Positions 1 through 64,000 of a stretch of DNA of 64,000 nucleotides are shown here, one piece after another. Under the pieces are notes generated by a model. The model was not told where the DNA came from. It saw only the letters and a list, made by a program, of their open reading frames with translations, and searched no databases. The stretch comes from Tenacibaculum dicentrarchi. Lineage in GTDB: Bacteria > Bacteroidota > Bacteroidia > Flavobacteriales > Flavobacteriaceae. The DNA is taken from assembly GCF_964036635.1 (NCBI RefSeq), contig NZ_OZ038524.1:1536001-1600000 (forward strand). Direction: 5' to 3'. The stretch's first letter is position 1, and each line of letters opens with the position of its first letter. Both the position numbers and the translations under genes were made by a program.

Positions 1-25
1 TGCAGAAAATTTAACAAGTATTTTT

Positions 26-262
26 ATGCCTATTAAAAGTTATTTAGCACATCCTTATGAAGGAGAAAAAGAAAACCTAAAAAAAGAACTAGAAACCATT
101 AATGAATGTGAAATAATTACGGCAGAAAATAAAAATATATTAATTGTTATTACAGATACTGATAATGACATTAATGATAAAAAATTAAAAGAATCTATAG
201 AAAGTTTACAAAGCTTAAAATTACTAGCCTTAGTTTCTGGATTTAATACACCTATAAAATAA
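26..262 (+). CDS. napD: NapD, nitrate reductase assembly chaperone
   Basis: NapD-type cytoplasmic chaperone, which in known systems binds the twin-arginine signal of NapA and helps its maturation. The 78 residues have the family's length and ferredoxin-like pattern: the opening MPIKSYLAHP resembles the NapD start, a Glu/Lys-rich helix follows, then an ILIVITDT strand and a closing LLALVSGF strand. It ends 8 bases before napA, which fits its role. The reading frame stays open to the left window edge, so an upstream start cannot be excluded, but residue 1 matches the usual NapD beginning. Identification rests on weak sequence similarity plus strong context. Confidence 0.8.
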   Translation: MPIKSYLAHPYEGEKENLKKELETINECEIITAENKNILIVITDTDNDINDKKLKESIESLQSLKLLALVSGFNTPIK

Positions 263-270
263 ATAACATT

Positions 271-2595
271 ATGAGCGCCTCTTTAACAAGTAGACGAAGT
301 TTTATAAAAAAAATGGCAGCCACAGCAGCAATGGCAGCTGCAGCAACAATGTTTCCTGGAATTATTTTTGCAAATGAACAACTCGCTGGAATACCTGAAG
401 GAGATTTAGATTGGAAAAAAGGACCTTGTCGTTTTTGCGGTGTAGGTTGTGGTATTTTAGTAGGTGTTGAAAATGGAAAAGCTATTGCTGTAAAAGGAGA
501 TCCAAACTCAACAGTAAATAAAGGATTACTTTGTGTAAAAGGATATCATCAAACAATGTGTATTCAATCTAATGATAGATTAACACATGCTTTGGTCAAA
601 AAAAATGGAAAATATGTAAAGACTCCTATAAGCGATGCCTTAGATATTGTTGCCAATAAAATGAAAGAAACCATTGAAAAACATGGTAAAGATTCGGTAG
701 CAATGTACACATCTGGTCAATCAACTATTCCTGAAGGATATATAGCTTCTAAATTTATGAAAGGTGCTATTGGTACAAATAATCTAGATTGTAACGCTCG
801 TTTATGTATGGCTAGTGCTGTAGCTGGATTTTTAACATCATTTGGAGCTGATGAACCAATGGGATGTTATGATGATTTAGATCATGCTGATTACTATATT
901 ACCTGGGGGAATAACATGGCAGAAATGCATCCTGTTTTATTTTCTAGAATGTTGTCTCAAAAAAATAAAAGAGGTGCTAAAATTATTGACCTAGCAACCA
1001 GAACAACACGCTCTAGTATGGCTGCTAATAAATCGATTCTCTTTGAACCTCAAACAGATTTAGCTATTGGTAATGCTATTTGTTACGAAATAATTAATAA
1101 TGGTTGGGTAAATAAATCATTTGTTGAAAAGCACTGTAGCTTTAGTAAAGGTCTTACTAATATGGGATATGGTTTAGAAGATAAATATAAATTTAAAGAC
1201 AAACCTACTAAAATAAATTTTGAAGAATACAAAGCATTTTTAGAAGATTATACACCTGAAAAAGTATCTAAACTAACCAAAGTATCTGTAAAAAACATTA
1301 AGTATCTAGCTGCTATTTACGGTAATCCAAATAAAAAAGTAATGTCACTTTGGTGTATGGGAGTTAACCAACATACTAGAGGTACATGGATGAATAATAT
1401 TATTTATAACATTCACTTACTAACTGGTAAAATTTCACAACCAGGAAATAGTCCTTTTTCTTTAACAGGTCAGCCTTCTGCTTGTGGAACTGCTCGTGAA
1501 GTAGGAACATTTACACATAAACTTCCAAAAGGAGTTGTAATGAATCCTAAACACAGAGCAAAAGCAGCTAAAATTTGGAAAGTTCCTGTTGAAAGAATTC
1601 CATCAAAACCAACATATCACGCAACAGAAATGTTTAGAGCTGTTGACAGAGGCGATATTAAATTTATTTGGACACAAGCTGTAAATCCGTTAGTATCATT
1701 ACCAAAAACGAGTCGTTATCGTCCTGCAATGGAAAAAGAATCTTGTTTTGTAGTGGTTTCTGATGTATTCCCTACACCTACTTCGGATGTTGCTGATGTT
1801 ATTTTACCAGCTGCTTGGCATATCGAAAAAGACGGATTATATGGTAATTCAGAAAGAAGAACCCAACATTGGAACAAAATGGTGGAAGCTCCTGGTGATG
1901 CAACGCCTGATGCTTGGATGTTTATCGAAGTAGCCAAACGAATGGGATTCGGAGATTTATTTCCTTATAGTAAAGAAAATCATGCCGAAGAAATTTATAA
2001 TGAATACCGTAAATTTCATGAAGGTGCAAAACACGGAATGGCACCTTTAGAGGTTTTAAAAAAACAATCTGGGGCTATTTGGCCTTATGTTGATGGAAAA
2101 TCTACACAATGGAGATTCAATTCAAAATATGACCCTGCTTGTAAAAATGGAGAAGATTTTCACTTCTACGGAAAACCTGACGGAAAAGCAGTTATATGGC
2201 AACGTCCTTTTGAACCTGCTCCTGAAATGCCTGATGAAACATATCCATTTTGGCTAAATACAGGTAGAGTTATCGAACATTGGCACACAGGTTCTATGAC
2301 TCGAAGAATACCTGTTTTACACAAAGCAATGCCACACGCTTACATTGAATTACATCCTGAAGATGCTAAAAAATACGGCATCAGAAATGGTGAAAAAATT
2401 AAAGTAAGTTCAAAAAGAGGCTCTTGTATTTTACCTGCATCTATCAATGAAAGAGGATTACCTACAAAAGGACAAGTTTTTGTACCATTTTTTGATGAAA
2501 ACATGCTAATTAATGATGTTACTTTAGATGCCTTCTGCCCTATTTCTAAAGAACCAGATTATAAAAAATGTGCTGTTAAAATAGAAAAAGCATAA
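271..2595 (+). CDS. napA: NapA, periplasmic nitrate reductase catalytic subunit
   Basis: Molybdopterin (bis-MGD) nitrate reductase that reduces nitrate to nitrite in the periplasm. A twin-arginine signal is visible (Arg8-Arg9 in SRRSFIKK, then an Ala-rich stretch to about residue 35). The 4Fe-4S site is Cys53, Cys56, Cys60 and Cys88, followed by the conserved Lys90. Cys179 in RLCMAS is the expected Mo ligand. The rest covers the molybdopterin oxidoreductase domain and the C-terminal dinucleotide-binding domain (GRVIEHWHTGSMTRR region). At 774 residues it is a little shorter than proteobacterial NapA. It sits between napD and a NapB-like cytochrome, 3 bases before the latter. Confidence 0.96.
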   Translation: MSASLTSRRSFIKKMAATAAMAAAATMFPGIIFANEQLAGIPEGDLDWKKGPCRFCGVGCGILVGVENGKAIAVKGDPNSTVNKGLLCVKGYHQTMCIQSNDRLTHALVKKNGKYVKTPISDALDIVANKMKETIEKHGKDSVAMYTSGQSTIPEGYIASKFMKGAIGTNNLDCNARLCMASAVAGFLTSFGADEPMGCYDDLDHADYYITWGNNMAEMHPVLFSRMLSQKNKRGAKIIDLATRTTRSSMAANKSILFEPQTDLAIGNAICYEIINNGWVNKSFVEKHCSFSKGLTNMGYGLEDKYKFKDKPTKINFEEYKAFLEDYTPEKVSKLTKVSVKNIKYLAAIYGNPNKKVMSLWCMGVNQHTRGTWMNNIIYNIHLLTGKISQPGNSPFSLTGQPSACGTAREVGTFTHKLPKGVVMNPKHRAKAAKIWKVPVERIPSKPTYHATEMFRAVDRGDIKFIWTQAVNPLVSLPKTSRYRPAMEKESCFVVVSDVFPTPTSDVADVILPAAWHIEKDGLYGNSERRTQHWNKMVEAPGDATPDAWMFIEVAKRMGFGDLFPYSKENHAEEIYNEYRKFHEGAKHGMAPLEVLKKQSGAIWPYVDGKSTQWRFNSKYDPACKNGEDFHFYGKPDGKAVIWQRPFEPAPEMPDETYPFWLNTGRVIEHWHTGSMTRRIPVLHKAMPHAYIELHPEDAKKYGIRNGEKIKVSSKRGSCILPASINERGLPTKGQVFVPFFDENMLINDVTLDAFCPISKEPDYKKCAVKIEKA

Positions 2596-2598
2596 ATT

Positions 2599-3276
2599 AT
2601 GAGAAAACGATTAGGTATCATATCGCTATTTGTAATGTTGTTTATTGCTTTTATTGTTATTTGGAATTATAGTTATTACCAAGGACAAGAAAAAGCATAC
2701 ATCCCTATCAAAGAAAGCAAATCAGTTCAAATAATTCCTTCGGAAGCAGGTGTTTTTAAACGGTCAGAACATGCTTTAGATTATTCTAAAATACCTGTTG
2801 ATGAAAAACATCAAAGAAATTTAAAATCATATTATAATAATAGAGCCTATCATGGAGCACCACCAAGTATTCCACATCCTACGGATGAAAATAACATAGG
2901 TGATAACACTTGTTTAAAATGTCATGAAAATGGCGGATTTGTAAATAAATTCAATGCTTATACACCTGTTACACCACATCCTGAATTGGTAAATTGTAAA
3001 CAGTGTCATGTTGCTCAAAAATCAAAAACACTGTTTAAAAATGGAAATTTCGCAAAAGTACATGCTCCTAAAGTTGGAAATAATAATGCTTTAATAACAA
3101 GTCCGCCTGCAATACCTCATCAAATACAATTACGTGAAAATTGTTTAGCATGTCATGCAGGACCTAGTGCACCTAAAGAGATTAGAGTTTCACACCCTGA
3201 ACGTGTTAATTGCAGACAATGTCATGTTCCAAACAATAAAGAACTTACTAGAATTAACGATTTTATCAGAAAATAA
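2599..3276 (+). CDS. napB: NapB-like tetraheme cytochrome c subunit
   Basis: Small electron-transfer subunit expected to pass electrons to NapA. It has an N-terminal membrane anchor or signal (about residues 5-23) and four CxxCH haem c motifs at Cys105, Cys133, Cys182 and Cys205. The second half (NCLACHAGPSAP then SHPERVNCRQCHVP) is the classic NapB diheme unit. The first half (NTCLKCHENGG then PHPELVNCKQCHV) looks like a diverged copy of it. Usual NapB is about 150 residues with two haems; this one is 225 with four, which suggests internal duplication. The gene starts 3 bases after napA. NapB assignment of the C-terminal half is firm; the duplication is inferred by eye. Confidence 0.85.
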   Translation: MRKRLGIISLFVMLFIAFIVIWNYSYYQGQEKAYIPIKESKSVQIIPSEAGVFKRSEHALDYSKIPVDEKHQRNLKSYYNNRAYHGAPPSIPHPTDENNIGDNTCLKCHENGGFVNKFNAYTPVTPHPELVNCKQCHVAQKSKTLFKNGNFAKVHAPKVGNNNALITSPPAIPHQIQLRENCLACHAGPSAPKEIRVSHPERVNCRQCHVPNNKELTRINDFIRK

Positions 3277-3282
3277 AACATA

Positions 3283-3912
3283 ATGATACACAAAAATTAT
3301 ATAAAACAACTTTGGTTTTTAGGAATCGTTTTTTTATTGATAAGTACTTCTTGTAAACATAAAGAAGATGAATATCATAGCGTTAACGATAAAATTGAAG
3401 CAAAAAGTAAACACTATAAAGGGATAACTATTTCATCAGAAAAATATACTGCAAATTTAAAATTAGTAGAAATAACAGAAAATGGAATAACCTTTTCTAT
3501 TCCTGATAGAAAAAATGCTATAAAGTCATACGCTTGTACAGAATGCCACAGTAAACCTTTGGATAAAATGCAAGAAAAAGACCTAAAAAAAGCACATTGG
3601 AATATTAAATTAAATCATGCAGATGCCAATACAATGAGCTGTACAACTTGCCATAATGGAAACAATATGGACAATCTTAAAAGTATAACAGGACATGCTA
3701 TTGATTTTAATAACAGTTATAAATTATGTAGCCAATGTCATCAAAAACAATACAAAGATTGGACAGGTGGCGCACATGGTAAACGAATTGATAGCTGGGC
3801 GCCTCCAAGAGCATCAAAAACTTGTGTAAATTGTCATAATCCACATTCGCCTGGTTTTGAAACAAAATGGCCTGCAAGATTTAATACACAAATAGAAAAA
3901 GAACGTAAATAA
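3283..3912 (+). CDS. Tetraheme cytochrome c lipoprotein, nap-associated
   Basis: Predicted exported multihaem cytochrome with CxxCH motifs at Cys85, Cys120, Cys149 and Cys181. The N-terminus is hydrophobic (residues 9-23) and ends at Cys24 (LISTSC), an imperfect lipobox, so it is probably a lipoprotein. The first 80 residues are haem-free. It starts 6 bases after the NapB-like gene and precedes an iron-sulfur/NrfD pair. A likely role is electron transfer from that membrane module to NapB/NapA, doing the work that NapC does elsewhere. It is not recognisably NapC or NrfH. The partner order is inferred from gene order only. Confidence 0.8.
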   Translation: MIHKNYIKQLWFLGIVFLLISTSCKHKEDEYHSVNDKIEAKSKHYKGITISSEKYTANLKLVEITENGITFSIPDRKNAIKSYACTECHSKPLDKMQEKDLKKAHWNIKLNHADANTMSCTTCHNGNNMDNLKSITGHAIDFNNSYKLCSQCHQKQYKDWTGGAHGKRIDSWAPPRASKTCVNCHNPHSPGFETKWPARFNTQIEKERK

Positions 3913-3980
3913 CCTAACATTTCATTAATATCAATTAGTTTTTTTGATTTTGATATTAACGATTTTATAGAAAAGAATAT

Positions 3981-5135
3981 ATGAGTGGAATTGGTAAATA
4001 TTTTAGGTTGAATTTAAACAACACAACTAAACAAAAGGCTTCAAGTGGCGGATGTGGTTGTAGTAGTACTTCTGATGGATGTAATTCTCATTCTTCAAAA
4101 GAAGAAAATAAAAAGGTATCCGAAAAAAAAATAAGCAACGACGAGTTTTTTAGAGCTGCTGTAGATGCTTCTATTGGTGAAGAAAGACATAAAGATGGTT
4201 TTGAGCAAGTTTTTGATGTAAAAATGGATCGGAGAAGTGCCTTTAAAAAACTAACAGCTAGTTTATTAATTGGTGCTGGAGCAGTTTCATCTTGTACAAG
4301 TGTTGTTTCTAGTGATGCATCAAAAGAAAAAGCACAAATAGACTGGGAAGAGCAATTTAAAGGAAACTATAAATTGATGGATGACAAAGAAAAAAGTGCC
4401 ACTGTTGATAGATTAGTACGTTCTTATCAATTACGTACAGGTAAAAACGTGAGTATGTCATCAAAAAATGCCGAAGAAGATGTATTATTTGGTTATGCTT
4501 TCAATATTTCTAAATGTCAGGGATATATGGATTGTGTAAGCGCTTGTGTTGAAGAAAATAATCAGGATAGAAATTCGCAAATGGAATATATCCGTATTCA
4601 TGAAATGAAAGACGGAAAAGGTTTTAATTTCCATGAAGCTGATGATAATTATTATCATGAAGTGCCTGCGGAAGGACATTTTTATATGGGAACACAATGT
4701 TTTCATTGTGATAATCCACCTTGTGTAGAAGTTTGCCCTGTTCAAGCTACTTGGCGAGAAGAAGACGGAATTGTTGTTGTTGATTACGATTGGTGTGTCG
4801 GTTGTAGATACTGTATGGCTGCTTGCCCTTACGATGGTCGTCGTTTTAATTGGAGTAAACCCGAAGTTCCTGAAGAAGAAGTGAATAAAAATCAGCATTA
4901 TTTAGGAAATCGAATGCGTAAAAAAGGTGTAATGGAAAAATGTACTTTCTGTGTGCAACGTTCTAGAGCTGGTAAAAATCCTGCTTGTGTTGAGGCCTGT
5001 CCTACTGGCGCACGTATTTTTGGAAATTTACTAGACCCTGAAAGCACTATTCGCTGGGTTTTAGAAAACAAGAAAGTATTCCGATTAAAAGAAGATTTAG
5101 GTACAGAACCTAAGTTTTGGTATTTTATGGATTAA
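3981..5135 (+). CDS. NrfC/DsrO-like four-cluster iron-sulfur protein
   Basis: Ferredoxin-like electron-transfer subunit of the NrfC/PsrB/DsrO type, expected to link a quinol-oxidising NrfD protein to cytochromes. Cysteines fit four 4Fe-4S clusters: Cys179/185/189, Cys240/243/248/252, Cys272/275/278/282 and Cys321/324/336/340. An odd feature is the N-terminus: about 80 residues with a Cys-rich patch (GGCGCSSTSDGC, residues 23-34) precede a twin-arginine motif (Arg84-Arg85 in MDRRSAFKK) and a hydrophobic stretch with an SSC near residue 105. A Met at residue 82 (position 4224) could start a conventional Tat signal. It is followed by a structured intergenic element and then nrfD. Confidence 0.88.
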   Translation: MSGIGKYFRLNLNNTTKQKASSGGCGCSSTSDGCNSHSSKEENKKVSEKKISNDEFFRAAVDASIGEERHKDGFEQVFDVKMDRRSAFKKLTASLLIGAGAVSSCTSVVSSDASKEKAQIDWEEQFKGNYKLMDDKEKSATVDRLVRSYQLRTGKNVSMSSKNAEEDVLFGYAFNISKCQGYMDCVSACVEENNQDRNSQMEYIRIHEMKDGKGFNFHEADDNYYHEVPAEGHFYMGTQCFHCDNPPCVEVCPVQATWREEDGIVVVDYDWCVGCRYCMAACPYDGRRFNWSKPEVPEEEVNKNQHYLGNRMRKKGVMEKCTFCVQRSRAGKNPACVEACPTGARIFGNLLDPESTIRWVLENKKVFRLKEDLGTEPKFWYFMD

Positions 5136-5143
5136 CTTCTTTT

Positions 5144-5301
5144 GCGTTAGGGATTGCAGTGGTATCCTTTTTAAAATTTTTTAATAAATAAGCACACTAT
5201 TTTAATATAACAAAACTTATTAAAATAAGTACTTAATATAGTAGAAATTAAATTTTAAAAAGATTTAACGGAAAGCCCGACCCTTTTGGGGAACGCCCTA
5301 A
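5144..5301 (+). other. Candidate structured RNA element or short repeat
   Basis: The gap between the iron-sulfur gene and the NrfD-like gene is GC-rich only at its ends. GCGTT (5144-5148) can pair with AACGC (5292-5296), or alternatively TTAGGG (5147-5152) with CCCTAA (5296-5301). A short hairpin CCC-TTTT-GGG lies at 5281-5290. The 5' part (GGATTGCAGTGGTATCC) and the 3' part (CGGAAAGC) resemble the ends of the five gene-tail repeats elsewhere in this window, but the CCCC/GGGG arrangement differs. It may be a conserved intergenic RNA or a mobile-repeat relative. Function is unknown. Confidence 0.5.
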
Positions 5302-5337
5302 ATAATAGATATAATAAGCATTATAATAAAAAATAAA

Positions 5338-6567
5338 ATGAGAAAACTTAAAGTTTTTACAAGTTTAATTAAAGACAGTCTCGACATTATTACTCATGGC
5401 TCTAAAAAGTATCATTTATGGATGGCTTTTTTAACCTTAATAATGTTGATTGGAATGTATTGTTATTCGATTCAAATAGAACACGGATTGAGTGTTACCG
5501 GTATGACAGACCGTGTAAGTTGGGGATTATATATTTCTAATTTTACCTTTTTAGTGGGTGTTGCTGCGGCTGCTGTTATGCTAGTAATGCCTACCTATGT
5601 TTTAAAAGATGTCGATTTTAAACAAGCCGTACTTATAGGAGAAGGCTTAGCCGTTGCCGCCTTAATAATGTGTTTAGCTTTTGTGGTTGCCGATATGGGA
5701 GGTCCTGCCGTTTTATGGCATATGATGCCGATTATTGGTGTTTTTAACTTCCCTAATTCAATGCTTACTTGGGATGTTATCGCTTTAAATGGTTATTTAT
5801 TTATAAATATTAGCATTCCTTTTTATATTTTATTCAGACATTATCAAGGAAAAGAATCTAAGAAAAGTGTGTATTTACCTGGAGCAATACTTTCTGTTTT
5901 TTGGGCAGTTGGTATTCACTTAGTAACCGCATTTTTATATCAAGGATTACAAGCAAAACCCTTTTGGAATACCGCATTATTAGGACCTCGATTTTTAGCC
6001 TCTGCTTTTGCTGCTGGTCCTGCATTAATTATTTTAGTATTAGCTATTATTAGAACTTATACCGAGTTTAAAATTGAAGATAAAACTATTAAAAAATTAG
6101 CTTTAGTAGTTACTGTTGCTGCTCAAATTAACTTAATTATGTTAGTTTCTGAATTATTTAAAGAATTTTATGCACCAACACACCATAGTGAAAGTGCGTA
6201 TTATTTATTCTTCGGATTAGATGGAAAAACAGCTTTATTACCATGGATTTGGACAGCTATTACATTAAATGTTTTAGCAACCGTTTTATTAACTTTTCAT
6301 AAACTCCGTAATAATTTTAAAGTACTGTTTTTTGCTTGTAGTATTTTATTTATTGCCATTTGGATTGAAAAAGGTTTTGGTTTAATTGTTCCTGGATTTA
6401 TCCCAGGTCCTTACGGTAAAATAGCAGAATACACACCTACTGGAATTGAAATTGGTGTTACCTTAGGTATTTGGGCAATGGGAGCACTTATTTTTACCGT
6501 TTTAGCAAGAACAGCTATTCAAATTGAAATTGGTAAAATGAGATACAAAAAAAAGTCAAATGACTAA
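5338..6567 (+). CDS. nrfD: NrfD/PsrC-family membrane quinol dehydrogenase
   Basis: Integral membrane subunit of the NrfD/PsrC/DsrP family, which exchanges electrons with the quinone pool. The 409 residues hold about ten hydrophobic segments, beginning near residue 28 (HLWMAFLTLIMLIGMY) and ending near 395, with a Lys-rich cytoplasmic tail. With the preceding iron-sulfur protein it forms an NrfCD-type module. No NapC, NapG or NapH is present in the window, so this pair is the likely quinol oxidase for NapAB. The 202-base gap before it carries the structured element. The family is clear; its exact redox partner is inferred. Confidence 0.9.
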   Translation: MRKLKVFTSLIKDSLDIITHGSKKYHLWMAFLTLIMLIGMYCYSIQIEHGLSVTGMTDRVSWGLYISNFTFLVGVAAAAVMLVMPTYVLKDVDFKQAVLIGEGLAVAALIMCLAFVVADMGGPAVLWHMMPIIGVFNFPNSMLTWDVIALNGYLFINISIPFYILFRHYQGKESKKSVYLPGAILSVFWAVGIHLVTAFLYQGLQAKPFWNTALLGPRFLASAFAAGPALIILVLAIIRTYTEFKIEDKTIKKLALVVTVAAQINLIMLVSELFKEFYAPTHHSESAYYLFFGLDGKTALLPWIWTAITLNVLATVLLTFHKLRNNFKVLFFACSILFIAIWIEKGFGLIVPGFIPGPYGKIAEYTPTGIEIGVTLGIWAMGALIFTVLARTAIQIEIGKMRYKKKSND

Positions 6568-6648
6568 TTTTTATAAGAGCATTTTTTATTTCTAAAAAAA
6601 TAGATTTTATAAAATAACAAAAAACGTTATTTTAGCAAATAAAAAAGC

Positions 6649-7224
6649 ATGAGTAATTTTTTAATAGGTATTGGTAAACGTATCAAAATCATTCGAAAAG
6701 AACAAAAATTAACCATTAGTGAAGTTGCTTCAAATGCAGGTGTATCAAATGGTTTAATTTCTAGAATAGAAAACGGAAGAACCATTCCATCATTACCTGT
6801 TTTATTAGAATTAATAAGTGCCTTAAAAATTGATGCAAGTGCTTTTTTTAAAGATATTGAAAATTCACAAGCAAGTAATTATATTCATATTAGAAAAGAA
6901 CAACAACAATTAATTGAAAAAGAAGTTGAAGCTAAAGGTTTTACTTATAATTATATTTTTAGTAAAAGTTTATCTGCCATAGGTTTTGAAGCTGTTATTT
7001 TAAATATAAACCCAAACTCTAAAAGAGAGAAAGTAGTTACTGATGCTTGGGAGTTTAAATATATTATTAGCGGAAGTTGTACATATTATATTGGTGAAGA
7101 TGAAATTATTGTAAATAAAGGTGATTCGTTATATTTTAACGGAAAAATACCTCATCTACCTTTTAATCATACAGCACAAGATTGTACAATGCTTGTGCTG
7201 TATTTTTTTATTGATGCTAATTAA
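6649..7224 (+). CDS. XRE-cupin transcriptional regulator
   Basis: DNA-binding regulator with an N-terminal helix-turn-helix (residues about 8-62; ISEVASNAGVSNGLISRIENG) and a C-terminal cupin sensor domain (about 105-190, with GDSLYFNGKIPH). Such proteins often control adjacent catabolic operons and bind a small ligand in the cupin. The gene converges with, and overlaps by 4 bases, the phosphonatase-like gene on the other strand. It is therefore a reasonable candidate regulator of that operon, although the nap genes lie upstream on its own strand. An AT-rich stretch with ACGTTATTTTAGC just upstream of the start could hold its operator; this was not tested. Confidence 0.85.
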   Translation: MSNFLIGIGKRIKIIRKEQKLTISEVASNAGVSNGLISRIENGRTIPSLPVLLELISALKIDASAFFKDIENSQASNYIHIRKEQQQLIEKEVEAKGFTYNYIFSKSLSAIGFEAVILNINPNSKREKVVTDAWEFKYIISGSCTYYIGEDEIIVNKGDSLYFNGKIPHLPFNHTAQDCTMLVLYFFIDAN

Positions 7225-7922
7225 ATTACTTTAAAAGTATCTTTTAAATTTACCAATGATTCTAAAACATACGTTGGTTTTTCTTTTTCTAATTGTACTT
7301 TTGTTTGTGCACCCGATAAAACACCTACTGTAATTCCACAACCTGCATTTTTTCCTTCTTCAATATCAATAGCAGAATCACCTGCTTTTAACACTTTTGA
7401 AGCATCAGTAATTCCGAATAATTCCATAGCTTGAAATATCATATCTGGGTGTGGACGACCGTTTACAACATCACTTGCTGTAATTAACGCATCATAATGT
7501 ATTTTTTCATCCCACTGTAATTTATCTAATAATAAAGTCGCTGTTTTTCTATCATATCCTGTGTTTAAAACAACTTTAATTCCTTCCGATCGTAAATTTA
7601 ACAACACCTTTTCAACTCCTTTTATCGGTTTTACTTCTAAAACGCCATACGCCACTGCTAATAATTTTTTAAAATTATCAAAAATAGTTTGAGAATCTTT
7701 TAATTTATCAGAATTTAAATGTATTAAAACATCTTTAATTGCTTTATGTTTTTCTTTACCTGCTCCATATTCTAAAACAGTTTCTAAAGAAACCTCAACA
7801 TTAAAATTTTGTATTGCTTTATGTAATGTTTTATATACTACATTTTGCTCATCGACTGTTGTTCCTGCCATATCAAAAACAACCATTTCTATTTTTCTCT
7901 TTGTTTCGCTCATCATCATCAT
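7221..7922 (-). CDS. Phosphonatase-like HAD hydrolase
   Basis: HAD-superfamily hydrolase related to phosphonoacetaldehyde hydrolase (PhnX), the TIGR03351-type group. The motif DMAGTTVD at residues 17-24 is the phosphonatase form of HAD motif I. Motif II lies near LNTGYDR, the later Lys in motif III, and GDSAIDIEEG gives motif IV. GAGKEKHKAI in the cap may hold the Schiff-base lysine position. The protein starts with four consecutive Met codons (7922-7911), so the true start is uncertain by up to three residues. It is the last gene of the four-gene operon and lies 9 bases after the FAD oxidoreductase, the typical partner of this family. C-P bond cleavage is inferred. Confidence 0.83.
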   Translation of the reverse strand: MMMMSETKRKIEMVVFDMAGTTVDEQNVVYKTLHKAIQNFNVEVSLETVLEYGAGKEKHKAIKDVLIHLNSDKLKDSQTIFDNFKKLLAVAYGVLEVKPIKGVEKVLLNLRSEGIKVVLNTGYDRKTATLLLDKLQWDEKIHYDALITASDVVNGRPHPDMIFQAMELFGITDASKVLKAGDSAIDIEEGKNAGCGITVGVLSGAQTKVQLEKEKPTYVLESLVNLKDTFKVI

Positions 7923-7931
7923 TATTATGTA

Positions 7932-9089
7932 TTAATTATTAAATATTTTATTGATATTTTCTTTTGAAAACCCAGCACTTCCTGTCATTCCTTTTCCACC
8001 GATACCTGTTACAACATGCACATTATCACTTACTCCATATTCAAAAATATCTTTTTCTTTACATTGACTATAAAAACCCGCCCATTTATATTGAATATCA
8101 TAAGTTGGTAAGTCTATTATTTTTTTAGCTTCTGCAATCATAAAATTGTCAATATCCTCATTTAAGTCAAAACCTAAATCATCGCTATTTTTTGCAGTTG
8201 CATATTCGTGAGAATCTCCTAAAATTATCGAACCATCCGTAGCTTGTTTAAATAAAATATGAACACCATATTTTTTCTGAAAACTATCAGGATCTTCTTT
8301 TGCTTTAATTTGATTCCAAGACACACATTCTTCAAAAGCCTCATACCTTCGGATTGTAGAACCTGTTAAAATAGAACCATCTAAAGTGTAATTTTTTTGA
8401 GGCTTAGTTTGCATCATTTGTAATTTAGAAACTACCAAATCACTGTTATTATAAATTGATGGATACAACGTTTTAAAATCTACCCCATTACAAATAATAA
8501 CTTTTGATGCTTTAAATACCGCATAGATTGAAGATGTTACCATCACTTCATTATTTATTTCTTCTGTATTAATTACAGTAGTATTATAATAAATATCAAT
8601 ATTTTTTTCTGCGGATAAAAAAGAATGCAAGCGATGAATCATCGTTTTTGGCTCTACTGTTACTTCTTCAGGAAAAAACAAGCCTGCCTTACAATAATCT
8701 GCACGTAATCCTGCATATTTATCTAAACATTGTGCCTTTGTTAATAGATTTGAAGTATAATTATTGTTTTTATTAATTTGATGTAATTCTTCAATTAACT
8801 GAACCTCTTCATCATTAGAAGCTAAATAAACCGTACCATTTTGACGAATTGTAACATCAAACTGACTTTGAATATCTTTATAAATAGCTAAACTTTCTCT
8901 TCCATAATTTTGCCATTTTTGATTCATTCCCGAAGGTACTACTTGTCCGAAATTACGAACCGTTGCTCCTTGTGGCTTAGTATCTCTTTCTAAAATTGCT
9001 ACTGATAATCCTTTTTTTGCTGCGTGATAAGCGTGAAAAGTTCCTAAAACTCCACCTCCAACAACGATTAAATCATACTTATTGTTCAT
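7932..9089 (-). CDS. FAD-dependent oxidoreductase, TIGR03364-type
   Basis: D-amino-acid-oxidase-like flavoenzyme. The N-terminus carries the dinucleotide motif VVGGGVLGTFHAYHAA (residues 9-24) followed by an acidic residue in ILERD. The C-terminus has the matching GIGGKGMTG flavin segment. This clade is known to sit beside phosphonatase-like HAD proteins and is proposed to oxidise 2-aminoethylphosphonate or a relative to an aldehyde. The gene start overlaps the end of the DUF5690 gene by 11 bases, indicating translational coupling. The substrate cannot be told from sequence. Confidence 0.85.
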   Translation of the reverse strand: MNNKYDLIVVGGGVLGTFHAYHAAKKGLSVAILERDTKPQGATVRNFGQVVPSGMNQKWQNYGRESLAIYKDIQSQFDVTIRQNGTVYLASNDEEVQLIEELHQINKNNNYTSNLLTKAQCLDKYAGLRADYCKAGLFFPEEVTVEPKTMIHRLHSFLSAEKNIDIYYNTTVINTEEINNEVMVTSSIYAVFKASKVIICNGVDFKTLYPSIYNNSDLVVSKLQMMQTKPQKNYTLDGSILTGSTIRRYEAFEECVSWNQIKAKEDPDSFQKKYGVHILFKQATDGSIILGDSHEYATAKNSDDLGFDLNEDIDNFMIAEAKKIIDLPTYDIQYKWAGFYSQCKEKDIFEYGVSDNVHVVTGIGGKGMTGSAGFSKENINKIFNN

Positions 9090-10341
9090 ATGCTAATTCT
9101 TTTAATTGTACTGGTTTTTTGTACTTATTCTTAAAAAACTGAAAACTATAAATTGTTATGGCTAATCCTATAAATGCTAAAAAATATAGTGCTTGTGTAA
9201 AAAATGAAAGCCAAGAAATATCTCCTTTTCCAAAATTCTTATAAAGAAGAATCAGAATGCTTCCTAAATATCCGAAGGCATCGGCAATGTAAATTAAGAA
9301 ACCTACGTTTCCGTTAATTTTAAAAGTTGCAATCATTCTATCAAAGAAAATTCCGTTAAAAGGCACGTAACAACTGTACAGTCCTATTCCTGAAACCACC
9401 ATCCAAAATAATGGTGTAATAACTTGTTGTTGATATAAATATGTTGATACCAAAATTGAAATACACCCAATAATCAACACATAATGATAATACATAAAGG
9501 CTTTATAATTTTTAGTGATACTACCTATCATTCCTAAAACAACCAATACAATAATTGCTATTGGGATTTCTGAAATACTATAAATAGAAGCATCTGTATA
9601 ACCTAACGAATCCCATATTTCTCTGGCAAAATTGTCTCTAAAATCTCTAATTGATGTTAATAACATAAAGAAGAAAACGATAAAAGTTAAAGGCAATGCG
9701 TATTTTTTAAATAACTGCTTTCTTTCTTGTTTATTTAATGGCTTTCTTACGGCTCTTAATAGTTTATCTTCTGTTGTTGGTGGTGGTAATTTTTCTAATA
9801 ACCACGCAAAAAACAGCAATGGAAGTATAAAAAATAACCCTGTAATAAATGGCATCCAATATTCATCAAACTGAAATTTATCTAATACCATTTTACCTAT
9901 TGTTTTAACAGCTCCTGAAGAAACTATAAAACTAGACGATAAAATTACTCCTAATAATTCGGTTGATTTTCGTCCTTCTAGATAAGAAAATACAATTCCC
10001 CAAATCATTCCTAATGGTAATCCGTTTAAAAATAAAAAGAGAATATTATAAGGTGCTGGAATAACAGCAAAACCCAACAACGCTAATTCTGCTGAAAAAA
10101 TAAAACCAACTAAATAAAGCATTCTTTTGTATGATTTCATTTCTGAAATTACTTTTATACCAACAAATTTCGATAATGTATAACCAACCACTTGAGCTAC
10201 AATTAATAAAATTTTATAATCAACACCCCAAAAAGCTAAGTTTTCAAATGTTGCTACTGTAAAAGGTTTCCTAAAAGCATACATACAAAAATAAGTACCG
10301 AATGCAGCAATAGAAGCTTGTAATAAAAAACGTAAACGCAT
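9079..10341 (-). CDS. DUF5690 family membrane transporter-like protein
   Basis: Polytopic membrane protein of 420 residues with about twelve hydrophobic segments, resembling the major facilitator fold. The opening (AAFGTYFCMYAFRKPFT) is typical of the DUF5690 family and recalls the sugar-phosphate/organophosphate antiporter start. A cytoplasmic central loop (about 185-215) is Lys/Arg-rich. Lying between a TonB receptor and phosphonate-degrading enzymes, it is a good candidate for the inner-membrane importer of the phosphonate or its precursor. That role is inference from operon position; the family has no function known to me. Confidence 0.82.
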   Translation of the reverse strand: MRLRFLLQASIAAFGTYFCMYAFRKPFTVATFENLAFWGVDYKILLIVAQVVGYTLSKFVGIKVISEMKSYKRMLYLVGFIFSAELALLGFAVIPAPYNILFLFLNGLPLGMIWGIVFSYLEGRKSTELLGVILSSSFIVSSGAVKTIGKMVLDKFQFDEYWMPFITGLFFILPLLFFAWLLEKLPPPTTEDKLLRAVRKPLNKQERKQLFKKYALPLTFIVFFFMLLTSIRDFRDNFAREIWDSLGYTDASIYSISEIPIAIIVLVVLGMIGSITKNYKAFMYYHYVLIIGCISILVSTYLYQQQVITPLFWMVVSGIGLYSCYVPFNGIFFDRMIATFKINGNVGFLIYIADAFGYLGSILILLYKNFGKGDISWLSFFTQALYFLAFIGLAITIYSFQFFKNKYKKPVQLKELAYEQ

Positions 10342-10364
10342 GAGTTCTTTTTTTTAACATCATT

Positions 10365-10385
10365 AGCCCTCAATTGTTGAGGGCT
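10365..10385 (-). promoter_or_regulatory. Intra-operon stem-loop
   Basis: Perfect 9-bp hairpin (AGCCCTCAA, loop TTG, TTGAGGGCT) in the 66-base gap between the TonB receptor and DUF5690. On the transcribed minus strand it is followed by an A-run rather than a U-run, so it is not a classic terminator for the operon. It may act as an RNase barrier that keeps the upstream receptor message more abundant than the downstream one. Function inferred. Confidence 0.6.
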
Positions 10386-10407
10386 TTATGACTGTATTTA
10401 AAAACCA

Positions 10408-13260
10408 CTATAAAGTGAATTTAACACCAATGTTTCCTTTAACACCGTAGTATTCTACTTGTTTCGGGCGGTCTTGGCTTTTACCGTAATGATATATAAG
10501 GGGATTATTTAAAATATTATTGAAATCGGTATATATTGTCCATTTTTTTCCTATTTGATAAGATGCTGAAAAATCTAACGTATTATATTTTCCGTAATAC
10601 ACATCATCAATATCTCTTTCTCCGTAAGCAATAGCGTATTTACCTTTATGATTAAAAGCTACTCGAGTATTAAATCCACCTTTTTCAAAAAATAACTGTG
10701 CATTAAATAAACTACCTGCTTGATAAGCCATTCCTACTTTTCTTCCACTTGCTTTTGTCATTTCAGAATCCATAAACGTAGCGTTTAATTGTGTTCCAAA
10801 GTATTTTAAAAATCCTGGTAAGAAATCAAAACGTCTGTTAATTCCTAATTCTAAACCACCAATCCATGATGCTCCTCCACCGTTTACAGGGGTCGTAAAT
10901 TCAACACCTTCTTTTCCGTTATAAGTTCCTTGATAAGTATCATTATAAATAATATCTGTAATCGATTTATAAAAAACACCTGCATTTACAACACCTACAT
11001 TTTGAAAGTAATATTCTCCTAATAAATCAAAATTCCATGAAAATGTTGGATTTAAATCAGGATTACCTCCTTTAAATTCATTATCAAAAGAAATAAAAGT
11101 TCCTGATGGAGAAATATCACCAAAATTAGGTCTTGAAAAACTTCTTGTTGCTGCAAAACGGATATTTAAATCTCTTTTAGGAGAATATTTAACGTGTAAC
11201 ATTGGTAATACCGCCCAATATTTTTTAGTCTTTATTGATTTTTTCAAAGCATCATTTTCAACAACATACCCTGATACTTTTGTTTCAGTTTTTGTAGCTC
11301 TTAATCCTCCTAAAATAGTCCACTTTTCAGAAGCTTTTAAAGTTCCCATACCATAAAATGATAAATGAGTTTCATCTACATCAAAATTTCTTCCTAATCC
11401 ACTATTATATTGTAAAGCAGAAGAATCATCTTCTAAAACTTTTAAGTTATTTTTATTTGATGCCCAAAAATTATTCATTCCTTCGGTAGATAAAACAGGT
11501 CCAAAAGTTGATTGAATATTAGAACCCATTTCATTTAAATAATCTGCACGACCTGGTTGCTCAATAATATACTGAGAAGAATCTGATAACATTGGAGTTT
11601 CTCCTGCACCATTCCATCCGTAGTATAAATCTTCAAAAGTTGCTCTACGATCTTTATCTCTATATTTAGTACCTACTTTAATTTTGAAGTTATCGTTAAT
11701 CGTATGTTCATAATTTAATGAGGCTGCTATATTATCTCTTTCTTTTATTGATATTTTGTATAATTCTAAATCTGAAAACTTCATTTTAGTTGCATCCATT
11801 TTAAATTTAGAATCGCTAAAAAATCCAAATAAAGCATCTGTATTATTATAATCTAATTTTCCACCATCTGCTTTCCAATAAGCTCTATCATCACCAGCAC
11901 CACCAGCATCTTTTGGTCTGTTATCTAAATAATCAGCATTGATATCAACACCATCTTGTTTAAACTTTACAACAAAATAACTTTTATCTTGTGCTGTTGG
12001 CGTATTTCCGTATTTAAATTCATTAGCATAAGAAGCAATACTCCAATCAAATTTTCCATTTTCAACAAGATGTCTTCCTCCTATTTCTTTTCCAAAAAGC
12101 TCTGTAATTAATTCGTTATGTATATTTTGTAATTCTACTCTTGTAGTACTTGTTCCTGAATCGAATTTATCAAAACGAATTCTATGCTTATAATGTTCTT
12201 CGGTATCAGATAAAGTTCCATAAACTCCTCTAAAGTACATTTTATGAGCAGGTGTAAAATTATATTCCATCGCTGCATTTAATCCCATGGTAATTCTTAC
12301 TCCATTATAATCTCTTAACTCCATTCTAAAAACACCTTCGTCTCCTTTTCTACGTGCTTCAAAATTATCAGTACCCCAACTTCTATTCCAATAAGAACCA
12401 TTAACCATATACCCGAATTTCCCGTCTTTACTTTTGTTACCAATAGTTAAAGAAGCATTATAAATTGGTTCACCCGATTTTTCGTTAAAACCTCCACCAA
12501 TATTTACATTTAAAAGTTTTTTAGTTGGAGCTGTTTGTGTGATGAAATTTACACCGCCACCAATACCATCTGATTCCATATCAGGTGTGTATGCTTTTGC
12601 AGCTTGTACGTATGAAATTAATTCCGATGGAAAAAAATCAAAAGCTGTTGCACGTGAAGTCGTTTCTTCTTCGGCTGTTGGAAGTCTATTTCCGTTAATA
12701 GTTGTTGATGTCCAAAACGGAGGCAATCCTCTTACCGATACAAAACGTCCTTCACCTTGGTCTCTTTCAATAGATAATCCTTGAATACGTTGCACAGTTT
12801 CCGCTGCATTACGGTCTGGTAATTTACCAATACCATCAGAAGCAATTACACTCATAATACTCATTGATTTTTTTTGAATACTCAAAGCTTTTGCTTCACT
12901 ATTTCTTCTTGCTCCTCCATTAATTACAACTTCTTCTAGTGCATTTTCAGAAGGCAATAATGCTACTACACCTATATTTTTACTAGCACTACCAACAATA
13001 GAAACATCTACTATTTTTGTTTGAAAACCGATATAAGAAATTTCTAATTTTATGGTACCATTTTTCATTTTATTTATCACAAAATTTCCATCAAAATCTG
13101 TATAAACTCCTTTTGTAGTTTCTGCTACCGAAACACTTGCTCCAGGTAACGGAAAATTACCATCAGTTACAATTCCTGAAACGTTAGCTTCTTGTGAAAA
13201 AATAGCATTACTTATAAAAAGAACTACTAGTGTACTTAATAAAAGTTTAAATTTATTCAT
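10408..13260 (-). CDS. TonB-dependent receptor, phosphonate-operon associated
   Basis: Outer-membrane active transporter of 950 residues. The order is: signal peptide (1-22, ending IFSQ), carboxypeptidase-regulatory-like domain (about 25-105), plug domain (about 125-240) and a long beta-barrel ending GVKFTL. No SusD partner is adjacent, so it is not a SusC/D pair. It is first in a minus-strand operon with DUF5690, an FAD oxidoreductase and a phosphonatase-like HAD. Uptake of a phosphonate-containing compound across the outer membrane is therefore a reasonable but unproven role. Family assignment is firm. Confidence 0.92.
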   Translation of the reverse strand: MNKFKLLLSTLVVLFISNAIFSQEANVSGIVTDGNFPLPGASVSVAETTKGVYTDFDGNFVINKMKNGTIKLEISYIGFQTKIVDVSIVGSASKNIGVVALLPSENALEEVVINGGARRNSEAKALSIQKKSMSIMSVIASDGIGKLPDRNAAETVQRIQGLSIERDQGEGRFVSVRGLPPFWTSTTINGNRLPTAEEETTSRATAFDFFPSELISYVQAAKAYTPDMESDGIGGGVNFITQTAPTKKLLNVNIGGGFNEKSGEPIYNASLTIGNKSKDGKFGYMVNGSYWNRSWGTDNFEARRKGDEGVFRMELRDYNGVRITMGLNAAMEYNFTPAHKMYFRGVYGTLSDTEEHYKHRIRFDKFDSGTSTTRVELQNIHNELITELFGKEIGGRHLVENGKFDWSIASYANEFKYGNTPTAQDKSYFVVKFKQDGVDINADYLDNRPKDAGGAGDDRAYWKADGGKLDYNNTDALFGFFSDSKFKMDATKMKFSDLELYKISIKERDNIAASLNYEHTINDNFKIKVGTKYRDKDRRATFEDLYYGWNGAGETPMLSDSSQYIIEQPGRADYLNEMGSNIQSTFGPVLSTEGMNNFWASNKNNLKVLEDDSSALQYNSGLGRNFDVDETHLSFYGMGTLKASEKWTILGGLRATKTETKVSGYVVENDALKKSIKTKKYWAVLPMLHVKYSPKRDLNIRFAATRSFSRPNFGDISPSGTFISFDNEFKGGNPDLNPTFSWNFDLLGEYYFQNVGVVNAGVFYKSITDIIYNDTYQGTYNGKEGVEFTTPVNGGGASWIGGLELGINRRFDFLPGFLKYFGTQLNATFMDSEMTKASGRKVGMAYQAGSLFNAQLFFEKGGFNTRVAFNHKGKYAIAYGERDIDDVYYGKYNTLDFSASYQIGKKWTIYTDFNNILNNPLIYHYGKSQDRPKQVEYYGVKGNIGVKFTL

Positions 13261-13466
13261 TTGTTTAGTTTTACAATAGTTAAATTATCTAATACAAATC
13301 ACGTTATATTTTTACTATTTGTAAACTTTTAAATATTAAGAAAACTTTTACAAAAAGATATTTTAATGTTATAGAATTGTTAATTAAGTCATTATATTCT
13401 TTAAATTAACAATTATAACATTAGCTTTTTTTATATAAAATTACACCTGTTAAATAAATAATATAA

Positions 13467-13886
<420 letters not shown>

Positions 13887-13892
13887 TAAAAC

Positions 13893-14273
13893 ATGAAATG
13901 CCCTTGTAATCCTACTAAAAACTATGCTGATTGTTGTGAAATAGCACATAAAAACATTCAAAATGTTATAACAGCCGAACAATTAATGCGCTCTCGTTAC
14001 AGTGCCTTTGTGTTAGCTAATATTGATTATTTACATAAAAGCCATCATTCAAGCACTCGTCCTTCGAAAGAAGAAAATAAAGAAATTTTACTTTGGACAA
14101 AATCTGTTGAATGGATAAAGTTAGAAATTATCAATACAAATAAAGGTACAGCTTCTGAAATTACAGGAAATGTAATGTTTGAAGCATTTTTCAAAGAAAA
14201 TGATAAAATAAATAGCATAAAAGAGAATTCTTCTTTCTGTAAAGAAGATAATAATTGGGTATATTTAAAATGA
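13893..14273 (+). CDS. YchJ-family SEC-C motif protein
   Basis: YchJ/UPF0225-family protein of 126 residues. The N-terminus is the SEC-C zinc-binding motif (CPCNPTKNYADCC, Cys3, Cys5 and a distal Cys-Cys pair). It is followed by the family's ITAEQLMRSRYSAFVLANIDYL segment and an NTF2-like body with FEAFFKEN. Related domains are found in SecA tails, where they bind zinc. A specific job for YchJ is not established. Start chosen at the ATG directly before the SEC-C motif. It follows the 119-residue gene by 6 bases and precedes the threonine operon leader. Confidence 0.85.
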   Translation: MKCPCNPTKNYADCCEIAHKNIQNVITAEQLMRSRYSAFVLANIDYLHKSHHSSTRPSKEENKEILLWTKSVEWIKLEIINTNKGTASEITGNVMFEAFFKENDKINSIKENSSFCKEDNNWVYLK

Positions 14274-14320
14274 AATTGATTTTTTTTAAATAAAAAACAC
14301 TGATTATTGAAAAAAAAGTT

Positions 14321-14328
14321 TACATTTG
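14321..14328 (+). promoter_or_regulatory. Predicted thr operon promoter (-7)
   Basis: TACATTTG is a full match to TAnnTTTG. A near -33 element (CTG at 14300-14302) sits 18 bases upstream. Transcription would begin around 14334, leaving a leader of about 220 bases before thrA. Confidence 0.6.
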
Positions 14329-14333
14329 ATACA

Positions 14334-14447
14334 GTGTTAAACAACAGAACAAATATCATTTCTTTACCTATCGTAGCTCCTACGATAAATTCTGTTGGCT
14401 TAATTATTTCTACAATTATTATTTCTATTATCATTATTACCCTTTAG
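14334..14447 (+). CDS. Candidate thr operon leader peptide, Ile/Thr-rich
   Basis: Open frame of 37 codons starting at GTG, ending TAG at 14447, between the predicted promoter and thrA. The product is extremely Ile-rich (13 Ile) with 4 Thr, 2 Val and 4 Leu, and ends in a run reading STIIISIIIITL. Ile and Thr codons are what a classic attenuator of thrABC would count, as in the enterobacterial thr leader. There is no ATG in the frame, and GTG would lie almost at the transcription start, so the start is the weak point. A hairpin (TATCGTAG, loop CTC, CTACGATA, 14369-14387) overlaps the frame. Confidence 0.5.
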   Translation: MLNNRTNIISLPIVAPTINSVGLIISTIIISIIIITL

Positions 14448-14478
14448 GGGTTAATTATATACATATCACTTTCGTACC

Positions 14479-14513
14479 TATTTATTTTTTCAAAATTGAA
14501 AAACAGATAAATA
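14479..14513 (+). promoter_or_regulatory. Candidate thr attenuator hairpin
   Basis: Strong stem-loop 40 bases before thrA: TATTTAT (14479-14485) pairs with ATAAATA (14507-14513), and TTTTTCAA (14486-14493) with TTGAAAAA (14496-14503), leaving a CAG bulge. It follows the Ile/Thr-rich leader. It lacks an immediate U-run (short T-tracts begin about 14524), so it may be a terminator, a pause or a translation-blocking structure. Confidence 0.45.
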
Positions 14514-14552
14514 ACAACCTATATTTTTATAATAATTTTTATACCTTTTAAG

Positions 14553-16994
14553 ATGAAAGTTTTAAAATTCGGAGGTTCATCCGTAGCTAATAGTGAAACA
14601 ATAAGTAAAGTAGTTAAAATAGTAGCAAATGCTTCAGCTAAAGAAAAAATAGCTGTTGTTGTTTCTGCTTTTGGCAAAACAACTAATAAATTAATAGCAT
14701 CTGCAAATAAAGCAGCTAATAATGATGTAAATTATACCATTCTTTTTAAAGAAGTAGCACAACATCATGCAGAAGTAATTTCAGATTTAGTTAAAAAAGA
14801 TGCACAATCTGAAGTTCAGGAGCATGTAAATACCTTATTTAATCAATTACAAACTTTATTAGAAGGTTGTTTTTTACTAAGTGAAGTTACACCAAAAACA
14901 ATGGCTACAATTAGTGGTTTTGGTGAACGTTTATCATCTTATATAATTTCTGAAGTTACTAAAAACACTTTAAATGCTAATTATAAAGATAGTAGAGAAC
15001 TTATTATTACTTCTAATGTTTTTGATAAAGCACAAGTAAATTTTGCTGTTACCAATAAAAACTGTCAAGATTATTTTAATCAAAATAAATATCAAGTAAC
15101 AGTTTTACCAGGTTTTATAGCCAAAACAGAAAACGGACTACCAACAACATTAGGTAGAGGAGGTTCTGATTATACTGCCGCTATTTATGCAGCTGCTTTA
15201 CAAGCAAACGAATTACAAATCTGGACAGATGTTAGTGGAATGTTTACTGCAAATCCGAGTGTTGTAAAACAAGCTTTTCCTATTCCTGAAATTTCATATC
15301 AAGAAGCAATGGAACTTTCACATTTTGGAGCAAAAGTTATTTATCCTCCTACTATTCAACCAGTATTAGAAAAAGAAATTCCTATTGTAATAAAGAACAC
15401 TTTTGAACCATCAAATGTGGGTACTTTAATTGCTAAAAATGTAAAAAGCACTAATTTAGTAAAAGGAATAACACATATAGAAGATATTACTTTATTAACT
15501 TTAGAAGGTACTGGAATGGTTGGTGTATCTGGTATTTCTAAACGTTTATTTGAAACACTTTCTAATAAAGATGTTAGTGTAGTATTAATTACACAAGCTT
15601 CTTCAGAGCACTCTATTTGTGTTGGAATTTATGATGAAGATGCTAAAAAAGCCGAAAAAGCTATTAATGATGCTTTTGAAACTGAAATAGAGCGTCAAAA
15701 AATAAAACCTGTAATTGTAGAACAAGGTTTAGCTATTTTAGCTTTAGTTGGTGATAACATGAAAAATCATCAAGGTTTAAGTGGGCAAATGTTTAGCGCC
15801 TTAGGAAAAAACAATGTAAATATTAGAGCTATTGCACAAGGTGCTTCTCAAAAAAATATATCAGCAGTGATAGATAGTAAAGATGCTAAAAAAGGATTAA
15901 ACACCTTGCACGAACAATTTTTTGAAGAAAAAGTAAAACAACTTAATTTATTTGTTACAGGTGTTGGTAATGTTGGTGAGCGATTTTTAGCGCAAATAAA
16001 TCAACAAAAAGACTACTTAAAAGAACATTTAAAAATGAGTATTCGTGTTGTTGGACTTGCAAATTCTAAAAAAATGACTTTTGATACCAATGGTATCGAT
16101 TTAAATAATTGGAAAGATGCATTAAGTAACGGAGAACCTGCTACTTTAGATGATTTTTTCAATAAAACAAAAAATTACAATCTACGTAACGCTGTTTTTG
16201 TAGATAATACGGCTAATCAGAAAGTATCTGAAACATACGAACAATACTTACGCAATAGTATTGCTGTAGTTACTTGTAATAAAATAGCCTGTGCATCTAG
16301 CTTAGAAAACTATAAAACATTAAAAGCTGTATCAAGAAAATACAACGCTCCTTTCTTATTTGAAACAAACGTAGGTGCTGGTTTACCAGTTATTGATACA
16401 CTTAAAAACTTAATTGCTTCTGGTGATAGAGTTCAAAAAATACAAGCAGTTTTATCGGGGAGTTTAAATTTTGTTTTTAATAACTTTAATGAAAATACTA
16501 CTTTTCATGATGTTGTTGCTCAAGCTCAAAAAGAAGGATATACAGAACCAGACCCTAAAATTGATTTAAGCGGTGTTGATGTTGCCAGAAAAATATTAAT
16601 ATTAGCTCGTGAAAGTGGTTATGAATTAGAATTATCTGATATTGATAATAATGCTTTCTTACCTGAAAAAAGCTTAAACACAACCAATAATGATGATTTT
16701 TACGCTAGTTTAACAGAATTTGAGGCTCATTTTCAAAATATATTTAAAGAAGCTAACGATAAAAACTGTCGTTTAAAATATGTTGCCGAATTTGCTAATG
16801 GTAAAGCTAAAGTAGGTTTACAACACATTCCTGCTGACCATCCTTTTTACAATTTAGAAGGAAGTGATAATATTGTGTTATTTTTTACAGACAGATATCC
16901 TGTAAATCCTTTATTAATAAAAGGTGCTGGAGCTGGTGCAGATGTTACTGCTTCAGGAATTTTTGCGGATGTAATTCGCATCGGAAATAGTTAA
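14553..16994 (+). CDS. thrA: Bifunctional aspartokinase / homoserine dehydrogenase
   Basis: Catalyses the first and third steps of the aspartate family pathway toward threonine. The aspartokinase half (about 1-285) begins KVLKFGGSSVA and has the conserved GRGGSDYTAA segment. Two ACT regulatory domains (about 310-455) follow. Homoserine dehydrogenase (about 462-813) starts with a Rossmann motif VTGVGNVGERF and has the catalytic-region KIDLSGVDVARK. The length (813) is normal for the fused enzyme. It heads thrABC with gaps of 39 and 68 bases. Control by an Ile/Thr leader and by ACT-domain feedback is likely. Confidence 0.96.
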   Translation: MKVLKFGGSSVANSETISKVVKIVANASAKEKIAVVVSAFGKTTNKLIASANKAANNDVNYTILFKEVAQHHAEVISDLVKKDAQSEVQEHVNTLFNQLQTLLEGCFLLSEVTPKTMATISGFGERLSSYIISEVTKNTLNANYKDSRELIITSNVFDKAQVNFAVTNKNCQDYFNQNKYQVTVLPGFIAKTENGLPTTLGRGGSDYTAAIYAAALQANELQIWTDVSGMFTANPSVVKQAFPIPEISYQEAMELSHFGAKVIYPPTIQPVLEKEIPIVIKNTFEPSNVGTLIAKNVKSTNLVKGITHIEDITLLTLEGTGMVGVSGISKRLFETLSNKDVSVVLITQASSEHSICVGIYDEDAKKAEKAINDAFETEIERQKIKPVIVEQGLAILALVGDNMKNHQGLSGQMFSALGKNNVNIRAIAQGASQKNISAVIDSKDAKKGLNTLHEQFFEEKVKQLNLFVTGVGNVGERFLAQINQQKDYLKEHLKMSIRVVGLANSKKMTFDTNGIDLNNWKDALSNGEPATLDDFFNKTKNYNLRNAVFVDNTANQKVSETYEQYLRNSIAVVTCNKIACASSLENYKTLKAVSRKYNAPFLFETNVGAGLPVIDTLKNLIASGDRVQKIQAVLSGSLNFVFNNFNENTTFHDVVAQAQKEGYTEPDPKIDLSGVDVARKILILARESGYELELSDIDNNAFLPEKSLNTTNNDDFYASLTEFEAHFQNIFKEANDKNCRLKYVAEFANGKAKVGLQHIPADHPFYNLEGSDNIVLFFTDRYPVNPLLIKGAGAGADVTASGIFADVIRIGNS

Positions 16995-17033
16995 AATATT
17001 AAAAATATTCACTTCGGATAAAAAAGAAAAAAG

Positions 17034-17966
17034 ATGAATTATATAAAAATATTTGCTCCTGCAACAGTTGCTAATGTTTCTTGCGGATTTGACTCTATGG
17101 GATTAGCCGTAGATACAATGGGTGATGAAATGACGTTTACAAAAACAACAGAAAAAGGAGTTAAAATTACAGAAATTACAGGTGCTGATGGTTTAAGTTT
17201 TGATGCTACTAAAAATGCTGCTGGAGTTGTTACTTTGGCAATGCTAGAAAAACATCCTGTTGATTTTGGTATTGAAATAACAATGCACAAAGGTTTTTCT
17301 CCAGGAAGTGGATTAGGTAGTAGTGCAGCAAGTTCAGCAGGTGCAGCTTTTGGAGTGAATGAACTACTTAACAAACCTTTTTCTACATTAGAATTAACAA
17401 AATTTTCAATGATAGGTGAAGAAACTGCTTGCGGTACTCCAATTGCTGATAATGTTTCGGCAGCAGTTTATGGTGGTTTTGTACTTATCCGAAGTTATGA
17501 ACCTTTAGATATAATTAAATTACCTGTACCAAGCGAATTACAATTAGTTGCCATACATCCACAAATTGAAGTAAAAACTAAAGACGCTCGTGAAGTTTTA
17601 CCTGATAACGTATCGTTAAAAAATGCCATTACTCAATGGGCTAATGTTGGTGGATTAGTAAGTGGTTTATACTCTAATGATTATCAATTAATCAGCAACT
17701 CATTAACTGATGTAATTGTTGAACCTGCTAGAAAACACTTAATTCCTCATTTCGATTTAGTTAAAAATGAAGCCATAAAAGCGGGTGCTTTAGGTGCAGG
17801 AATTTCAGGTTCAGGCCCTACTATTTTTGCCTTATGCAAAGGTAAAAAAACAGCTAAAAAAGTTAAAGAAGCAATACAAAATGCCTACGCCGATAAAAAT
17901 ATTGATTTCACCTTATTTTCATCAAAAATAAATACCGAAGGAATAAAAATTTTAGAAACTAAATAA
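17034..17966 (+). CDS. thrB: Homoserine kinase
   Basis: GHMP-family kinase that phosphorylates homoserine, the second last step of threonine synthesis. The 310-residue protein has the ATP-binding motif SPGSGLGSSAASSAGAA (about residues 90-106), the N-terminal APATVANVSCGFD that marks ThrB, and a C-terminal GAGISGSGPTIFAL motif. It lies between thrA and thrC. No oddities seen. Confidence 0.96.
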   Translation: MNYIKIFAPATVANVSCGFDSMGLAVDTMGDEMTFTKTTEKGVKITEITGADGLSFDATKNAAGVVTLAMLEKHPVDFGIEITMHKGFSPGSGLGSSAASSAGAAFGVNELLNKPFSTLELTKFSMIGEETACGTPIADNVSAAVYGGFVLIRSYEPLDIIKLPVPSELQLVAIHPQIEVKTKDAREVLPDNVSLKNAITQWANVGGLVSGLYSNDYQLISNSLTDVIVEPARKHLIPHFDLVKNEAIKAGALGAGISGSGPTIFALCKGKKTAKKVKEAIQNAYADKNIDFTLFSSKINTEGIKILETK

Positions 17967-18034
17967 AAATAATAGCACAAAAAATATTTTAACTTTATTA
18001 ATAATGCTTTTCATAAAAAATAAAAAAAATAAAA

Positions 18035-19333
18035 ATGAACTATTATAGTCTTAATAAAAAATCGCCTAATGTTAGTTTTCAAGAAGCCGTTGTTAATGGA
18101 CTAGCTCCTGACAGAGGTTTATATTTTCCTGAAAATATTACGCCACTTTCAAAAGATTTTATTGAAAATATCGAAAATTATTCAAATCATGAAATTGCTT
18201 TTGAAGTGATTAAACAATTTGTTGGCGATGAAATTCCTTCGGATGTTTTACAGCAAATTATCAAAGAAACACTTTGCTTTGATTTCCCTGTTGTTTCTGT
18301 GGATGAAAATGTAGCAACTTTAGAACTTTTTCATGGTCCTACCATGGCTTTTAAAGATGTTGGTGCTCGTTTTATGGCACGTTGTTTAGGTTATTTCAAT
18401 AGAAATAACAATGAGGAATTAACCGTTTTAGTTGCCACTTCTGGAGATACTGGCGGTGCGGTTGCCGATGGATTTTTAGGGGTAAAAGGCGTGGATGTTG
18501 TTATTTTATATCCTAGCGGAAAAGTGAGCGATGTACAAGAAAAACAATTGACCACTTTAGGGAAAAACATCACTGCTTTAGAGGTTAATGGCGTTTTTGA
18601 TGATTGTCAAGAAATGGTAAAAACGGCTTTTTTAGATACTGAAATTAGCCGAACTTTAACTTCTGCAAATTCGATAAATGTAGCACGTTGGTTACCACAA
18701 ATGTTTTACTTTTTCTTAGCTTATAAACAAGTTAAAAAAACTCAAAAAGATACTTTAGAAAACCTTGTTTTTTCTGTTCCTAGCGGTAATTTTGGAAATA
18801 TCTGTGCAGGAATGATGGCACAAAAATTAGGCTTACCAATTAAACATTTTGTTGCTTCAACCAATATAAATGATACCGTTCCTAATTATTTAAAAGATGG
18901 AATTTACACACCAAAGCCATCAAAAACCACGATTTCAAATGCCATGGATGTTGGAAATCCTAGTAATTTTATCCGTATTCAAGAAATTTTTCAAAATGAT
19001 ATAGAAGCTTTAAAAAACACTTTTTCTTCGTATTCTTTTTCTGATGAACAAACTCGTGAGGCAATGAAATTAATCCATAAAAATAGCGGTTATATTGCCG
19101 ACCCACACGGAGCTGTTGGATATTTAGGAGCAAAAGAATATCAAAAAAATAATTCAGAAGCATTTTGTGTATTTTTAGAAACGGCACATCCTGTTAAATT
19201 TTTAGATGTTGTTGAAAATACTTTAAGTGTAAAAATCGCGATTCCTGAACAAATTAAATCGGTTATGAATAAAGAGAAAAAAGCGATTAAAACAACTAAT
19301 TATAACGATTTGAAAAACTTTTTAAATTCCTAA
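18035..19333 (+). CDS. thrC: Threonine synthase
   Basis: PLP enzyme that converts O-phosphohomoserine to threonine. The product has 432 residues. The PLP lysine is in HGPTMAFKDVGARFMAR (about residues 94-110), and the phosphate-binding loop is VPSGNFGNICAG. The start reads MNYYSLNKKSPNVSFQEAV, normal for the family. It is the last gene of thrABC. Downstream come an imperfect palindrome and a copy of the gene-tail repeat. Confidence 0.96.
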   Translation: MNYYSLNKKSPNVSFQEAVVNGLAPDRGLYFPENITPLSKDFIENIENYSNHEIAFEVIKQFVGDEIPSDVLQQIIKETLCFDFPVVSVDENVATLELFHGPTMAFKDVGARFMARCLGYFNRNNNEELTVLVATSGDTGGAVADGFLGVKGVDVVILYPSGKVSDVQEKQLTTLGKNITALEVNGVFDDCQEMVKTAFLDTEISRTLTSANSINVARWLPQMFYFFLAYKQVKKTQKDTLENLVFSVPSGNFGNICAGMMAQKLGLPIKHFVASTNINDTVPNYLKDGIYTPKPSKTTISNAMDVGNPSNFIRIQEIFQNDIEALKNTFSSYSFSDEQTREAMKLIHKNSGYIADPHGAVGYLGAKEYQKNNSEAFCVFLETAHPVKFLDVVENTLSVKIAIPEQIKSVMNKEKKAIKTTNYNDLKNFLNS

Positions 19334-19454
19334 AAAAGTTCTCGATATAATTTTTTTGAAGTAAAAAATTACTCAAATTGAAAAACTTATTTAAATTTTA
19401 AACAAACTCATAATATTTTAGAGCCTCTTTAAAATATATAAATTAGTTAAACAC

Positions 19455-19486
19455 AGACCTTACAGGTTTTAAAAATCTGTGAGGTC
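19455..19486 (+). repeat. Imperfect palindrome, thrC terminator or short repeat
   Basis: AGACCTTACAGGTTTT followed by AAAAATCTGTGAGGTCT can fold into a long imperfect stem. The left arm (CAGACCTTACAGGTTTT) recurs at 30048-30064, so this is a repeated sequence and not just a one-off terminator. No U-run follows. Confidence 0.55.
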
Positions 19487-19582
19487 TAATTACCTTGTGA
19501 TACTACCTAATATCGTTACGAGCAAGATACTCAGATAGCACAGATGAACTTTTATTCGTTAATTTCAAAAATTAGTACAAAT

Positions 19583-19668
19583 GCCTAGCCCCGATTGAAG
19601 CATCTGTTTGAGCTCCTTTTTTGATTTTTTTCAAAAAAGAGCGAGTGCGAAAAGCGGGAAATTGCTTC
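19583..19668 (+). repeat. Gene-tail repeat, copy A
   Basis: Begins GCCTAGCCCCGATTGAAGC and ends GCGGGAAATTGCTTC. Inside is a T-rich/A-rich hairpin. Lies 3' of thrC in thrC's sense orientation. Possible pairings: CCCCG with CGGG, GAAGCA with TGCTTC, and GCTC-TTTTTT with AAAAAAGAGC. Confidence 0.85.
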
Positions 19669-19864
19669 AAATTATTTTTATTAATTTTTATGAAATTCAA
19701 AAAACCTAGCCCTTTATGTTGCATATAATACTAAAAAATGTCGCTTAAAAAGACTATTACCTTAGTTTAAATAATCGTAAAAAACTGATTTACAGACATC
19801 AAAGTGAAACTTGTACAATCGATGGAATTTACCTAATTTGCAATACGCAAAAAACAACAACTTT

Positions 19865-21637
19865 ATGTCGATTGAAATAACCCGTCTTTTTGACTTTCCA
19901 TATCACCTGCAAGAAACGTATAATCTAGAAAAAGCTTTTACCACTAAATATAATGGTAAATGGGAATCTATATCTACTCAAGAATATATTGATAAAGCCA
20001 ACACTATTAGTAGAGGTTTACTCCGTTTAGGCATACAGCCTAATGATAAAATTGCCGTAATTTCAACCACTAATCGTACGGAATGGAACATTTGTGATAT
20101 CGGTATTTTACAAACTGGTGCGCAAAACGTACCTATTTATCCGACTATTTCAAAAGAAGATTATGAGTATGTTTTAAATCATTCTGAAGCTATTTATTGT
20201 ATTGTTTCTGATCAATCTATTTTAGATAAACTAAATCAAATTAAAGGAAATACAAAGCTGAAAGGTGTTTTTACTTTTGATGATATTACCAATGAAAAAA
20301 ATTGGAAAGATATTTTAAAACTCGGGGAAGACAAAAGTAATCAATCGGAAGTTGAAGCTAGAAAAAGTGCCGTTAAATCAGACGATTTAGCAACCTTAAT
20401 TTACACATCAGGAACTACTGGAAGACCTAAAGGCGTTATGCTTTCACACGGAAATATTGTTTCTGATGTATTAGCTAGTGAAAAAAGAGTGCCATTATTA
20501 TATGGTGAAGAACGTGGGTTGAGTTTTTTACCAGTTTGCCATGTTTTTGAACGCATGATTTTATATTTATATCAATACTGTGGTGTTTCAATCTATTTTG
20601 CCGAATCTATTGATAAACTAAGCGATAATGCAAAAGAAATTAAACCGCATGTAATGACAGCTGTTCCTCGTTTGTATGAAAAAATTTACGATAAAATTTA
20701 TGCCAAAGGAGCAGATTTAACAGGAATAAAAAAACGATTGTTTTTCTGGGCAATTGAATTAGGGCTTCAATATGAGCCGTATGGTGCTAATGGATGGTGG
20801 TATGAAAAAAAATTAAGCATTGCTCGTAAATTAATTTTTTCGAAATGGCAAGAAGCTTTAGGGGGTGAACTTAAATTAATGGTTTCTGGCTCAGCTGCTT
20901 TACAATCACGATTAACAAGAGTTTTTACTGCCGCAGGAATGCCTGTAATGGAAGGTTATGGACTTACCGAAACCTCACCTGTTCTTAGTGTTAACGATGT
21001 TAGAAATGGTGGTTTTAAAGTAGGAACTGTTGGTAAAATGTTAGACGGCATTGAATTAAAATTCGCAAGCACTGGCGAAATTTTAGTAAAAGGTCCTAAT
21101 GTAATGTTAGGCTACTATAAAGACCCTGAAAAAACAGCGGAAGTTATAAAAGATGGCTATTTTTATACTGGTGATAAAGGGGAGTTGGATGCCGATGGAT
21201 TTTTGAAAATTACAGGACGTACCAAAGAAATGTTTAAAACTTCTGGTGGTAAATATATTGTGCCGCCATTATTAGAAGGCGAATTAAAACAATCACGTTT
21301 TATAGAGCAAGTAATGGTAATTGGCGAGGGAGAAAAAATGGCAGCTGCTTTTATTCAACCTAATTTTGATTTTGTTAAAGAATGGGCTTCAAGACATGGG
21401 ATTAAATTAGAAACAAATCAAGAATTGGTTAAAAACCAAAAAGTAATTGATCGTATTGAAGAAGAGGTTATTATTTGTAATGCTAATTTCGGGAAATGGG
21501 AAACTATTAAAAAGTTTGAACTAACTCCTGAAGAATGGTCGATTGAAGGTGGGCACCTTACTCCTACCATGAAAATGAAACGTAAAATTATTAAAGAAAT
21601 GTATAAAGATTTATACGATAAAATTTATAGAAGTTAA
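19865..21637 (+). CDS. Long-chain acyl-CoA ligase (AMP-forming)
   Basis: Activates fatty acids to acyl-CoA through an acyl-adenylate. The AMP-binding signature YTSGTTGRPKGVMLSH lies at about residues 179-194, the GYGLTET motif near 370, and the GDKGELD / GRTKEMFKTSGGKYI hinge near 440-470. The length of 591 residues matches the FadD15-like group. A TTG 54 bases upstream would add 18 unrelated residues; the ATG before SIEITRLFDFPY was chosen because it matches the family start. A strong terminator hairpin follows the stop. Confidence 0.93.
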   Translation: MSIEITRLFDFPYHLQETYNLEKAFTTKYNGKWESISTQEYIDKANTISRGLLRLGIQPNDKIAVISTTNRTEWNICDIGILQTGAQNVPIYPTISKEDYEYVLNHSEAIYCIVSDQSILDKLNQIKGNTKLKGVFTFDDITNEKNWKDILKLGEDKSNQSEVEARKSAVKSDDLATLIYTSGTTGRPKGVMLSHGNIVSDVLASEKRVPLLYGEERGLSFLPVCHVFERMILYLYQYCGVSIYFAESIDKLSDNAKEIKPHVMTAVPRLYEKIYDKIYAKGADLTGIKKRLFFWAIELGLQYEPYGANGWWYEKKLSIARKLIFSKWQEALGGELKLMVSGSAALQSRLTRVFTAAGMPVMEGYGLTETSPVLSVNDVRNGGFKVGTVGKMLDGIELKFASTGEILVKGPNVMLGYYKDPEKTAEVIKDGYFYTGDKGELDADGFLKITGRTKEMFKTSGGKYIVPPLLEGELKQSRFIEQVMVIGEGEKMAAAFIQPNFDFVKEWASRHGIKLETNQELVKNQKVIDRIEEEVIICNANFGKWETIKKFELTPEEWSIEGGHLTPTMKMKRKIIKEMYKDLYDKIYRS

Positions 21638-21675
21638 CTTCATTTTTCTGAAGATTATACTGCTAAAAATATTTA

Positions 21676-21704
21676 AAAGTGTTGTGAAAACAACACTTTT
21701 TTCT
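21676..21704 (+). terminator. Intrinsic terminator of acyl-CoA ligase gene
   Basis: AAAGTGTTGT, loop GAAA, ACAACACTTT followed by a T-run. It ends the ligase transcript. Because it covers a possible GTG start at 21684, it also argues for the later ATG as the start of the next gene. Confidence 0.85.
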
Positions 21705-21740
21705 TTTAAACTACTTTTATTATTCTTATTTATTTTAAAA

Positions 21741-23396
21741 ATGCCTAAACTTATTGCTTTCACTTCGGATATTAGTCAAATTACAGTTCCTGAAAAATTT
21801 GATTATCCGCATAATTACACGCCACATCCTTTGGCTAAAATTGCTTCGGAAGAATTACAAGAATATTTAAAAACTCAAACAGATTTTACGCATAACTTCG
21901 GATTGAAAAACATAGCCCTCCACAAAAACAAGCAAAATACTACTGCTTTAGGAAAAATGTTTGGGGTTTTAGTGGTTAAAAATAAGCAAGGTAAACTCGG
22001 GTATTTAACGGCTTTTTCAGGAAAAATAGCACAAAGTACACAGCACAAGCATTTTGTTCCGCCTGTTTATGATGTTTTAAAAGAAGATGGTGTTTTCTTG
22101 AAAACTGAAAAAATAAACAATCAGATTAATCAGAAAATTATCAATTTAGAAAATAGTAGCGCCTATTTAAAAACAAAAAAAGACTATTTTATTTTACTAA
22201 AATCAACTGAAAAATTACTTCAAGAAGAGCAAAAAATACTTAAACAAAGAAGACTTTTAAGAAAGATAGAAGGAAAACAAAACAATCAACTCAATATTAA
22301 TGAAGAATTTTATCTTCGAGAATATGATGTTTATTTACAGGATAAAATTCGTCCTTTTAAAAAAAAATACAGCAATTTTCAAGAACAGATTGAACAATTA
22401 AAACAACAACGAAAAGAACTTTCATCATCAGGACAGCAAGAAATATTTAAGCAATATCAGTTTTTAAATGCGAATAATAAAACACAAAATTTAATTACTA
22501 TTTTTGAAAACTCACCACAAAATATTCCCGCAGGAGCAGGCGATTGTTGCGCACCAAAATTATTACAATATGCATTTTTAAACCACTTTACGCCTATTTG
22601 TATGGCGGAGTTTTGGTGGGGAAATCCGTTAGCGACATCCGTTCGAAAACATAAAAATTATTATACGGCATGTACCGGAAAGTGCAAACCGATTTTAAAA
22701 CATATGTTACAAGGTATATCGGTTTATAATAATCCTTTGGAAGAAAAAATTTCAGAAGAAAAAGAATTAGAAATTATTTTTGAAGATGCCTATTTATTAG
22801 TTGTTAATAAGCCTTCAGGATTGTTATCTGTTCCAGGGAAAAAAAATCAAGATTCGGTAGCACATCGCATTGAAAAAAAACACCTAAATGCGCTAGTCGT
22901 ACATCGGTTAGACATGGCAACTTCTGGAATTTTATTAATTGCAAAGAACCTTGAAATTTACAAAAACTTACAAGATCAGTTTATCAACAAAACAATTAAA
23001 AAGCGTTACGTAGCGGTTTTAGATGGTATTTTAAAAGCTGTTTCTTCTAAAAAAAACCAGAAAATAAACAATGAGATAACCCTGCCTTTAAGAGTTAATT
23101 TAGAGGACAGACCTAAACAATTAGTTTGCCATGTACACGGCAAAAATACGCTTACAAAATGGGAAATCATCGAAATTAAAAATAACAAAACAAGGGTTTA
23201 TTTTTATCCAATTACTGGGCGAACGCATCAATTACGTGTTCATGCAGCGCATCATTTAGGCTTAAATTCACCAATTATTGGCGATGTTTTATATGGTGTT
23301 ACCGCTAATAGATTACATTTACATGCTGAAAAAATTAGTTTTAAGCATCCTATTACAAAACAAGAACTATATTTTTCATCTGCTGTTCCATTTTAA
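21741..23396 (+). CDS. RluA-family pseudouridine synthase, long form
   Basis: Converts specific uridines in RNA to pseudouridine. The catalytic segment HRLDMATSGILLIAK (Asp at about residue 391) and the final GRTHQLRVHAAHHLGL motif are intact. The N-terminal 350 residues hold a coiled-coil-rich stretch (about 130-240) and a Cys-rich GAGDCCAPKLL / ACTGKCKPI module, as in the long RluA subgroup of Bacteroidota and gammaproteobacteria. A GTG at 21684 would extend it, but lies inside a terminator hairpin; the ATG starting MPKLIAFTS was chosen. The exact RNA target is unknown. Confidence 0.9.
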   Translation: MPKLIAFTSDISQITVPEKFDYPHNYTPHPLAKIASEELQEYLKTQTDFTHNFGLKNIALHKNKQNTTALGKMFGVLVVKNKQGKLGYLTAFSGKIAQSTQHKHFVPPVYDVLKEDGVFLKTEKINNQINQKIINLENSSAYLKTKKDYFILLKSTEKLLQEEQKILKQRRLLRKIEGKQNNQLNINEEFYLREYDVYLQDKIRPFKKKYSNFQEQIEQLKQQRKELSSSGQQEIFKQYQFLNANNKTQNLITIFENSPQNIPAGAGDCCAPKLLQYAFLNHFTPICMAEFWWGNPLATSVRKHKNYYTACTGKCKPILKHMLQGISVYNNPLEEKISEEKELEIIFEDAYLLVVNKPSGLLSVPGKKNQDSVAHRIEKKHLNALVVHRLDMATSGILLIAKNLEIYKNLQDQFINKTIKKRYVAVLDGILKAVSSKKNQKINNEITLPLRVNLEDRPKQLVCHVHGKNTLTKWEIIEIKNNKTRVYFYPITGRTHQLRVHAAHHLGLNSPIIGDVLYGVTANRLHLHAEKISFKHPITKQELYFSSAVPF

Positions 23397-23398
23397 AT

Positions 23399-24694
23399 TT
23401 AAGCGACATATTTTGTTTTTTTCATGGTGTTTAACACCAATAATGAGGCTAAAAAGAAAACAGCTAAACACAAGACAGACCATTGCATAGAATCTGTAAT
23501 AGCATATAATGTTCCGTAAACTGATGTTCCTAAAACAATAGCTATTTTTTCGGTAACGTCATAAAAACTAAAATAAGTAGCGTGATCTTGTGTATCTGGT
23601 AATAACTTTGAGTATGTAGATCGTGTTAATGTTTGTATTGCACCTTGAACCAAACCTAATAAGCCTCCTAGTCCATAAAAATATATACCAACGTTTTCTT
23701 GTGTTTTATCTAATGAAAAGGCAAATAAACAGACAAGCATCCAAATAATGATAGTTATTTTTAAAGCGGTGATATTACCAAATTTGCCTGATACCCTTGA
23801 AAAAATATAAGCACCAAAAATAGCAATTATTTGCACTAATAATATCGTTAAAATCATATTAAAAGTGGGTAAGTTTAATTCTGATGAACCAAAAATAGCC
23901 GCCATTAAAATAATGGTTTGCACCCCAATGCTTAAAAAGAAAAAAGAGATTAAAAAACGCTTTAATGTCGGGTAGTTTAACAGTTCTTTATATACAATTT
24001 TTAATTCTCTGTAGCCTTTCCAGATGTAATCGTTATCGGGTTGTTTATTGTAAATATCGTCTGGTAGTTTTTTAAAGGTAATTTGTGCAAAACCAATCCA
24101 CCAAAGCCCCACCATTACAAAAGAAATCCGAGAAGCCATACCTGTTGTAATGCCAAATAAATCAGGATTTTGAATCATTATTAAATTGATAATCAATAAT
24201 ATTACCGAACCTACATATCCGTACATAAAACCTTTTGCACTCGCTTTATCTTGTTGTTCAGGCAAAGCTACTTCAGGTAAATAGGCATTATAAAATACCC
24301 AACTAGCCCAAAAACCAATACTTGCTAAAATGGTGAATAAAATACCAATCCAAACAGTAGAAACACCTTTAAAAAAATACAAGGCAATTACTGATAAACC
24401 ACCCATCCAACAGAAAAACTTCATGAATTTTTTCTTACTTCCGGTATAATCGGCAATTCCTGATAAAATAGGTGAAATAAATGCCACCACTAAAAAAGAA
24501 AACGACAAGGCATAGCTATATAAACTATCGGGATGTTCCCAATCCATTCCTAAAAAACAAACGGTTTTTCCTTTGGTTACCGCACTGTAATATAACGGAA
24601 AAACTGCCGTGCTTATTACTAATGAATATACCGAGTTTGCCCAATCGTAAAACGCCCAGGCGTTAATTAACTTCTTATCTCCTCTTTTATACAT
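23399..24694 (-). CDS. UMF1/Atg22-family MFS transporter
   Basis: Membrane transporter of 431 residues with about twelve hydrophobic segments. The start (AWAFYDWANSVYSLVISTAVFPLYY split over residues 11-35) is diagnostic of the UMF1 family, related to yeast vacuolar Atg22 amino-acid exporters. The bacterial substrate is unknown. It converges with the pseudouridine synthase gene, with only 2 bases between the stops, and follows the M48 gene on the minus strand after a terminator. Confidence 0.9.
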   Translation of the reverse strand: MYKRGDKKLINAWAFYDWANSVYSLVISTAVFPLYYSAVTKGKTVCFLGMDWEHPDSLYSYALSFSFLVVAFISPILSGIADYTGSKKKFMKFFCWMGGLSVIALYFFKGVSTVWIGILFTILASIGFWASWVFYNAYLPEVALPEQQDKASAKGFMYGYVGSVILLIINLIMIQNPDLFGITTGMASRISFVMVGLWWIGFAQITFKKLPDDIYNKQPDNDYIWKGYRELKIVYKELLNYPTLKRFLISFFFLSIGVQTIILMAAIFGSSELNLPTFNMILTILLVQIIAIFGAYIFSRVSGKFGNITALKITIIIWMLVCLFAFSLDKTQENVGIYFYGLGGLLGLVQGAIQTLTRSTYSKLLPDTQDHATYFSFYDVTEKIAIVLGTSVYGTLYAITDSMQWSVLCLAVFFLASLLVLNTMKKTKYVA

Positions 24695-24704
24695 ATCTTC
24701 TTAA

Positions 24705-24737
24705 AATAAAAAAAACCGCTCATAAAAATGAACGGTT
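24705..24737 (-). terminator. Terminator of M48 peptidase gene
   Basis: On the minus strand AACCGTTCA pairs across TTTTTA with TGAGCGGTT and is followed by a long U-run. It lies 24 bases after the M48 stop and just before the UMF1 start, so those two genes are probably separate transcripts. Confidence 0.85.
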
Positions 24738-24760
24738 GGCAATATAAATAATTTATGCTG

Positions 24761-25570
24761 CTATTTTCTTACTGGAACATTATATTTTGCTGCTAATTTT
24801 TTTGCTTCTGGTAAAAAAGCTCTAAGTGTTCGAATACGTGTTTGGTTTGAAGGGTGTGTACTCATAAATTCAGCAGGTGCTTTTCCTTTTGATATTTGAC
24901 TCATTCGTACCCAAACCTCAGCTGCTTCGCTACCATTATAGCCTGCCATTAACATAAAAACCAATCCTAATTTATCGGCTTCTGTTTCATGACCTCTACT
25001 AAATGGCAACATTACAAGAGTTTGACTTCCTAAACCATACGCCATATTAAAAAGTTGTGCATTTTTACTATTTGCTGTTCCTAAAGCTACTGCTGCACCA
25101 CCTAATTGTTGTATTTTACCCGTTGACATACGCTCTTGCCCATGTTTAGCAAAAGCATGGGCTACCTCATGTCCCATAACAGCAGCAACACCATCTTCGT
25201 TAGCACAAACTGGTAAAATACCCGTATAAAAAACTACTTTACCTCCTGGCATACACCAAGCATTTAATGTTTTATCTTCTACTAAATTAAACTCCCATCG
25301 ATATGAATTTGCTTCGGATGTCATTCCGTTGGCTCTCATAAAACGATCTACTGCTGCTGAAATCTTTTTACCAACTCTTTTTATTTGGTTTGATTTTGTA
25401 ACATTTGTAGATAATTTATTTTCTTGTAAAAAACCTTTATATTGTGCAAAACTTGCAGGTAATACTTGCGCATCACTTACGAAATTAAGTCGTTTTCTTC
25501 CTGTAATTGGCACCGTACTACATTGTACTAAAAATAGGGCAACAATTCCTAAAGCTATAATTTTTTTCAT
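24761..25570 (-). CDS. M48-family metallopeptidase lipoprotein
   Basis: Zinc metalloprotease of the envelope, related to Oma1/LoiP/BepA quality-control proteases. The zinc motif is HEVAH (His134, Glu135, His138), with the third ligand in the downstream RGHETEADKLG. The N-terminus is a lipoprotein signal with Cys17 (LFLVQC), so the protein is probably anchored facing the periplasm. Length 269 is typical of the single-domain group without TPR repeats. Substrate unknown. Confidence 0.92.
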   Translation of the reverse strand: MKKIIALGIVALFLVQCSTVPITGRKRLNFVSDAQVLPASFAQYKGFLQENKLSTNVTKSNQIKRVGKKISAAVDRFMRANGMTSEANSYRWEFNLVEDKTLNAWCMPGGKVVFYTGILPVCANEDGVAAVMGHEVAHAFAKHGQERMSTGKIQQLGGAAVALGTANSKNAQLFNMAYGLGSQTLVMLPFSRGHETEADKLGLVFMLMAGYNGSEAAEVWVRMSQISKGKAPAEFMSTHPSNQTRIRTLRAFLPEAKKLAAKYNVPVRK

Positions 25571-25692
25571 TTTTTTTGTTTTTAGTTGTTTTGGTCATTA
25601 TATATGACACAGTATAAATAATAATGTCACAAAAGTAGGAAACAATTTGTTTGTTTATCTTTACAAATTATATTATTATATTAAAAAATGTC

Positions 25693-26559
25693 ATGAATTT
25701 AATAAATACAAATTTACTCCCCCCTAGCTTAACAATTCCTAAACCTATTATTTTTTCAGCTAAATTTACACAGTTTTTTTCAACACATTTAACAGCTAAA
25801 TTTGCGGCACTTCTTTTTAGTACTCCTGTAAAATTTCCAATTCCAAAACGAGAAAAAGTAATGTTGGCTAGCTCCCAAAAGAAAACAATTTTTGTAGAAA
25901 GTATTGGTAAAAATATTGAAGTTTTATCCTACGGATATTCTCATAAAAAAGTATTATTGGTACACGGTTGGGCTGGTAGAAGTACGCAATTATTTATGAT
26001 GGCTGATAAATTATTAGAACAAGGTTATATGGTTATATCTTTTGATGGTCCGGCGCATGGAAATTCCTCAGGAAAAACCACAGCAATGCCCGAATTTATA
26101 GCTACCATTACTCAAATTGAAAAGCAATTTGGTCCTTTTGAAGCCGCTGTCGGGCATTCTTTTGGCGGTATGTGCTTGTATAATAGTGTTGCTGATGGTT
26201 TTAATATTAATAAATTAGTAAGCATTGGTGCACCTGATTATATTTCGGAGGTATTGCTTAATTTTTCAAAAAACTTAAACGTAAAACCCCGTGTTGCCAT
26301 TAAAATGAAACAGTTTTTTGATGAAAAATGGCAAGTAGATATTGAACAGCATTCCGCTAGCATAGTGGCTAAAAAAATTACCATTCCAACATTGGTTGTG
26401 CATGATACTGCCGATGGTGATGTCTCGGTTAATTGTGCTGTAAATATTCGTAAAAACTTACAAAAAGGAACACTTTTAATGACCCAAGGATTAGGACATA
26501 CCAAAATACTACGCAATAAAAAAGTAACTGCTGATATTGTTAAATTTATATGTGATTAA
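25693..26559 (+). CDS. Alpha/beta hydrolase
   Basis: Serine hydrolase fold. The oxyanion-side motif LLVHGWAGRSTQ, the nucleophile elbow GHSFGG, the acid in VVHDTADGDV and the His in LGHTKIL form the expected order of a catalytic triad. The ATG before NLINTNLLPP gives 288 residues; a TTG 42 bases upstream is possible but unlikely. No signal peptide, so cytoplasmic. Substrate unknown. Followed by a gene-tail repeat copy. Confidence 0.85.
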   Translation: MNLINTNLLPPSLTIPKPIIFSAKFTQFFSTHLTAKFAALLFSTPVKFPIPKREKVMLASSQKKTIFVESIGKNIEVLSYGYSHKKVLLVHGWAGRSTQLFMMADKLLEQGYMVISFDGPAHGNSSGKTTAMPEFIATITQIEKQFGPFEAAVGHSFGGMCLYNSVADGFNINKLVSIGAPDYISEVLLNFSKNLNVKPRVAIKMKQFFDEKWQVDIEQHSASIVAKKITIPTLVVHDTADGDVSVNCAVNIRKNLQKGTLLMTQGLGHTKILRNKKVTADIVKFICD

Positions 26560-26943
26560 TGGTAAAAAAACAGCGTAAATATGGATGCGATACAGAAATA
26601 AAATCAGCAGGATGTTTAGCTATTTTGAAAAATACTTTCTTTAAAATAATAGTAATACATAATCAATAATTATACAAAACCCTAGCCCCGATTGTAGCAA
26701 TTGTTTGAGCTCCTTTTTTGATTTTTTTCAAAAAAGAGCGAGTGCGGAAAGCGGGAAATTGCTTCAAATAAGTAAACAATTAAAAACAGCAAAACAATTA
26801 ATTTTTAAAATTTTCTAAAAAAAATGTTAAAATAACGAGTATAATATTTTAACAGTACACTTATTAATAATATAACCAAAAACTAAAATTACATTACTAA
26901 TTGTAATTTTCAACTAAAATAATTATTAATTAAACACCTTTTT
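26560..26943. other. Intergenic region before second TonB receptor
   Basis: 384 bases. Contains a fragment of the palindromic repeat family (about 26583-26614, GGATGCGA followed by AAATAAAATC), gene-tail repeat copy B (26681-26765), and an AT-rich stretch that must hold the receptor promoter. I found no good TAnnTTTG match there. Confidence 0.65.
26681..26765 (+). repeat. Gene-tail repeat, copy B
   Basis: CCTAGCCCCGATTGTAGCAA to GCGGGAAATTGCTTC, with the internal T-tract/A-tract hairpin. Lies 3' of the alpha/beta hydrolase in its sense orientation. GCAATT can pair with AATTGC. Confidence 0.85.
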
Positions 26944-29799
26944 ATGAAAAAAATTACACTTTTATTTTTCGCTATGCTGTGTAGTAGTCTTATTTGGGCG
27001 CAGTCAAAAATTTCAGGAACTATTGTCGATAGCGCCAATCAACCGTTGCCTGGTGCAAATATTATCGAAAAAGGAACAGCCAACGGTGCTAATTCTGATT
27101 TTAACGGGGCTTTTAACCTAACCGTTCAAAATAATGCTATTTTAGTTGTTAGTTTTTCGGGGTTTGAAACCCAAGAAATTGCCTTAAAAGGTAAAAAGAA
27201 TATTAAAATTATTTTAAAAGAAGGTTTAGAGTTAGACGAAGTTGTTATTACAGGTTCGCGAACTCCATCACGAAGTAATACCACAAGTGCTTTGCCTATT
27301 GATGTGGTGTCTGCTAAAGATTTACAATCTACCGGGCAGGCTACTTTTGATAAAGCTTTACAATATAAAATTCCATCTTTTAACACGGTTCAAACACCTG
27401 TTAATGATGCAACTTCTTTATTAGATCCGTATGAAATTAGAAATATGGGACCTAGTAGAACTTTAATTTTAATTAACGGTAAACGTAAAAATTTAAGTTC
27501 TTTATTATATACCCAAACTTCGCCAGGACGTGGTGAAACAGGTTCTGATATTTCAGGAATCCCTACCGATGCCATTAAAACAGTGCAGGTTCTTAGAGAT
27601 GGCGCTTCGGCTCAGTATGGTTCTGATGCTATTGCGGGGGTTATTAATATTATTTTAAAAGATGATGCCAAAAATGGTTCAGCAACATTAAGGTCAGGAA
27701 TTACAGGGCAAGGTGATGGTAAAATGTTGGGGGTAAGCATAAATAATGGAACTACAATTGGTGATGATAAAGGTTTTGTAAACTATACGGCTGATATTTC
27801 TAAAACAGCATTATCGAACAGACCTGGTACTGTTGATGCAGCGGGTGAATTTGCCGATTTTTACGACCCCGATGCTCAAAATCCAATTACACTTACCGAT
27901 GTTCAAAACTATTTAAAAAGACATCCTGATGCTGACAATATTAATGGATCACCACAGTTAGCGGCTTCTAAATTTTCAATTAACGCAGGATATACACTTA
28001 GTGAAACTACCGATATTTATGCCAATGCAGCATACGTGTTTAAAAAAGTAAATTCGTTTGCAAACCACAGAACACCTTATTGGAGAACGTTAGATAAAAA
28101 AACAGGCTATCCTTATTTGGCTGATTTTTATCCTGGAAGTCATCCGACAAATGCGGGTGGATACGACGGTTATACCCCAACTTTTGAAGGAGATTTAAGT
28201 GACTATAATGCTACAATTGGTTTTAAAACCAAGAAAAATGATTGGAATATTGACGTAAGCTTTACCACGGGAGGGAATTCACAAACTTATAGAGTTAGTG
28301 AATCTCATAACAGAAATATTGTCCACTCTGCTTCTACTTGGATTGACGCAAATAAAAATGGTATTGTTGATACTGGCGAAATAACCGAAGGTTCAGAATT
28401 ATACAGAGCAAATAGTAAAAAATCTTTTGATCCGGGAGGAACTGCTTTTTCTCATAATGTAGGAAATATTGATGTTTCAAGAATACTTTCCGATAAAGTA
28501 AGTGTTGCTTTTGGTACGGAATTTAGGTCAGAAGAGTTTGAAGTAATCGCTGGTGAATTAGGTTCTTATGATGGTGGTGGTGCCGATTCATTTGCAGGAA
28601 ACAGCCTTGAAAATTCAGGTAAATTTAGCCGTTATAATTTAGGAGGATACGCAAGTTTAGATTATGACGTTAATGACGATTTTTTACTTAGCGGAACTGC
28701 AAGAGTTGAAAACTACTCTGATTTTGGAAGTACTTTTGTATGGAAGTTAAGTTCTCGTTATAAATTTTCTGATGATAAATATACCGTAAGAGGTTCGGTT
28801 TCTACAGGATTTAGAGCACCAACATTACATCAAATTTATACACAAAAAGCACAATATAGCTTTGTACCAGGACAAGGAATACAAGTTGGTGGTTTGGTAA
28901 ATAACGTATCATCGCAAAAAGGATTATTAGGATTGCCTGATTTAACCGCCGAAGAATCTACTAATATAACTGTTGGTATTGGAGCTAAACCTTTTAGAAA
29001 TTTCTCTTTCACACTAGACTATTACAATATTAAAGTTGACGACAGAGTAATTTTAAGTACCGAAGTAAAACCACCAAATACCCCTACTTTTAGCGGATTG
29101 TCAGACGTTAGTTTCTTTTTAAACGCTATTGACACTAAAACTTCTGGTTTAGATGTGGTTATTGGTTACAAAAATATTGAAGTTGCCGATGGTAAATTAG
29201 GCTTTAACTTATCGGGTAATTACACTATTGAAAACAAGCGAGTTGGCGCAGTTAAAAACCCGAAATTTGTTGCAGATTCAAATCAATCGGTAGTAAATGA
29301 TACACAAGAAGCTTTATTTTTTACCTCAAGACCGCAAACAAAATGGATTTTAGGAACTACCTACGATATTGGTAAATTCGGAATATCATTAAACAACACT
29401 TATTTTGGTAAAACAAAATTTGCACAACAAGGACTGCAAGATTTAGAAGGATTATTTACCAATGCTTCCGATATTCCTGCTGGAGCAGTTTCTGACGGAA
29501 GTTCAGATTTAAGAACCGAGTTTATTCCAAAAGTAGTAACCGATTTAGGTATCAATTTTAGCGCAACCGACCGAATTACCATTGCTTTAAACGTAAATAA
29601 TATTTTAAACGTTTTACCAGAATGGAAATTTACAGAAGCAACCCCAACAGGGCAAGCAATTTTAAATGGTGCAGCTGTTAGCAACTCGCCATCAAACTTA
29701 ATTACCTTTAACCAACGTTATTCACAAATGACTTATGATGGTTATCATTTTAGTCAATTAGGAACGATGTTTAATTTATCTGTGAATTATCAATTTTAA
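26944..29799 (+). CDS. TonB-dependent receptor
   Basis: Outer-membrane active transporter of 951 residues: signal peptide 1-19 (ending IWAQ), carboxypeptidase-regulatory-like domain about 22-95, plug about 105-225 (TLILINGKRK and QVLRDGASAQYGSDAIAGV, the usual plug signatures), then the barrel ending in SVNYQF with a C-terminal Phe. No SusD or enzyme gene is adjacent, so the substrate cannot be inferred. A strong terminator follows. It is bracketed by inverted copies B and C of the gene-tail repeat. Confidence 0.93.
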   Translation: MKKITLLFFAMLCSSLIWAQSKISGTIVDSANQPLPGANIIEKGTANGANSDFNGAFNLTVQNNAILVVSFSGFETQEIALKGKKNIKIILKEGLELDEVVITGSRTPSRSNTTSALPIDVVSAKDLQSTGQATFDKALQYKIPSFNTVQTPVNDATSLLDPYEIRNMGPSRTLILINGKRKNLSSLLYTQTSPGRGETGSDISGIPTDAIKTVQVLRDGASAQYGSDAIAGVINIILKDDAKNGSATLRSGITGQGDGKMLGVSINNGTTIGDDKGFVNYTADISKTALSNRPGTVDAAGEFADFYDPDAQNPITLTDVQNYLKRHPDADNINGSPQLAASKFSINAGYTLSETTDIYANAAYVFKKVNSFANHRTPYWRTLDKKTGYPYLADFYPGSHPTNAGGYDGYTPTFEGDLSDYNATIGFKTKKNDWNIDVSFTTGGNSQTYRVSESHNRNIVHSASTWIDANKNGIVDTGEITEGSELYRANSKKSFDPGGTAFSHNVGNIDVSRILSDKVSVAFGTEFRSEEFEVIAGELGSYDGGGADSFAGNSLENSGKFSRYNLGGYASLDYDVNDDFLLSGTARVENYSDFGSTFVWKLSSRYKFSDDKYTVRGSVSTGFRAPTLHQIYTQKAQYSFVPGQGIQVGGLVNNVSSQKGLLGLPDLTAEESTNITVGIGAKPFRNFSFTLDYYNIKVDDRVILSTEVKPPNTPTFSGLSDVSFFLNAIDTKTSGLDVVIGYKNIEVADGKLGFNLSGNYTIENKRVGAVKNPKFVADSNQSVVNDTQEALFFTSRPQTKWILGTTYDIGKFGISLNNTYFGKTKFAQQGLQDLEGLFTNASDIPAGAVSDGSSDLRTEFIPKVVTDLGINFSATDRITIALNVNNILNVLPEWKFTEATPTGQAILNGAAVSNSPSNLITFNQRYSQMTYDGYHFSQLGTMFNLSVNYQF

Positions 29800-29848
29800 A
29801 TAACGCAAACTATTAACTCTCATTAATCGTTTATTTTTTTGATAGAAA

Positions 29849-29877
29849 GCCGAAATCGTACTGATTTCGGCTTTTTT
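29849..29877 (+). terminator. Intrinsic terminator of TonB receptor gene
   Basis: GCCGAAATC, loop GTACT, GATTTCGGC followed by six T residues, 50 bases after the receptor stop. Confidence 0.92.
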
Positions 29878-29897
29878 ACTTTTATTTTTTTTTATTA

Positions 29898-29992
29898 GAA
29901 GCAATTTCCCGCTTTCCGCACTCGCTTTTTTTATTTTTTTGAAGAAAAAAAACAAAAAAGAGCTCAAACAATTGCTGTAATCGGGGCTAGGC
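29898..29992 (-). repeat. Gene-tail repeat, copy C
   Basis: Reverse-orientation copy: on the minus strand it runs from GCCTAGCCCCGATTACAGC to GCGGGAAATTGCTTC. It lies downstream of the minus-strand ferredoxin gene, about 320 bases past its stop. AGCAATT and AATTGCT give a 7-bp pairing. The A/T hairpin is longer than in other copies. Confidence 0.85.
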
Positions 29993-30078
29993 ATTAGTAC
30001 TATTTTTTTAAGAATTGTACAAGAAAGATACTTATGTAATTAAAAATCAGACCTTACAGGTTTTGAAAACCAAATTAT

Positions 30079-30162
30079 GGTCATGCTAAATTTATTTTAG
30101 CATCGCATCAACAGGTGAACTACAGCTAATCAGGATGCGAACCTTAAATAAAACCCCGTTGA
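30079..30162. repeat. Palindromic interspersed repeat, degenerate
   Basis: Starts GTCATGCTAAATTTATTT and ends AAATAAAACCCCGTTGAC. The arms share GTCA at the tips and TCGCATC / GATGCGA near the centre, so the whole is an imperfect inverted repeat of roughly 30-base arms. A fragment of one arm recurs near 26583. It resembles short palindromic repeats common in flavobacterial intergenic DNA. Confidence 0.55.
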
Positions 30163-30258
30163 CAAATGCGATTTTCTGTTTTTCTGATAAAACTTTTTTA
30201 ATAAAATTTAAGCAAGCTCCAAAAATAAAACTAAAATTATAAGCTATTTTTTAGGCAC

Positions 30259-30292
30259 AAAAAAATCCTAAGTAAAAACTCAGGATTTTTTT
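30259..30292 (-). terminator. Ferredoxin gene terminator (bidirectional)
   Basis: AAAAAAATCCTAAGT and ACTCAGGATTTTTTT form a stem with A- and T-runs on both sides, 20 bases after the ferredoxin stop. Confidence 0.88.
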
Positions 30293-30311
30293 ATTTTACT
30301 AATAAAATATC

Positions 30312-30662
30312 TTATTCGTTATGCATAAAACGCTGTTTTGCTAACAACTCTTCATCTGTTTCTACGTTATCGTCATCAGGAACACAACAATCTACTGGGC
30401 AAACTGCCGCACATTGTGGCTCTTCATGAAAACCTTTACACTCTGTACATTTATCTGCTACGATAAAATATATTTCATCAGAAATAGGCTCTTGATCGGT
30501 ATCTGCATTGGCTTTTTGTCCGCTAGGCAATACTAAATCCCCTTTTAAATCAGTACCATCTGCATATTTCCAATCATCAGCGCCTTCATAAATTGCCGTA
30601 TTCGGACACTCTGGTTCACAGGCTCCACAATTTATACACTCATCTGTTATAATAATAGCCAT
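30312..30662 (-). CDS. 4Fe-4S dicluster ferredoxin
   Basis: Soluble electron carrier with two 4Fe-4S sites. The first is Cys9, Cys12, Cys15, Cys19 ([12 protein letters not shown]). The second is built from [19 protein letters not shown] loop of about 45 residues separates them, as in the 116-residue ferredoxin conserved across Flavobacteriia. It is transcribed alone from a well-formed promoter and divergent from the acyl-CoA reductase gene. Redox partners unknown. Confidence 0.93.
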
Positions 30663-30683
30663 AATTAATCTATTTCAGTTTTG

Positions 30684-30691
30684 TAACTTTG
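30684..30691 (+). promoter_or_regulatory. Predicted -7 of acyl-CoA reductase gene
   Basis: TAACTTTG matches TAnnTTTG, 42 bases before the ATG. No TTG -33 box at the expected distance. Confidence 0.5.
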
Positions 30692-30697
30692 CAGTTG

Positions 30698-30728
30698 CAA
30701 AAATAGTTCCAAATTAATTTAGAAACAA
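30698..30728 (-). promoter_or_regulatory. Predicted ferredoxin promoter
   Basis: On the minus strand a TTG (30728-30726) is followed after 20 bases by TATTTTTG (30705-30698), an excellent match to the Bacteroidota TTG / TAnnTTTG promoter. It overlaps the divergent promoter region of the acyl-CoA reductase gene. Confidence 0.75.
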
Positions 30729-30733
30729 TATAA

Positions 30734-31795
30734 ATGGATACAATCCAAAACAGAATCGATGCTTTTATTAAATTAGGAGTCTTTTTAGAACAGTTTTCTC
30801 ATGAGGATATTCAAAAGAAAGAAAACATTCCCCATAACGACTTATTTTTTGATGGTTTTAAACATCAATTAAAAATAGCCGAAGAAAATAATAAATGGTT
30901 TACCCGTCAAAATTTATTATTTGCCATAAAAAGTTGGGCAGAAGCTTTATCCGAAGAAAATATTCAGCAATGGATTGCTAACGAAAATTTAGGTAAAAAT
31001 ACGCCTAAAAATGTAGCGATTATTATGGCGGGAAATATTCCGTTGGTTGGTTTTCATGATTTTTTATCAGTATTAATTTCGGGGCATTCGGTTTTGGTAA
31101 AACAATCGTCAAACGATAAACATTTAATGCCTTTTTTAGCAAAATATTTAGAATATGTTGCACCTCAACTAAAAGGAAAAATTACTTTTACCCAAGAAAA
31201 ACTAACTGATTTTGATGCCGTTATTGCTACAGGAAGCAATAATACAGCCCGTTATTTTGAATATTATTTTAAAAATAAGCCGAGTATCATTAGAAAAAGT
31301 AGAAATTCTGTAGCCGTTTTAACAGGAAACGAAACTGCTGAAGATTTTGAAAATTTAAGCAATGATATTTTTCATTATTTTGGATTAGGTTGTCGTTCGG
31401 TTTCAAAATTATTTGTCCCTAAAAACTATGATTTCGAATCCTTTTTTAAAGGAATGTACAACAAACAAGATATTATTAACAACGCCAAATACGCCAATAA
31501 TTACGATTATAATAAAACGGTGTATTTAATGAGCGAGTTTGATATTTTAGAAAACGGCTTTTTAATGATTAAAGAAGACCCAAGCTACACCTCGCCTATT
31601 GCTACTATTTTTTATGAATATTACGATACTATTACCGAGCTGAAAACAAAACTTGAAATCGAAAAAGAAAAAATACAGTGTATTGTTGCCCGTAATTTTA
31701 TGGAAAATGAAATTGCTTTTGGACAAACTCAGCATCCTACATTATCCGATTATGCCGATGGCGTAAATACCTTAGCTTTTTTATCAAAAATTTAA
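30734..31795 (+). CDS. Acyl-CoA reductase (LuxC-like)
   Basis: Member of the LuxC/acyl-CoA reductase family, which reduces acyl thioesters to aldehydes using NADPH. The family core VAIIMAGNIPLVGFHDFLSV lies at about residues 95-114 and GLGCRSVSKLFVP near 217-229 holds the likely catalytic Cys. The protein has 353 residues, is soluble and lacks the LuxE-type partner. The gene is divergent from ferredoxin and precedes serC by 56 bases. In Flavobacteriia this gene is commonly next to serC; its physiological substrate is not known to me. Confidence 0.88.
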   Translation: MDTIQNRIDAFIKLGVFLEQFSHEDIQKKENIPHNDLFFDGFKHQLKIAEENNKWFTRQNLLFAIKSWAEALSEENIQQWIANENLGKNTPKNVAIIMAGNIPLVGFHDFLSVLISGHSVLVKQSSNDKHLMPFLAKYLEYVAPQLKGKITFTQEKLTDFDAVIATGSNNTARYFEYYFKNKPSIIRKSRNSVAVLTGNETAEDFENLSNDIFHYFGLGCRSVSKLFVPKNYDFESFFKGMYNKQDIINNAKYANNYDYNKTVYLMSEFDILENGFLMIKEDPSYTSPIATIFYEYYDTITELKTKLEIEKEKIQCIVARNFMENEIAFGQTQHPTLSDYADGVNTLAFLSKI

Positions 31796-31851
31796 AGTTT
31801 AACTTCCTATAAATTTTGCACCTTTGTTTGCTCATAAAAACAATATCAGCC

Positions 31852-32928
31852 ATGAAAAAACATAACTTTAGCGCAGGTCCTTGTATTTTACCTGAAGAAG
31901 TTTTACAAAAAGCATCCGAAGCAATTATTAATTTTAATAATGATGACTTATCGTTAGTTGAAATTTCTCACAGAAGTACCTCTTTTGTAAATGTGATTGA
32001 AAATGCGCGTAGTTTAGCCTTAGAATTACTAGGTTTAGAAAACAAAGGTTATACGGCATTGTTTTTACAAGGTGGTGCAAGCAATCAGTTTTTAATGACC
32101 GCGTATAATTTATTAAACAAAAAAGCGGCGTACTTAAATACTGGAACTTGGAGTTCAAAAGCCATAAAAGAAGCAAAATTATTCGGCGAAATTGTTACCG
32201 TTGCTTCATCCGAAGATAAAAACTTTAATTACATTCCTAAAAATTATAGCATTCCTACCGATGCCGATTATTTTCATTGCACGAGCAATAATACTATTTA
32301 TGGAACGCAAATGAAAAGTTTCCCAGAAACGGAAGTTCCTTTAATATGTGATATGAGTTCCGATATTTTTTCGCGTGAATTAGATTTTTCAAAATTTGAT
32401 TTAATTTATGCAGGCGCACAAAAAAACATGGGTCCGGCGGGAACAACGCTTGTTATCGTAAAAAACGATATTTTAGGAAAAGTGGAACGTATTATTCCTT
32501 CAATGTTAAATTATCAAACGTTTATCGATAAAGATAGCATGTTTAATACACCGCCTGTTTTTGCGGTTTACACCTCAATGCTAACCCTAGAATGGTTAAA
32601 AAAATTAGGTGGAATTCCGTTTATTGAAAAAGTAAACGAACAAAAATCGGCACTTTTATATGCTGAAATCGATAGAAACCAATTATTTACAGGAAGTGCT
32701 ATAAAAGAAGATCGTAGCCATATGAATGCGACCTTTACTATTACATCGGGTATCGCATCCGAAGCTTTAAAAAATAAATTTGATACACTTTGGAGACAAG
32801 CAAATATTAATGGTTTAGATGGTCATAGAAGTATTGGCGGATATCGTGCTAGTATGTACAATGCCTTGCCTTTATACAGTGTTCAGGCTTTGGTCGATGT
32901 GATGCAAGAACTCGAAAGAACAAGTTAA
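31852..32928 (+). CDS. serC: Phosphoserine aminotransferase
   Basis: PLP enzyme converting 3-phosphohydroxypyruvate to O-phosphoserine. Active-site segments look intact: NFSAGPCILP at the start, FLQGGASNQF, TSNNTIYGTQ, the Asp in DMSSDIFSR and the PLP Lys in YAGAQKNMGPAG. The ATG before KKHNFSAGP was chosen; an upstream in-frame start adds 12 residues unlike the family. It opens the serC - serA-like - DUF1015 group. The intact SerC contrasts with the degenerate SerA-like protein that follows. Confidence 0.95.
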   Translation: MKKHNFSAGPCILPEEVLQKASEAIINFNNDDLSLVEISHRSTSFVNVIENARSLALELLGLENKGYTALFLQGGASNQFLMTAYNLLNKKAAYLNTGTWSSKAIKEAKLFGEIVTVASSEDKNFNYIPKNYSIPTDADYFHCTSNNTIYGTQMKSFPETEVPLICDMSSDIFSRELDFSKFDLIYAGAQKNMGPAGTTLVIVKNDILGKVERIIPSMLNYQTFIDKDSMFNTPPVFAVYTSMLTLEWLKKLGGIPFIEKVNEQKSALLYAEIDRNQLFTGSAIKEDRSHMNATFTITSGIASEALKNKFDTLWRQANINGLDGHRSIGGYRASMYNALPLYSVQALVDVMQELERTS

Positions 32929-32988
32929 TTATAAAATTACCCTTTAATTTATCAATTGAAATTACCAATTAAAAGAAACATACTTTAA

Positions 32989-33945
32989 ATGAAAATATTA
33001 GTAAACGACGGAATCTTAGACGGTGGAACAGCTACCCTAGAAAATGCAGGATTTGAAGTAATAACAACCAAAGTTGCGCAAGAACAGCTAGACAACTTTA
33101 TCAATGAAGAGCAAATTAATGTTGTTGTTATCAAAAACAGCACAGAAATTCATGCCGAACTGATCGATAATTGCCCTACCTTAAAACTAATTGCAAACGC
33201 AAGCACAACCAACGATAATATTGATGTTATTTACGCCCAAGAATGTGGTGTGCAAATTATTAATGTTTCAGATGCAAGTGCCAATGCTGTTGCCGAATTG
33301 GTTTTTGCTCATTTATTAACAATGGCTCGTTTTTTACACCAAGCCAATAGAGAAATGCCTTTAGAAGGTGATACGAGTTTTAATGCTTTAAAGAAACAAT
33401 TTTCAGCAGGAACTGAAGTTCGTGGAAAAACTCTAGGGATTATAGGAATGAGTATCGAAGGACAACAGGTAGCAAAACTTGCCTTAGGTTTAGGGATGAA
33501 AGTTATTGCCTACGATGTTGAATTTGGTGATTCAATTACAATTCCTGTTGAATTTTACAACGGACAAGCTATTGATATTGAAATCGATTTTACCTCAGCT
33601 GATGACTTACTAAAAGAAGCTGATTTTATTACGGTACATTTAGCATCCGAAGAAAATCATATTATTGGTGTTAAAGAGTTTGAAAAAATGAAAAAAGGTG
33701 TTGGTTTTATCAACGTTTCCCAAAGTGGTTTGGTAGATGAAATTGCCCTTGTAAATGCCATTGAAAGCGGAAAAGTACAGTATGCTGGTTTAGATACTTT
33801 TGAAAATCAGCCTACACCAGAAATTCAATTATTAATGAATCCTGAGCTATCTTTAAGCCCTAATATTGCTTCTTTTACCGTAGAATCACAACATAAAATA
33901 GGAACGGAATTGGCAAATAAAATTATTAATTCATTACACGTATAA
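32989..33945 (+). CDS. SerA-like D-2-hydroxyacid dehydrogenase homologue, active site lost
   Basis: By length (318) and full-length similarity this is the short 3-phosphoglycerate dehydrogenase usually encoded after serC. Its key residues differ. The usual Arg of the N-x-x-R-G motif is Gln245 (NVSQSG). The Glu of the E-P motif is Gln274 (FENQP). The His of TPHIG is Asn292 (SPNIAS). The nucleotide motif G-x-G-x-x-G reads GMSIEG (153-158). The substrate loop normally like GRGGVGMDNID reads ANASTTNDNID. The frame is intact and codon use normal, so it is not a plain pseudogene. It may be regulatory, structural or repurposed; dehydrogenase activity is doubtful. Confidence 0.85.
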   Translation: MKILVNDGILDGGTATLENAGFEVITTKVAQEQLDNFINEEQINVVVIKNSTEIHAELIDNCPTLKLIANASTTNDNIDVIYAQECGVQIINVSDASANAVAELVFAHLLTMARFLHQANREMPLEGDTSFNALKKQFSAGTEVRGKTLGIIGMSIEGQQVAKLALGLGMKVIAYDVEFGDSITIPVEFYNGQAIDIEIDFTSADDLLKEADFITVHLASEENHIIGVKEFEKMKKGVGFINVSQSGLVDEIALVNAIESGKVQYAGLDTFENQPTPEIQLLMNPELSLSPNIASFTVESQHKIGTELANKIINSLHV

Positions 33946-33958
33946 ATTTAAATTATTA

Positions 33959-35197
33959 ATGGCAATTGTAAAACCGTTTAAAGCTGTTAGAGCTACTAGA
34001 GACAAGGTGGGGTTAGTTTCATCAAAATCGTATGAAATTTATAGCCCAGAAATGTTAAATGCTAAATTAGCGTTTAATCCTTATACATTTTTACATGTTT
34101 TAAACCCTGGTTATAAATATCATAAACAAGATATTATAGGCGAACAACGCTTTAAATTGGTACACAATCGGTATTTAGAATTTAAAGATGATGGTATTTT
34201 TACCAAAGATAAGGTTGCGGGGTTTTATATTTATCAAAAAACAACCGCAACGGCATCTTTTTGTGGTATTATTGCAGCAACTTCTGTGGATGATTATCAT
34301 AATAATGTCATTAAAAAACACGAAGGAACGCTTCAGGAAAGAGAGTTATTATTTGAAAATTATTTAAAAAATACGGGTTTTAATACCGAACCTGTATTGC
34401 TTACTTATCCTGATAATAGTGTCATTACCGCTATTATTAAAAAATATAAAGCAACTAGACCTGAATATGAATTTTCAACCACCGATAAAGAGCATCATTT
34501 GTTATGGCTGGTTAATAATAAAGAGGATATTACACAAATAACCACTGCTTTTCAAGCAATCGATACCTTGTATATTGCCGATGGGCATCATCGGTCTACC
34601 TCTGCTTGTTTATTGGCTAAAAACTTAGCAAAAGAAAACCCGAATCATACAGGAAATGAAAAATACAACTTTTTTATGAGTTATTTGTTGCCTGAAAGTC
34701 AATTGAGTATTTATGAATTTAATCGATTTATTACCGATTTAAACGGCCTAACTCCTGAAGAATTTTTAATTGAATTAGATACTTTTTTTAGAATAGAAAA
34801 CAGGGGACAAGAATTATACAAACCCAAAGAAAAGCATCAATTTAGCATGTATTTAAATGGCGAATTTTATGCCTTAAACTTACGCTTGTCAAGATATAAA
34901 TTTACAGATGCTTTAAGTAAATTAGATGCGCAAGTTTTATATACTACTGTTTTAAAACCTATTTTAGGCATCGATGATATTCGAAATGCCTCTAAAATTT
35001 TATATTCTCAAGATAAATCGGACGGTTTAGAATTAAAAACAAAAGTTGATAGCGGTAAATTTAAAGTTTCCTTCGGAATGCTACCAACCTCTATTAATGA
35101 GCTTAAGCAAATTGTAGATGCCGATATGTTAATGCCTCCAAAAACAACCTATATAGAGCCTAAGTTAAGAAGTGCTTTAACTATTTACGAGTTTTAG
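33959..35197 (+). CDS. DUF1015 family protein, serine-operon linked
   Basis: Soluble protein of 412 residues, starting MAIVKPFKAVRAT, as DUF1015 proteins do. A conserved YIADGHHRSTSA segment (about residues 202-213) recalls the G-x-H-R nucleotide site of the ParB/Srx superfamily, to which the serine kinases SbnI and SerK belong. It lies 13 bases after the SerA-like gene. No classical serB is in the window. Handling of serine or phosphoserine is a reasonable hypothesis, not an established function. Confidence 0.85.
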   Translation: MAIVKPFKAVRATRDKVGLVSSKSYEIYSPEMLNAKLAFNPYTFLHVLNPGYKYHKQDIIGEQRFKLVHNRYLEFKDDGIFTKDKVAGFYIYQKTTATASFCGIIAATSVDDYHNNVIKKHEGTLQERELLFENYLKNTGFNTEPVLLTYPDNSVITAIIKKYKATRPEYEFSTTDKEHHLLWLVNNKEDITQITTAFQAIDTLYIADGHHRSTSACLLAKNLAKENPNHTGNEKYNFFMSYLLPESQLSIYEFNRFITDLNGLTPEEFLIELDTFFRIENRGQELYKPKEKHQFSMYLNGEFYALNLRLSRYKFTDALSKLDAQVLYTTVLKPILGIDDIRNASKILYSQDKSDGLELKTKVDSGKFKVSFGMLPTSINELKQIVDADMLMPPKTTYIEPKLRSALTIYEF

Positions 35198-35255
35198 CGC
35201 ATTAAAAAATATCAAAACAATAGCAAAAAACATCTTGAACTTGAAAAATAATAAA

Positions 35256-35921
35256 ATGACAGGAATTAAAGAAAATCTTATCGAAATAAAAAAAACAATT
35301 CCAGCGAATGTAACTTTAGTTGCTGTTTCGAAAACCAAACCTATTGCCGATATTCAAGAGGCTTACAATGCTGGGCAACGAGTATTTGGTGAAAATAAAA
35401 TTCAGGAAATGGTTACAAAATTTGATGCCTTGCCAAAAGACATTGAATGGCATATGATAGGGCATTTACAAAGCAATAAAGTTAAATATATGGCGCATTT
35501 TGTAAATTTAATTCATGGAGTTGATAGCTTTAAAACCTTAAAAGAAATTAATAAACAAGCTAAAAAACACCACCGTGTAATTAATTGTTTATTACAAGCT
35601 CGTATTGCCAAAGAAGAAACAAAATTTGGCTTGTCATTTTTAGATATTGATACTATTATTTCATCCGAAGAACTTTTAGAACTGCAAAATATAAAGATTG
35701 TAGGCTTTATGGGAATGGCTACTTTTACCGATAATCAAAAACAATTAGAAGATGAATTTACTTGTTTAGCTAATTTTTTCAAAAACAAACAAAAAACAAC
35801 TCTTAAACCAACAATATTATCAATGGGAATGAGTGGTGATTATCAGCTAGCTATAAAAAACGGAAGTACTATGGTACGAATTGGTAGCGCTATTTTTGGC
35901 GTTCGAAATTATATTGTTTAG
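35256..35921 (+). CDS. YggS/PROSC-family PLP-binding protein
   Basis: PLP homeostasis protein with an alanine-racemase-like barrel. LVAVSKTKP holds the PLP lysine, FGENKIQEM and WHMIGHLQSNK are family signatures, and LSMGMSGDYQLAIKNGSTMVRIGSAIFG closes the barrel. The ATG giving 221 residues was chosen over an upstream TTG that adds seven residues. It probably belongs to the same transcript as the serine genes. Confidence 0.94.
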   Translation: MTGIKENLIEIKKTIPANVTLVAVSKTKPIADIQEAYNAGQRVFGENKIQEMVTKFDALPKDIEWHMIGHLQSNKVKYMAHFVNLIHGVDSFKTLKEINKQAKKHHRVINCLLQARIAKEETKFGLSFLDIDTIISSEELLELQNIKIVGFMGMATFTDNQKQLEDEFTCLANFFKNKQKTTLKPTILSMGMSGDYQLAIKNGSTMVRIGSAIFGVRNYIV

Positions 35922-35951
35922 TTTTACACTTATCAGTTTAAAAAAAAAGAT

Positions 35952-37049
35952 TTGTACGCAATTTTAGATATTGAAACCACAGGAGGAAAATTTAACGAAG
36001 AAGGAATTACAGAAATTGCCATTCATAAATTTGATGGGCATCAAGTTGTTGATCAATTTATCAGTTTAATAAACCCTGAACGAGAAATTCAAGAATTTGT
36101 TGTTAAATTAACAGGTATTAACAGCAATATGCTTCGTAATGCTCCTAAATTTTATGAGGTAGCAAAACGCATTCTTGAAATTACAGAAGACTGTATTATT
36201 ATAGCACATAATGCGAGTTTTGATTATCGAATTTTACGCACAGAATTTGACCGACTAGGCTATGACTATCAAAGAAATACTCTTTGTACCGTAGCACTAA
36301 GTAAAAAACTAATTTCAGAAGCTCCCTCACATAGTTTAGGTAAATTATGTAAGTTTATCGGTATTCCGATGAGCGACAGACACCGAGCAAACGGCGATGC
36401 CTTGGCAACTGTTCAGTTATTTAAACTTCTATTAGAAAAAGATATTGATAAAAGTATTATTCAGCAATCTATAAAATATGCCGATAACAGACATATAAAA
36501 CAACGTTATTTAAAAATTTTAGATAAATTACCCGAAAAAGAAGGGCTTTTTTATGTGCATAGTGAACAAGGTGTTATTATTTTTATAGGTAGAGGTAAAA
36601 ATATAAAGAATGAAGTAAACAAACTTCTTTTAAAAGATAGTCCTAAAGGGTTAAAAATAATAAAAAGAATACACGAAATTACCTATCAAGAAACAGGAAA
36701 TTTACTATTTACCCGCTTAAAATATCATTTAGAACTACTTAAATTAAAACCTAAGTATAATGTTATTCGTAAGCCAAAAATTTCTAATAAAAACTTTAAT
36801 CATGATACTTTTTTAATTTTTGATAAAGGAAGAAACCCTGAAGAGCATGCTGTTGTTTTAATTGAAAATAATATCGTTTTAGGATATACCTATACTAATT
36901 TAGCCTTTCAAGAAAATAATTTATCGGTTTTAAAATCGATGATAACACCTATTGAAAATAATCAAATTGCAAAAACAATTATCAAAAATTATTTATTAAA
37001 AAATAAAGTTTCCAAAATTGTACGTTTAGTAAACGATACTGAAAATTAA
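35952..37049 (+). CDS. DnaQ-like 3'-5' exonuclease with degenerate GIY-YIG-like domain
   Basis: N-terminal exonuclease domain (1-170) with ExoI DIETTG, ExoII HNASFDYRIL and ExoIII HRANGDALAT, so catalysis looks intact. After a linker, residues about 195-270 (EGLFYVHSEQGVIIFIGRG) resemble the UvrC/Cho GIY-YIG start but with the key tyrosines altered. Start is TTG, immediately before YAILDIETTGG, which is where the family begins; no ATG is available nearby. This exonuclease/UvrC-like fusion is known in Bacteroidota and may act in DNA repair. Confidence 0.85.
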   Translation: MYAILDIETTGGKFNEEGITEIAIHKFDGHQVVDQFISLINPEREIQEFVVKLTGINSNMLRNAPKFYEVAKRILEITEDCIIIAHNASFDYRILRTEFDRLGYDYQRNTLCTVALSKKLISEAPSHSLGKLCKFIGIPMSDRHRANGDALATVQLFKLLLEKDIDKSIIQQSIKYADNRHIKQRYLKILDKLPEKEGLFYVHSEQGVIIFIGRGKNIKNEVNKLLLKDSPKGLKIIKRIHEITYQETGNLLFTRLKYHLELLKLKPKYNVIRKPKISNKNFNHDTFLIFDKGRNPEEHAVVLIENNIVLGYTYTNLAFQENNLSVLKSMITPIENNQIAKTIIKNYLLKNKVSKIVRLVNDTEN

Positions 37050-37074
37050 AAAATTAGGTAAAAAATAAATTCAC

Positions 37075-37893
37075 TTGAAGAAAAATAGCAAAAACTGGAA
37101 AGAAAAATTACATGAAATAATCTATGAAGCCGATACTTCAGGTGGAAAATTATTTGATATCGTTTTATTAATCGCAATACTTGCTAGTATTTTACTAGTA
37201 ATGCTCGAAAGCGTCGAAAGTATTAATGCAAAACACGGAACGCTTTTAAATATTTCTGAATGGATTATTACAGGGTTATTTTCAATTGAATATATTGCTC
37301 GAATTATATCGATAAAAAAACCATCGAAATATATTTTTAGTTTCTATGGAATTATTGATTTACTGTCAACTCTACCAAAATATTTGGCAATTTTCTTTAC
37401 AGGAACACACAGTTTAGTAGCTTTAAGAGCCTTGAGATTACTACGTGTTTTTAGAATTTTAAAACTCGCTCGTTTTATTGGAGAATCTAATAATTTTATG
37501 AAAGCCTTAAAAGCTAGCAGAACAAAAATTACGGTTTTTTTGTTTTTTGTATTGATTTTATGCGTTATTTTAGGAACTATTATGTACTTAATTGAAGGCG
37601 GAGAAAACGGCTTTACAAGTATTCCAAGAAGCGTTTATTGGGCAATTGTAACACTAACGACCGTTGGTTATGGCGATATTGCTCCGCACACACCTTTTGG
37701 GCAGTTTGTAGCGAGTATTATTATGATTTTAGGATACGGAATTATTGCCGTTCCCACAGGGATTGTAAGTTCTGAAATGGTAAAAGTAAACGAGCTTGAT
37801 TTAAACACACAATCGTGCCCAAACTGTTCATATGAAGGGCATGATGATGATGCACTTTTTTGTAATCACTGCGGAAATAAACTACACGATTAA
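37075..37893 (+). CDS. Voltage-gated K+ channel with C-terminal zinc ribbon
   Basis: Six-segment potassium channel. The S4 voltage sensor is ALRALRLLRVFRILKLAR (about residues 117-134) with regularly spaced arginines. The selectivity filter is TTVGYGD (about 195-201), between two pore helices. The last 30 residues carry CPNC and CNHCG pairs, a small zinc ribbon. Start is TTG, giving the hydrophilic N-terminus usual for the family. It is followed after 15 bases by miaA. Confidence 0.92.
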   Translation: MKKNSKNWKEKLHEIIYEADTSGGKLFDIVLLIAILASILLVMLESVESINAKHGTLLNISEWIITGLFSIEYIARIISIKKPSKYIFSFYGIIDLLSTLPKYLAIFFTGTHSLVALRALRLLRVFRILKLARFIGESNNFMKALKASRTKITVFLFFVLILCVILGTIMYLIEGGENGFTSIPRSVYWAIVTLTTVGYGDIAPHTPFGQFVASIIMILGYGIIAVPTGIVSSEMVKVNELDLNTQSCPNCSYEGHDDDALFCNHCGNKLHD

Positions 37894-37908
37894 ATTTACA
37901 CAATTAAA

Positions 37909-38811
37909 ATGAAAAACACCCTAATTACCATTGTTGGTGCTACGGCAATCGGAAAAACAGCATTAAGTATAAAACTTGCACAGCATTTTAATTGCAGTAT
38001 TGTTTCTTGTGATTCTCGTCAGTTTTTTAAAGAAATGAGCATCGGAACTGCGGTTCCTTCTTCGGAAGAATTGGAAGCTGCACCACATCATTTTATTCAA
38101 AACAGAAGTATTTTTGACAACTATTCTGTCGGACAATTTGAAAAAGATGCACTCACTAAATTAGACGAATTATTTACTGAAAACCCTGTACAAATTATGG
38201 TTGGCGGTAGCGGTTTGTATGTCGATGCCGTTTTAAAAGGCTTAGATTATTTTCCTGAAGTCAATGCTAGTATCAGAGAAAAACTAACCAAAGAGCTTGA
38301 AGAAAATGGCATTGAAAAACTTCAAGAACAACTCAAAGAACTCGATATTGAAACCTATAATACCATTACTATTGATAATCCGCATCGGGTAATGCGTGCT
38401 TTAGAGGTTTGTATTGGTTCGGGCAAAACATACAGTTCTTTTAAAAACAAACCCAAAGCGCCTCGTAATTTTAAAGTTATCAAAATCGGTTTAACTGCCG
38501 ATAGGCAAATTATGTACGACCGAATTAATAAACGTGTCGATATTATGTTAGAAAACGGTTTGCTTGAGGAGGCTAAAAAAATGCAACCTCATAAAAATTT
38601 AACTGCATTAAAAACTGTTGGATATCGCGAATTATTTGAATATTTTCAAGGGGATTTTACCAAAGAATTTGCCATTGAAGAAATTAAGAAAAATACCCGC
38701 CGTTTTGCAAAACGACAAGGAACTTGGTTTCGTAGAGATACCCAAATTAATTGGTTCGATTTTCAAGATGATATTCAAAAAATTATTACTTGTTTAGAAG
38801 ATAAAATATAA
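37909..38811 (+). CDS. miaA: tRNA dimethylallyltransferase
   Basis: Transfers the dimethylallyl group to A37 of tRNAs that read U-starting codons. The P-loop GATAIGKTALS (residues 10-20), the DSRQFF substrate motif and the GGSGLYVDAVLKG loop are intact; KRQGTWFRRD near the C-terminus is characteristic. Length 300 is normal. Tightly packed between the K+ channel and DUF1853 genes. Confidence 0.96.
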   Translation: MKNTLITIVGATAIGKTALSIKLAQHFNCSIVSCDSRQFFKEMSIGTAVPSSEELEAAPHHFIQNRSIFDNYSVGQFEKDALTKLDELFTENPVQIMVGGSGLYVDAVLKGLDYFPEVNASIREKLTKELEENGIEKLQEQLKELDIETYNTITIDNPHRVMRALEVCIGSGKTYSSFKNKPKAPRNFKVIKIGLTADRQIMYDRINKRVDIMLENGLLEEAKKMQPHKNLTALKTVGYRELFEYFQGDFTKEFAIEEIKKNTRRFAKRQGTWFRRDTQINWFDFQDDIQKIITCLEDKI

Positions 38812-38825
38812 ACTATTTTTAACAG

Positions 38826-39662
38826 ATGCATCAACAATTAAAAGACTTACAATTACAATATGAAGGCTTTTTAAAAACACCTTTTCTATGGAATGGAAAA
38901 GGTGTTTTTAATTTACAGCAATTTGAAATAAAGCCTACAAAAACAGCTTCTTTTTTAGTGGAAATTACAAAAATACCACGCTTAGGAAAATTAGTAGAAC
39001 GTTTTGTTTCTTTTGAATTTCAACAAGATAAACGCCTTCAAATTATTGCCGAAAACATTCAAATTCAACAAGAAAAAATTACCCTTGGCGAATTAGATTG
39101 TTTGCTTTTAAAAGATAAAAAACCAATTCATGTAGAGATTATTTATAAGTTTTATTTGTATGATAATTCTATAAATTATGAAAAAAACCTTGAAGAAAAA
39201 AATGAATTAGAACGCTGGATTGGTCCTAATAAAAAAGATTCTTTAATTCAAAAATTAACCAAACTCAAAGAAAAACAACTGCCACTGCTCTATTCTAAAC
39301 AATGTAAAAATTACTTAAAAACACTAAATTTAGAGGCTAAAAATCTGGAACAACAACTTTATTTTAAAGCACAATTATTTGTTCCTTTAAAAGATTATGG
39401 AAAAGAATTTCCTTTGATAAATAACAATTGTATTATTGGTTTTTATGTTACTTTACTTGAATTAAATCAGTTTAAAGATTATAAATTTTATATTCCAACA
39501 AAACACAATTGGTTAACACAACCTCACACAAATATTGATTGGCATACTTTTAATAATTTTATTACAAAAATAACACCCGTTTTAACAGACAAAAAATCGC
39601 CACTTTGTTGGTTGAAAAAATCAAATGGTGAATTGTTGAAGTTTTTTGTTATTTGGTGGTAA
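38826..39662 (+). CDS. DUF1853 family protein
   Basis: Soluble protein of 278 residues fitting the DUF1853 family: an N-terminal LVERFVSFEFQQD segment, then LGELDCLLLKDKKPIHVEIIYKF, which has the look of a PD-(D/E)xK nuclease core (E...D...E-x-x), and a C-terminal WLKKSNGELLKFFVIWW. Nuclease activity is only suggested by that pattern. Gap to miaA is 14 bases. Gene-tail repeat copy D follows. Confidence 0.82.
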   Translation: MHQQLKDLQLQYEGFLKTPFLWNGKGVFNLQQFEIKPTKTASFLVEITKIPRLGKLVERFVSFEFQQDKRLQIIAENIQIQQEKITLGELDCLLLKDKKPIHVEIIYKFYLYDNSINYEKNLEEKNELERWIGPNKKDSLIQKLTKLKEKQLPLLYSKQCKNYLKTLNLEAKNLEQQLYFKAQLFVPLKDYGKEFPLINNNCIIGFYVTLLELNQFKDYKFYIPTKHNWLTQPHTNIDWHTFNNFITKITPVLTDKKSPLCWLKKSNGELLKFFVIWW

Positions 39663-39703
39663 CTTGTTCTTTTAATAGCAAAAATAATGTTTTGTGTAAA
39701 AAA

Positions 39704-39789
39704 GCCTAGCCCCGATTGAAGCTTTGTTTGAGCTCTTTTTTTGATTTTTCTTCAAAAAAAAGCGAGTGCGGAAAGCGGGAAATTGCTTC
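39704..39789 (+). repeat. Gene-tail repeat, copy D
   Basis: GCCTAGCCCCGATTGAAGC to GCGGGAAATTGCTTC, 3' of the DUF1853 gene in sense orientation. TTTTTTTGA and TCAAAAAAA form the inner hairpin; GAAGC can pair with the terminal GCTTC. Confidence 0.87.
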
Positions 39790-39820
39790 AAATAATAAAC
39801 AAATAAATTACAAACAACAC

Positions 39821-40738
39821 TTAAAAACTTCCTTTTTTAGGCAATACTTTTACTACTTTTTTTCTTGAATTTATAAAATAAACGCCCAATAATAAAACCG
39901 CAGATGCTACAATTGATTGGCTTGTTAGTTGTTCATTTAACAAGCTCCACCCTAAAAATAAGGCGATTATCGGGTTTACATACGCCGATGTTGCTACTTT
40001 TTCGGGAGAAACCGATTTTAACAAATAATTGAATGCCGTAAAAGCTACAATTCCGCCAAAAATGATTAGAAAAAACATAGCTCCTTGGGTTTTTGACGAC
40101 CAATTTAATGGCGAAATCCAAGTTTCTTTAAAAACCAAACTTGCTATTGCTAACATAAAACCTGCTAATAACATCTGATATCCCGTGCTTACTAAATGTT
40201 TTTTTGGTAAATCGGCTTTTGACACAAATACGCTTCCGTAACTCCAACTAAGTACGCAGGTTAAAATCATAAAAATTCCTAAAACACTGCCTTCCGATGT
40301 GGTTATTTCTTGCTGACTGACCAATAAATACATTCCTATTAAACCTAGTAAAACACCTATTATCGATTTTTTTTGCAATCTTTTTCCGTCTATTAAACGC
40401 AGTAAAAATAGCACAAATAACGGCTGTGTCGAGGCTAATAAAGCTGCAAAACCGCTATCGACATATTTTAATGCCCATACGAAAACACCGTTTCCATACA
40501 CCAAAAATAAAAACCCTGCAATTCCTGAATTTACAAGCTGATTTCTACTAATTTTTAAGGGTAATTTCATGATTTTAGCCAAAATCATAATTAAAACGCC
40601 CGCAATTGAAAAACGTATCGACGCTAAAAATAATGGTGGTATTTCGGTAACGGCAATTTTATTAAATAAATAGGTAGAACCCCAAATTATATATATTGAA
40701 AAAAAGGCGGCTATAATTAAGAGTTTTGAATTTTTCAT
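39821..40738 (-). CDS. EamA/DMT-family transporter
   Basis: Inner-membrane transporter of 305 residues with ten hydrophobic segments arranged as two EamA repeats (about 8-140 and 150-290). IWGSTYLFNKIAV at the start and SPEKVATSAYVNPIIALFLG near the end are typical. Probably exports amino acids or metabolites; substrate unknown. It is transcribed alone and is bracketed by inverted copies D and E of the gene-tail repeat. Confidence 0.92.
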   Translation of the reverse strand: MKNSKLLIIAAFFSIYIIWGSTYLFNKIAVTEIPPLFLASIRFSIAGVLIMILAKIMKLPLKISRNQLVNSGIAGFLFLVYGNGVFVWALKYVDSGFAALLASTQPLFVLFLLRLIDGKRLQKKSIIGVLLGLIGMYLLVSQQEITTSEGSVLGIFMILTCVLSWSYGSVFVSKADLPKKHLVSTGYQMLLAGFMLAIASLVFKETWISPLNWSSKTQGAMFFLIIFGGIVAFTAFNYLLKSVSPEKVATSAYVNPIIALFLGWSLLNEQLTSQSIVASAVLLLGVYFINSRKKVVKVLPKKGSF

Positions 40739-40786
40739 GCTGGTGTTTTAAAACGTAAATGTACTATAATATTTTTTGATTTTTTA

Positions 40787-40871
40787 GGAGCTATTTCCCG
40801 CTTTCCGCACTCGCTTTTTTTTGAAGAAAAATCAAAAAAAGAGCTCAAACAATTGCTACAATCGGGGCTAA
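40787..40871 (-). repeat. Gene-tail repeat, copy E
   Basis: Minus-strand copy: TAGCCCCGATTGTAGCAATT to GCGGGAAATAGCTCC. It lies downstream of the minus-strand methyltransferase gene, past its terminator. The 3' end differs from the others (AGCTCC instead of TGCTTC) and pairs less well with the 5' arm. Confidence 0.83.
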
Positions 40872-40913
40872 GAATTTGTGCTGATTTTAAAAATACAACC
40901 TTATTTAAAACCT

Positions 40914-40943
40914 AAAAAAACCACCAATAATGGTGGTTTTTTT
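40914..40943 (-). terminator. Terminator of his operon / methyltransferase
   Basis: AAAAAAACCACCA, loop ATAA, TGGTGGTTTTTTT; bidirectional A/T runs, 28 bases after the methyltransferase stop. It is the first terminator found after hisIE. Confidence 0.9.
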
Positions 40944-40970
40944 ATCTATAAAACATCAAAAATAAATACT

Positions 40971-42122
40971 TTACACAAGTGTTTCTAAGTAATGACTTTC
41001 AATAGCATAGGCATCTTTTAAACCTGCTATTTTAGCATCAATTTTAGTAGTATCATTCTTTTTGATTGATTTACTAGCTACTAACATTACATTTTTACGG
41101 GTATGTTCGTTGCTTATAAATTCAAAAACTTTGGTATTATAATTACTTTTTTCTAAAATTAACGCACGAATGGTATCGGTAACCATTTCAAACTGACGTT
41201 CTTTAAAAATTCCGTATTTTAATAACGGGCTTTCTTGCTCTTTTCCTTTTACTTGCTGACGGATTTGTTTATGGCAACAAGGCGCACAAATAATTAGTTC
41301 TGCTTTTGCTGATAATCCTTTGTAAATAGCATCATCAGTAGCGGTATCGCAGGCGTGTAAAGCGATTAAAATATCAATTTTATTGTTGTCGTATTCTTGA
41401 ATTGGCTGTGCTACAAATGATAATTTTGTAAAGGCTGATTTTTCGGCAACATCATTACAATAATCGACTAATTCTTTACGCAATTCAATTCCTGTAACGG
41501 TTGCACTGTATTTTTTTTGATTTACCAAATAATCGTACAAAGCAAAAGTTAAATAGCCTTTACCAGAACCCATATCAACAATATTAATGTGTTTTGGTAA
41601 TCGTGTAGATTTTAATAAACCTTCAATAATCTCTAAATATTTATTAATTTGACGGTATTTGTCAGCCATTTTATGAATAACCTTTCCTTGTTTATCGGTA
41701 ATTCCTAAATGATGTAAATAACTCCCTGCTTCGGCTAAACGCTCTTTTGGTTTGTCGTGGGTTTCAGGTAATTTATTTTTAAAACTCGCCATATTTTCTC
41801 GGTAAGAAACTAATTTTCTTTTAGAGATAAATATCAATAAATCTTTAGTTAGGGTAAACAAGGTTGCCGCTCTAAAGTTATCCATTAATAGAATTTCTAT
41901 TTCGGTAATAGCTTCAGAAATTGTATAGTTCTGAACTTTATCATTGGTATTATAATGATAGGTAAATTGGAACATTTCTGCGCCTTTTATCTTTACCAAT
42001 CGAACATATACGTTTGGTAATCCATCACTTTTTTTGATAGGTTTGCTTAAAGTTAATTTTACAAAATTATTATTTAAAACGCTTTCGTTTAAGGTATCTC
42101 TTAGTTGTTGAAATTCATTCAT
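40971..42122 (-). CDS. SAM-dependent methyltransferase (Methyltransf_32-like)
   Basis: Class I methyltransferase of 383 residues. The SAM motif is NIVDMGSGKGYLTFALYDYL (about residues 180-199), with motif II acidic end in VTGIELRKELVDYC and a catalytic-region IIAPCCHKQIRQQV. The N-terminal 120 residues are family-specific and basic. The PCCHK segment is like the RRNAD1/METTL25 group, which would suggest an RNA or protein target. The gene starts 23 bases after hisIE and may ride on the his transcript, without an obvious link to histidine. Confidence 0.85.
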   Translation of the reverse strand: MNEFQQLRDTLNESVLNNNFVKLTLSKPIKKSDGLPNVYVRLVKIKGAEMFQFTYHYNTNDKVQNYTISEAITEIEILLMDNFRAATLFTLTKDLLIFISKRKLVSYRENMASFKNKLPETHDKPKERLAEAGSYLHHLGITDKQGKVIHKMADKYRQINKYLEIIEGLLKSTRLPKHINIVDMGSGKGYLTFALYDYLVNQKKYSATVTGIELRKELVDYCNDVAEKSAFTKLSFVAQPIQEYDNNKIDILIALHACDTATDDAIYKGLSAKAELIICAPCCHKQIRQQVKGKEQESPLLKYGIFKERQFEMVTDTIRALILEKSNYNTKVFEFISNEHTRKNVMLVASKSIKKNDTTKIDAKIAGLKDAYAIESHYLETLV

Positions 42123-42145
42123 TTTGCAAAAATACTATAAATCAT

Positions 42146-42730
42146 TTAATTTCTATCTCTTAAAATAGCCTCAATATCAGTTATTGTAAAACCTTTTGCT
42201 TTTAAAAGAATTACAATATGATAAAATAAATCGGCAGCTTCATTTTTAAATAAATTGGCATCATTATCTTTGGCTTCAATAACTAATTCTACAGCCTCTT
42301 CACCAACTTTTTGAGCAACTTTATTAATTCCTCTTTTAAATAATTTATTGGTATATGATGTTGGGTGATTAGTATCAATTCTATCAGAAATAATGCGTTC
42401 TAATTCATATAAAAAACCTTTTGGAGTTTCATCTGCAAAACAAGAAGTTGTTCCTTTATGGCAAGTTGCTCCTGCGGGGATTGCTTTTATTAAAATAGTA
42501 TCGTTATCACAATCGATTTGAATATCTTTAACTGATAAAAAATTACCAGACTCCTCTCCTTTTGTCCACAACCTATTTTTACTTCTACTAAAAAAAGTTA
42601 CTTTATTAGTTTCTTTTGTTTTTAAGAACGCTTCTTCATTCATATACCCTAACATTAATACTTGTAATGTGGTATTATTCTGAATTATAACAGGAACAAG
42701 CCCGTCTCCTTTTGTAAAATCTATATTCAT
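42146..42730 (-). CDS. hisIE: Phosphoribosyl-AMP cyclohydrolase / phosphoribosyl-ATP pyrophosphatase
   Basis: Bifunctional enzyme for steps two and three of histidine synthesis. HisI half (1-105): [19 protein letters not shown], and zinc ligands in DCDNDT and [11 protein letters not shown]. HisE half (110-194): [15 protein letters not shown] and [13 protein letters not shown]. Starts inside the end of hisF (4-base overlap). Confidence 0.97.
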
Positions 42731-43479
42731 CGTACTGGTATATTTTGTTCTTTTAAATATTGTTTAAGTTGTGGTACAGGAATTTCTGCAAAATGAAAAA
42801 TACTGGCTGCTAAACCTGCACTTGCTTCTGTTTTAGTAAATACGTCTTTAAAATGTACTTCTTTACCTGCTCCTCCTGATGCTATAACAGGAATATTAAT
42901 AGCACTACTTACCGAGTTAGTTATATCAATTGAAAAACCTGCTTTAGTTCCATCACTATTCATTGATGTTAATAAAATTTCACCAGCTCCTAATTTTTCT
43001 ACTTCTTTAGCCCAAGCAACTGTCTCTAATTCCGTTTCGTTAGTACCTCCTTTAGTAAATACTTTCCATCTATCATTTACATATTTAGTATCAATAGCAA
43101 CTACTACAAACTGACTTCCAAATCTGTTTTTTAAATCTGTAATTAACTGCGGATTTTTTACTGCTGATGAATTAATACTCACCTTATCTGCTCCTGCTTG
43201 AATTAACTTTGATGCATCTTCAACAGTACTAATTCCACCTCCAACTGTAAATGGTATGTTTATTTCTTGTGCTATTTGCTCAACTAAATCAACTAATGTT
43301 TTTCTGTTTTCTAAAGTCGCTGTAATATCTAAAAAAACTAATTCATCAGCACCATCTTTTACATATTGTTTTGCTAATTCTATTGGGTCACCAGCGTCTT
43401 TAATATCGACAAAATTAACACCTTTTACAGTTCTTCCGTTTTTAATATCTAAACAAGGTATTATTCTTTTTTTTAACAT
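42727..43479 (-). CDS. hisF: Imidazole glycerol phosphate synthase, cyclase subunit
   Basis: TIM-barrel cyclase that works with HisH to make IGP and AICAR. Catalytic Asp in [13 protein letters not shown] (residue 11) and Asp in VAIDTKY are present; VGGGI, SINSSAV and ASGGAGK are phosphate-binding loops. 250 residues. Overlaps hisA by 7 bases and hisIE by 4. Confidence 0.97.
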
Positions 43480-44186
43480 AACTTCTGTAATTCTTTTAAA
43501 GTTACATACCCTTCATAAATTGCTTTTCCTAAAATAGTACCTTCACAACCTATTTCTTTCAACTGAATTAAATCGTCAATACTAGCAACACCTCCACTAG
43601 CAATTAAATTCACATCGCTTTTACTTAAAATTTCTTTATACAAATCAACTGATGCTCCTTGTAACATTCCATCTTTAGCAACATCGGTACAAATAGTATT
43701 TCTCACACCTATTTGTTCGTATTGTTTTATAAAGTCAACAACATCAACTTCTGATGTTTCTAACCATCCGTGAGTTGCTATTTTTCTGTTGATACAATCG
43801 GCACCTAAAATAATTTTATCACCTCCATATTTGTTTATCCATCCTGTAAAAACCTCCCGATTTTTAACAGCAATACTACCTCCTGTAATTTGATTTGCTC
43901 CGTTATCAAAAGCAATACGTAAATCTTCATCAGATTTTAAACCACCTCCAAAATCTATTTTTAAATTAGTTTTAGAAGCTATTTGTTCTAAAATTTTATA
44001 ATTTACAATGTGTTGTGATTTTGCTCCGTCTAAATCAACTAAATGTAAATATTCTATTCCATTATCTTCAAACTCCTTTGCTACTTCAATAGGGTTTTCG
44101 TTATATACTTTTTTGGTTGCGTAATCTCCTTTTGTTAAGCGAACGCATTTTCCTTCAATAATATCTATGGCTGGTATAATTCTCAT
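43473..44186 (-). CDS. hisA: ProFAR isomerase
   Basis: TIM-barrel isomerase of histidine synthesis. [19 protein letters not shown] holds the catalytic Asp8 and [12 protein letters not shown] holds the second Asp. [10 protein letters not shown] and [10 protein letters not shown] are the phosphate loops. 237 residues, normal. Sits 24 bases after hisH. Confidence 0.97.
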
Positions 44187-44210
44187 CTTTCTTATTTTTA
44201 TTTTGAAGCC

Positions 44211-44792
44211 TTATAATTCTAAAAAATTTTTCAATAATTTTTCACCCACACTTGCTGATTTTTCTGGGTGAAATTGCATTGCATAAAAATTATCTTTTTG
44301 CATTATTGAACTAAATGGTTGTATGTAATTACAGGTTGCTATGGTGTTTTCACAAACCTCAGCATAAAAACCGTGTACATAATACACATCATCAGTAATA
44401 GCTAAATTTTCTATTATTTTTGATGATTTTATTTCTGAAAAACTATTCCATCCTATGTGCGGAACTTTTTCTAAAGGCGGAAACTTTTTTGTAACTGTAT
44501 TAAAAATACCTAAACATTTTGTATTTCCTTCTTCAGATGACATTCCCATTAATTGTAAACCCAAGCAAATTCCTAAAACAGGTTGTTTTAAAGATACTAA
44601 AAGCTCATCTAATTTACGTTCTTTTAAATATGCCATTGCCGAACTAGCTTCACCAACACCTGGAAAAATTACTTTATCAGCCTTTAAAATTTCCGAAGGA
44701 TTATCAGTTATAATACTATCATACCCTAAACGAGTAATCGCATTTTGAACCGAACGTATATTACCCGCATTGTATTTTATAATTGCAATCAT
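44211..44792 (-). CDS. hisH: Imidazole glycerol phosphate synthase, glutamine amidotransferase subunit
   Basis: Class I glutaminase that supplies ammonia to HisF. The nucleophile Cys is in GICLGLQLMG, and the His and Glu are in QFHPEKS near the C-terminus. Length 193 is usual. Follows hisB by 14 bases. Confidence 0.97.
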   Translation of the reverse strand: MIAIIKYNAGNIRSVQNAITRLGYDSIITDNPSEILKADKVIFPGVGEASSAMAYLKERKLDELLVSLKQPVLGICLGLQLMGMSSEEGNTKCLGIFNTVTKKFPPLEKVPHIGWNSFSEIKSSKIIENLAITDDVYYVHGFYAEVCENTIATCNYIQPFSSIMQKDNFYAMQFHPEKSASVGEKLLKNFLEL

Positions 44793-44806
44793 ATTTTAAT
44801 TATGAA

Positions 44807-45940
44807 TTATAGCATTCCTTTTGTTGATGGTAAAATCATTTTACTACTGTCTCTTTTTACAGCTACTTTTATTGCTTTGGCAAATGTTTTAAAAATAGCT
44901 TCTATTTTATGATGTTCATTATCACCTTCAGCTTTTATATTTAAATTACATTTTGCACCGTCAGTAAACGATTTAAAAAAGTGAAAAAACATTTCTGTTG
45001 GCATTTTACCAATCATTTCTCTTTTAAAATCTGCTTCCCAAACTAACCAATTTCTACCTCCAAAATCAATAGCTACTTGTGCTAAACAATCATCCATTGG
45101 CAAACAAAATCCGTAACGTTCTATTCCTAATTTGTTACCTAAAGCAGTATTAAAAACTTCACCTAACGCAATTGCAGTATCTTCAATTGTGTGATGTTCA
45201 TCAACTTCCAAATCTCCTTTTACTTGAATATCTAAATCCATTTGCCCATGACGTGCAATTTGGTCTAGCATGTGGTCAAAAAAATCAATTCCTGTACTAA
45301 TGTTACTTTTACCAGTTCCATCAAGATTTAATTTGATGTCAATTTTCGTTTCATTGGTATTTCTAACAATTTCAGCCGTTCTTTCTTCTAACTTTAAAAA
45401 CTCATAAATAGCATTCCAATCGCTACTTTCTAAGGCGATAAAATCATCTAATTCACTTCTTTTAACGGTAATTTCATCAGTACCTAAAAAAGTTTCATCA
45501 TTTATATAAATCCCTTTTGCTCCTAAATTTTTAGCGAGTTCAACATCTGTTAAACGGTCACCAATTACGAAAGAATTTGCTAAATCATATTCTTCGGAAA
45601 AAAACTTAGTTAGCAAACCTGTATTCGGTTTTCTTGTTGGCTGATTATCTTTAGCAAAAGTTCTATCAATAATTTCTTCTGAAAAAACAATTCCTTCTTC
45701 TTTTAAAGTTCGCATCACAAAGTTATGTACTGGCCAAAAAGTATTTTCAGGATATACTGCTGTTCCTAATCCATCTTGATTTGTAACTAAAACTAATTCG
45801 AAATCTAATTCTTTAGCTATTTTACTTAATCCTTGAAAGACCTTCGGATAAAACTCTAATTTTTCGAATGAATCTGTTTGTTCGTCTGCTGGTTCTTTAA
45901 TTAAAGTTCCATCTCTATCTATAAATAATACTTTTTTCAT
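44807..45940 (-). CDS. hisB: Bifunctional histidinol-phosphatase / IGP dehydratase
   Basis: N-terminal HAD phosphatase (1-165): the nucleophile motif is FIDRDGTL (Asp6 and Asp8), with [10 protein letters not shown] later. C-terminal dehydratase (about 185-377): metal sites in [23 protein letters not shown] and [15 protein letters not shown]. The fused form of 377 residues is typical of Bacteroidota and enterobacteria. Confidence 0.97.
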
Positions 45941-45976
45941 CTTATTATTTTTAAATCAATAACTATAAGTTATTTT

Positions 45977-47005
45977 TTATGTTAGTGATTTTAATGCTGT
46001 AATTAATCTTTTATTTTCGTCTGTACTTCCTACCGTAATTCGTAAACAGTTATTTACTAATGTATTTCTGTTTCTTGTAATTATTTTTTCGGCTACTAAT
46101 TTAGTGTAAATTAAATTTGCATTTTTCACTTCGATTAATATAAAATTAGCTTCTGTAGGATATATTTTTTTTACTAATTCAAGGTTATTTAAATCATTAA
46201 TCAATTTTTCTTTTTCATTGATAATGATATTTTTATTTTCCTCAAATTGAGCTAAATTATCTAAAGAAGCTATTACTGCTTCTTGATTTAAAGTACTTAC
46301 ATTGTAAGGAGGTTTCACCTTGTTATATAAATCGACAACCTCAGAATTTGCGTATGCTACACCTACTCTTACACCTGCCAATCCCCAAGCTTTACTAAAG
46401 GTTTGACTTACAATTAAATTTGGATATTTTTCTAATTTAGTACTATAAGAAGCTCTTGAACTAAAATCAATATAAGCTTCATCAATAATTACTACTCCGT
46501 TAAAATTCTCCAATATATATTCAATAGTTTCGTCTTCAAAACAATTTCCTGTAGGATTGTTTGGCGAACAAATAAATATAATTTTCACTTCCTCCATATC
46601 TAAATATGGTTGTAACTGATTTAAACTTATTTGAAAATCATTTACCAAAGGTTGCTTAATTAATTCAATATCGTTGATACTTGCCGAAACATCGTACATT
46701 CCATAAGTAGGCGAAAAAGTTAACGCTTTATCTTTTGATGGTTCACAGAAAATTCTGAATGCTAAATCAATTACTTCATCACTTCCGTTTCCGACAAAAA
46801 TTTGATTTTCAGCAACTTTTTTAATTACTGATAATCGTTCTTTGATTTTTGTTTGCTTTGGGTCTGGATATCTGTTTAATGTTCCAAAAGGGTTTTCATT
46901 CGCATCTAAATATACTTCTGCTTCACCTTTAAATTCATCTCTTGCTGATGAATATGCCTTTAATTTTTGAATATTTGGGCGAACTATTTTATCTAAATTA
47001 AACAT
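45977..47005 (-). CDS. hisC: Histidinol-phosphate aminotransferase
   Basis: PLP aminotransferase. LDANENPFG, GNGSDEVIDL, SPNNPTGN, DEAYIDFS and the PLP Lys in SQTFSKAWGLAGVRVG are all present. The ATG at 47005 was preferred; a TTG at 47011 would add two residues. Either start overlaps the hisD stop region, implying coupled translation. Confidence 0.96.
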   Translation of the reverse strand: MFNLDKIVRPNIQKLKAYSSARDEFKGEAEVYLDANENPFGTLNRYPDPKQTKIKERLSVIKKVAENQIFVGNGSDEVIDLAFRIFCEPSKDKALTFSPTYGMYDVSASINDIELIKQPLVNDFQISLNQLQPYLDMEEVKIIFICSPNNPTGNCFEDETIEYILENFNGVVIIDEAYIDFSSRASYSTKLEKYPNLIVSQTFSKAWGLAGVRVGVAYANSEVVDLYNKVKPPYNVSTLNQEAVIASLDNLAQFEENKNIIINEKEKLINDLNNLELVKKIYPTEANFILIEVKNANLIYTKLVAEKIITRNRNTLVNNCLRITVGSTDENKRLITALKSLT

Positions 47006-48287
47006 TTTCAATATCTTTTAATCTTAAGGTAACAGCATTTTTGTGAGCTTGTAAACCTTCGGCTTCTGCCATTAATTCTATTGCTTTTCCAATAGTTGCT
47101 ATTCCTTGCTTTGTTACTTCTTGAAAAGTAATTTTTTTGATAAAACTATCTAAAGAAACACCGCTATAATTTTTAGCATATCCGTTTGTTGGTAACGTGT
47201 GATTTGTTCCACTTGCGTAATCACCTGTACTTTCACAGCTATAATTCCCTAAAAACACCGAACCTGCATTACTAATTTTATCAATATATATTGATGCATT
47301 TTCAGACGCAATAATTAAATGTTCTGGTGCATATACATTACTAAAATCAATCATTTCATCCGAAGAATTTAAAACAACTACAAAACTGTTTTCTAATGCT
47401 TTTTCGGCGGTTTCTCTTCTAGGTAATTCTTTCACTTGCTTCGCTACTTCGGCAAGTACATTTTCTGAAACCTCTAATGAAGTTGTTACTAAAACTGCTT
47501 GACTATCTGCTCCGTGTTCGGCTTGTGATAATAAATCAGCAGCTACAAATCCAGCGTTTGATGTTTCATCAGCAATAACCAAAACTTCACTTGGTCCTGC
47601 TGGCATATCAATAGAAAGTCCTTCTTGCTGAACTAATTCTTTTGCTTTTGTTACATACTGATTTCCTGGACCTAATATTTTATACACACTAGGAATAGTT
47701 TCTGTACCGTACGCCATTGCCGCAATAGCCTGAGCTCCACCAACTTTAAAAATTTTGGTAACGCCAACTAATGCCGCCGTATATAAAATTGCAGGGTGTA
47801 CTTTTCCTTCTTTATTAGGAGGTGTACACAATACTATTTCTTTACAACCTGCTATTTTTGCAGGAGTTGCTAACATTAAAATAGTTGAAAATAAAGGTGC
47901 AGATCCTCCTGGAATATACAAACCAACTTTTTCGATAGCAACACTTTTACGCCAACAAGTAACACCTGCAGTAGTAACTACTTTTTTCTCTTCCTCTTTT
48001 TGAGAATTATGAAAAACTTCAATGTTACTTTTTGCTAATTGAATTGCTTCTTTTAACTCCGAACTAACTAATTTTTCAGCTTCTTCAATTTCTTTATCAG
48101 TAACTTCAAAAGAAGTTAAAGAAACTTTATCAAATAATTCGGCATATTTTGTTAATGCTTTATTTTTATTGATTTTGACATCATTTAAAACATTTTGAAC
48201 CGTTTCTTGTAAATTATTTTGATTTAAAGTTGCTCTTTTACAAAGCTGTTTCCAATCTTTTACTGCTGGATATTTTATAATTTTCAT
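46998..48287 (-). CDS. hisD: Histidinol dehydrogenase
   Basis: NAD-dependent zinc enzyme for the last two steps to histidine. Key regions: GLYIPGGSAPLFSTILML, GPGNQYVTKAKELV, zinc/catalytic LLSQAEHGADSQ and GDYASGTNHTLPTNG. 429 residues, normal. Between hisG (23-base gap) and hisC (overlap). Confidence 0.97.
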   Translation of the reverse strand: MKIIKYPAVKDWKQLCKRATLNQNNLQETVQNVLNDVKINKNKALTKYAELFDKVSLTSFEVTDKEIEEAEKLVSSELKEAIQLAKSNIEVFHNSQKEEEKKVVTTAGVTCWRKSVAIEKVGLYIPGGSAPLFSTILMLATPAKIAGCKEIVLCTPPNKEGKVHPAILYTAALVGVTKIFKVGGAQAIAAMAYGTETIPSVYKILGPGNQYVTKAKELVQQEGLSIDMPAGPSEVLVIADETSNAGFVAADLLSQAEHGADSQAVLVTTSLEVSENVLAEVAKQVKELPRRETAEKALENSFVVVLNSSDEMIDFSNVYAPEHLIIASENASIYIDKISNAGSVFLGNYSCESTGDYASGTNHTLPTNGYAKNYSGVSLDSFIKKITFQEVTKQGIATIGKAIELMAEAEGLQAHKNAVTLRLKDIENV

Positions 48288-48310
48288 GTTATTTCTTCTT
48301 AAAACACTGA

Positions 48311-49168
48311 TTAAACAACCATTTTTTCAATAGGACATACTAAAATACCTTCAGCTCCATTCTTTTTAAGCTCATCTATAACATCCCAAAATTCATCTTT
48401 ATCTAAAACTGAGTGTACAGAACTCCAGCCTTTTTCTGATAAAGGCAATACCGTTGGGCTTCTCATTCCTGGTAAAATATTGATGATTTTTTCTAGTTTA
48501 TCATTAGGAGCGTTTAATAAAATATATTTTGAGCGTCTTCCTTTTAAAACCGATTGAACTCTAAATTGAAGTTTATCTAAAATTTCTTGCTGTGATGCTT
48601 CTAATTTTGGAGAAACAGCTAAAACAGCTTCCGATTTTAAGATAACCTCAACCTCTTTTAGGTTATTTTTAAATAAAGTAGATCCGCTTGATACAATATC
48701 GCAAATACCGTCAGCCAAGCCGATATTTGGAGCAATTTCAACAGAACCATTAATAATATGTAATTGAGAAGTAATATTTTTTGATTTCAGAAAATTTTTA
48801 ACTGTATTCGGATACGATGTTGCAATTCTTTTATCTTGAAAATAAGACAATCCTGTATATTCTTCTGATTTTGGAATTGCTAACGAAACTTTACATTTAG
48901 AAAAACCTAATTTTTCAATAAACTCTATATCGCCTCCTTTTTCGATTAATAAATTTTCGCCGATAATAGCAATATCAATAACGCCATCTTTTAAATACTG
49001 CGGAATATCGCCATTTCGAAGATAAAAAACTTCTAAAGGAAAGTTACTTGCCGATGCTTTTAATTGGTCTTTCCCATTATCAATAGAAATTCCACAATTT
49101 TTTAAAAGATTTAACGAATCTTCATTTAGTCTTCCTGATTTCTGAATTGCAATTCTTAATTTACTCAT
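48311..49168 (-). CDS. hisG: ATP phosphoribosyltransferase, long form
   Basis: Committed step of histidine synthesis. 285 residues: the catalytic part starts LRIAIQKSGRLNEDS, and the PRPP loop is in DGICDIVSSGSTLFKNNL. A C-terminal ACT-like regulatory domain (about 210-285) makes it the long, histidine-inhibited form needing no HisZ. First structural gene behind the poly-His leader. Confidence 0.97.
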   Translation of the reverse strand: MSKLRIAIQKSGRLNEDSLNLLKNCGISIDNGKDQLKASASNFPLEVFYLRNGDIPQYLKDGVIDIAIIGENLLIEKGGDIEFIEKLGFSKCKVSLAIPKSEEYTGLSYFQDKRIATSYPNTVKNFLKSKNITSQLHIINGSVEIAPNIGLADGICDIVSSGSTLFKNNLKEVEVILKSEAVLAVSPKLEASQQEILDKLQFRVQSVLKGRRSKYILLNAPNDKLEKIINILPGMRSPTVLPLSEKGWSSVHSVLDKDEFWDVIDELKKNGAEGILVCPIEKMVV

Positions 49169-49224
49169 TTTGATTATTAATTAGTTTGAGTAAATAACGT
49201 GTAGAAAATTTCTTTTATAGAAAT

Positions 49225-49252
49225 AAAAAAACCGTTTGATTTACTCAAACGG
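49225..49252 (-). terminator. his attenuator terminator
   Basis: On the minus strand CCGTTTGA (49252-49245), loop GTAAA, TCAAACGG (49239-49232), then seven U residues. It lies between the leader peptide and hisG. Its 5' arm can instead pair with ACTCAAGCG (49302-49294) from the last leader codons, which would abolish the terminator. Confidence 0.9.
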
Positions 49253-49287
49253 GTTTAAAATATGTTTTGTTTTTAGTCAATACATCT

Positions 49288-49341
49288 TCAGTTCGCTTGA
49301 GTGCAAATATGATGATGATGATGTAATTGATTAAAATTCAT
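49288..49341 (-). CDS. hisL: his operon leader peptide
   Basis: 17-residue peptide MNFNQLHHHHHICTQAN with five consecutive CAT codons, lying between the promoter and the attenuator hairpin. It is a classic translation sensor: stalling at His codons when charged tRNA-His is scarce frees the ACT-CAA-GCG region to form the antiterminator. The reading frame, the His run and the two competing stems agree. Start is the only ATG in frame. Confidence 0.92.
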   Translation of the reverse strand: MNFNQLHHHHHICTQAN

Positions 49342-49359
49342 GTTCTTATTTTGATACTA

Positions 49360-49390
49360 CAAATATTTGTCTTTTTTTTTTATCTCACAA
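49360..49390 (-). promoter_or_regulatory. Predicted his operon promoter
   Basis: On the minus strand TTG (49390-49388), 20-base spacer, then AATATTTG (49367-49360), five of six consensus bases of TAnnTTTG. Transcription would begin about 12 bases before the leader ATG. Confidence 0.65.
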
Positions 49391-49450
49391 GTAAAAATTA
49401 AAATTAAACAAAATATTAGTAATTGTTAATTATATTTACTTGAAAAACTT

Positions 49451-50662
49451 ATGAAAGAAAAGAGTAAAAATTTAATTGTAATTATCGGTAATGGCTTTGA
49501 TTTAGCCCACGGATTAAAAACAAGTTATAATCATTTTGCCAATTATTATTTAAATGAGATTATATTGACCAAAATATTTGATTTCGAAAATAACAAACAG
49601 TTTTTAAATAAAGAACTTCTTATTTACCTTAATCAAAATATAATGACATTCAGTGATTTATCAACTGAATCAACAGACGACAAATTTTTAAATGATGTTT
49701 CATACTTTATTCAACAAAATAAAACAGATAAAGTTTCTCCTTTTTTAAATTCTAATAATGAATATGTTAAGCTTTTAATTTCTAATAAATTACTTGGTAA
49801 ATTATATTCAAATTCCTTTGAAAACTGGTTTGATATAGAACAAGCATATTACGAAGAATTAAAAGATATTTATAATTCACCAAAAGAAAATCATAATGAC
49901 GAATTAAAAATACTTAATAATAATTTACAAGAAATAAAAGAAGCCTTAAAAAAATATTTAAACGATAAAATAGAGCCAACACATAATGGTTCTGTAAATA
50001 ATTCTTTTGAAAGTCATTTTATCGATAGAGAAAATGTCTCTTTCATTAATTTTAATTATACGAACACAATTAATTGTTATCGTCATTCAGTAAATCTCAA
50101 TTTAAATAAAAACATACATATTCACAATAGTTTATCCGAAGATATTATTTTTGGTTACGGAGATGATACAGATGAAATGTATCAAAAAATGAAAGCTAGT
50201 AAAAATAATAGCTTTTTAAAATATTTTAAAACTTTTGATTATTTAAAAAGCAAAAATTACAGAAAAGTTCTTAATCAATTAGCTACTTTCGATAAATATG
50301 ATGTTTTAGTAATCGGTCATTCATTAGGAGGAACAGATAAAACTATTTTAAAAACCATTTTAGATGATGATTCTTGTGAAAATATTGAATTATTAAAACG
50401 TTCTGATTTTGATACAGATGAAAGATATAAAGAATTAAATTTACCAGAAAAAGAACAACTAAAAGCAGACAATTTATTTGAATTATACGCAAATCTTGCT
50501 AGAATATTTGATTCAGAAGCTTCTTTAAGAAAAAAAGTTATTCCTTTTGAATGGTCTATTAATTTTCCTGTAATGGCTAATTATGATTATACTAAGATTC
50601 GTGAAAGAGAGAAAGAATTATTTATAGAAAAATCAACATTAATTGACCCTGAGGTTTATTAA
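49451..50662 (+). CDS. AbiH-family phage abortive infection protein
   Basis: 403-residue protein with the AbiH signature IIGNGFDLAHGLKTSYNHF at residues 11-29, then FINFNYTNTI, the HIHNS / IIFGYGDD stretch and VIGHSLGGTDKTIL near 280. AbiH is known from lactococcal plasmids as a single-gene abortive infection system; the mechanism is unknown to me. Here it is a lone gene divergent from the his operon and convergent with typA, with no toxin, methylase or integrase nearby. Probable horizontally acquired defence gene. Confidence 0.87.
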   Translation: MKEKSKNLIVIIGNGFDLAHGLKTSYNHFANYYLNEIILTKIFDFENNKQFLNKELLIYLNQNIMTFSDLSTESTDDKFLNDVSYFIQQNKTDKVSPFLNSNNEYVKLLISNKLLGKLYSNSFENWFDIEQAYYEELKDIYNSPKENHNDELKILNNNLQEIKEALKKYLNDKIEPTHNGSVNNSFESHFIDRENVSFINFNYTNTINCYRHSVNLNLNKNIHIHNSLSEDIIFGYGDDTDEMYQKMKASKNNSFLKYFKTFDYLKSKNYRKVLNQLATFDKYDVLVIGHSLGGTDKTILKTILDDDSCENIELLKRSDFDTDERYKELNLPEKEQLKADNLFELYANLARIFDSEASLRKKVIPFEWSINFPVMANYDYTKIREREKELFIEKSTLIDPEVY

Positions 50663-50683
50663 AAATAAATCATATAAAACAAC

Positions 50684-50712
50684 AAAAACCACCTAAAAAA
50701 GGTGGTTTTTTT
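50684..50712. terminator. Bidirectional terminator between abiH and typA
   Basis: AAAAACCACC, loop TAAAAAA, GGTGGTTTTTTT; serves both convergent genes. Confidence 0.92.
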
Positions 50713-50744
50713 ATATGAAAATTTTAAAATATAATTTCTTAAAA

Positions 50745-52517
50745 TTATGCTTTAAAGTTAATTTTACGCATACGTAAATTTTCTGGAGTAACTTCTAAAT
50801 ACTCATCAGCTTTAATGTATTCCATACATTCTTCTAAAGAGAAATCAATTTTTGGAGCAATTTTCATAGCATCATCTGTACCAGATTTACGCATATTTGT
50901 TAATTGCTTTCCTTTAATTAAGTTTACAGCCATTTCGTCAGATTTACTGTTTTCACCAATTACCTGTCCAACATAAATTTCTTGATTTACATCAATAAAA
51001 AACTTACCTCTATCTTGTAAACGATTTAATGCATAAGCAGTGGCTTTACCAGTTGCCGCAGAAACAATTGCTCCTTTTACTTCTTCAGTAAAGTCTCCTT
51101 TATAAGGACCATATTCACTAAATCGGTGGTTGATAATTGCCTGACCTGCTGTTGCAGTTAAAATTCTATTTCTTAAACCTATTAATCCTCTTGAAGGAAT
51201 CGTAAATTCTAAGTGTTGTAAATCTCCTTTAGGCTCCATAATCATTAAGTCTCCTTTACGTAAAGAAACTAAGTTTACAGCTTTAGAAGCAACATCTTCT
51301 GGTACATCAATAGACAATGTTTCCATTGGTTCATGCTTTTTACCATCAATTTCTTTTATAATTACCTGAGGTCTTCCCACTTGTAATTCATAACCTTCAC
51401 GACGCATTGTTTCAATTAATACAGATAAGTGTAATACTCCACGACCGTACACATTAAATTTATCTTCAGAATCGGTAGTTTCAACTTTTAAAGCTAAGTT
51501 TTTTTCTAATTCTTTAAATAAACGATCTCTTAAGTGACGAGATGTTACAAATTTACCTTCTTTACCAAAAAATGGTGAGTTGTTAATTGTAAATAACATA
51601 CTCATGGTAGGTTGGTCAATTTCAGTTCTTGGTAATGCTTCAGGATTTTCTAAATCAGCAATTGTATCACCAATTTCAAATCCGTCAATACCTGTAATTG
51701 CACAAATATCACCACAAGGAACTTTATCAACTTGAACTTTACCCATTCCCTCGAATACATGTAATTCTTTAATTCTTACCTTTTTAGTAGAACCATCGGC
51801 TTTACACAACATGTAATCTTTACCTGCTTCTAAATCACCTCTAAAAACACGTCCAATAGCAATTCTTCCTGTAAAAGAAGAAAAATCTAAAGAAGTAATT
51901 TGCATTTGTGGCGTTCCTTCATTATATTTTGTTGGAGGAATAGAATCGATTACTGCATCTAATAAAGGTACAATATTATCAGTTTCATTTTTCCAATCAG
52001 TACTCATCCAGTTGTTCTTTGCCGAACCGTAGATAGTTGTAAAATCTAATTGCTCTTCAGTAGCTTCTAAGGCGAACATTAAGTCAAAAACTTTTTCATG
52101 AACGATGTCAGGAGTACAGTTTTCTTTATCAACTTTATTTACAACTACAATAGGAGTTAATCCTAATTCTAAGGCTTTTCCTAATACAAAACGAGTTTGT
52201 GGCATCGGTCCTTCAAATGCATCCACTAATAATAAAACACCATCAGCCATTTTTAATACACGCTCTACTTCACCTCCGAAATCGGCGTGACCAGGGGTAT
52301 CAATTACATTGATTTTTGTGTTCTTATAGTTTACAGATACGTTTTTAGAAAGAATTGTAATTCCTCTTTCACGCTCTAAGTCGTTATTATCTAACAATAA
52401 GTCGGTACGTTCTTTACGTTCGTCTAATACTTTTGCTTGATCTATAATTTTATCAACTAAGGTTGTCTTACCGTGGTCAACGTGGGCTATAATAGCGATA
52501 TTTCTAATTGGTTGCAT
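50745..52517 (-). CDS. typA: Ribosome-associated GTPase TypA/BipA
   Basis: Translational GTPase of the EF-G group. G1 [14 protein letters not shown] (about 10-23), G2 ERGITI, G3 DTPGHADF, G4 NKVDKEN; then beta-barrel, EF-G III/V-like domains, and the BipA-specific C-terminal domain (about 480-590). 590 residues, normal. Acts in 50S assembly and stress adaptation. Transcribed alone. Confidence 0.97.
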
Positions 52518-52540
52518 TCTTGGTCTTTTTATTAAAGTTG

Positions 52541-52548
52541 CAAAACTA
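52541..52548 (-). promoter_or_regulatory. Predicted typA promoter (-7)
   Basis: TAGTTTTG on the minus strand fits TAnnTTTG, 24 bases before the typA ATG. No TTG box seen at the usual distance. Confidence 0.5.
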
Positions 52549-52589
52549 GTGTTTTATATATAAATATACTGTAAATAGTAGATGAATTA

Positions 52590-52889
52590 TTATTCTTTGT
52601 CTAAATCTTCCTCATCTTCTCTAAAAGCACTAGGTAATATATCAGGAATTAATTTAATTAATAACGGAAGTAATAAAGCACCACCAGGCAACATAAATAC
52701 TGTAAAAGTGGGTACTGCTTTACAAATATCTAGCATTTGTTCTTTTACCTTATGTTTTTCAGTTTTAGATAATTTAGCTGTAAGAGACTTTTTAATTAAA
52801 AAAACTAATTCTTTACTTTCCTTTAGTTCTTTAACTAAACGTTTTTTATTAACCTTTATACCTTGCTTTATTTCTTCAACTGTATTCAT
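52590..52889 (-). CDS. Small LETM1-like protein
   Basis: 99 residues, Lys-rich N-terminal helices then MLPGGALLLPLLIKLIPDILPSAF, a hydrophobic segment with the LETM1 consensus LPGG-x-x-LLP-x-x-x-x-x-P-x-x-x-PS-x-F. It looks like a minimal version of the LETM1 ribosome/cation-related domain. It lies 3 bases after the proline dehydrogenase gene and is cotranscribed. Function unknown. Confidence 0.8.
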   Translation of the reverse strand: MNTVEEIKQGIKVNKKRLVKELKESKELVFLIKKSLTAKLSKTEKHKVKEQMLDICKAVPTFTVFMLPGGALLLPLLIKLIPDILPSAFREDEEDLDKE

Positions 52890-52892
52890 TTT

Positions 52893-54056
52893 TTACAGTT
52901 TACGTCTTTTTCTTTCTATTTTTATCAAATTAAGCTCTCTTGATGTTTGCCCTGCTACCGAAGTATTTTCTTCGGCTCTACGTATTAAATAAGGCATTAC
53001 ATCACGTACAGGACCAAAAGGAACATATTTTGCTACATTATAACCTTCTTTAGCTAAGTTAAAACTAATATGATCGCTCATCCCATACAACTGACCAAAC
53101 CACATGCGCTTATCCGTTGCATTTATACTATATTCTTTTGCCAAATTCATCAATAAATAAGAACTCTCTTCATTATGAGTTCCTGCAAAAATAGCCATAT
53201 TTTTGTGCTCCATCATAAAACGAACAGCTTCGTTATAATTTTCATCTGTAGCTTCTTTATCTTTACATATTGGCGATTCATAGCCTTTTTCCTCAGCTCT
53301 TTCACGTTCTTTTTCCATATAAGCACCACGTACAACTTTCATACCTATATGATACCCTTTTTGATGGGCTCTTTGATGTAAACCACGTAAATAATCCATA
53401 CGATCATGGCGATACATTTGTAGTGTATTAAAAACAATTGCCTTGTCTTTATTATACGTTTCCATTAATTCTTCAATTAAATCATCGGCGGCATCTTGCA
53501 TCCAACTTTCTTCTGCATCAATTAATAAAGGAACGTCTTTTTTTACTGCAGCTTTACAAACTGTATGAAAACGAGCAACAACAGTTTCCCATTCGGCTTT
53601 TTCTTTAGCAGTATGCACTTGGTTTTCTGTTAACTTTTGATATAAAGCAAAACGCCCGAATCCTGTTGGTTTAAAAACAGCATACGGAATTGATTTTTTT
53701 TCTTCAGCAAAATCAATCGTTTTTAAGGTCATTTTTAAAGCGTTGTCAAACTGCGCTTCATCTTCTTTTCCTTCAACAGAATAATCTAAAATACTGTGTA
53801 CATTTCCTTGTTCGTGCATTTTTTCTATGTTAGGCAAGCAATCATCTTCTGTTACTCCACCACAAAAGTGGTCAAAAACAGTTGAACGAATTAAGCCTTC
53901 AACAGGTAAATGTGCCTTTAAGGCAAAATTAGTGACTGCAGTACCAATACGAACCATTGGCTGATTTTGTATCATTTTAAATAAAAAATATGCGCGTTCT
54001 AACTCTGAGTCAGACTTTAATTTAAAAGCAGTTGCGGTGTTGTTAAAAAGTGTCAT
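52893..54056 (-). CDS. Proline dehydrogenase
   Basis: Flavin-dependent enzyme that oxidises proline to pyrroline-5-carboxylate. The TIM barrel shows AVFKPTGFGRFALY, LLIDAEESWMQDAADD, VFNTLQMYRHDR, MKVVRGAYMEKER and the final RRAEENTSVAGQTSRELNLI. This is the stand-alone PRODH of Bacteroidota, not the PutA fusion; a P5C dehydrogenase would be encoded elsewhere. Confidence 0.95.
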   Translation of the reverse strand: MTLFNNTATAFKLKSDSELERAYFLFKMIQNQPMVRIGTAVTNFALKAHLPVEGLIRSTVFDHFCGGVTEDDCLPNIEKMHEQGNVHSILDYSVEGKEDEAQFDNALKMTLKTIDFAEEKKSIPYAVFKPTGFGRFALYQKLTENQVHTAKEKAEWETVVARFHTVCKAAVKKDVPLLIDAEESWMQDAADDLIEELMETYNKDKAIVFNTLQMYRHDRMDYLRGLHQRAHQKGYHIGMKVVRGAYMEKERERAEEKGYESPICKDKEATDENYNEAVRFMMEHKNMAIFAGTHNEESSYLLMNLAKEYSINATDKRMWFGQLYGMSDHISFNLAKEGYNVAKYVPFGPVRDVMPYLIRRAEENTSVAGQTSRELNLIKIERKRRKL

Positions 54057-54087
54057 TATAGGAAGTACTGTTATTTTGTTTCAAAGA

Positions 54088-54095
54088 CAAATATA
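54088..54095 (-). promoter_or_regulatory. Predicted proline dehydrogenase promoter (-7)
   Basis: TATATTTG on the minus strand, 32 bases before the ATG, matches TAnnTTTG. Confidence 0.55.
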
Positions 54096-54130
54096 AATCT
54101 ACTCTATGATATATTTTAATTTTTTCTATT

Positions 54131-54138
54131 TATTTTTG
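54131..54138 (+). promoter_or_regulatory. Predicted aroB promoter (-7)
   Basis: TATTTTTG, 21 bases before the aroB ATG, matches TAnnTTTG. Confidence 0.55.
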
Positions 54139-54158
54139 CTTTAAATTTTTAAACCAAA

Positions 54159-55217
54159 ATGACTTCTATTCAAGCAGTAACTTACCCTATTGATTTTAAC
54201 GAAAAAGGATACAAATCCTTAGCCAATTTAATTCATAAAAAACAGTACTCTACTATTTTTATATTAGTAGATGATAATACGATTACGCATTGTTATCCTC
54301 GTTTTATCGAATTACTAGAAACTGATAAAAAAATTGAAGTCATTCAAATTGATGCTGGTGAAATTCATAAAAACCTAGAAACCTGTACTGGTGTTTGGAG
54401 TGCTATGACCGAATTAGGTGCCGACAGAAAAAGTGTTTTAATTACTTTGGGGGGGGGCGTTATTACCGATTTAGGCGGTTTTGTTGCCTCAACATTTAAA
54501 CGAGGTATTGATTTTGTAAATATTCCTACCACTTTATTAAGCATGGTAGATGCTTCGGTTGGCGGAAAAACAGGTGTTGATTTAGGTGTTTTAAAAAATC
54601 AAATTGGTTTGTTTGCCAATCCTCAAATGGTGCTTTTAGACCCTGAATATTTACAAACACTTTCGCCTAGAGAAATTAGGTCAGGAACTGCCGAAATTAT
54701 TAAATACGGAATGACACATGATATTCATTTATACAATGAAATTAAAAGCAATCCGAAATTAAATATTATTGATTTAATTCATCGTTCTATTGAAATTAAA
54801 AACGAAGTTGTTCTAGAAGACCCAAAAGAACACAGCGTTCGTAAAGCCTTAAATTGGGGACATACAATTGGACACGGAATTGAATCTTATTTTTTAGAAA
54901 ACACACATAAAAATACTTTAACACATGGCGAAGCAATTGCCATCGGTATGGTTTGCGAAGCCTATATTTCTGCTAAAGTTTTAGGTTTTCCTTCGGATAA
55001 AGTAGCGGATGTTAAAAAAACAATTCTTACTATTTACGGGAAAACAGCTATTTTAGAAGACGATTGTGCACCTATTTTAGAATTAATGAAACACGACAAG
55101 AAAAATATTGATGGAGAAATTAACTTTGTCCTTTTAAACGATTTTGGTGATTTTAAAATTAATTGTACCGTTACAAATCAATTAATTACCGAAAGTTTAC
55201 AGTATTATAATTCATAA
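54159..55217 (+). CDS. aroB: 3-dehydroquinate synthase
   Basis: Second shikimate-pathway enzyme, NAD- and zinc-dependent. GGGVITDLGGFVASTFKRGI is the NAD-binding signature; metal ligands are expected in GTAEIIKYGM, NWGHTIGHGIE and LTHGEAIAIGM. 352 residues, complete. An oddity is a run of nine G residues (54449-54457) encoding the Gly-Gly-Gly of the NAD loop, unique in this AT-rich window. A slipped copy would frameshift the gene early. Confidence 0.96.
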   Translation: MTSIQAVTYPIDFNEKGYKSLANLIHKKQYSTIFILVDDNTITHCYPRFIELLETDKKIEVIQIDAGEIHKNLETCTGVWSAMTELGADRKSVLITLGGGVITDLGGFVASTFKRGIDFVNIPTTLLSMVDASVGGKTGVDLGVLKNQIGLFANPQMVLLDPEYLQTLSPREIRSGTAEIIKYGMTHDIHLYNEIKSNPKLNIIDLIHRSIEIKNEVVLEDPKEHSVRKALNWGHTIGHGIESYFLENTHKNTLTHGEAIAIGMVCEAYISAKVLGFPSDKVADVKKTILTIYGKTAILEDDCAPILELMKHDKKNIDGEINFVLLNDFGDFKINCTVTNQLITESLQYYNS

Positions 55218-55220
55218 AAA

Positions 55221-55289
55221 ACACCTAATTATTCTCATTATATTTAGGTGTATTTATAGAAAAAGGGGGTTAAAAGCCCTTTTTTTTTC
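55221..55289 (+). terminator. Tandem terminators after aroB
   Basis: First stem ACACCTAA / TTAGGTGT (55221-55251). Second stem AAAAAGGG / CCCTTTTT followed by more T (55260-55289). The second has the classic intrinsic form. Confidence 0.75.
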
Positions 55290-55347
55290 TAGTAAATTTT
55301 AAAAATGAGCACATTTTACGGCTCATTTATCAAAAATAAACAATTAC

Positions 55348-56598
55348 ATGACAACATTATTCATAAATATTAAAGAATTAATTCAAGTTAGAGATGCCGA
55401 TGTTCAAAAAGTTTCAGGAGCAGATATGGCTATTTTACCAACAATTAAAAATGCTTTTTTATTAATTAAAAATGATAAAATCATTGATTTTGGCGAAATG
55501 ACAAACTTAAAATTAGCCGATTTAAAAACAATTAATTTTGATAAAAAAATTGATTGTACGGGTAAAATGATACTGCCTACTTGGTGCGATTCTCACACAC
55601 ATATTGTCTATGCAGGAAATCGAGAACAAGAATTTGTAGATAGAATTAATGGCTTAACTTATGAAGAAATTGCAAATAACGGCGGTGGAATTTTAAATTC
55701 AGCAAAAAAATTACAACAAACTTCTGAAGATGATTTATATGCCCAATCGGCGGTTCGTTTAGAGGAAATTATGCAACTTGGTACGGGCGCTGTTGAAATT
55801 AAATCGGGCTATGGTTTAACCGTCGATGCCGAATTAAAAATGCTACGTGTTATTAAAAAATTACGTGAAAATTATAAACTTCCTATTAAAGCAACTTTTT
55901 TAGGTGCACACGCTTTTCCTAAGGAATATACAAATAATAAAGACGGTTATATTGATTTAATTATCAATGAAATGTTACCTAAAATATCCGAAGAAAATTT
56001 AGCTGATTTTATTGATGCTTTCTGTGAAACTGGTTATTTTTCAGTAAAAGATACCGACCGAATTTTAGAAGCGGGTAAAAAACACGGTTTAAGAGCAAAA
56101 GTACACGTAAATCAGTTTACAACTATTGGCGGTGTTCAAGTAAGTGTAAAATATGATGCTTTATCGGTAGATCATTTAGAAATTATGAATTCTGATGATA
56201 TTGAAGCCTTAAAAGATACCAATACCATGCCTGTTGCACTTCCGTCTTGCTCGTATTTTTTAAGTATTCCTTATACACCTGCTCGTAAAATTATTGAAGC
56301 AGGATTGCCTTTAGCTTTGGCAACCGATTTTAACCCTGGTTCTACGCCTTCGGGAAACATGAATTTTGTAGTTGCAACTGCTTGTATTAAAATGAAAATA
56401 ACTCCTGAAGAGGCGATTAATGCCGCAACTATTAACGGTGCTTACGCTATGGATTTATCCGAAGAAGTTGGAAGTATTACCAAAGGAAAAAAGGCTAATT
56501 TTATCATCACAAAAGAAATTTTAAGTTACGGAGCAATTCCTTATAATTTTGGTTCGGTATTAATTGATGCGGTTTTTATTAATGGGGAAATGATTTAG
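55348..56598 (+). CDS. hutI: Imidazolonepropionase
   Basis: Third enzyme of histidine degradation, opening the imidazolone ring. Metal-site DSHTHIVYAGNREQEF, IKSGYGLT, HVNQF, SVDHLEIM and ATDFNPGSTPS are all present. 416 residues. hutH and hutU are not in the window. It is separated from hutG by two unrelated genes. Confidence 0.96.
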   Translation: MTTLFINIKELIQVRDADVQKVSGADMAILPTIKNAFLLIKNDKIIDFGEMTNLKLADLKTINFDKKIDCTGKMILPTWCDSHTHIVYAGNREQEFVDRINGLTYEEIANNGGGILNSAKKLQQTSEDDLYAQSAVRLEEIMQLGTGAVEIKSGYGLTVDAELKMLRVIKKLRENYKLPIKATFLGAHAFPKEYTNNKDGYIDLIINEMLPKISEENLADFIDAFCETGYFSVKDTDRILEAGKKHGLRAKVHVNQFTTIGGVQVSVKYDALSVDHLEIMNSDDIEALKDTNTMPVALPSCSYFLSIPYTPARKIIEAGLPLALATDFNPGSTPSGNMNFVVATACIKMKITPEEAINAATINGAYAMDLSEEVGSITKGKKANFIITKEILSYGAIPYNFGSVLIDAVFINGEMI

Positions 56599-56677
56599 AT
56601 TGATAAATACTAAAAATGTGTAATGAATACACAATTATTCTTAACTAAATCTATGGATATAATTAATAGTAACTATG

Positions 56678-56685
56678 TATTTTTG
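56678..56685 (+). promoter_or_regulatory. Predicted -7 of the 184-residue gene
   Basis: TATTTTTG, 20 bases before the ATG, matches TAnnTTTG, so the inserted gene may carry its own promoter. Confidence 0.45.
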
Positions 56686-56705
56686 TTACAAACAATTAAA
56701 AAAAC

Positions 56706-57260
56706 ATGAAAGAAATTGAAATTTATTTAATATGCTTTTTGTCAAGTTTGATAGGCTCTGGATTAGGAATATTTATATCAGCATTTTTAAAAAAGAAAGG
56801 AGAGAATTTAGCAACAAAACAAGATATTGAAAGTATTACAAAGAAAATTGAAAATGTAAAGTTCAATCTATCAAAAAAATTAGAGATACTCAAAATTAGT
56901 CAAGCTGAAATTCAGTTAAAAAAAACAGAGGTTTTTATAGAGTTTTCAGAAGTTTTAGTAGATGTACTTACTCATAAGATTAAAGCTGATAGTAAAATAT
57001 TTAAGAATAAGGTTAATAAATTAGGATTGAATATATTTTTCTTTGGTTCTGAAGAAACTATAAGAAACTTTCAAATTTATAAAAGTCAAAAAGAGTACAA
57101 GAATGATAAAATGAGCCCTTTAATCACTTTGGCTAATTTATATATAAGTATGAGAAAAGATTTAGGATTTACTGAATCAGAATTAACACCAGATGATTTT
57201 CTTAAAATTCTTATTACGGATTGGGATCAAGCTAAATTGAAAAACTTACAAGAGAATTAA
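56706..57260 (+). CDS. Orphan membrane-anchored coiled-coil protein
   Basis: 184 residues: one N-terminal membrane segment (about 6-28, LICFLSSLIGSGLGIFISAF), then KKKGENLATKQDIESITKKIENVK, a helical heptad-like stretch, and a soluble helical C-terminal part. The motif ATKQDIESITKKIE occurs in many small uncharacterised membrane proteins on accessory DNA. It interrupts the hut genes. Base composition is even more AT-rich than hutI, and it ends just before the attC-like hairpin. Function unknown. Confidence 0.75.
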   Translation: MKEIEIYLICFLSSLIGSGLGIFISAFLKKKGENLATKQDIESITKKIENVKFNLSKKLEILKISQAEIQLKKTEVFIEFSEVLVDVLTHKIKADSKIFKNKVNKLGLNIFFFGSEETIRNFQIYKSQKEYKNDKMSPLITLANLYISMRKDLGFTESELTPDDFLKILITDWDQAKLKNLQEN

Positions 57261-57270
57261 AATAAAAAGT

Positions 57271-57344
57271 TTGTAACAAAGTGTAAATTTCACTTTTTGC
57301 CGCAGGCGCAATACAAAAAGTGAAACTGACACAAAACGTTGTAA
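57271..57344. other. attC-like hairpin (possible gene-cassette recombination site)
   Basis: 74-base imperfect palindrome. TTGTAAC (57271-57277) faces GTTGTAA (57338-57344), 7 pairs with two G-U in single-strand form. GTGT (57281-57284) faces ACAC (57329-57332). TTTCACTTTTTG (57288-57299) pairs perfectly with CAAAAAGTGAAA (57314-57325). Short unpaired spacers separate the blocks, and the loop is GC-rich. This block-and-spacer layout, ending in GTT, resembles integron attC sites, but the outer boxes do not fit the R-Y-Y-Y-A-A-C / G-T-T-R-R-R-Y consensus exactly. Confidence 0.5.
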
Positions 57345-57356
57345 ATAATTCCAAAA

Positions 57357-58094
57357 ATGATACAAATAAAAAATATTGATACAATAATTATTTTAGATAC
57401 AATTAAAAATATTAATTCTACAAAAACATCAAACACTCAGGAAATAATTGATAATATCAAAATTGTTGATCCAATTAAAATAATCAACATAACTGATAAA
57501 GGGTCTAATTTTTTTCTTTGGATTTCAACATTAATAGCTATCTTATCAATAATTTTCATAATTTTTGATAAAATAAAAGAAAGTAAAGTCTTTGGAAAAA
57601 TAATAAGTAAAACATACAGTCCTGAAGGTTTTTATAATTATAAAACAAATAATAATGGGTTTAAAACTATAACAGGAGAGCAATACTTATTAAAACTATC
57701 ATTGAGTTGCTATAGAAAAAGCTTGAATTTCAAAGATGTAAATGTATATATGACTTATGGAAACGAAACTATAAAAGGAGAAATTATATGGGTGAATGAA
57801 CACAACTTAAAACTACCAAATAAAGCTGAAACAAAATTCGAAAATTTCACAATGAAAATACCTCCTAATGAATTTTTGACTTTTAATAATGTTCTTGAAA
57901 TAGGAAAAACATCTTTTTATTATTTATCATTTATTGTTCCAAATAAAAAAGGTGAAGTTATTTATGATAAAATGGAATTAGAGTTTATCAAACCGAATAA
58001 TAAAAAAAAGAAATTTGAGATTTTTGAAATTGATGAAAAACAATATCTTTTTGATGAAAGCTTATTAACAAAAAAATTAAAAAATAATGCTTAA
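57357..58094 (+). CDS. Orphan membrane protein with Ile-rich repeat N-terminus
   Basis: 245 residues. The first 48 are an irregular repeat of I-x-N-I / I-K-I-x-D units without other features. A membrane segment follows (about 55-75, FFLWISTLIAILSIIFIIF), then a soluble beta-rich domain. No family recognised. It begins 12 bases after the attC-like hairpin, and its end overlaps the hutG start by 8 bases, so it was joined neatly to the hut transcript. Confidence 0.7.
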   Translation: MIQIKNIDTIIILDTIKNINSTKTSNTQEIIDNIKIVDPIKIINITDKGSNFFLWISTLIAILSIIFIIFDKIKESKVFGKIISKTYSPEGFYNYKTNNNGFKTITGEQYLLKLSLSCYRKSLNFKDVNVYMTYGNETIKGEIIWVNEHNLKLPNKAETKFENFTMKIPPNEFLTFNNVLEIGKTSFYYLSFIVPNKKGEVIYDKMELEFIKPNNKKKKFEIFEIDEKQYLFDESLLTKKLKNNA

Positions 58095-59085
58095 AATATT
58101 CACTAAAAATGATACTGATACTTTTGTAAATCCACGAGAAGGTGAAACAAAAATTGGGCAACTTACACAAACTATTTCTTCTTTAAATGAACTTGAAAAT
58201 TGTACGGCTAAATTTGTAATTATTGGCGTTCCTGAAGATATTGGTGTAAAAATGAACTACGGAAACGGTGGCGCTCACACGGCTTTTACTCCTGCTTTAA
58301 AATCATTTTTAAACATTCAAGAAAATCAGTTTATTAGCGGAAAAGATATTCTTGTTTTAGGTTATTTAGATTTTTTATCCGAAGCTTCAAATTTTAATGC
58401 TTCTGATAGAAAAAAAGGTAATTTACTCGTTAAAGCTATTGATAAAGAAGTATCTGAACTTGTTAAAAAAATCGTTAAAGCTAATAAAATTCCGATTGTA
58501 ATTGGTGGCGGACATAACAATTCTTACGGGAATTTAAAAGGATTATCCGAAGCTAAAAAACAGCCGATTAATGTGATCAATTTAGATGCACATACCGACT
58601 TGCGACAATTGGAAGAACGTCATAGCGGTAACGGGTTTTCTTATGCTATTGAGCATAAATATGTCGAAAAATATTTTATGTTTGGTTTGCATGAAAATTA
58701 CACACCTCAATATATTTTTGACTACATTCATAGCAATATTAATATTGACTATAATACCTACGAGGAATTAGAAGTTTATAAATCGATTCCTTTTGAAAAT
58801 GAACTATTACGTGCCGAAAATTTTATTCAAAATAAGCCTTTTGGTATTGAAATAGATTTAGACTGTATTCAAAATTTTCCTAGCAGTGCTATGACCCCTA
58901 GCGGATTTTCACCTCAACAAACACGTAAATTTGTGTATTATTTTGCTAAAAATACCAATGCTAGTTATATCCATATTTGCGAAGGAGCACCTTCGGTTAT
59001 ACAAGATCCTTCAGCGGTAAATCAAGTTGGGAAATTTATTAGTTATTTAATTACTGATTTTATAAAAGCACAAAAACAGGATTAA
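58087..59085 (+). CDS. hutG: Formimidoylglutamase
   Basis: Manganese-dependent ureohydrolase that hydrolyses N-formimidoyl-glutamate, the last step of histidine degradation. Metal ligands: GGGHNNSYG, NLDAHTDLR, and EIDLDCIQNFP. 332 residues. The ATG overlaps the end of the upstream orphan gene. Pairs functionally with hutI 1.5 kb upstream. Confidence 0.93.
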   Translation: MLKIFTKNDTDTFVNPREGETKIGQLTQTISSLNELENCTAKFVIIGVPEDIGVKMNYGNGGAHTAFTPALKSFLNIQENQFISGKDILVLGYLDFLSEASNFNASDRKKGNLLVKAIDKEVSELVKKIVKANKIPIVIGGGHNNSYGNLKGLSEAKKQPINVINLDAHTDLRQLEERHSGNGFSYAIEHKYVEKYFMFGLHENYTPQYIFDYIHSNINIDYNTYEELEVYKSIPFENELLRAENFIQNKPFGIEIDLDCIQNFPSSAMTPSGFSPQQTRKFVYYFAKNTNASYIHICEGAPSVIQDPSAVNQVGKFISYLITDFIKAQKQD

Positions 59086-59171
59086 AGACTGATTTTAAAA
59101 GTAATTTACGGCACGATAATTGCCTTCGAAAAACAACAACCTTAGTAAAAAAATTTAACCGCATATTAATT

Positions 59172-59939
59172 ATGAAAAAAATACACATTTTAGCTGTATC
59201 AATTGCAATTTCTTTATTTGGATGCAAAAATAACGACCATAAAAATAATCAAGAAAACATCATAAAAAAAGAAGCTGTAAAAATGGTTGATAGTCATAGT
59301 TCTGAAATTTCTTTAGATTGGAATGGAACATATCATAGTTTTTTTCCTTGTGCTAGTTGCCCCGGTATTTTGACCACAGTAAAATTGAATAATGATAAAA
59401 CGTTTGAAAAATCAGACTTGTATTTAGGAACTGAAAATGGTTATTTTAATAGCAAAGGAACTTTTTCTTTTACTGAAGATGGCGGAAAAATTATCTTAAA
59501 ACCAGAAAAATCTTCAGTAAAAGAAACGATAATATACAGCATCGGAGAAAATAGATTGACTTTATTAGATAAAGATGGACAAGAAACGATTTCTGAATTT
59601 GCGGAAATGTACACGTTAAAAAAAGCATTAAATACCCCTGTTGATTTTTCAAATAAAGTAATAAAGGGGTTTCTTACTTTCGGGCATGAAGTTGCTTCTT
59701 TTAGACCTTGTGGTACTGAAAACTCTTATTGGATTGTTGACCCAAGTAATAAATTAAGAGCACTTTACCAAAATCAAATCGACAAAAAAAACACACCTTA
59801 CACTCCTGTAATAGCTGAACTTAATGTAAAAAACCTAGGGAAAGCTACAGAAGGTTTTGCTGAACAATATGAAAGTATTTTAGAAACGATAGCTATTAAA
59901 TCGGTAACAGCTATTACTCCTGAAAACTATTGTAAATAA
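59172..59939 (+). CDS. NlpE-like lipoprotein
   Basis: Outer-membrane lipoprotein related to NlpE/CutF, linked elsewhere to copper and envelope stress. Signal with lipobox Cys18 (SLFGC). The N-terminal NlpE domain begins at WNGTYHSFFPCASCPGI, whose C-x-x-C is the family mark. The C-terminal half (about 155-255, GFLTFGHEVASFRPCG) resembles the NlpE OB-like domain. Transcribed alone; a 24-base perfect palindrome follows. Confidence 0.85.
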   Translation: MKKIHILAVSIAISLFGCKNNDHKNNQENIIKKEAVKMVDSHSSEISLDWNGTYHSFFPCASCPGILTTVKLNNDKTFEKSDLYLGTENGYFNSKGTFSFTEDGGKIILKPEKSSVKETIIYSIGENRLTLLDKDGQETISEFAEMYTLKKALNTPVDFSNKVIKGFLTFGHEVASFRPCGTENSYWIVDPSNKLRALYQNQIDKKNTPYTPVIAELNVKNLGKATEGFAEQYESILETIAIKSVTAITPENYCK

Positions 59940-59957
59940 TATTTTTTTAAGTAAACA

Positions 59958-59981
59958 AAGCTCAAAATATTTTGAGCTTTA
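59958..59981. terminator. Perfect palindrome after NlpE gene
   Basis: AAAGCTCAAAAT followed directly by ATTTTGAGCTTT, 12-bp arms without a loop spacer. Probably the end of the NlpE transcript. It covers a possible TTG start at 59972, so the next gene is taken to begin at the ATG 60008. Confidence 0.65.
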
Positions 59982-60007
59982 AAGTTAAACATTATTTTGA
60001 ATCACTT

Positions 60008-60322
60008 ATGAATAATAATGATGCTATAAAAGAGGAATTCAAAGAAATGGATTCCTTACTTTTTGAGGTAGAAAAAGAATTTATCCAAATTAAAAAACAC
60101 CATAAAAAGCTTAAAAAATTGATACAAAAAACAAAAATATTAGAAGAGTTTTACTTTTCTGAAAAATGGATGAAAAATAGAGATTTACTTACTAAATCAT
60201 CTAAAAATAATACTGAACCAAACTCTTTTTATTCAGCTAGTGAGGATGCAATTTGGAATTTGTCACAAAGTTTGCATACTGAAAAAATAAAAATTCTTAA
60301 AACAATTACCAAAACGCTTTAA
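60008..60322 (+). CDS. DUF4298-like small helical protein
   Basis: 104 residues, mostly charged helix (coiled-coil-like, Lys/Glu-rich to about residue 60), then LEEFYFSEKWMKNRDLL and YSASEDAIWNLSQSL, which fit the DUF4298 pattern of a Tyr/Trp motif followed by an S-E-D-x-I-x-N-L ending. Function of the family is unknown. It is probably intracellular. Confidence 0.65.
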   Translation: MNNNDAIKEEFKEMDSLLFEVEKEFIQIKKHHKKLKKLIQKTKILEEFYFSEKWMKNRDLLTKSSKNNTEPNSFYSASEDAIWNLSQSLHTEKIKILKTITKTL

Positions 60323-60436
60323 TTCTGCAAAAAATTAAACAAGCTCTTAGTAATGTCGTTTTATATTTCTTAAATTTGGTGAAAAATTGAAAGGAAATAC
60401 CTCTATTATCCTATATAATTTGACTAAAACAAACCA

Positions 60437-61069
60437 ATGACAAACGAAACATTTGGAGCTTATTACTATGAAACTAAATCGCCTACAGTATTTAAAAGTG
60501 ATTCTAATCAACTTTACTTTTTTCAATCTTTTATAGGAAATCATACTATTGATGTAGAACTTGGAGACTGCATATATTATTTTGATGATGATTTAAAATT
60601 TGCTAAAGTTAAAAAAGGTCCTTGCAAAATTAAATCTATTCATTTAGCAACTATAATACGTGGTTATATGCCTCCTGAAGCATCTATATCAATGGAAGGA
60701 GTTACTACTTTACCATACGTAAATGGCTGTTCTACAAAACAATTATTTCCTCCGATAAGACTAGGAGATCCTACATTACAATACTTAAAAATGCCAGCTT
60801 TTAGTAAAGAGCAAGAGCATCATATTCATTCAACTGTTAGAGTTGTTTTAATTATTGAAGGATATGGAAAAAGTATTGTCGGTATTGAAAATAAAAATAT
60901 AATTACGGAGTTAAAACCTGGTTCTGTTTGTGTTCTTGAACCAATGTGCCCACATCATTTTGAAACAGACACAGAAAAACCTTTAATTGCAATTCCTTTA
61001 CATATTTTTTCTTCTGTTGGAGCAATAGAAAAAAACCACCCTATGTTTAATGGTACTATTATGATTTAA
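60437..61069 (+). CDS. Cupin-like protein of a three-gene cluster
   Basis: 210 residues. The C-terminal half is a cupin: EQEHHIHSTVRVVLIIEGYGKSIVG (about residues 131-155) carries the H-x-H metal pattern, and LKPGSVCVLEPMCPHHFETD the second motif with its His. The N-terminal 120 residues are a beta-rich region without a family known to me. It is first in a tight cluster, 3 bases before the next gene. An oxygenase, isomerase or binding role is possible; nothing specific can be claimed. Confidence 0.75.
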   Translation: MTNETFGAYYYETKSPTVFKSDSNQLYFFQSFIGNHTIDVELGDCIYYFDDDLKFAKVKKGPCKIKSIHLATIIRGYMPPEASISMEGVTTLPYVNGCSTKQLFPPIRLGDPTLQYLKMPAFSKEQEHHIHSTVRVVLIIEGYGKSIVGIENKNIITELKPGSVCVLEPMCPHHFETDTEKPLIAIPLHIFSSVGAIEKNHPMFNGTIMI

Positions 61070-61072
61070 AAA

Positions 61073-61462
61073 ATGAGCAACGAAAATATTGATAGAATTA
61101 TTAATGCATTTCTTAAAGATTTTAATGAAATGTGTAAAACTAAAAAAAGAGATTTCCTGATTAGAGAAAAAATAGTTAATTATGAATCGGGTACTTACTC
61201 TAAAAAACAGATAAAATATAATGTAACTTATAAAGTAAGCCGTAAGAAAAATATATGGATTATAGAAGCTATAAATGGATTTTGGTTTTTTAAAAAGAAA
61301 TTTTTACTGCTTCAAATTACTACAAAAGGTGAAAAATTAAATTTCTCAGGACTTTATACACACTCTTTTAAAGATTTTGAAAAATCATTATTAGAAGATA
61401 AGCTAAAAATATATTTAAATACTTGCAAAAAAATACGTCATGATGCCTTTGTCAAATCTTAA
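61073..61462 (+). CDS. Small uncharacterised protein of cupin/PP-loop cluster
   Basis: 129 residues, basic, with no signal or membrane segment. Alternating strands and aromatic residues (NVTYKVSRKKNIWIIEAINGFWFFKKK) suggest a compact alpha/beta fold of NTF2-like size. Its end overlaps the next gene by 23 bases, so it is translated from the same message. No family recognised. Confidence 0.7.
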   Translation: MSNENIDRIINAFLKDFNEMCKTKKRDFLIREKIVNYESGTYSKKQIKYNVTYKVSRKKNIWIIEAINGFWFFKKKFLLLQITTKGEKLNFSGLYTHSFKDFEKSLLEDKLKIYLNTCKKIRHDAFVKS

Positions 61463-62483
61463 TAGTATTTACTATTTATCTAAAAAACAATTATTCAATA
61501 GTAAAGAAATTAAGAAAAAAGCAAATCCTATTTACTTGCAGAGTTGTCTATTTTTTGGTGCTACTTTAATTGACCGTACAAAAAATTTAGATTCTGGAAT
61601 TGATTTTACCATTTTAGATAAAATACCTCAAACATCAAATATATCAAAAACATTTTCAGAAATATGTAGTGAAAGAGCTCGTGAAATAATTAATGCGACT
61701 GATGGAAGAATTAAAGTATTATGGTCTGGTGGAATTGATTCTACCGTAGCATTAATATCGTTAATAAATGAATTAAAATCTATTGATAAAATTAACCGAT
61801 TATCTATTTTATTATCAAAAGAATCGATTATAGAATATCCTACTTTTTTTAACGATATTATTGATAATAAACTTAATTATGAAATGATTAAAACAACTAT
61901 TTTTAATCATATTCAACCAACAGAAACTATTGTAACAGGCGAACATGGCGACCAACTTTTTGGTAGCGATAAACTTAAATACCCTATTCTAACAGGTGAT
62001 GCTTTTACTCCTTATGAAGATATTTTAGAATTTATTATCTCCAGAAAATTAGGTACAGATAAATTTACAAATCAAATTATAGATTTTATAGCACCTGTAA
62101 TAAAAGAATCACCTTTTAAAATAATTTCTTTATACGATTATATGTGGTGGTTAAATTTTTCGTTGAAATGGCAAACAGTATCAATGAGATTAATTCATGG
62201 TTTAGAGCGTAGTCATGAAGATTTAGAAACAAGTGTTTTTCATTTTTTTAAAAGTAACAGCTTTCAAGTTTGGTCTCTTGAAAATCATTCTTCAAAAATT
62301 AAAGAAGAATGGAATACTTATAAATATATTGCCAAAGAATTTATTTATGATTTCCATAAAGACCCTTTTTATCTAGAGAAAAAAGAAAAAGAACAATCAC
62401 TAAAAGAAGTACTAGTTAATAAAACTAATTTTTCAGCATTAACTTTTTCTAAAAAAATATTTAATCAAATAAAAAACAACTGA
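61440..62483 (+). CDS. Asparagine-synthase-like N-type ATP pyrophosphatase
   Basis: 347 residues. The PP-loop SGGIDST at 96-102 and TGEHGDQLFGSD at 166-177 match the synthetase domain of the asparagine synthase family (AMP-forming amide ligases). The N-terminal glutaminase domain of AsnB is absent, with a short 80-residue lead instead. Such stand-alone domains elsewhere form amides, lactams or macrocycles. The cluster with a cupin and an unknown small protein suggests a biosynthetic or modification step. Two adjacent Met codons (61440, 61443) are possible starts. Substrate unknown. Confidence 0.8.
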   Translation: MMPLSNLNSIYYLSKKQLFNSKEIKKKANPIYLQSCLFFGATLIDRTKNLDSGIDFTILDKIPQTSNISKTFSEICSERAREIINATDGRIKVLWSGGIDSTVALISLINELKSIDKINRLSILLSKESIIEYPTFFNDIIDNKLNYEMIKTTIFNHIQPTETIVTGEHGDQLFGSDKLKYPILTGDAFTPYEDILEFIISRKLGTDKFTNQIIDFIAPVIKESPFKIISLYDYMWWLNFSLKWQTVSMRLIHGLERSHEDLETSVFHFFKSNSFQVWSLENHSSKIKEEWNTYKYIAKEFIYDFHKDPFYLEKKEKEQSLKEVLVNKTNFSALTFSKKIFNQIKNN

Positions 62484-62499
62484 TTATTTACACTCAAAA

Positions 62500-63255
62500 T
62501 TAATCAATCCAATTTTTAAAAGTTTTTACACGTTCTCTGCTTACTATTATTTCTGTTTCATCATAAAAATGTAAAATTAATTTTAAGCGAGAATTTGTAT
62601 AAGTTATAATATCTTTTATGGCATTTATATGAACTATAAAAGTTCTATTTACTCTAAAAAAACATTCAGGATTTAGCTGTTTTTGCCAATATTCTAACGA
62701 ATTATCTATTAAGTAATTTCGATTTGCATTGGTATGAATATACGTTGCTTTATTTTCGGAACATAAACAAACAATTTGATCAATAGGTATTATTTTTATA
62801 TGTTGCCCTACTTTAATTGTAAATCGCTTTTTAAACTTTCTATCAACAGGGTTTACTAACAACTTTCGAATAGCATCAATATTGATTTTTATATCCGATT
62901 TTTTAGGTTGATGCTCTTTAAATTTATCAAAAGCAACCTTTAACTCGTCTTGGTCAAGAGGTTTTAATAGATAATCTATCGAATTTAATTTGAATGCTTT
63001 TAATGCGTATTCATCATAAGCAGTTGTAAAAATAATGGCTGATTTCACTTCAATTTCTTCAAAAATTTCAAATGATAATCCGTCAGATAATTGAATATCT
63101 AAAAAAATTAAATCAGGGTGTTTATTGTTTTGAAACCAATTAATTGACTCTTCTACCGAATGTAGCATCGTTTGCGCTTCAATATTTAACTCAGAAAGCA
63201 TTCTTTTTAAACGTCTGGCAGCTGGTTTTTCATCTTCTATAATAATAACATTCAT
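62500..63255 (-). CDS. LytTR-family response regulator
   Basis: Receiver domain (1-120) with acidic pocket IIEDEK, phospho-acceptor Asp in LIFLDIQLSDG (about 55) and Lys in LLKPLD; then a LytTR DNA-binding domain (about 145-250) with FKKRFTIKVGQHIKIIP and CFFRVNRTFIVHINAI. It pairs with the adjacent kinase, 9 bases away. Target genes unknown. Confidence 0.94.
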   Translation of the reverse strand: MNVIIIEDEKPAARRLKRMLSELNIEAQTMLHSVEESINWFQNNKHPDLIFLDIQLSDGLSFEIFEEIEVKSAIIFTTAYDEYALKAFKLNSIDYLLKPLDQDELKVAFDKFKEHQPKKSDIKINIDAIRKLLVNPVDRKFKKRFTIKVGQHIKIIPIDQIVCLCSENKATYIHTNANRNYLIDNSLEYWQKQLNPECFFRVNRTFIVHINAIKDIITYTNSRLKLILHFYDETEIIVSRERVKTFKNWID

Positions 63256-63264
63256 ATTTTTATT

Positions 63265-64000
63265 CTATTTTATTAACAACGGTAAACTCACGGTAAATGT
63301 TTTATTATTACTTTTAATTTCTACAGATTTTTCGGTAATTAAAGCATATCTATCTATAATATTTTTCAAACCAATTTTTGTGCTTTTACCTATATTTTCT
63401 TTAGGCTGTAACGTGTTTTGAACCTCTAGAAAATCAGCTTGTTCAAAAATATGTATTTCTAAGGGTTTTATTGATGAAACTACGTTGTGTTTTACCGCGT
63501 TTTCTAATAATAATTGCAATGATAATGGTACTATTTTTAATTCGGAATTACTTACCGAACTAGGAATATTAAATTCTACGGCATCTTCAAAGCGCATTTG
63601 TAAGAGTTCCATATAATTTTTTGCGAATTTCAATTCTTCTTCTAACGGAATTAACTCTTTATTTCGCTGTTCTAAAACATAGCGATATATTTTTGATAAT
63701 TTTGTAGTAAATTTCTCGGCTTTCTTCGGATTTTCACCGATTAAAGAAACCAACACATTTAAACTGTTGAACAAAAAATGAGGGTCTAATTGGCTTTTTA
63801 AACTTTCAAATTTTGCTGATTCTGTTTTCGCTACAATTTCATGCTGTTTTGTTTCTTTTTTTACCGATGCTTTCCAGTTTTTCATAAAACCTCTAGCGTG
63901 TAAAAATGCGGAGATTCCTAAAGAAAAGATTATCCAAAATAAATGTACCCAAATCATTTTTGTAGAAAAAAAGTACTGCGGATTTTTATCATATAAAATA
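63265..64000 (-). CDS. LytS-like sensor histidine kinase (cut by window end)
   Basis: Membrane sensor kinase. From an in-frame ATG at 63957 there are 230 residues, but the frame continues open to the right edge, so the N-terminus is outside the window. The visible part has one membrane segment (MIWVHLFWIIFSLGISAFLH), a linker, the His-kinase motif LKSQLDPHFLFNSLN with the phospho-His, and an ATPase region (LSLQLLLENAVKHNV and KIGLKNIIDRY). Transcribed toward its response regulator. Confidence 0.92.
   Translation of the reverse strand, partial: ILYDKNPQYFFSTKMIWVHLFWIIFSLGISAFLHARGFMKNWKASVKKETKQHEIVAKTESAKFESLKSQLDPHFLFNSLNVLVSLIGENPKKAEKFTTKLSKIYRYVLEQRNKELIPLEEELKFAKNYMELLQMRFEDAVEFNIPSSVSNSELKIVPLSLQLLLENAVKHNVVSSIKPLEIHIFEQADFLEVQNTLQPKENIGKSTKIGLKNIIDRYALITEKSVEIKSNNKTFTVSLPLLIK

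Follow-up and report, generated by a model that had tools for sequence, protein, structure and literature searches.

Enzymes of the D-2-hydroxyacid dehydrogenase family, to which 3-phosphoglycerate dehydrogenase (PGDH, SerA) belongs, require an Arg and a His for catalysis, and formate dehydrogenases naturally carry Gln at the Glu site. Both pseudoenzymes in general and non-metabolic proteins with this fold have been described before. CtBP and plant ANGUSTIFOLIA are non-metabolic or pseudoenzyme members of the family, and CtBP keeps Arg/Glu/His and NAD binding. In the open-access literature (most subscription papers fell outside the search), searches for a PGDH pseudoenzyme or for serine genes of the bacteria considered here gave nothing relevant, and searches on DUF1015, SerB-SerA fusions and SerK turned up nothing on the protein described below.

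The serC-linked SerA homologue and its active site

The window analyzed here is a stretch of 64,000 nucleotides (positions 1536001-1600000) of the single-contig, 2808268-base genome of Tenacibaculum dicentrarchi; all features placed in it below lie on its forward strand. An open reading frame at 32989-33945 (ATG start, 318 aa, frame open) encodes a SerA homologue, hereafter the window protein. The gene follows serC (phosphoserine transaminase, 31852-32928; NCBIfam PRK05355, 452 bits against a cut-off of 253) at a distance of 60 bp and is itself followed, after 13 bp, by a gene for a DUF1015 protein (33959-35197; Pfam DUF1015, 7.4e-91). A LuxC-like short acyl-CoA reductase is encoded directly upstream of serC (30734-31795), and a look-alike occupies the same place in a far relative, G428 (L339:6026-7087).

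The initial annotation, made from the sequence alone, had described an open gene adjacent to serC that aligns over its full length with the PGDH family, and this description was borne out. The window protein has the D-2-hydroxyacid dehydrogenase fold and both Pfam domains of the family, 2-Hacid_dh (5e-19) and 2-Hacid_dh_C (7.9e-37), and among solved structures the closest in sequence is the PGDH 1wwk, matched over residues 1-315 of the query at E 2.1e-44. An AlphaFold2 model built on 98 rows reached a mean pLDDT of 83.2 and a pTM of 0.75, with residues 119-126 below pLDDT 50. Foldseek searches with this model returned 1wwk as the top match, with PGDH structures leading the matches, and CtBP chains were found among the PDB matches of the protein. 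Against TIGR01327 the window protein scored 210.6, below the cut-off of 454, as did P0026, an intact short SerA (302.6).

Alignment with intact homologues confirmed that the catalytic and ligand-binding sites have been replaced. At positions 245, 274 and 292, where Arg, Glu and His are, as we take them to be, the catalytic residues of PGDH, the window protein carries Gln245 (CAA, 33721-33723), Gln274 (CAG, 33808-33810) and Asn292 (AAT, 33862-33864). The nucleotide loop GxGxxG is replaced by GMSIEG (residues 153-158, 33445-33462). Substrate loop 1 reads VVIKNSTEI (residues 46-54, 33124-33150), against mostly VRSxT in intact homologues, and substrate loop 2 reads ANASTTND (residues 69-76, 33193-33216), against mostly GRGGVGMD; residues 93-99 are VSDASAN (33265-33285), against mostly TPxASSx. 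Relative to intact homologues, the replaced residues are R245, E274, H292, G155, R49, G69, V73, G74, T93, P94, I157 and G294. Among 359 rows chosen for R/E/H, G155 is a glycine in all, and R49, G69, V73, G74 and P94 are each kept in 347-354; the near-invariance of these columns places the changes far from chance. The earlier statement that the changes fall exactly on functional sites proved nearly, not strictly, true: 12 of the 14 lost columns lie in ligand or catalytic motifs, but V48I and R303K, for which we recall no catalytic role, are also changed in the window's clade.

The window protein thus lacks both marks of a working SerA, the catalytic Arg/Glu/His and the GxGxxG loop, while keeping the fold, as a pseudoenzyme does. 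From its sequence, the gene product is predicted to be a folded, probably dimeric PGDH body without 3-phosphoglycerate oxidation or the usual NAD binding. That it is still an active PGDH working through other residues is hardly credible: the fold is intact and the protein still has D176 as well as G158, the third glycine, but the whole catalytic triplet, with the Arg and His that the family needs, has been lost together with the NAD glycine and the substrate-binding R49.

A protein search for relatives (best 120 of 8000 scored candidates) placed this state in a phylogenetic context. Among the matches listed, identity falls off abruptly: 21 clusters are 77-98% identical to the window protein, followed by P0023 at 68% and then by matches at 62% or below. 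The named clusters among these 21 are all Tenacibaculum (finnmarkense, pacificus, aestuariivivum, piscium, haliotis, insulae, soleae and ovolyticum). The window's clade was defined as the 26 rows more than 70% identical to the window protein, its own row included; P0022 (a fragment) and P0035 (poorly aligned over its final third) were removed before residues were counted. All 26 rows have Q at position 274 and N at position 292; at position 245, 21 rows carry Q and the remaining 5 carry E. Named entries of this clade are labelled 3-phosphoglycerate dehydrogenase or NAD(P)-dependent oxidoreductase, a pitfall for annotation.

The SerA rows themselves make the Q/Q/N triplet a clade marker, but the support from neighboring genes is weak: in a SerC+DUF1015 tree that excluded SerA, all nine clade genomes read fall on one side of a branch, yet that branch has an SH-aLRT of only 50, and with SerC by itself the clade is unresolved. 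Moreover, the triplet arose separately in L193. In the SerC tree, L193 (Q/Q/N) and L147 (N/Q/N), both apart from the window's clade, pair at an SH-aLRT of 99. Flavobacterial-type SerA sequences (53-54% identity) also occur on records titled Candidatus Nitrotoga, Sphingobacterium and Bifidobacterium (L078, L100 and L124), which are probably mis-binned metagenome contigs.

Recurrent residue loss and the SerB-SerA fusion

To place the window gene within its genus, which apparently takes in Tenacibaculum and Polaribacter, 146 genomes were sampled and all were searched. Short serA was found at E<=1e-60 in 142 of them. The other four assemblies are only 59-75% complete, and no loss of the gene was seen in good assemblies among the 146. 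Residues were read in 130 of the 142 gene-bearing genomes (12 unread): R/E/H is intact in 75, and at least one of the three is lost in 55. Of these 55 genomes, 45 lack two or more of R/E/H/G155 and 10 lack just one; the single-loss genomes, some of them with R-to-K or E-to-Q changes, might keep activity. The replacement triplets are varied (K/E/N, H/Q/H, K/Q/N, Q/E/H, K/E/K and others), and position 245 alone takes Q, E, K, H, N, Y, I, T, G or S across lineages. The genomic context is stable, with serC adjoining short serA in 129 of 130 loci and the remaining locus cut by a contig end.

These losses recur, which rules out the accident of a single lineage. The trees, quick searches on one or two genes, require 18 changes of the SerA residue state when built on SerC, 4 of them forced by well supported branches, and 10 when built on SerC+DUF1015 (82 genomes), 8 of them forced by supported branches. 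Counts alone allow regain, but loss is the natural direction since 158 of the 162 short SerA proteins read outside the genus are intact. None of the 456 aligned rows carries the Arg without G155, so the NAD loop seems to have been lost after the Arg.

A partnership with a second SerA elsewhere had been one of the suggestions of the initial annotation, and a genome search did find such a gene. Two further relatives of the window protein are encoded in the genome, a 312-aa 2-hydroxyacid dehydrogenase and a 629-aa SerB-SerA fusion (C1:1934057-1935943) that joins a SerB-like HAD phosphatase, a 2-hydroxyacid dehydrogenase and an ACT domain. The fusion scores 639.3 bits against NCBIfam PRK11790 (cut-off 404), passing the curated PGDH threshold, and is ~31% identical to the window protein. 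Its Arg, Glu, His and GxGxxG are intact in all 30 genus copies read, from 139 genomes with a match. A genome without PGDH can thus be ruled out. With SerC encoded in the window and SerA and SerB in the fusion, the serine route from 3-phosphoglycerate looks complete without the window protein.

Outside the genus, 297 family genomes were sampled, of which 59 carry both a long and a short SerA; the long form is fused in 58 and is an unfused 411-aa SerA in G174. All 59 short copies were read, and four have lost residues (G060 HQN, G174 HEH, G100 NEH and G164 GEN). Without a long SerA, none of 103 short copies read had lost R, E or H; these were drawn from ~228 genomes with short and without long SerA, as the 27 best, 40 middle and 36 poorest matches. 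Inside the genus, residues are lost in 53 of 121 genomes with a complete fusion versus 2 of 9 without, the two being G327 (a 53% complete assembly) and G428, and the link between fusion and loss is weak on the genus data alone.

Losses also occur in the opposite direction. In G355, G398 and G410 the fusion has no PGDH core (~330-530) and the short SerA has R/E/H intact. These fusion genes match only ~4-329 and 531-629 in one open frame of 430-455 aa, leaving the SerB part and the ACT end (L335:998-2290 in G355, L414 in G410, L415 in G398). Conversely, G064 (L411) and G280 (L412) carry the fusion but gave no short SerA match at E<=1e-60, and G064 gave no DUF1015 match at E<=1e-20 either. Such reciprocal losses fit two redundant PGDHs, either of which may go.

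G428 (1.6 Mb, 96% complete) keeps a dead short SerA (NEN) with serC and DUF1015 (L339, L233), and the sole trace of the fusion found is a 53-residue remnant. If the assembly is right, the retained role is independent of making serine. With its serC-serA-DUF1015 order preserved, G428 may also be auxotrophic for serine.

This genome bears on the idea that the window protein is a regulatory or stabilizing subunit of the fusion PGDH, in a hetero-oligomer of dead and live chains. In most genus genomes the short SerA and the fusion are retained together (142 and 139 of 146), and live/dead subunit pairs are known in other enzymes. However, the two proteins share little sequence overall, and by eye none in residues 102-150, and G428 keeps the dead protein with no more of the fusion than its remnant. 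We consider this arrangement improbable.

Selection on the retained protein

The retained gene shows the signature of purifying selection. A GY codon model of eight genomes of the window's clade gives omega values of 0.052 (dead serA), 0.047 (serC), 0.037 (DUF1015) and 0.035 (fusion). In the HQ clade, in which residues are also lost, serA has an omega of 0.047 versus 0.027-0.032 for serC, DUF1015 and the fusion, and in two live sets the serA omega is 0.046 and 0.031. All sets comprise 8 or 9 hand-picked genomes; two Q/Q/N genomes were left out, L034 as a near copy and L193 as another lineage. Pairwise dN/dS in the window's clade has a median of 0.110 for serA versus 0.080-0.097 for the three neighbors, and reaches 0.201 for serA in the live set REHa. 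All dead copies read through without an internal stop, both the 55 of the genus (313-318 aa) and the four from outside it (309-323 aa).

Some relaxation is nevertheless visible: across 82 genomes, the ratio of SerA to SerC distance is 2.58 in dead pairs versus 1.54 in live pairs, so dead SerA evolves faster relative to SerC than live SerA does. The dead gene is under purifying selection with some relief, not in decay. A decaying pseudogene is ruled out by the low omega, the 55 open copies and an acceleration that is only mild. Selection for a non-dehydrogenase role, as first suggested, is supported by the omega and by a state common to relatives, the pattern being conserved and decay not seen; a scaffold for SerC and a partner of the second SerA or of DUF1015 are candidates for that role.

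The columns that the dead protein keeps suggest where the constraint lies. Live-conserved columns were defined as those identical in at least 97% of the 359 intact rows (n=102). In the window's clade 75 of these are kept in at least 90% of rows and 14 are lost in at least 90%; the initial counts, 103 and 15, were each lowered by one because column 178 is an alignment artefact from one live row, a column that also enters the segment counts, pocket rates and column-variation means given below. Across 95 dead rows, the best-preserved segment is residues 102-150 (33292-33438), which we take to be part of the dimer contact in structures of this family. Dead rows keep 19 of 24 live-conserved columns there versus 30 of 79 elsewhere (Fisher p 4.5e-4). 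The boundaries were chosen post hoc, and two further segments were tried; limits of 100-151 give 19 of 25 versus 30 of 78 (p 0.0013). N120, R121, M123, P124, L125 and G127 are kept in all 95 rows. Folding alone may account for the conservation of this segment.

The pocket behaves differently in the two dead clades. In the window's clade, dN/dS is 0.276 in the pocket, 0.112 in residues 102-150 and 0.107 in the rest, and of 200 random column sets only 2 reached the pocket dN. No such acceleration is seen in the HQ clade (pocket 0.060 vs 0.089 for the rest). The live sets give 0.166 versus 0.200 (REHa) and 0.091 versus 0.078 (REHb), and each includes a row or group with other pocket letters, so that the contrast is not clean. 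Pocket rates were therefore discarded as proof of a relaxed pocket. They do make a metabolite sensor in the old pocket, one of the roles first suggested, less likely in the window's clade; the HQ clade lacks this signal.

The same data bear on neofunctionalization, in which a rebuilt pocket would bind a different metabolite or catalyze a different reaction. I48, K49, A69, Q274, N292 and A294 are invariant in the 26 clade rows, the recurrence of Q/Q/N in L193 and an HQ-clade pocket no faster than the rest are as this explanation would have it, and the Gln at the Glu site has its natural counterpart in formate dehydrogenases. Against these points, the replaced columns vary like unconstrained ones (mean 2.44 vs 2.52 residues), they are the fast columns of the window's clade, the NAD loop is gone, and lineages differ at position 245. 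On this evidence neofunctionalization is rather unlikely.

The DUF1015 neighbor, proposed role and known systems

The DUF1015 gene is present in 89 of the 146 genus genomes, always within 1 kb of short serA. In 129 rows, 54 copies with lost residues have DUF1015 and 1 does not, while among intact copies 29 have it and 45 do not (Fisher p 8.6e-14). Scored as DUF1015 within 1.5 kb in 130 loci, the figures are 54 of 55 for losses, and 30 with and 45 without for intact copies. On the SerC tree, with losses irreversible, 20 of 21 events fall on DUF1015 lineages, which make up 56% of branch length (binomial p 9.7e-5), a count that rests on a weakly supported single-gene tree.

Striking as these counts are, DUF1015 was not accepted as the explanation of the losses and stays a lead, because independent pairs on supported branches number only 4, too few for a test, and because the rates of SerA and DUF1015 do not covary after accounting for SerC (partial r -0.07, 82 genomes). 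Each of the four genomes outside the genus with a dead copy does encode DUF1015, though at a place beyond the 1.5 kb read around serA. Family-wide, DUF1015 occurs in 203 of 299 genomes and lies within 1.5 kb of SerA in 3 of 92 loci read.

This association also enters the case for a redundant gene in slow decay, whose frame would stay open solely through its operon place because of polar effects on DUF1015. Such decay would suit the redundant PGDH, the recurrent loss, the mild rate increase in dead lineages, the short distance to DUF1015 and its presence beside nearly all dead copies of the genus. Yet the selection measured acts on amino acids, of which polarity needs none; the gene is absent only from the four genus assemblies no more than 75% complete; DUF1015 is missing from the sequence read beside the four non-genus dead copies; and no dead copy, inside the genus or out, has an internal stop. 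We judge this explanation unlikely.

The DUF1015 protein has an ADGHHR motif, invariant in all 23 aligned sequences, that presumably resembles a ParB-fold motif. Its match to GmrSD_N is weak (E 0.064, 13.8 bits against a cut-off of 33.2), PDB sequence and profile searches with the protein gave nothing of use, and its structure model is too poor to interpret (pLDDT 52.8, pTM 0.43, 23 rows). One paper lists ParB-CTPase-fold proteins fused to "DU1015", taken here as DUF1015, and a ParB-CTPase fold in the serine kinase SerK (PMC12704722). Some archaea have serK in the vicinity of genes for SerA-like proteins and aminotransferases (PMC5120207). The DUF1015 protein may have a ParB-like nucleotide-binding fold. 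A second, divergent SerA (42%) and DUF1015 (37%) pair stands side by side in G387 (G387:C196:64245-66404), and may come from another organism since that assembly is 7% contaminated.

The reading we favor, with moderate confidence, is that the catalysis of the short SerA is redundant and that a non-catalytic role, structural or regulatory, preserves its body, above all residues ~102-150. The ancestral short SerA would already have filled such a further role in the serC-serA operon, possibly exerted through protein contacts involving this segment. Arrival of the SerB-SerA fusion would have made its catalysis dispensable, after which catalytic residues could be lost in several lineages while the protein body stayed. 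The pocket would no longer matter, and the body would be held for protein contacts, with SerC, the adjacent DUF1015 protein and the fusion as candidate partners. If redundancy were all, deletion would be expected, yet the gene is missing only from incomplete genus assemblies.

More tentatively, a wider possibility can be raised: short serC-linked SerA of Flavobacteriaceae may have an unrecognized non-catalytic function that predates the losses, perhaps that of a structural component of a serC-serA-DUF1015 module in which DUF1015 is possibly a ParB-like protein acting as a serine/phosphoserine enzyme, with recurrent inactivation alongside the fusion unmasking that function. If so, the clade would be a natural experiment separating an enzyme from its moonlighting role. 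Recurrent active-site loss with retention of the protein is evidence, by comparison among genomes, that a textbook enzyme moonlights, and closely related species supply paired live and dead orthologues in which to look for the role.

Comparison with known systems places the window protein as follows. The intact short serC-linked SerA of Flavobacteriaceae sits in the same place, is of the same size (~316-318 aa) and is roughly 50-62% identical, but has R245, E274, H292, GxGxxG and nearly always the substrate loops, none of which the window protein has. The SerB-SerA fusion (PRK11790 class, ACT) shares its D-2-hydroxyacid dehydrogenase fold and pathway and differs in being a separate, distant gene product with an intact active site and added HAD phosphatase and ACT domains. 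CtBP and ANGUSTIFOLIA use the family fold in a non-metabolic role, as is proposed for the window protein, but they are eukaryotic factors with no bacterial serine operon. In the Desulfurococcales SerK clusters, a ParB-like gene (SerK, a free serine kinase with a ParB-like fold) lies near SerA-like and aminotransferase genes (PMC5120207); for the DUF1015 protein, such a fold and a kinase role are candidates.
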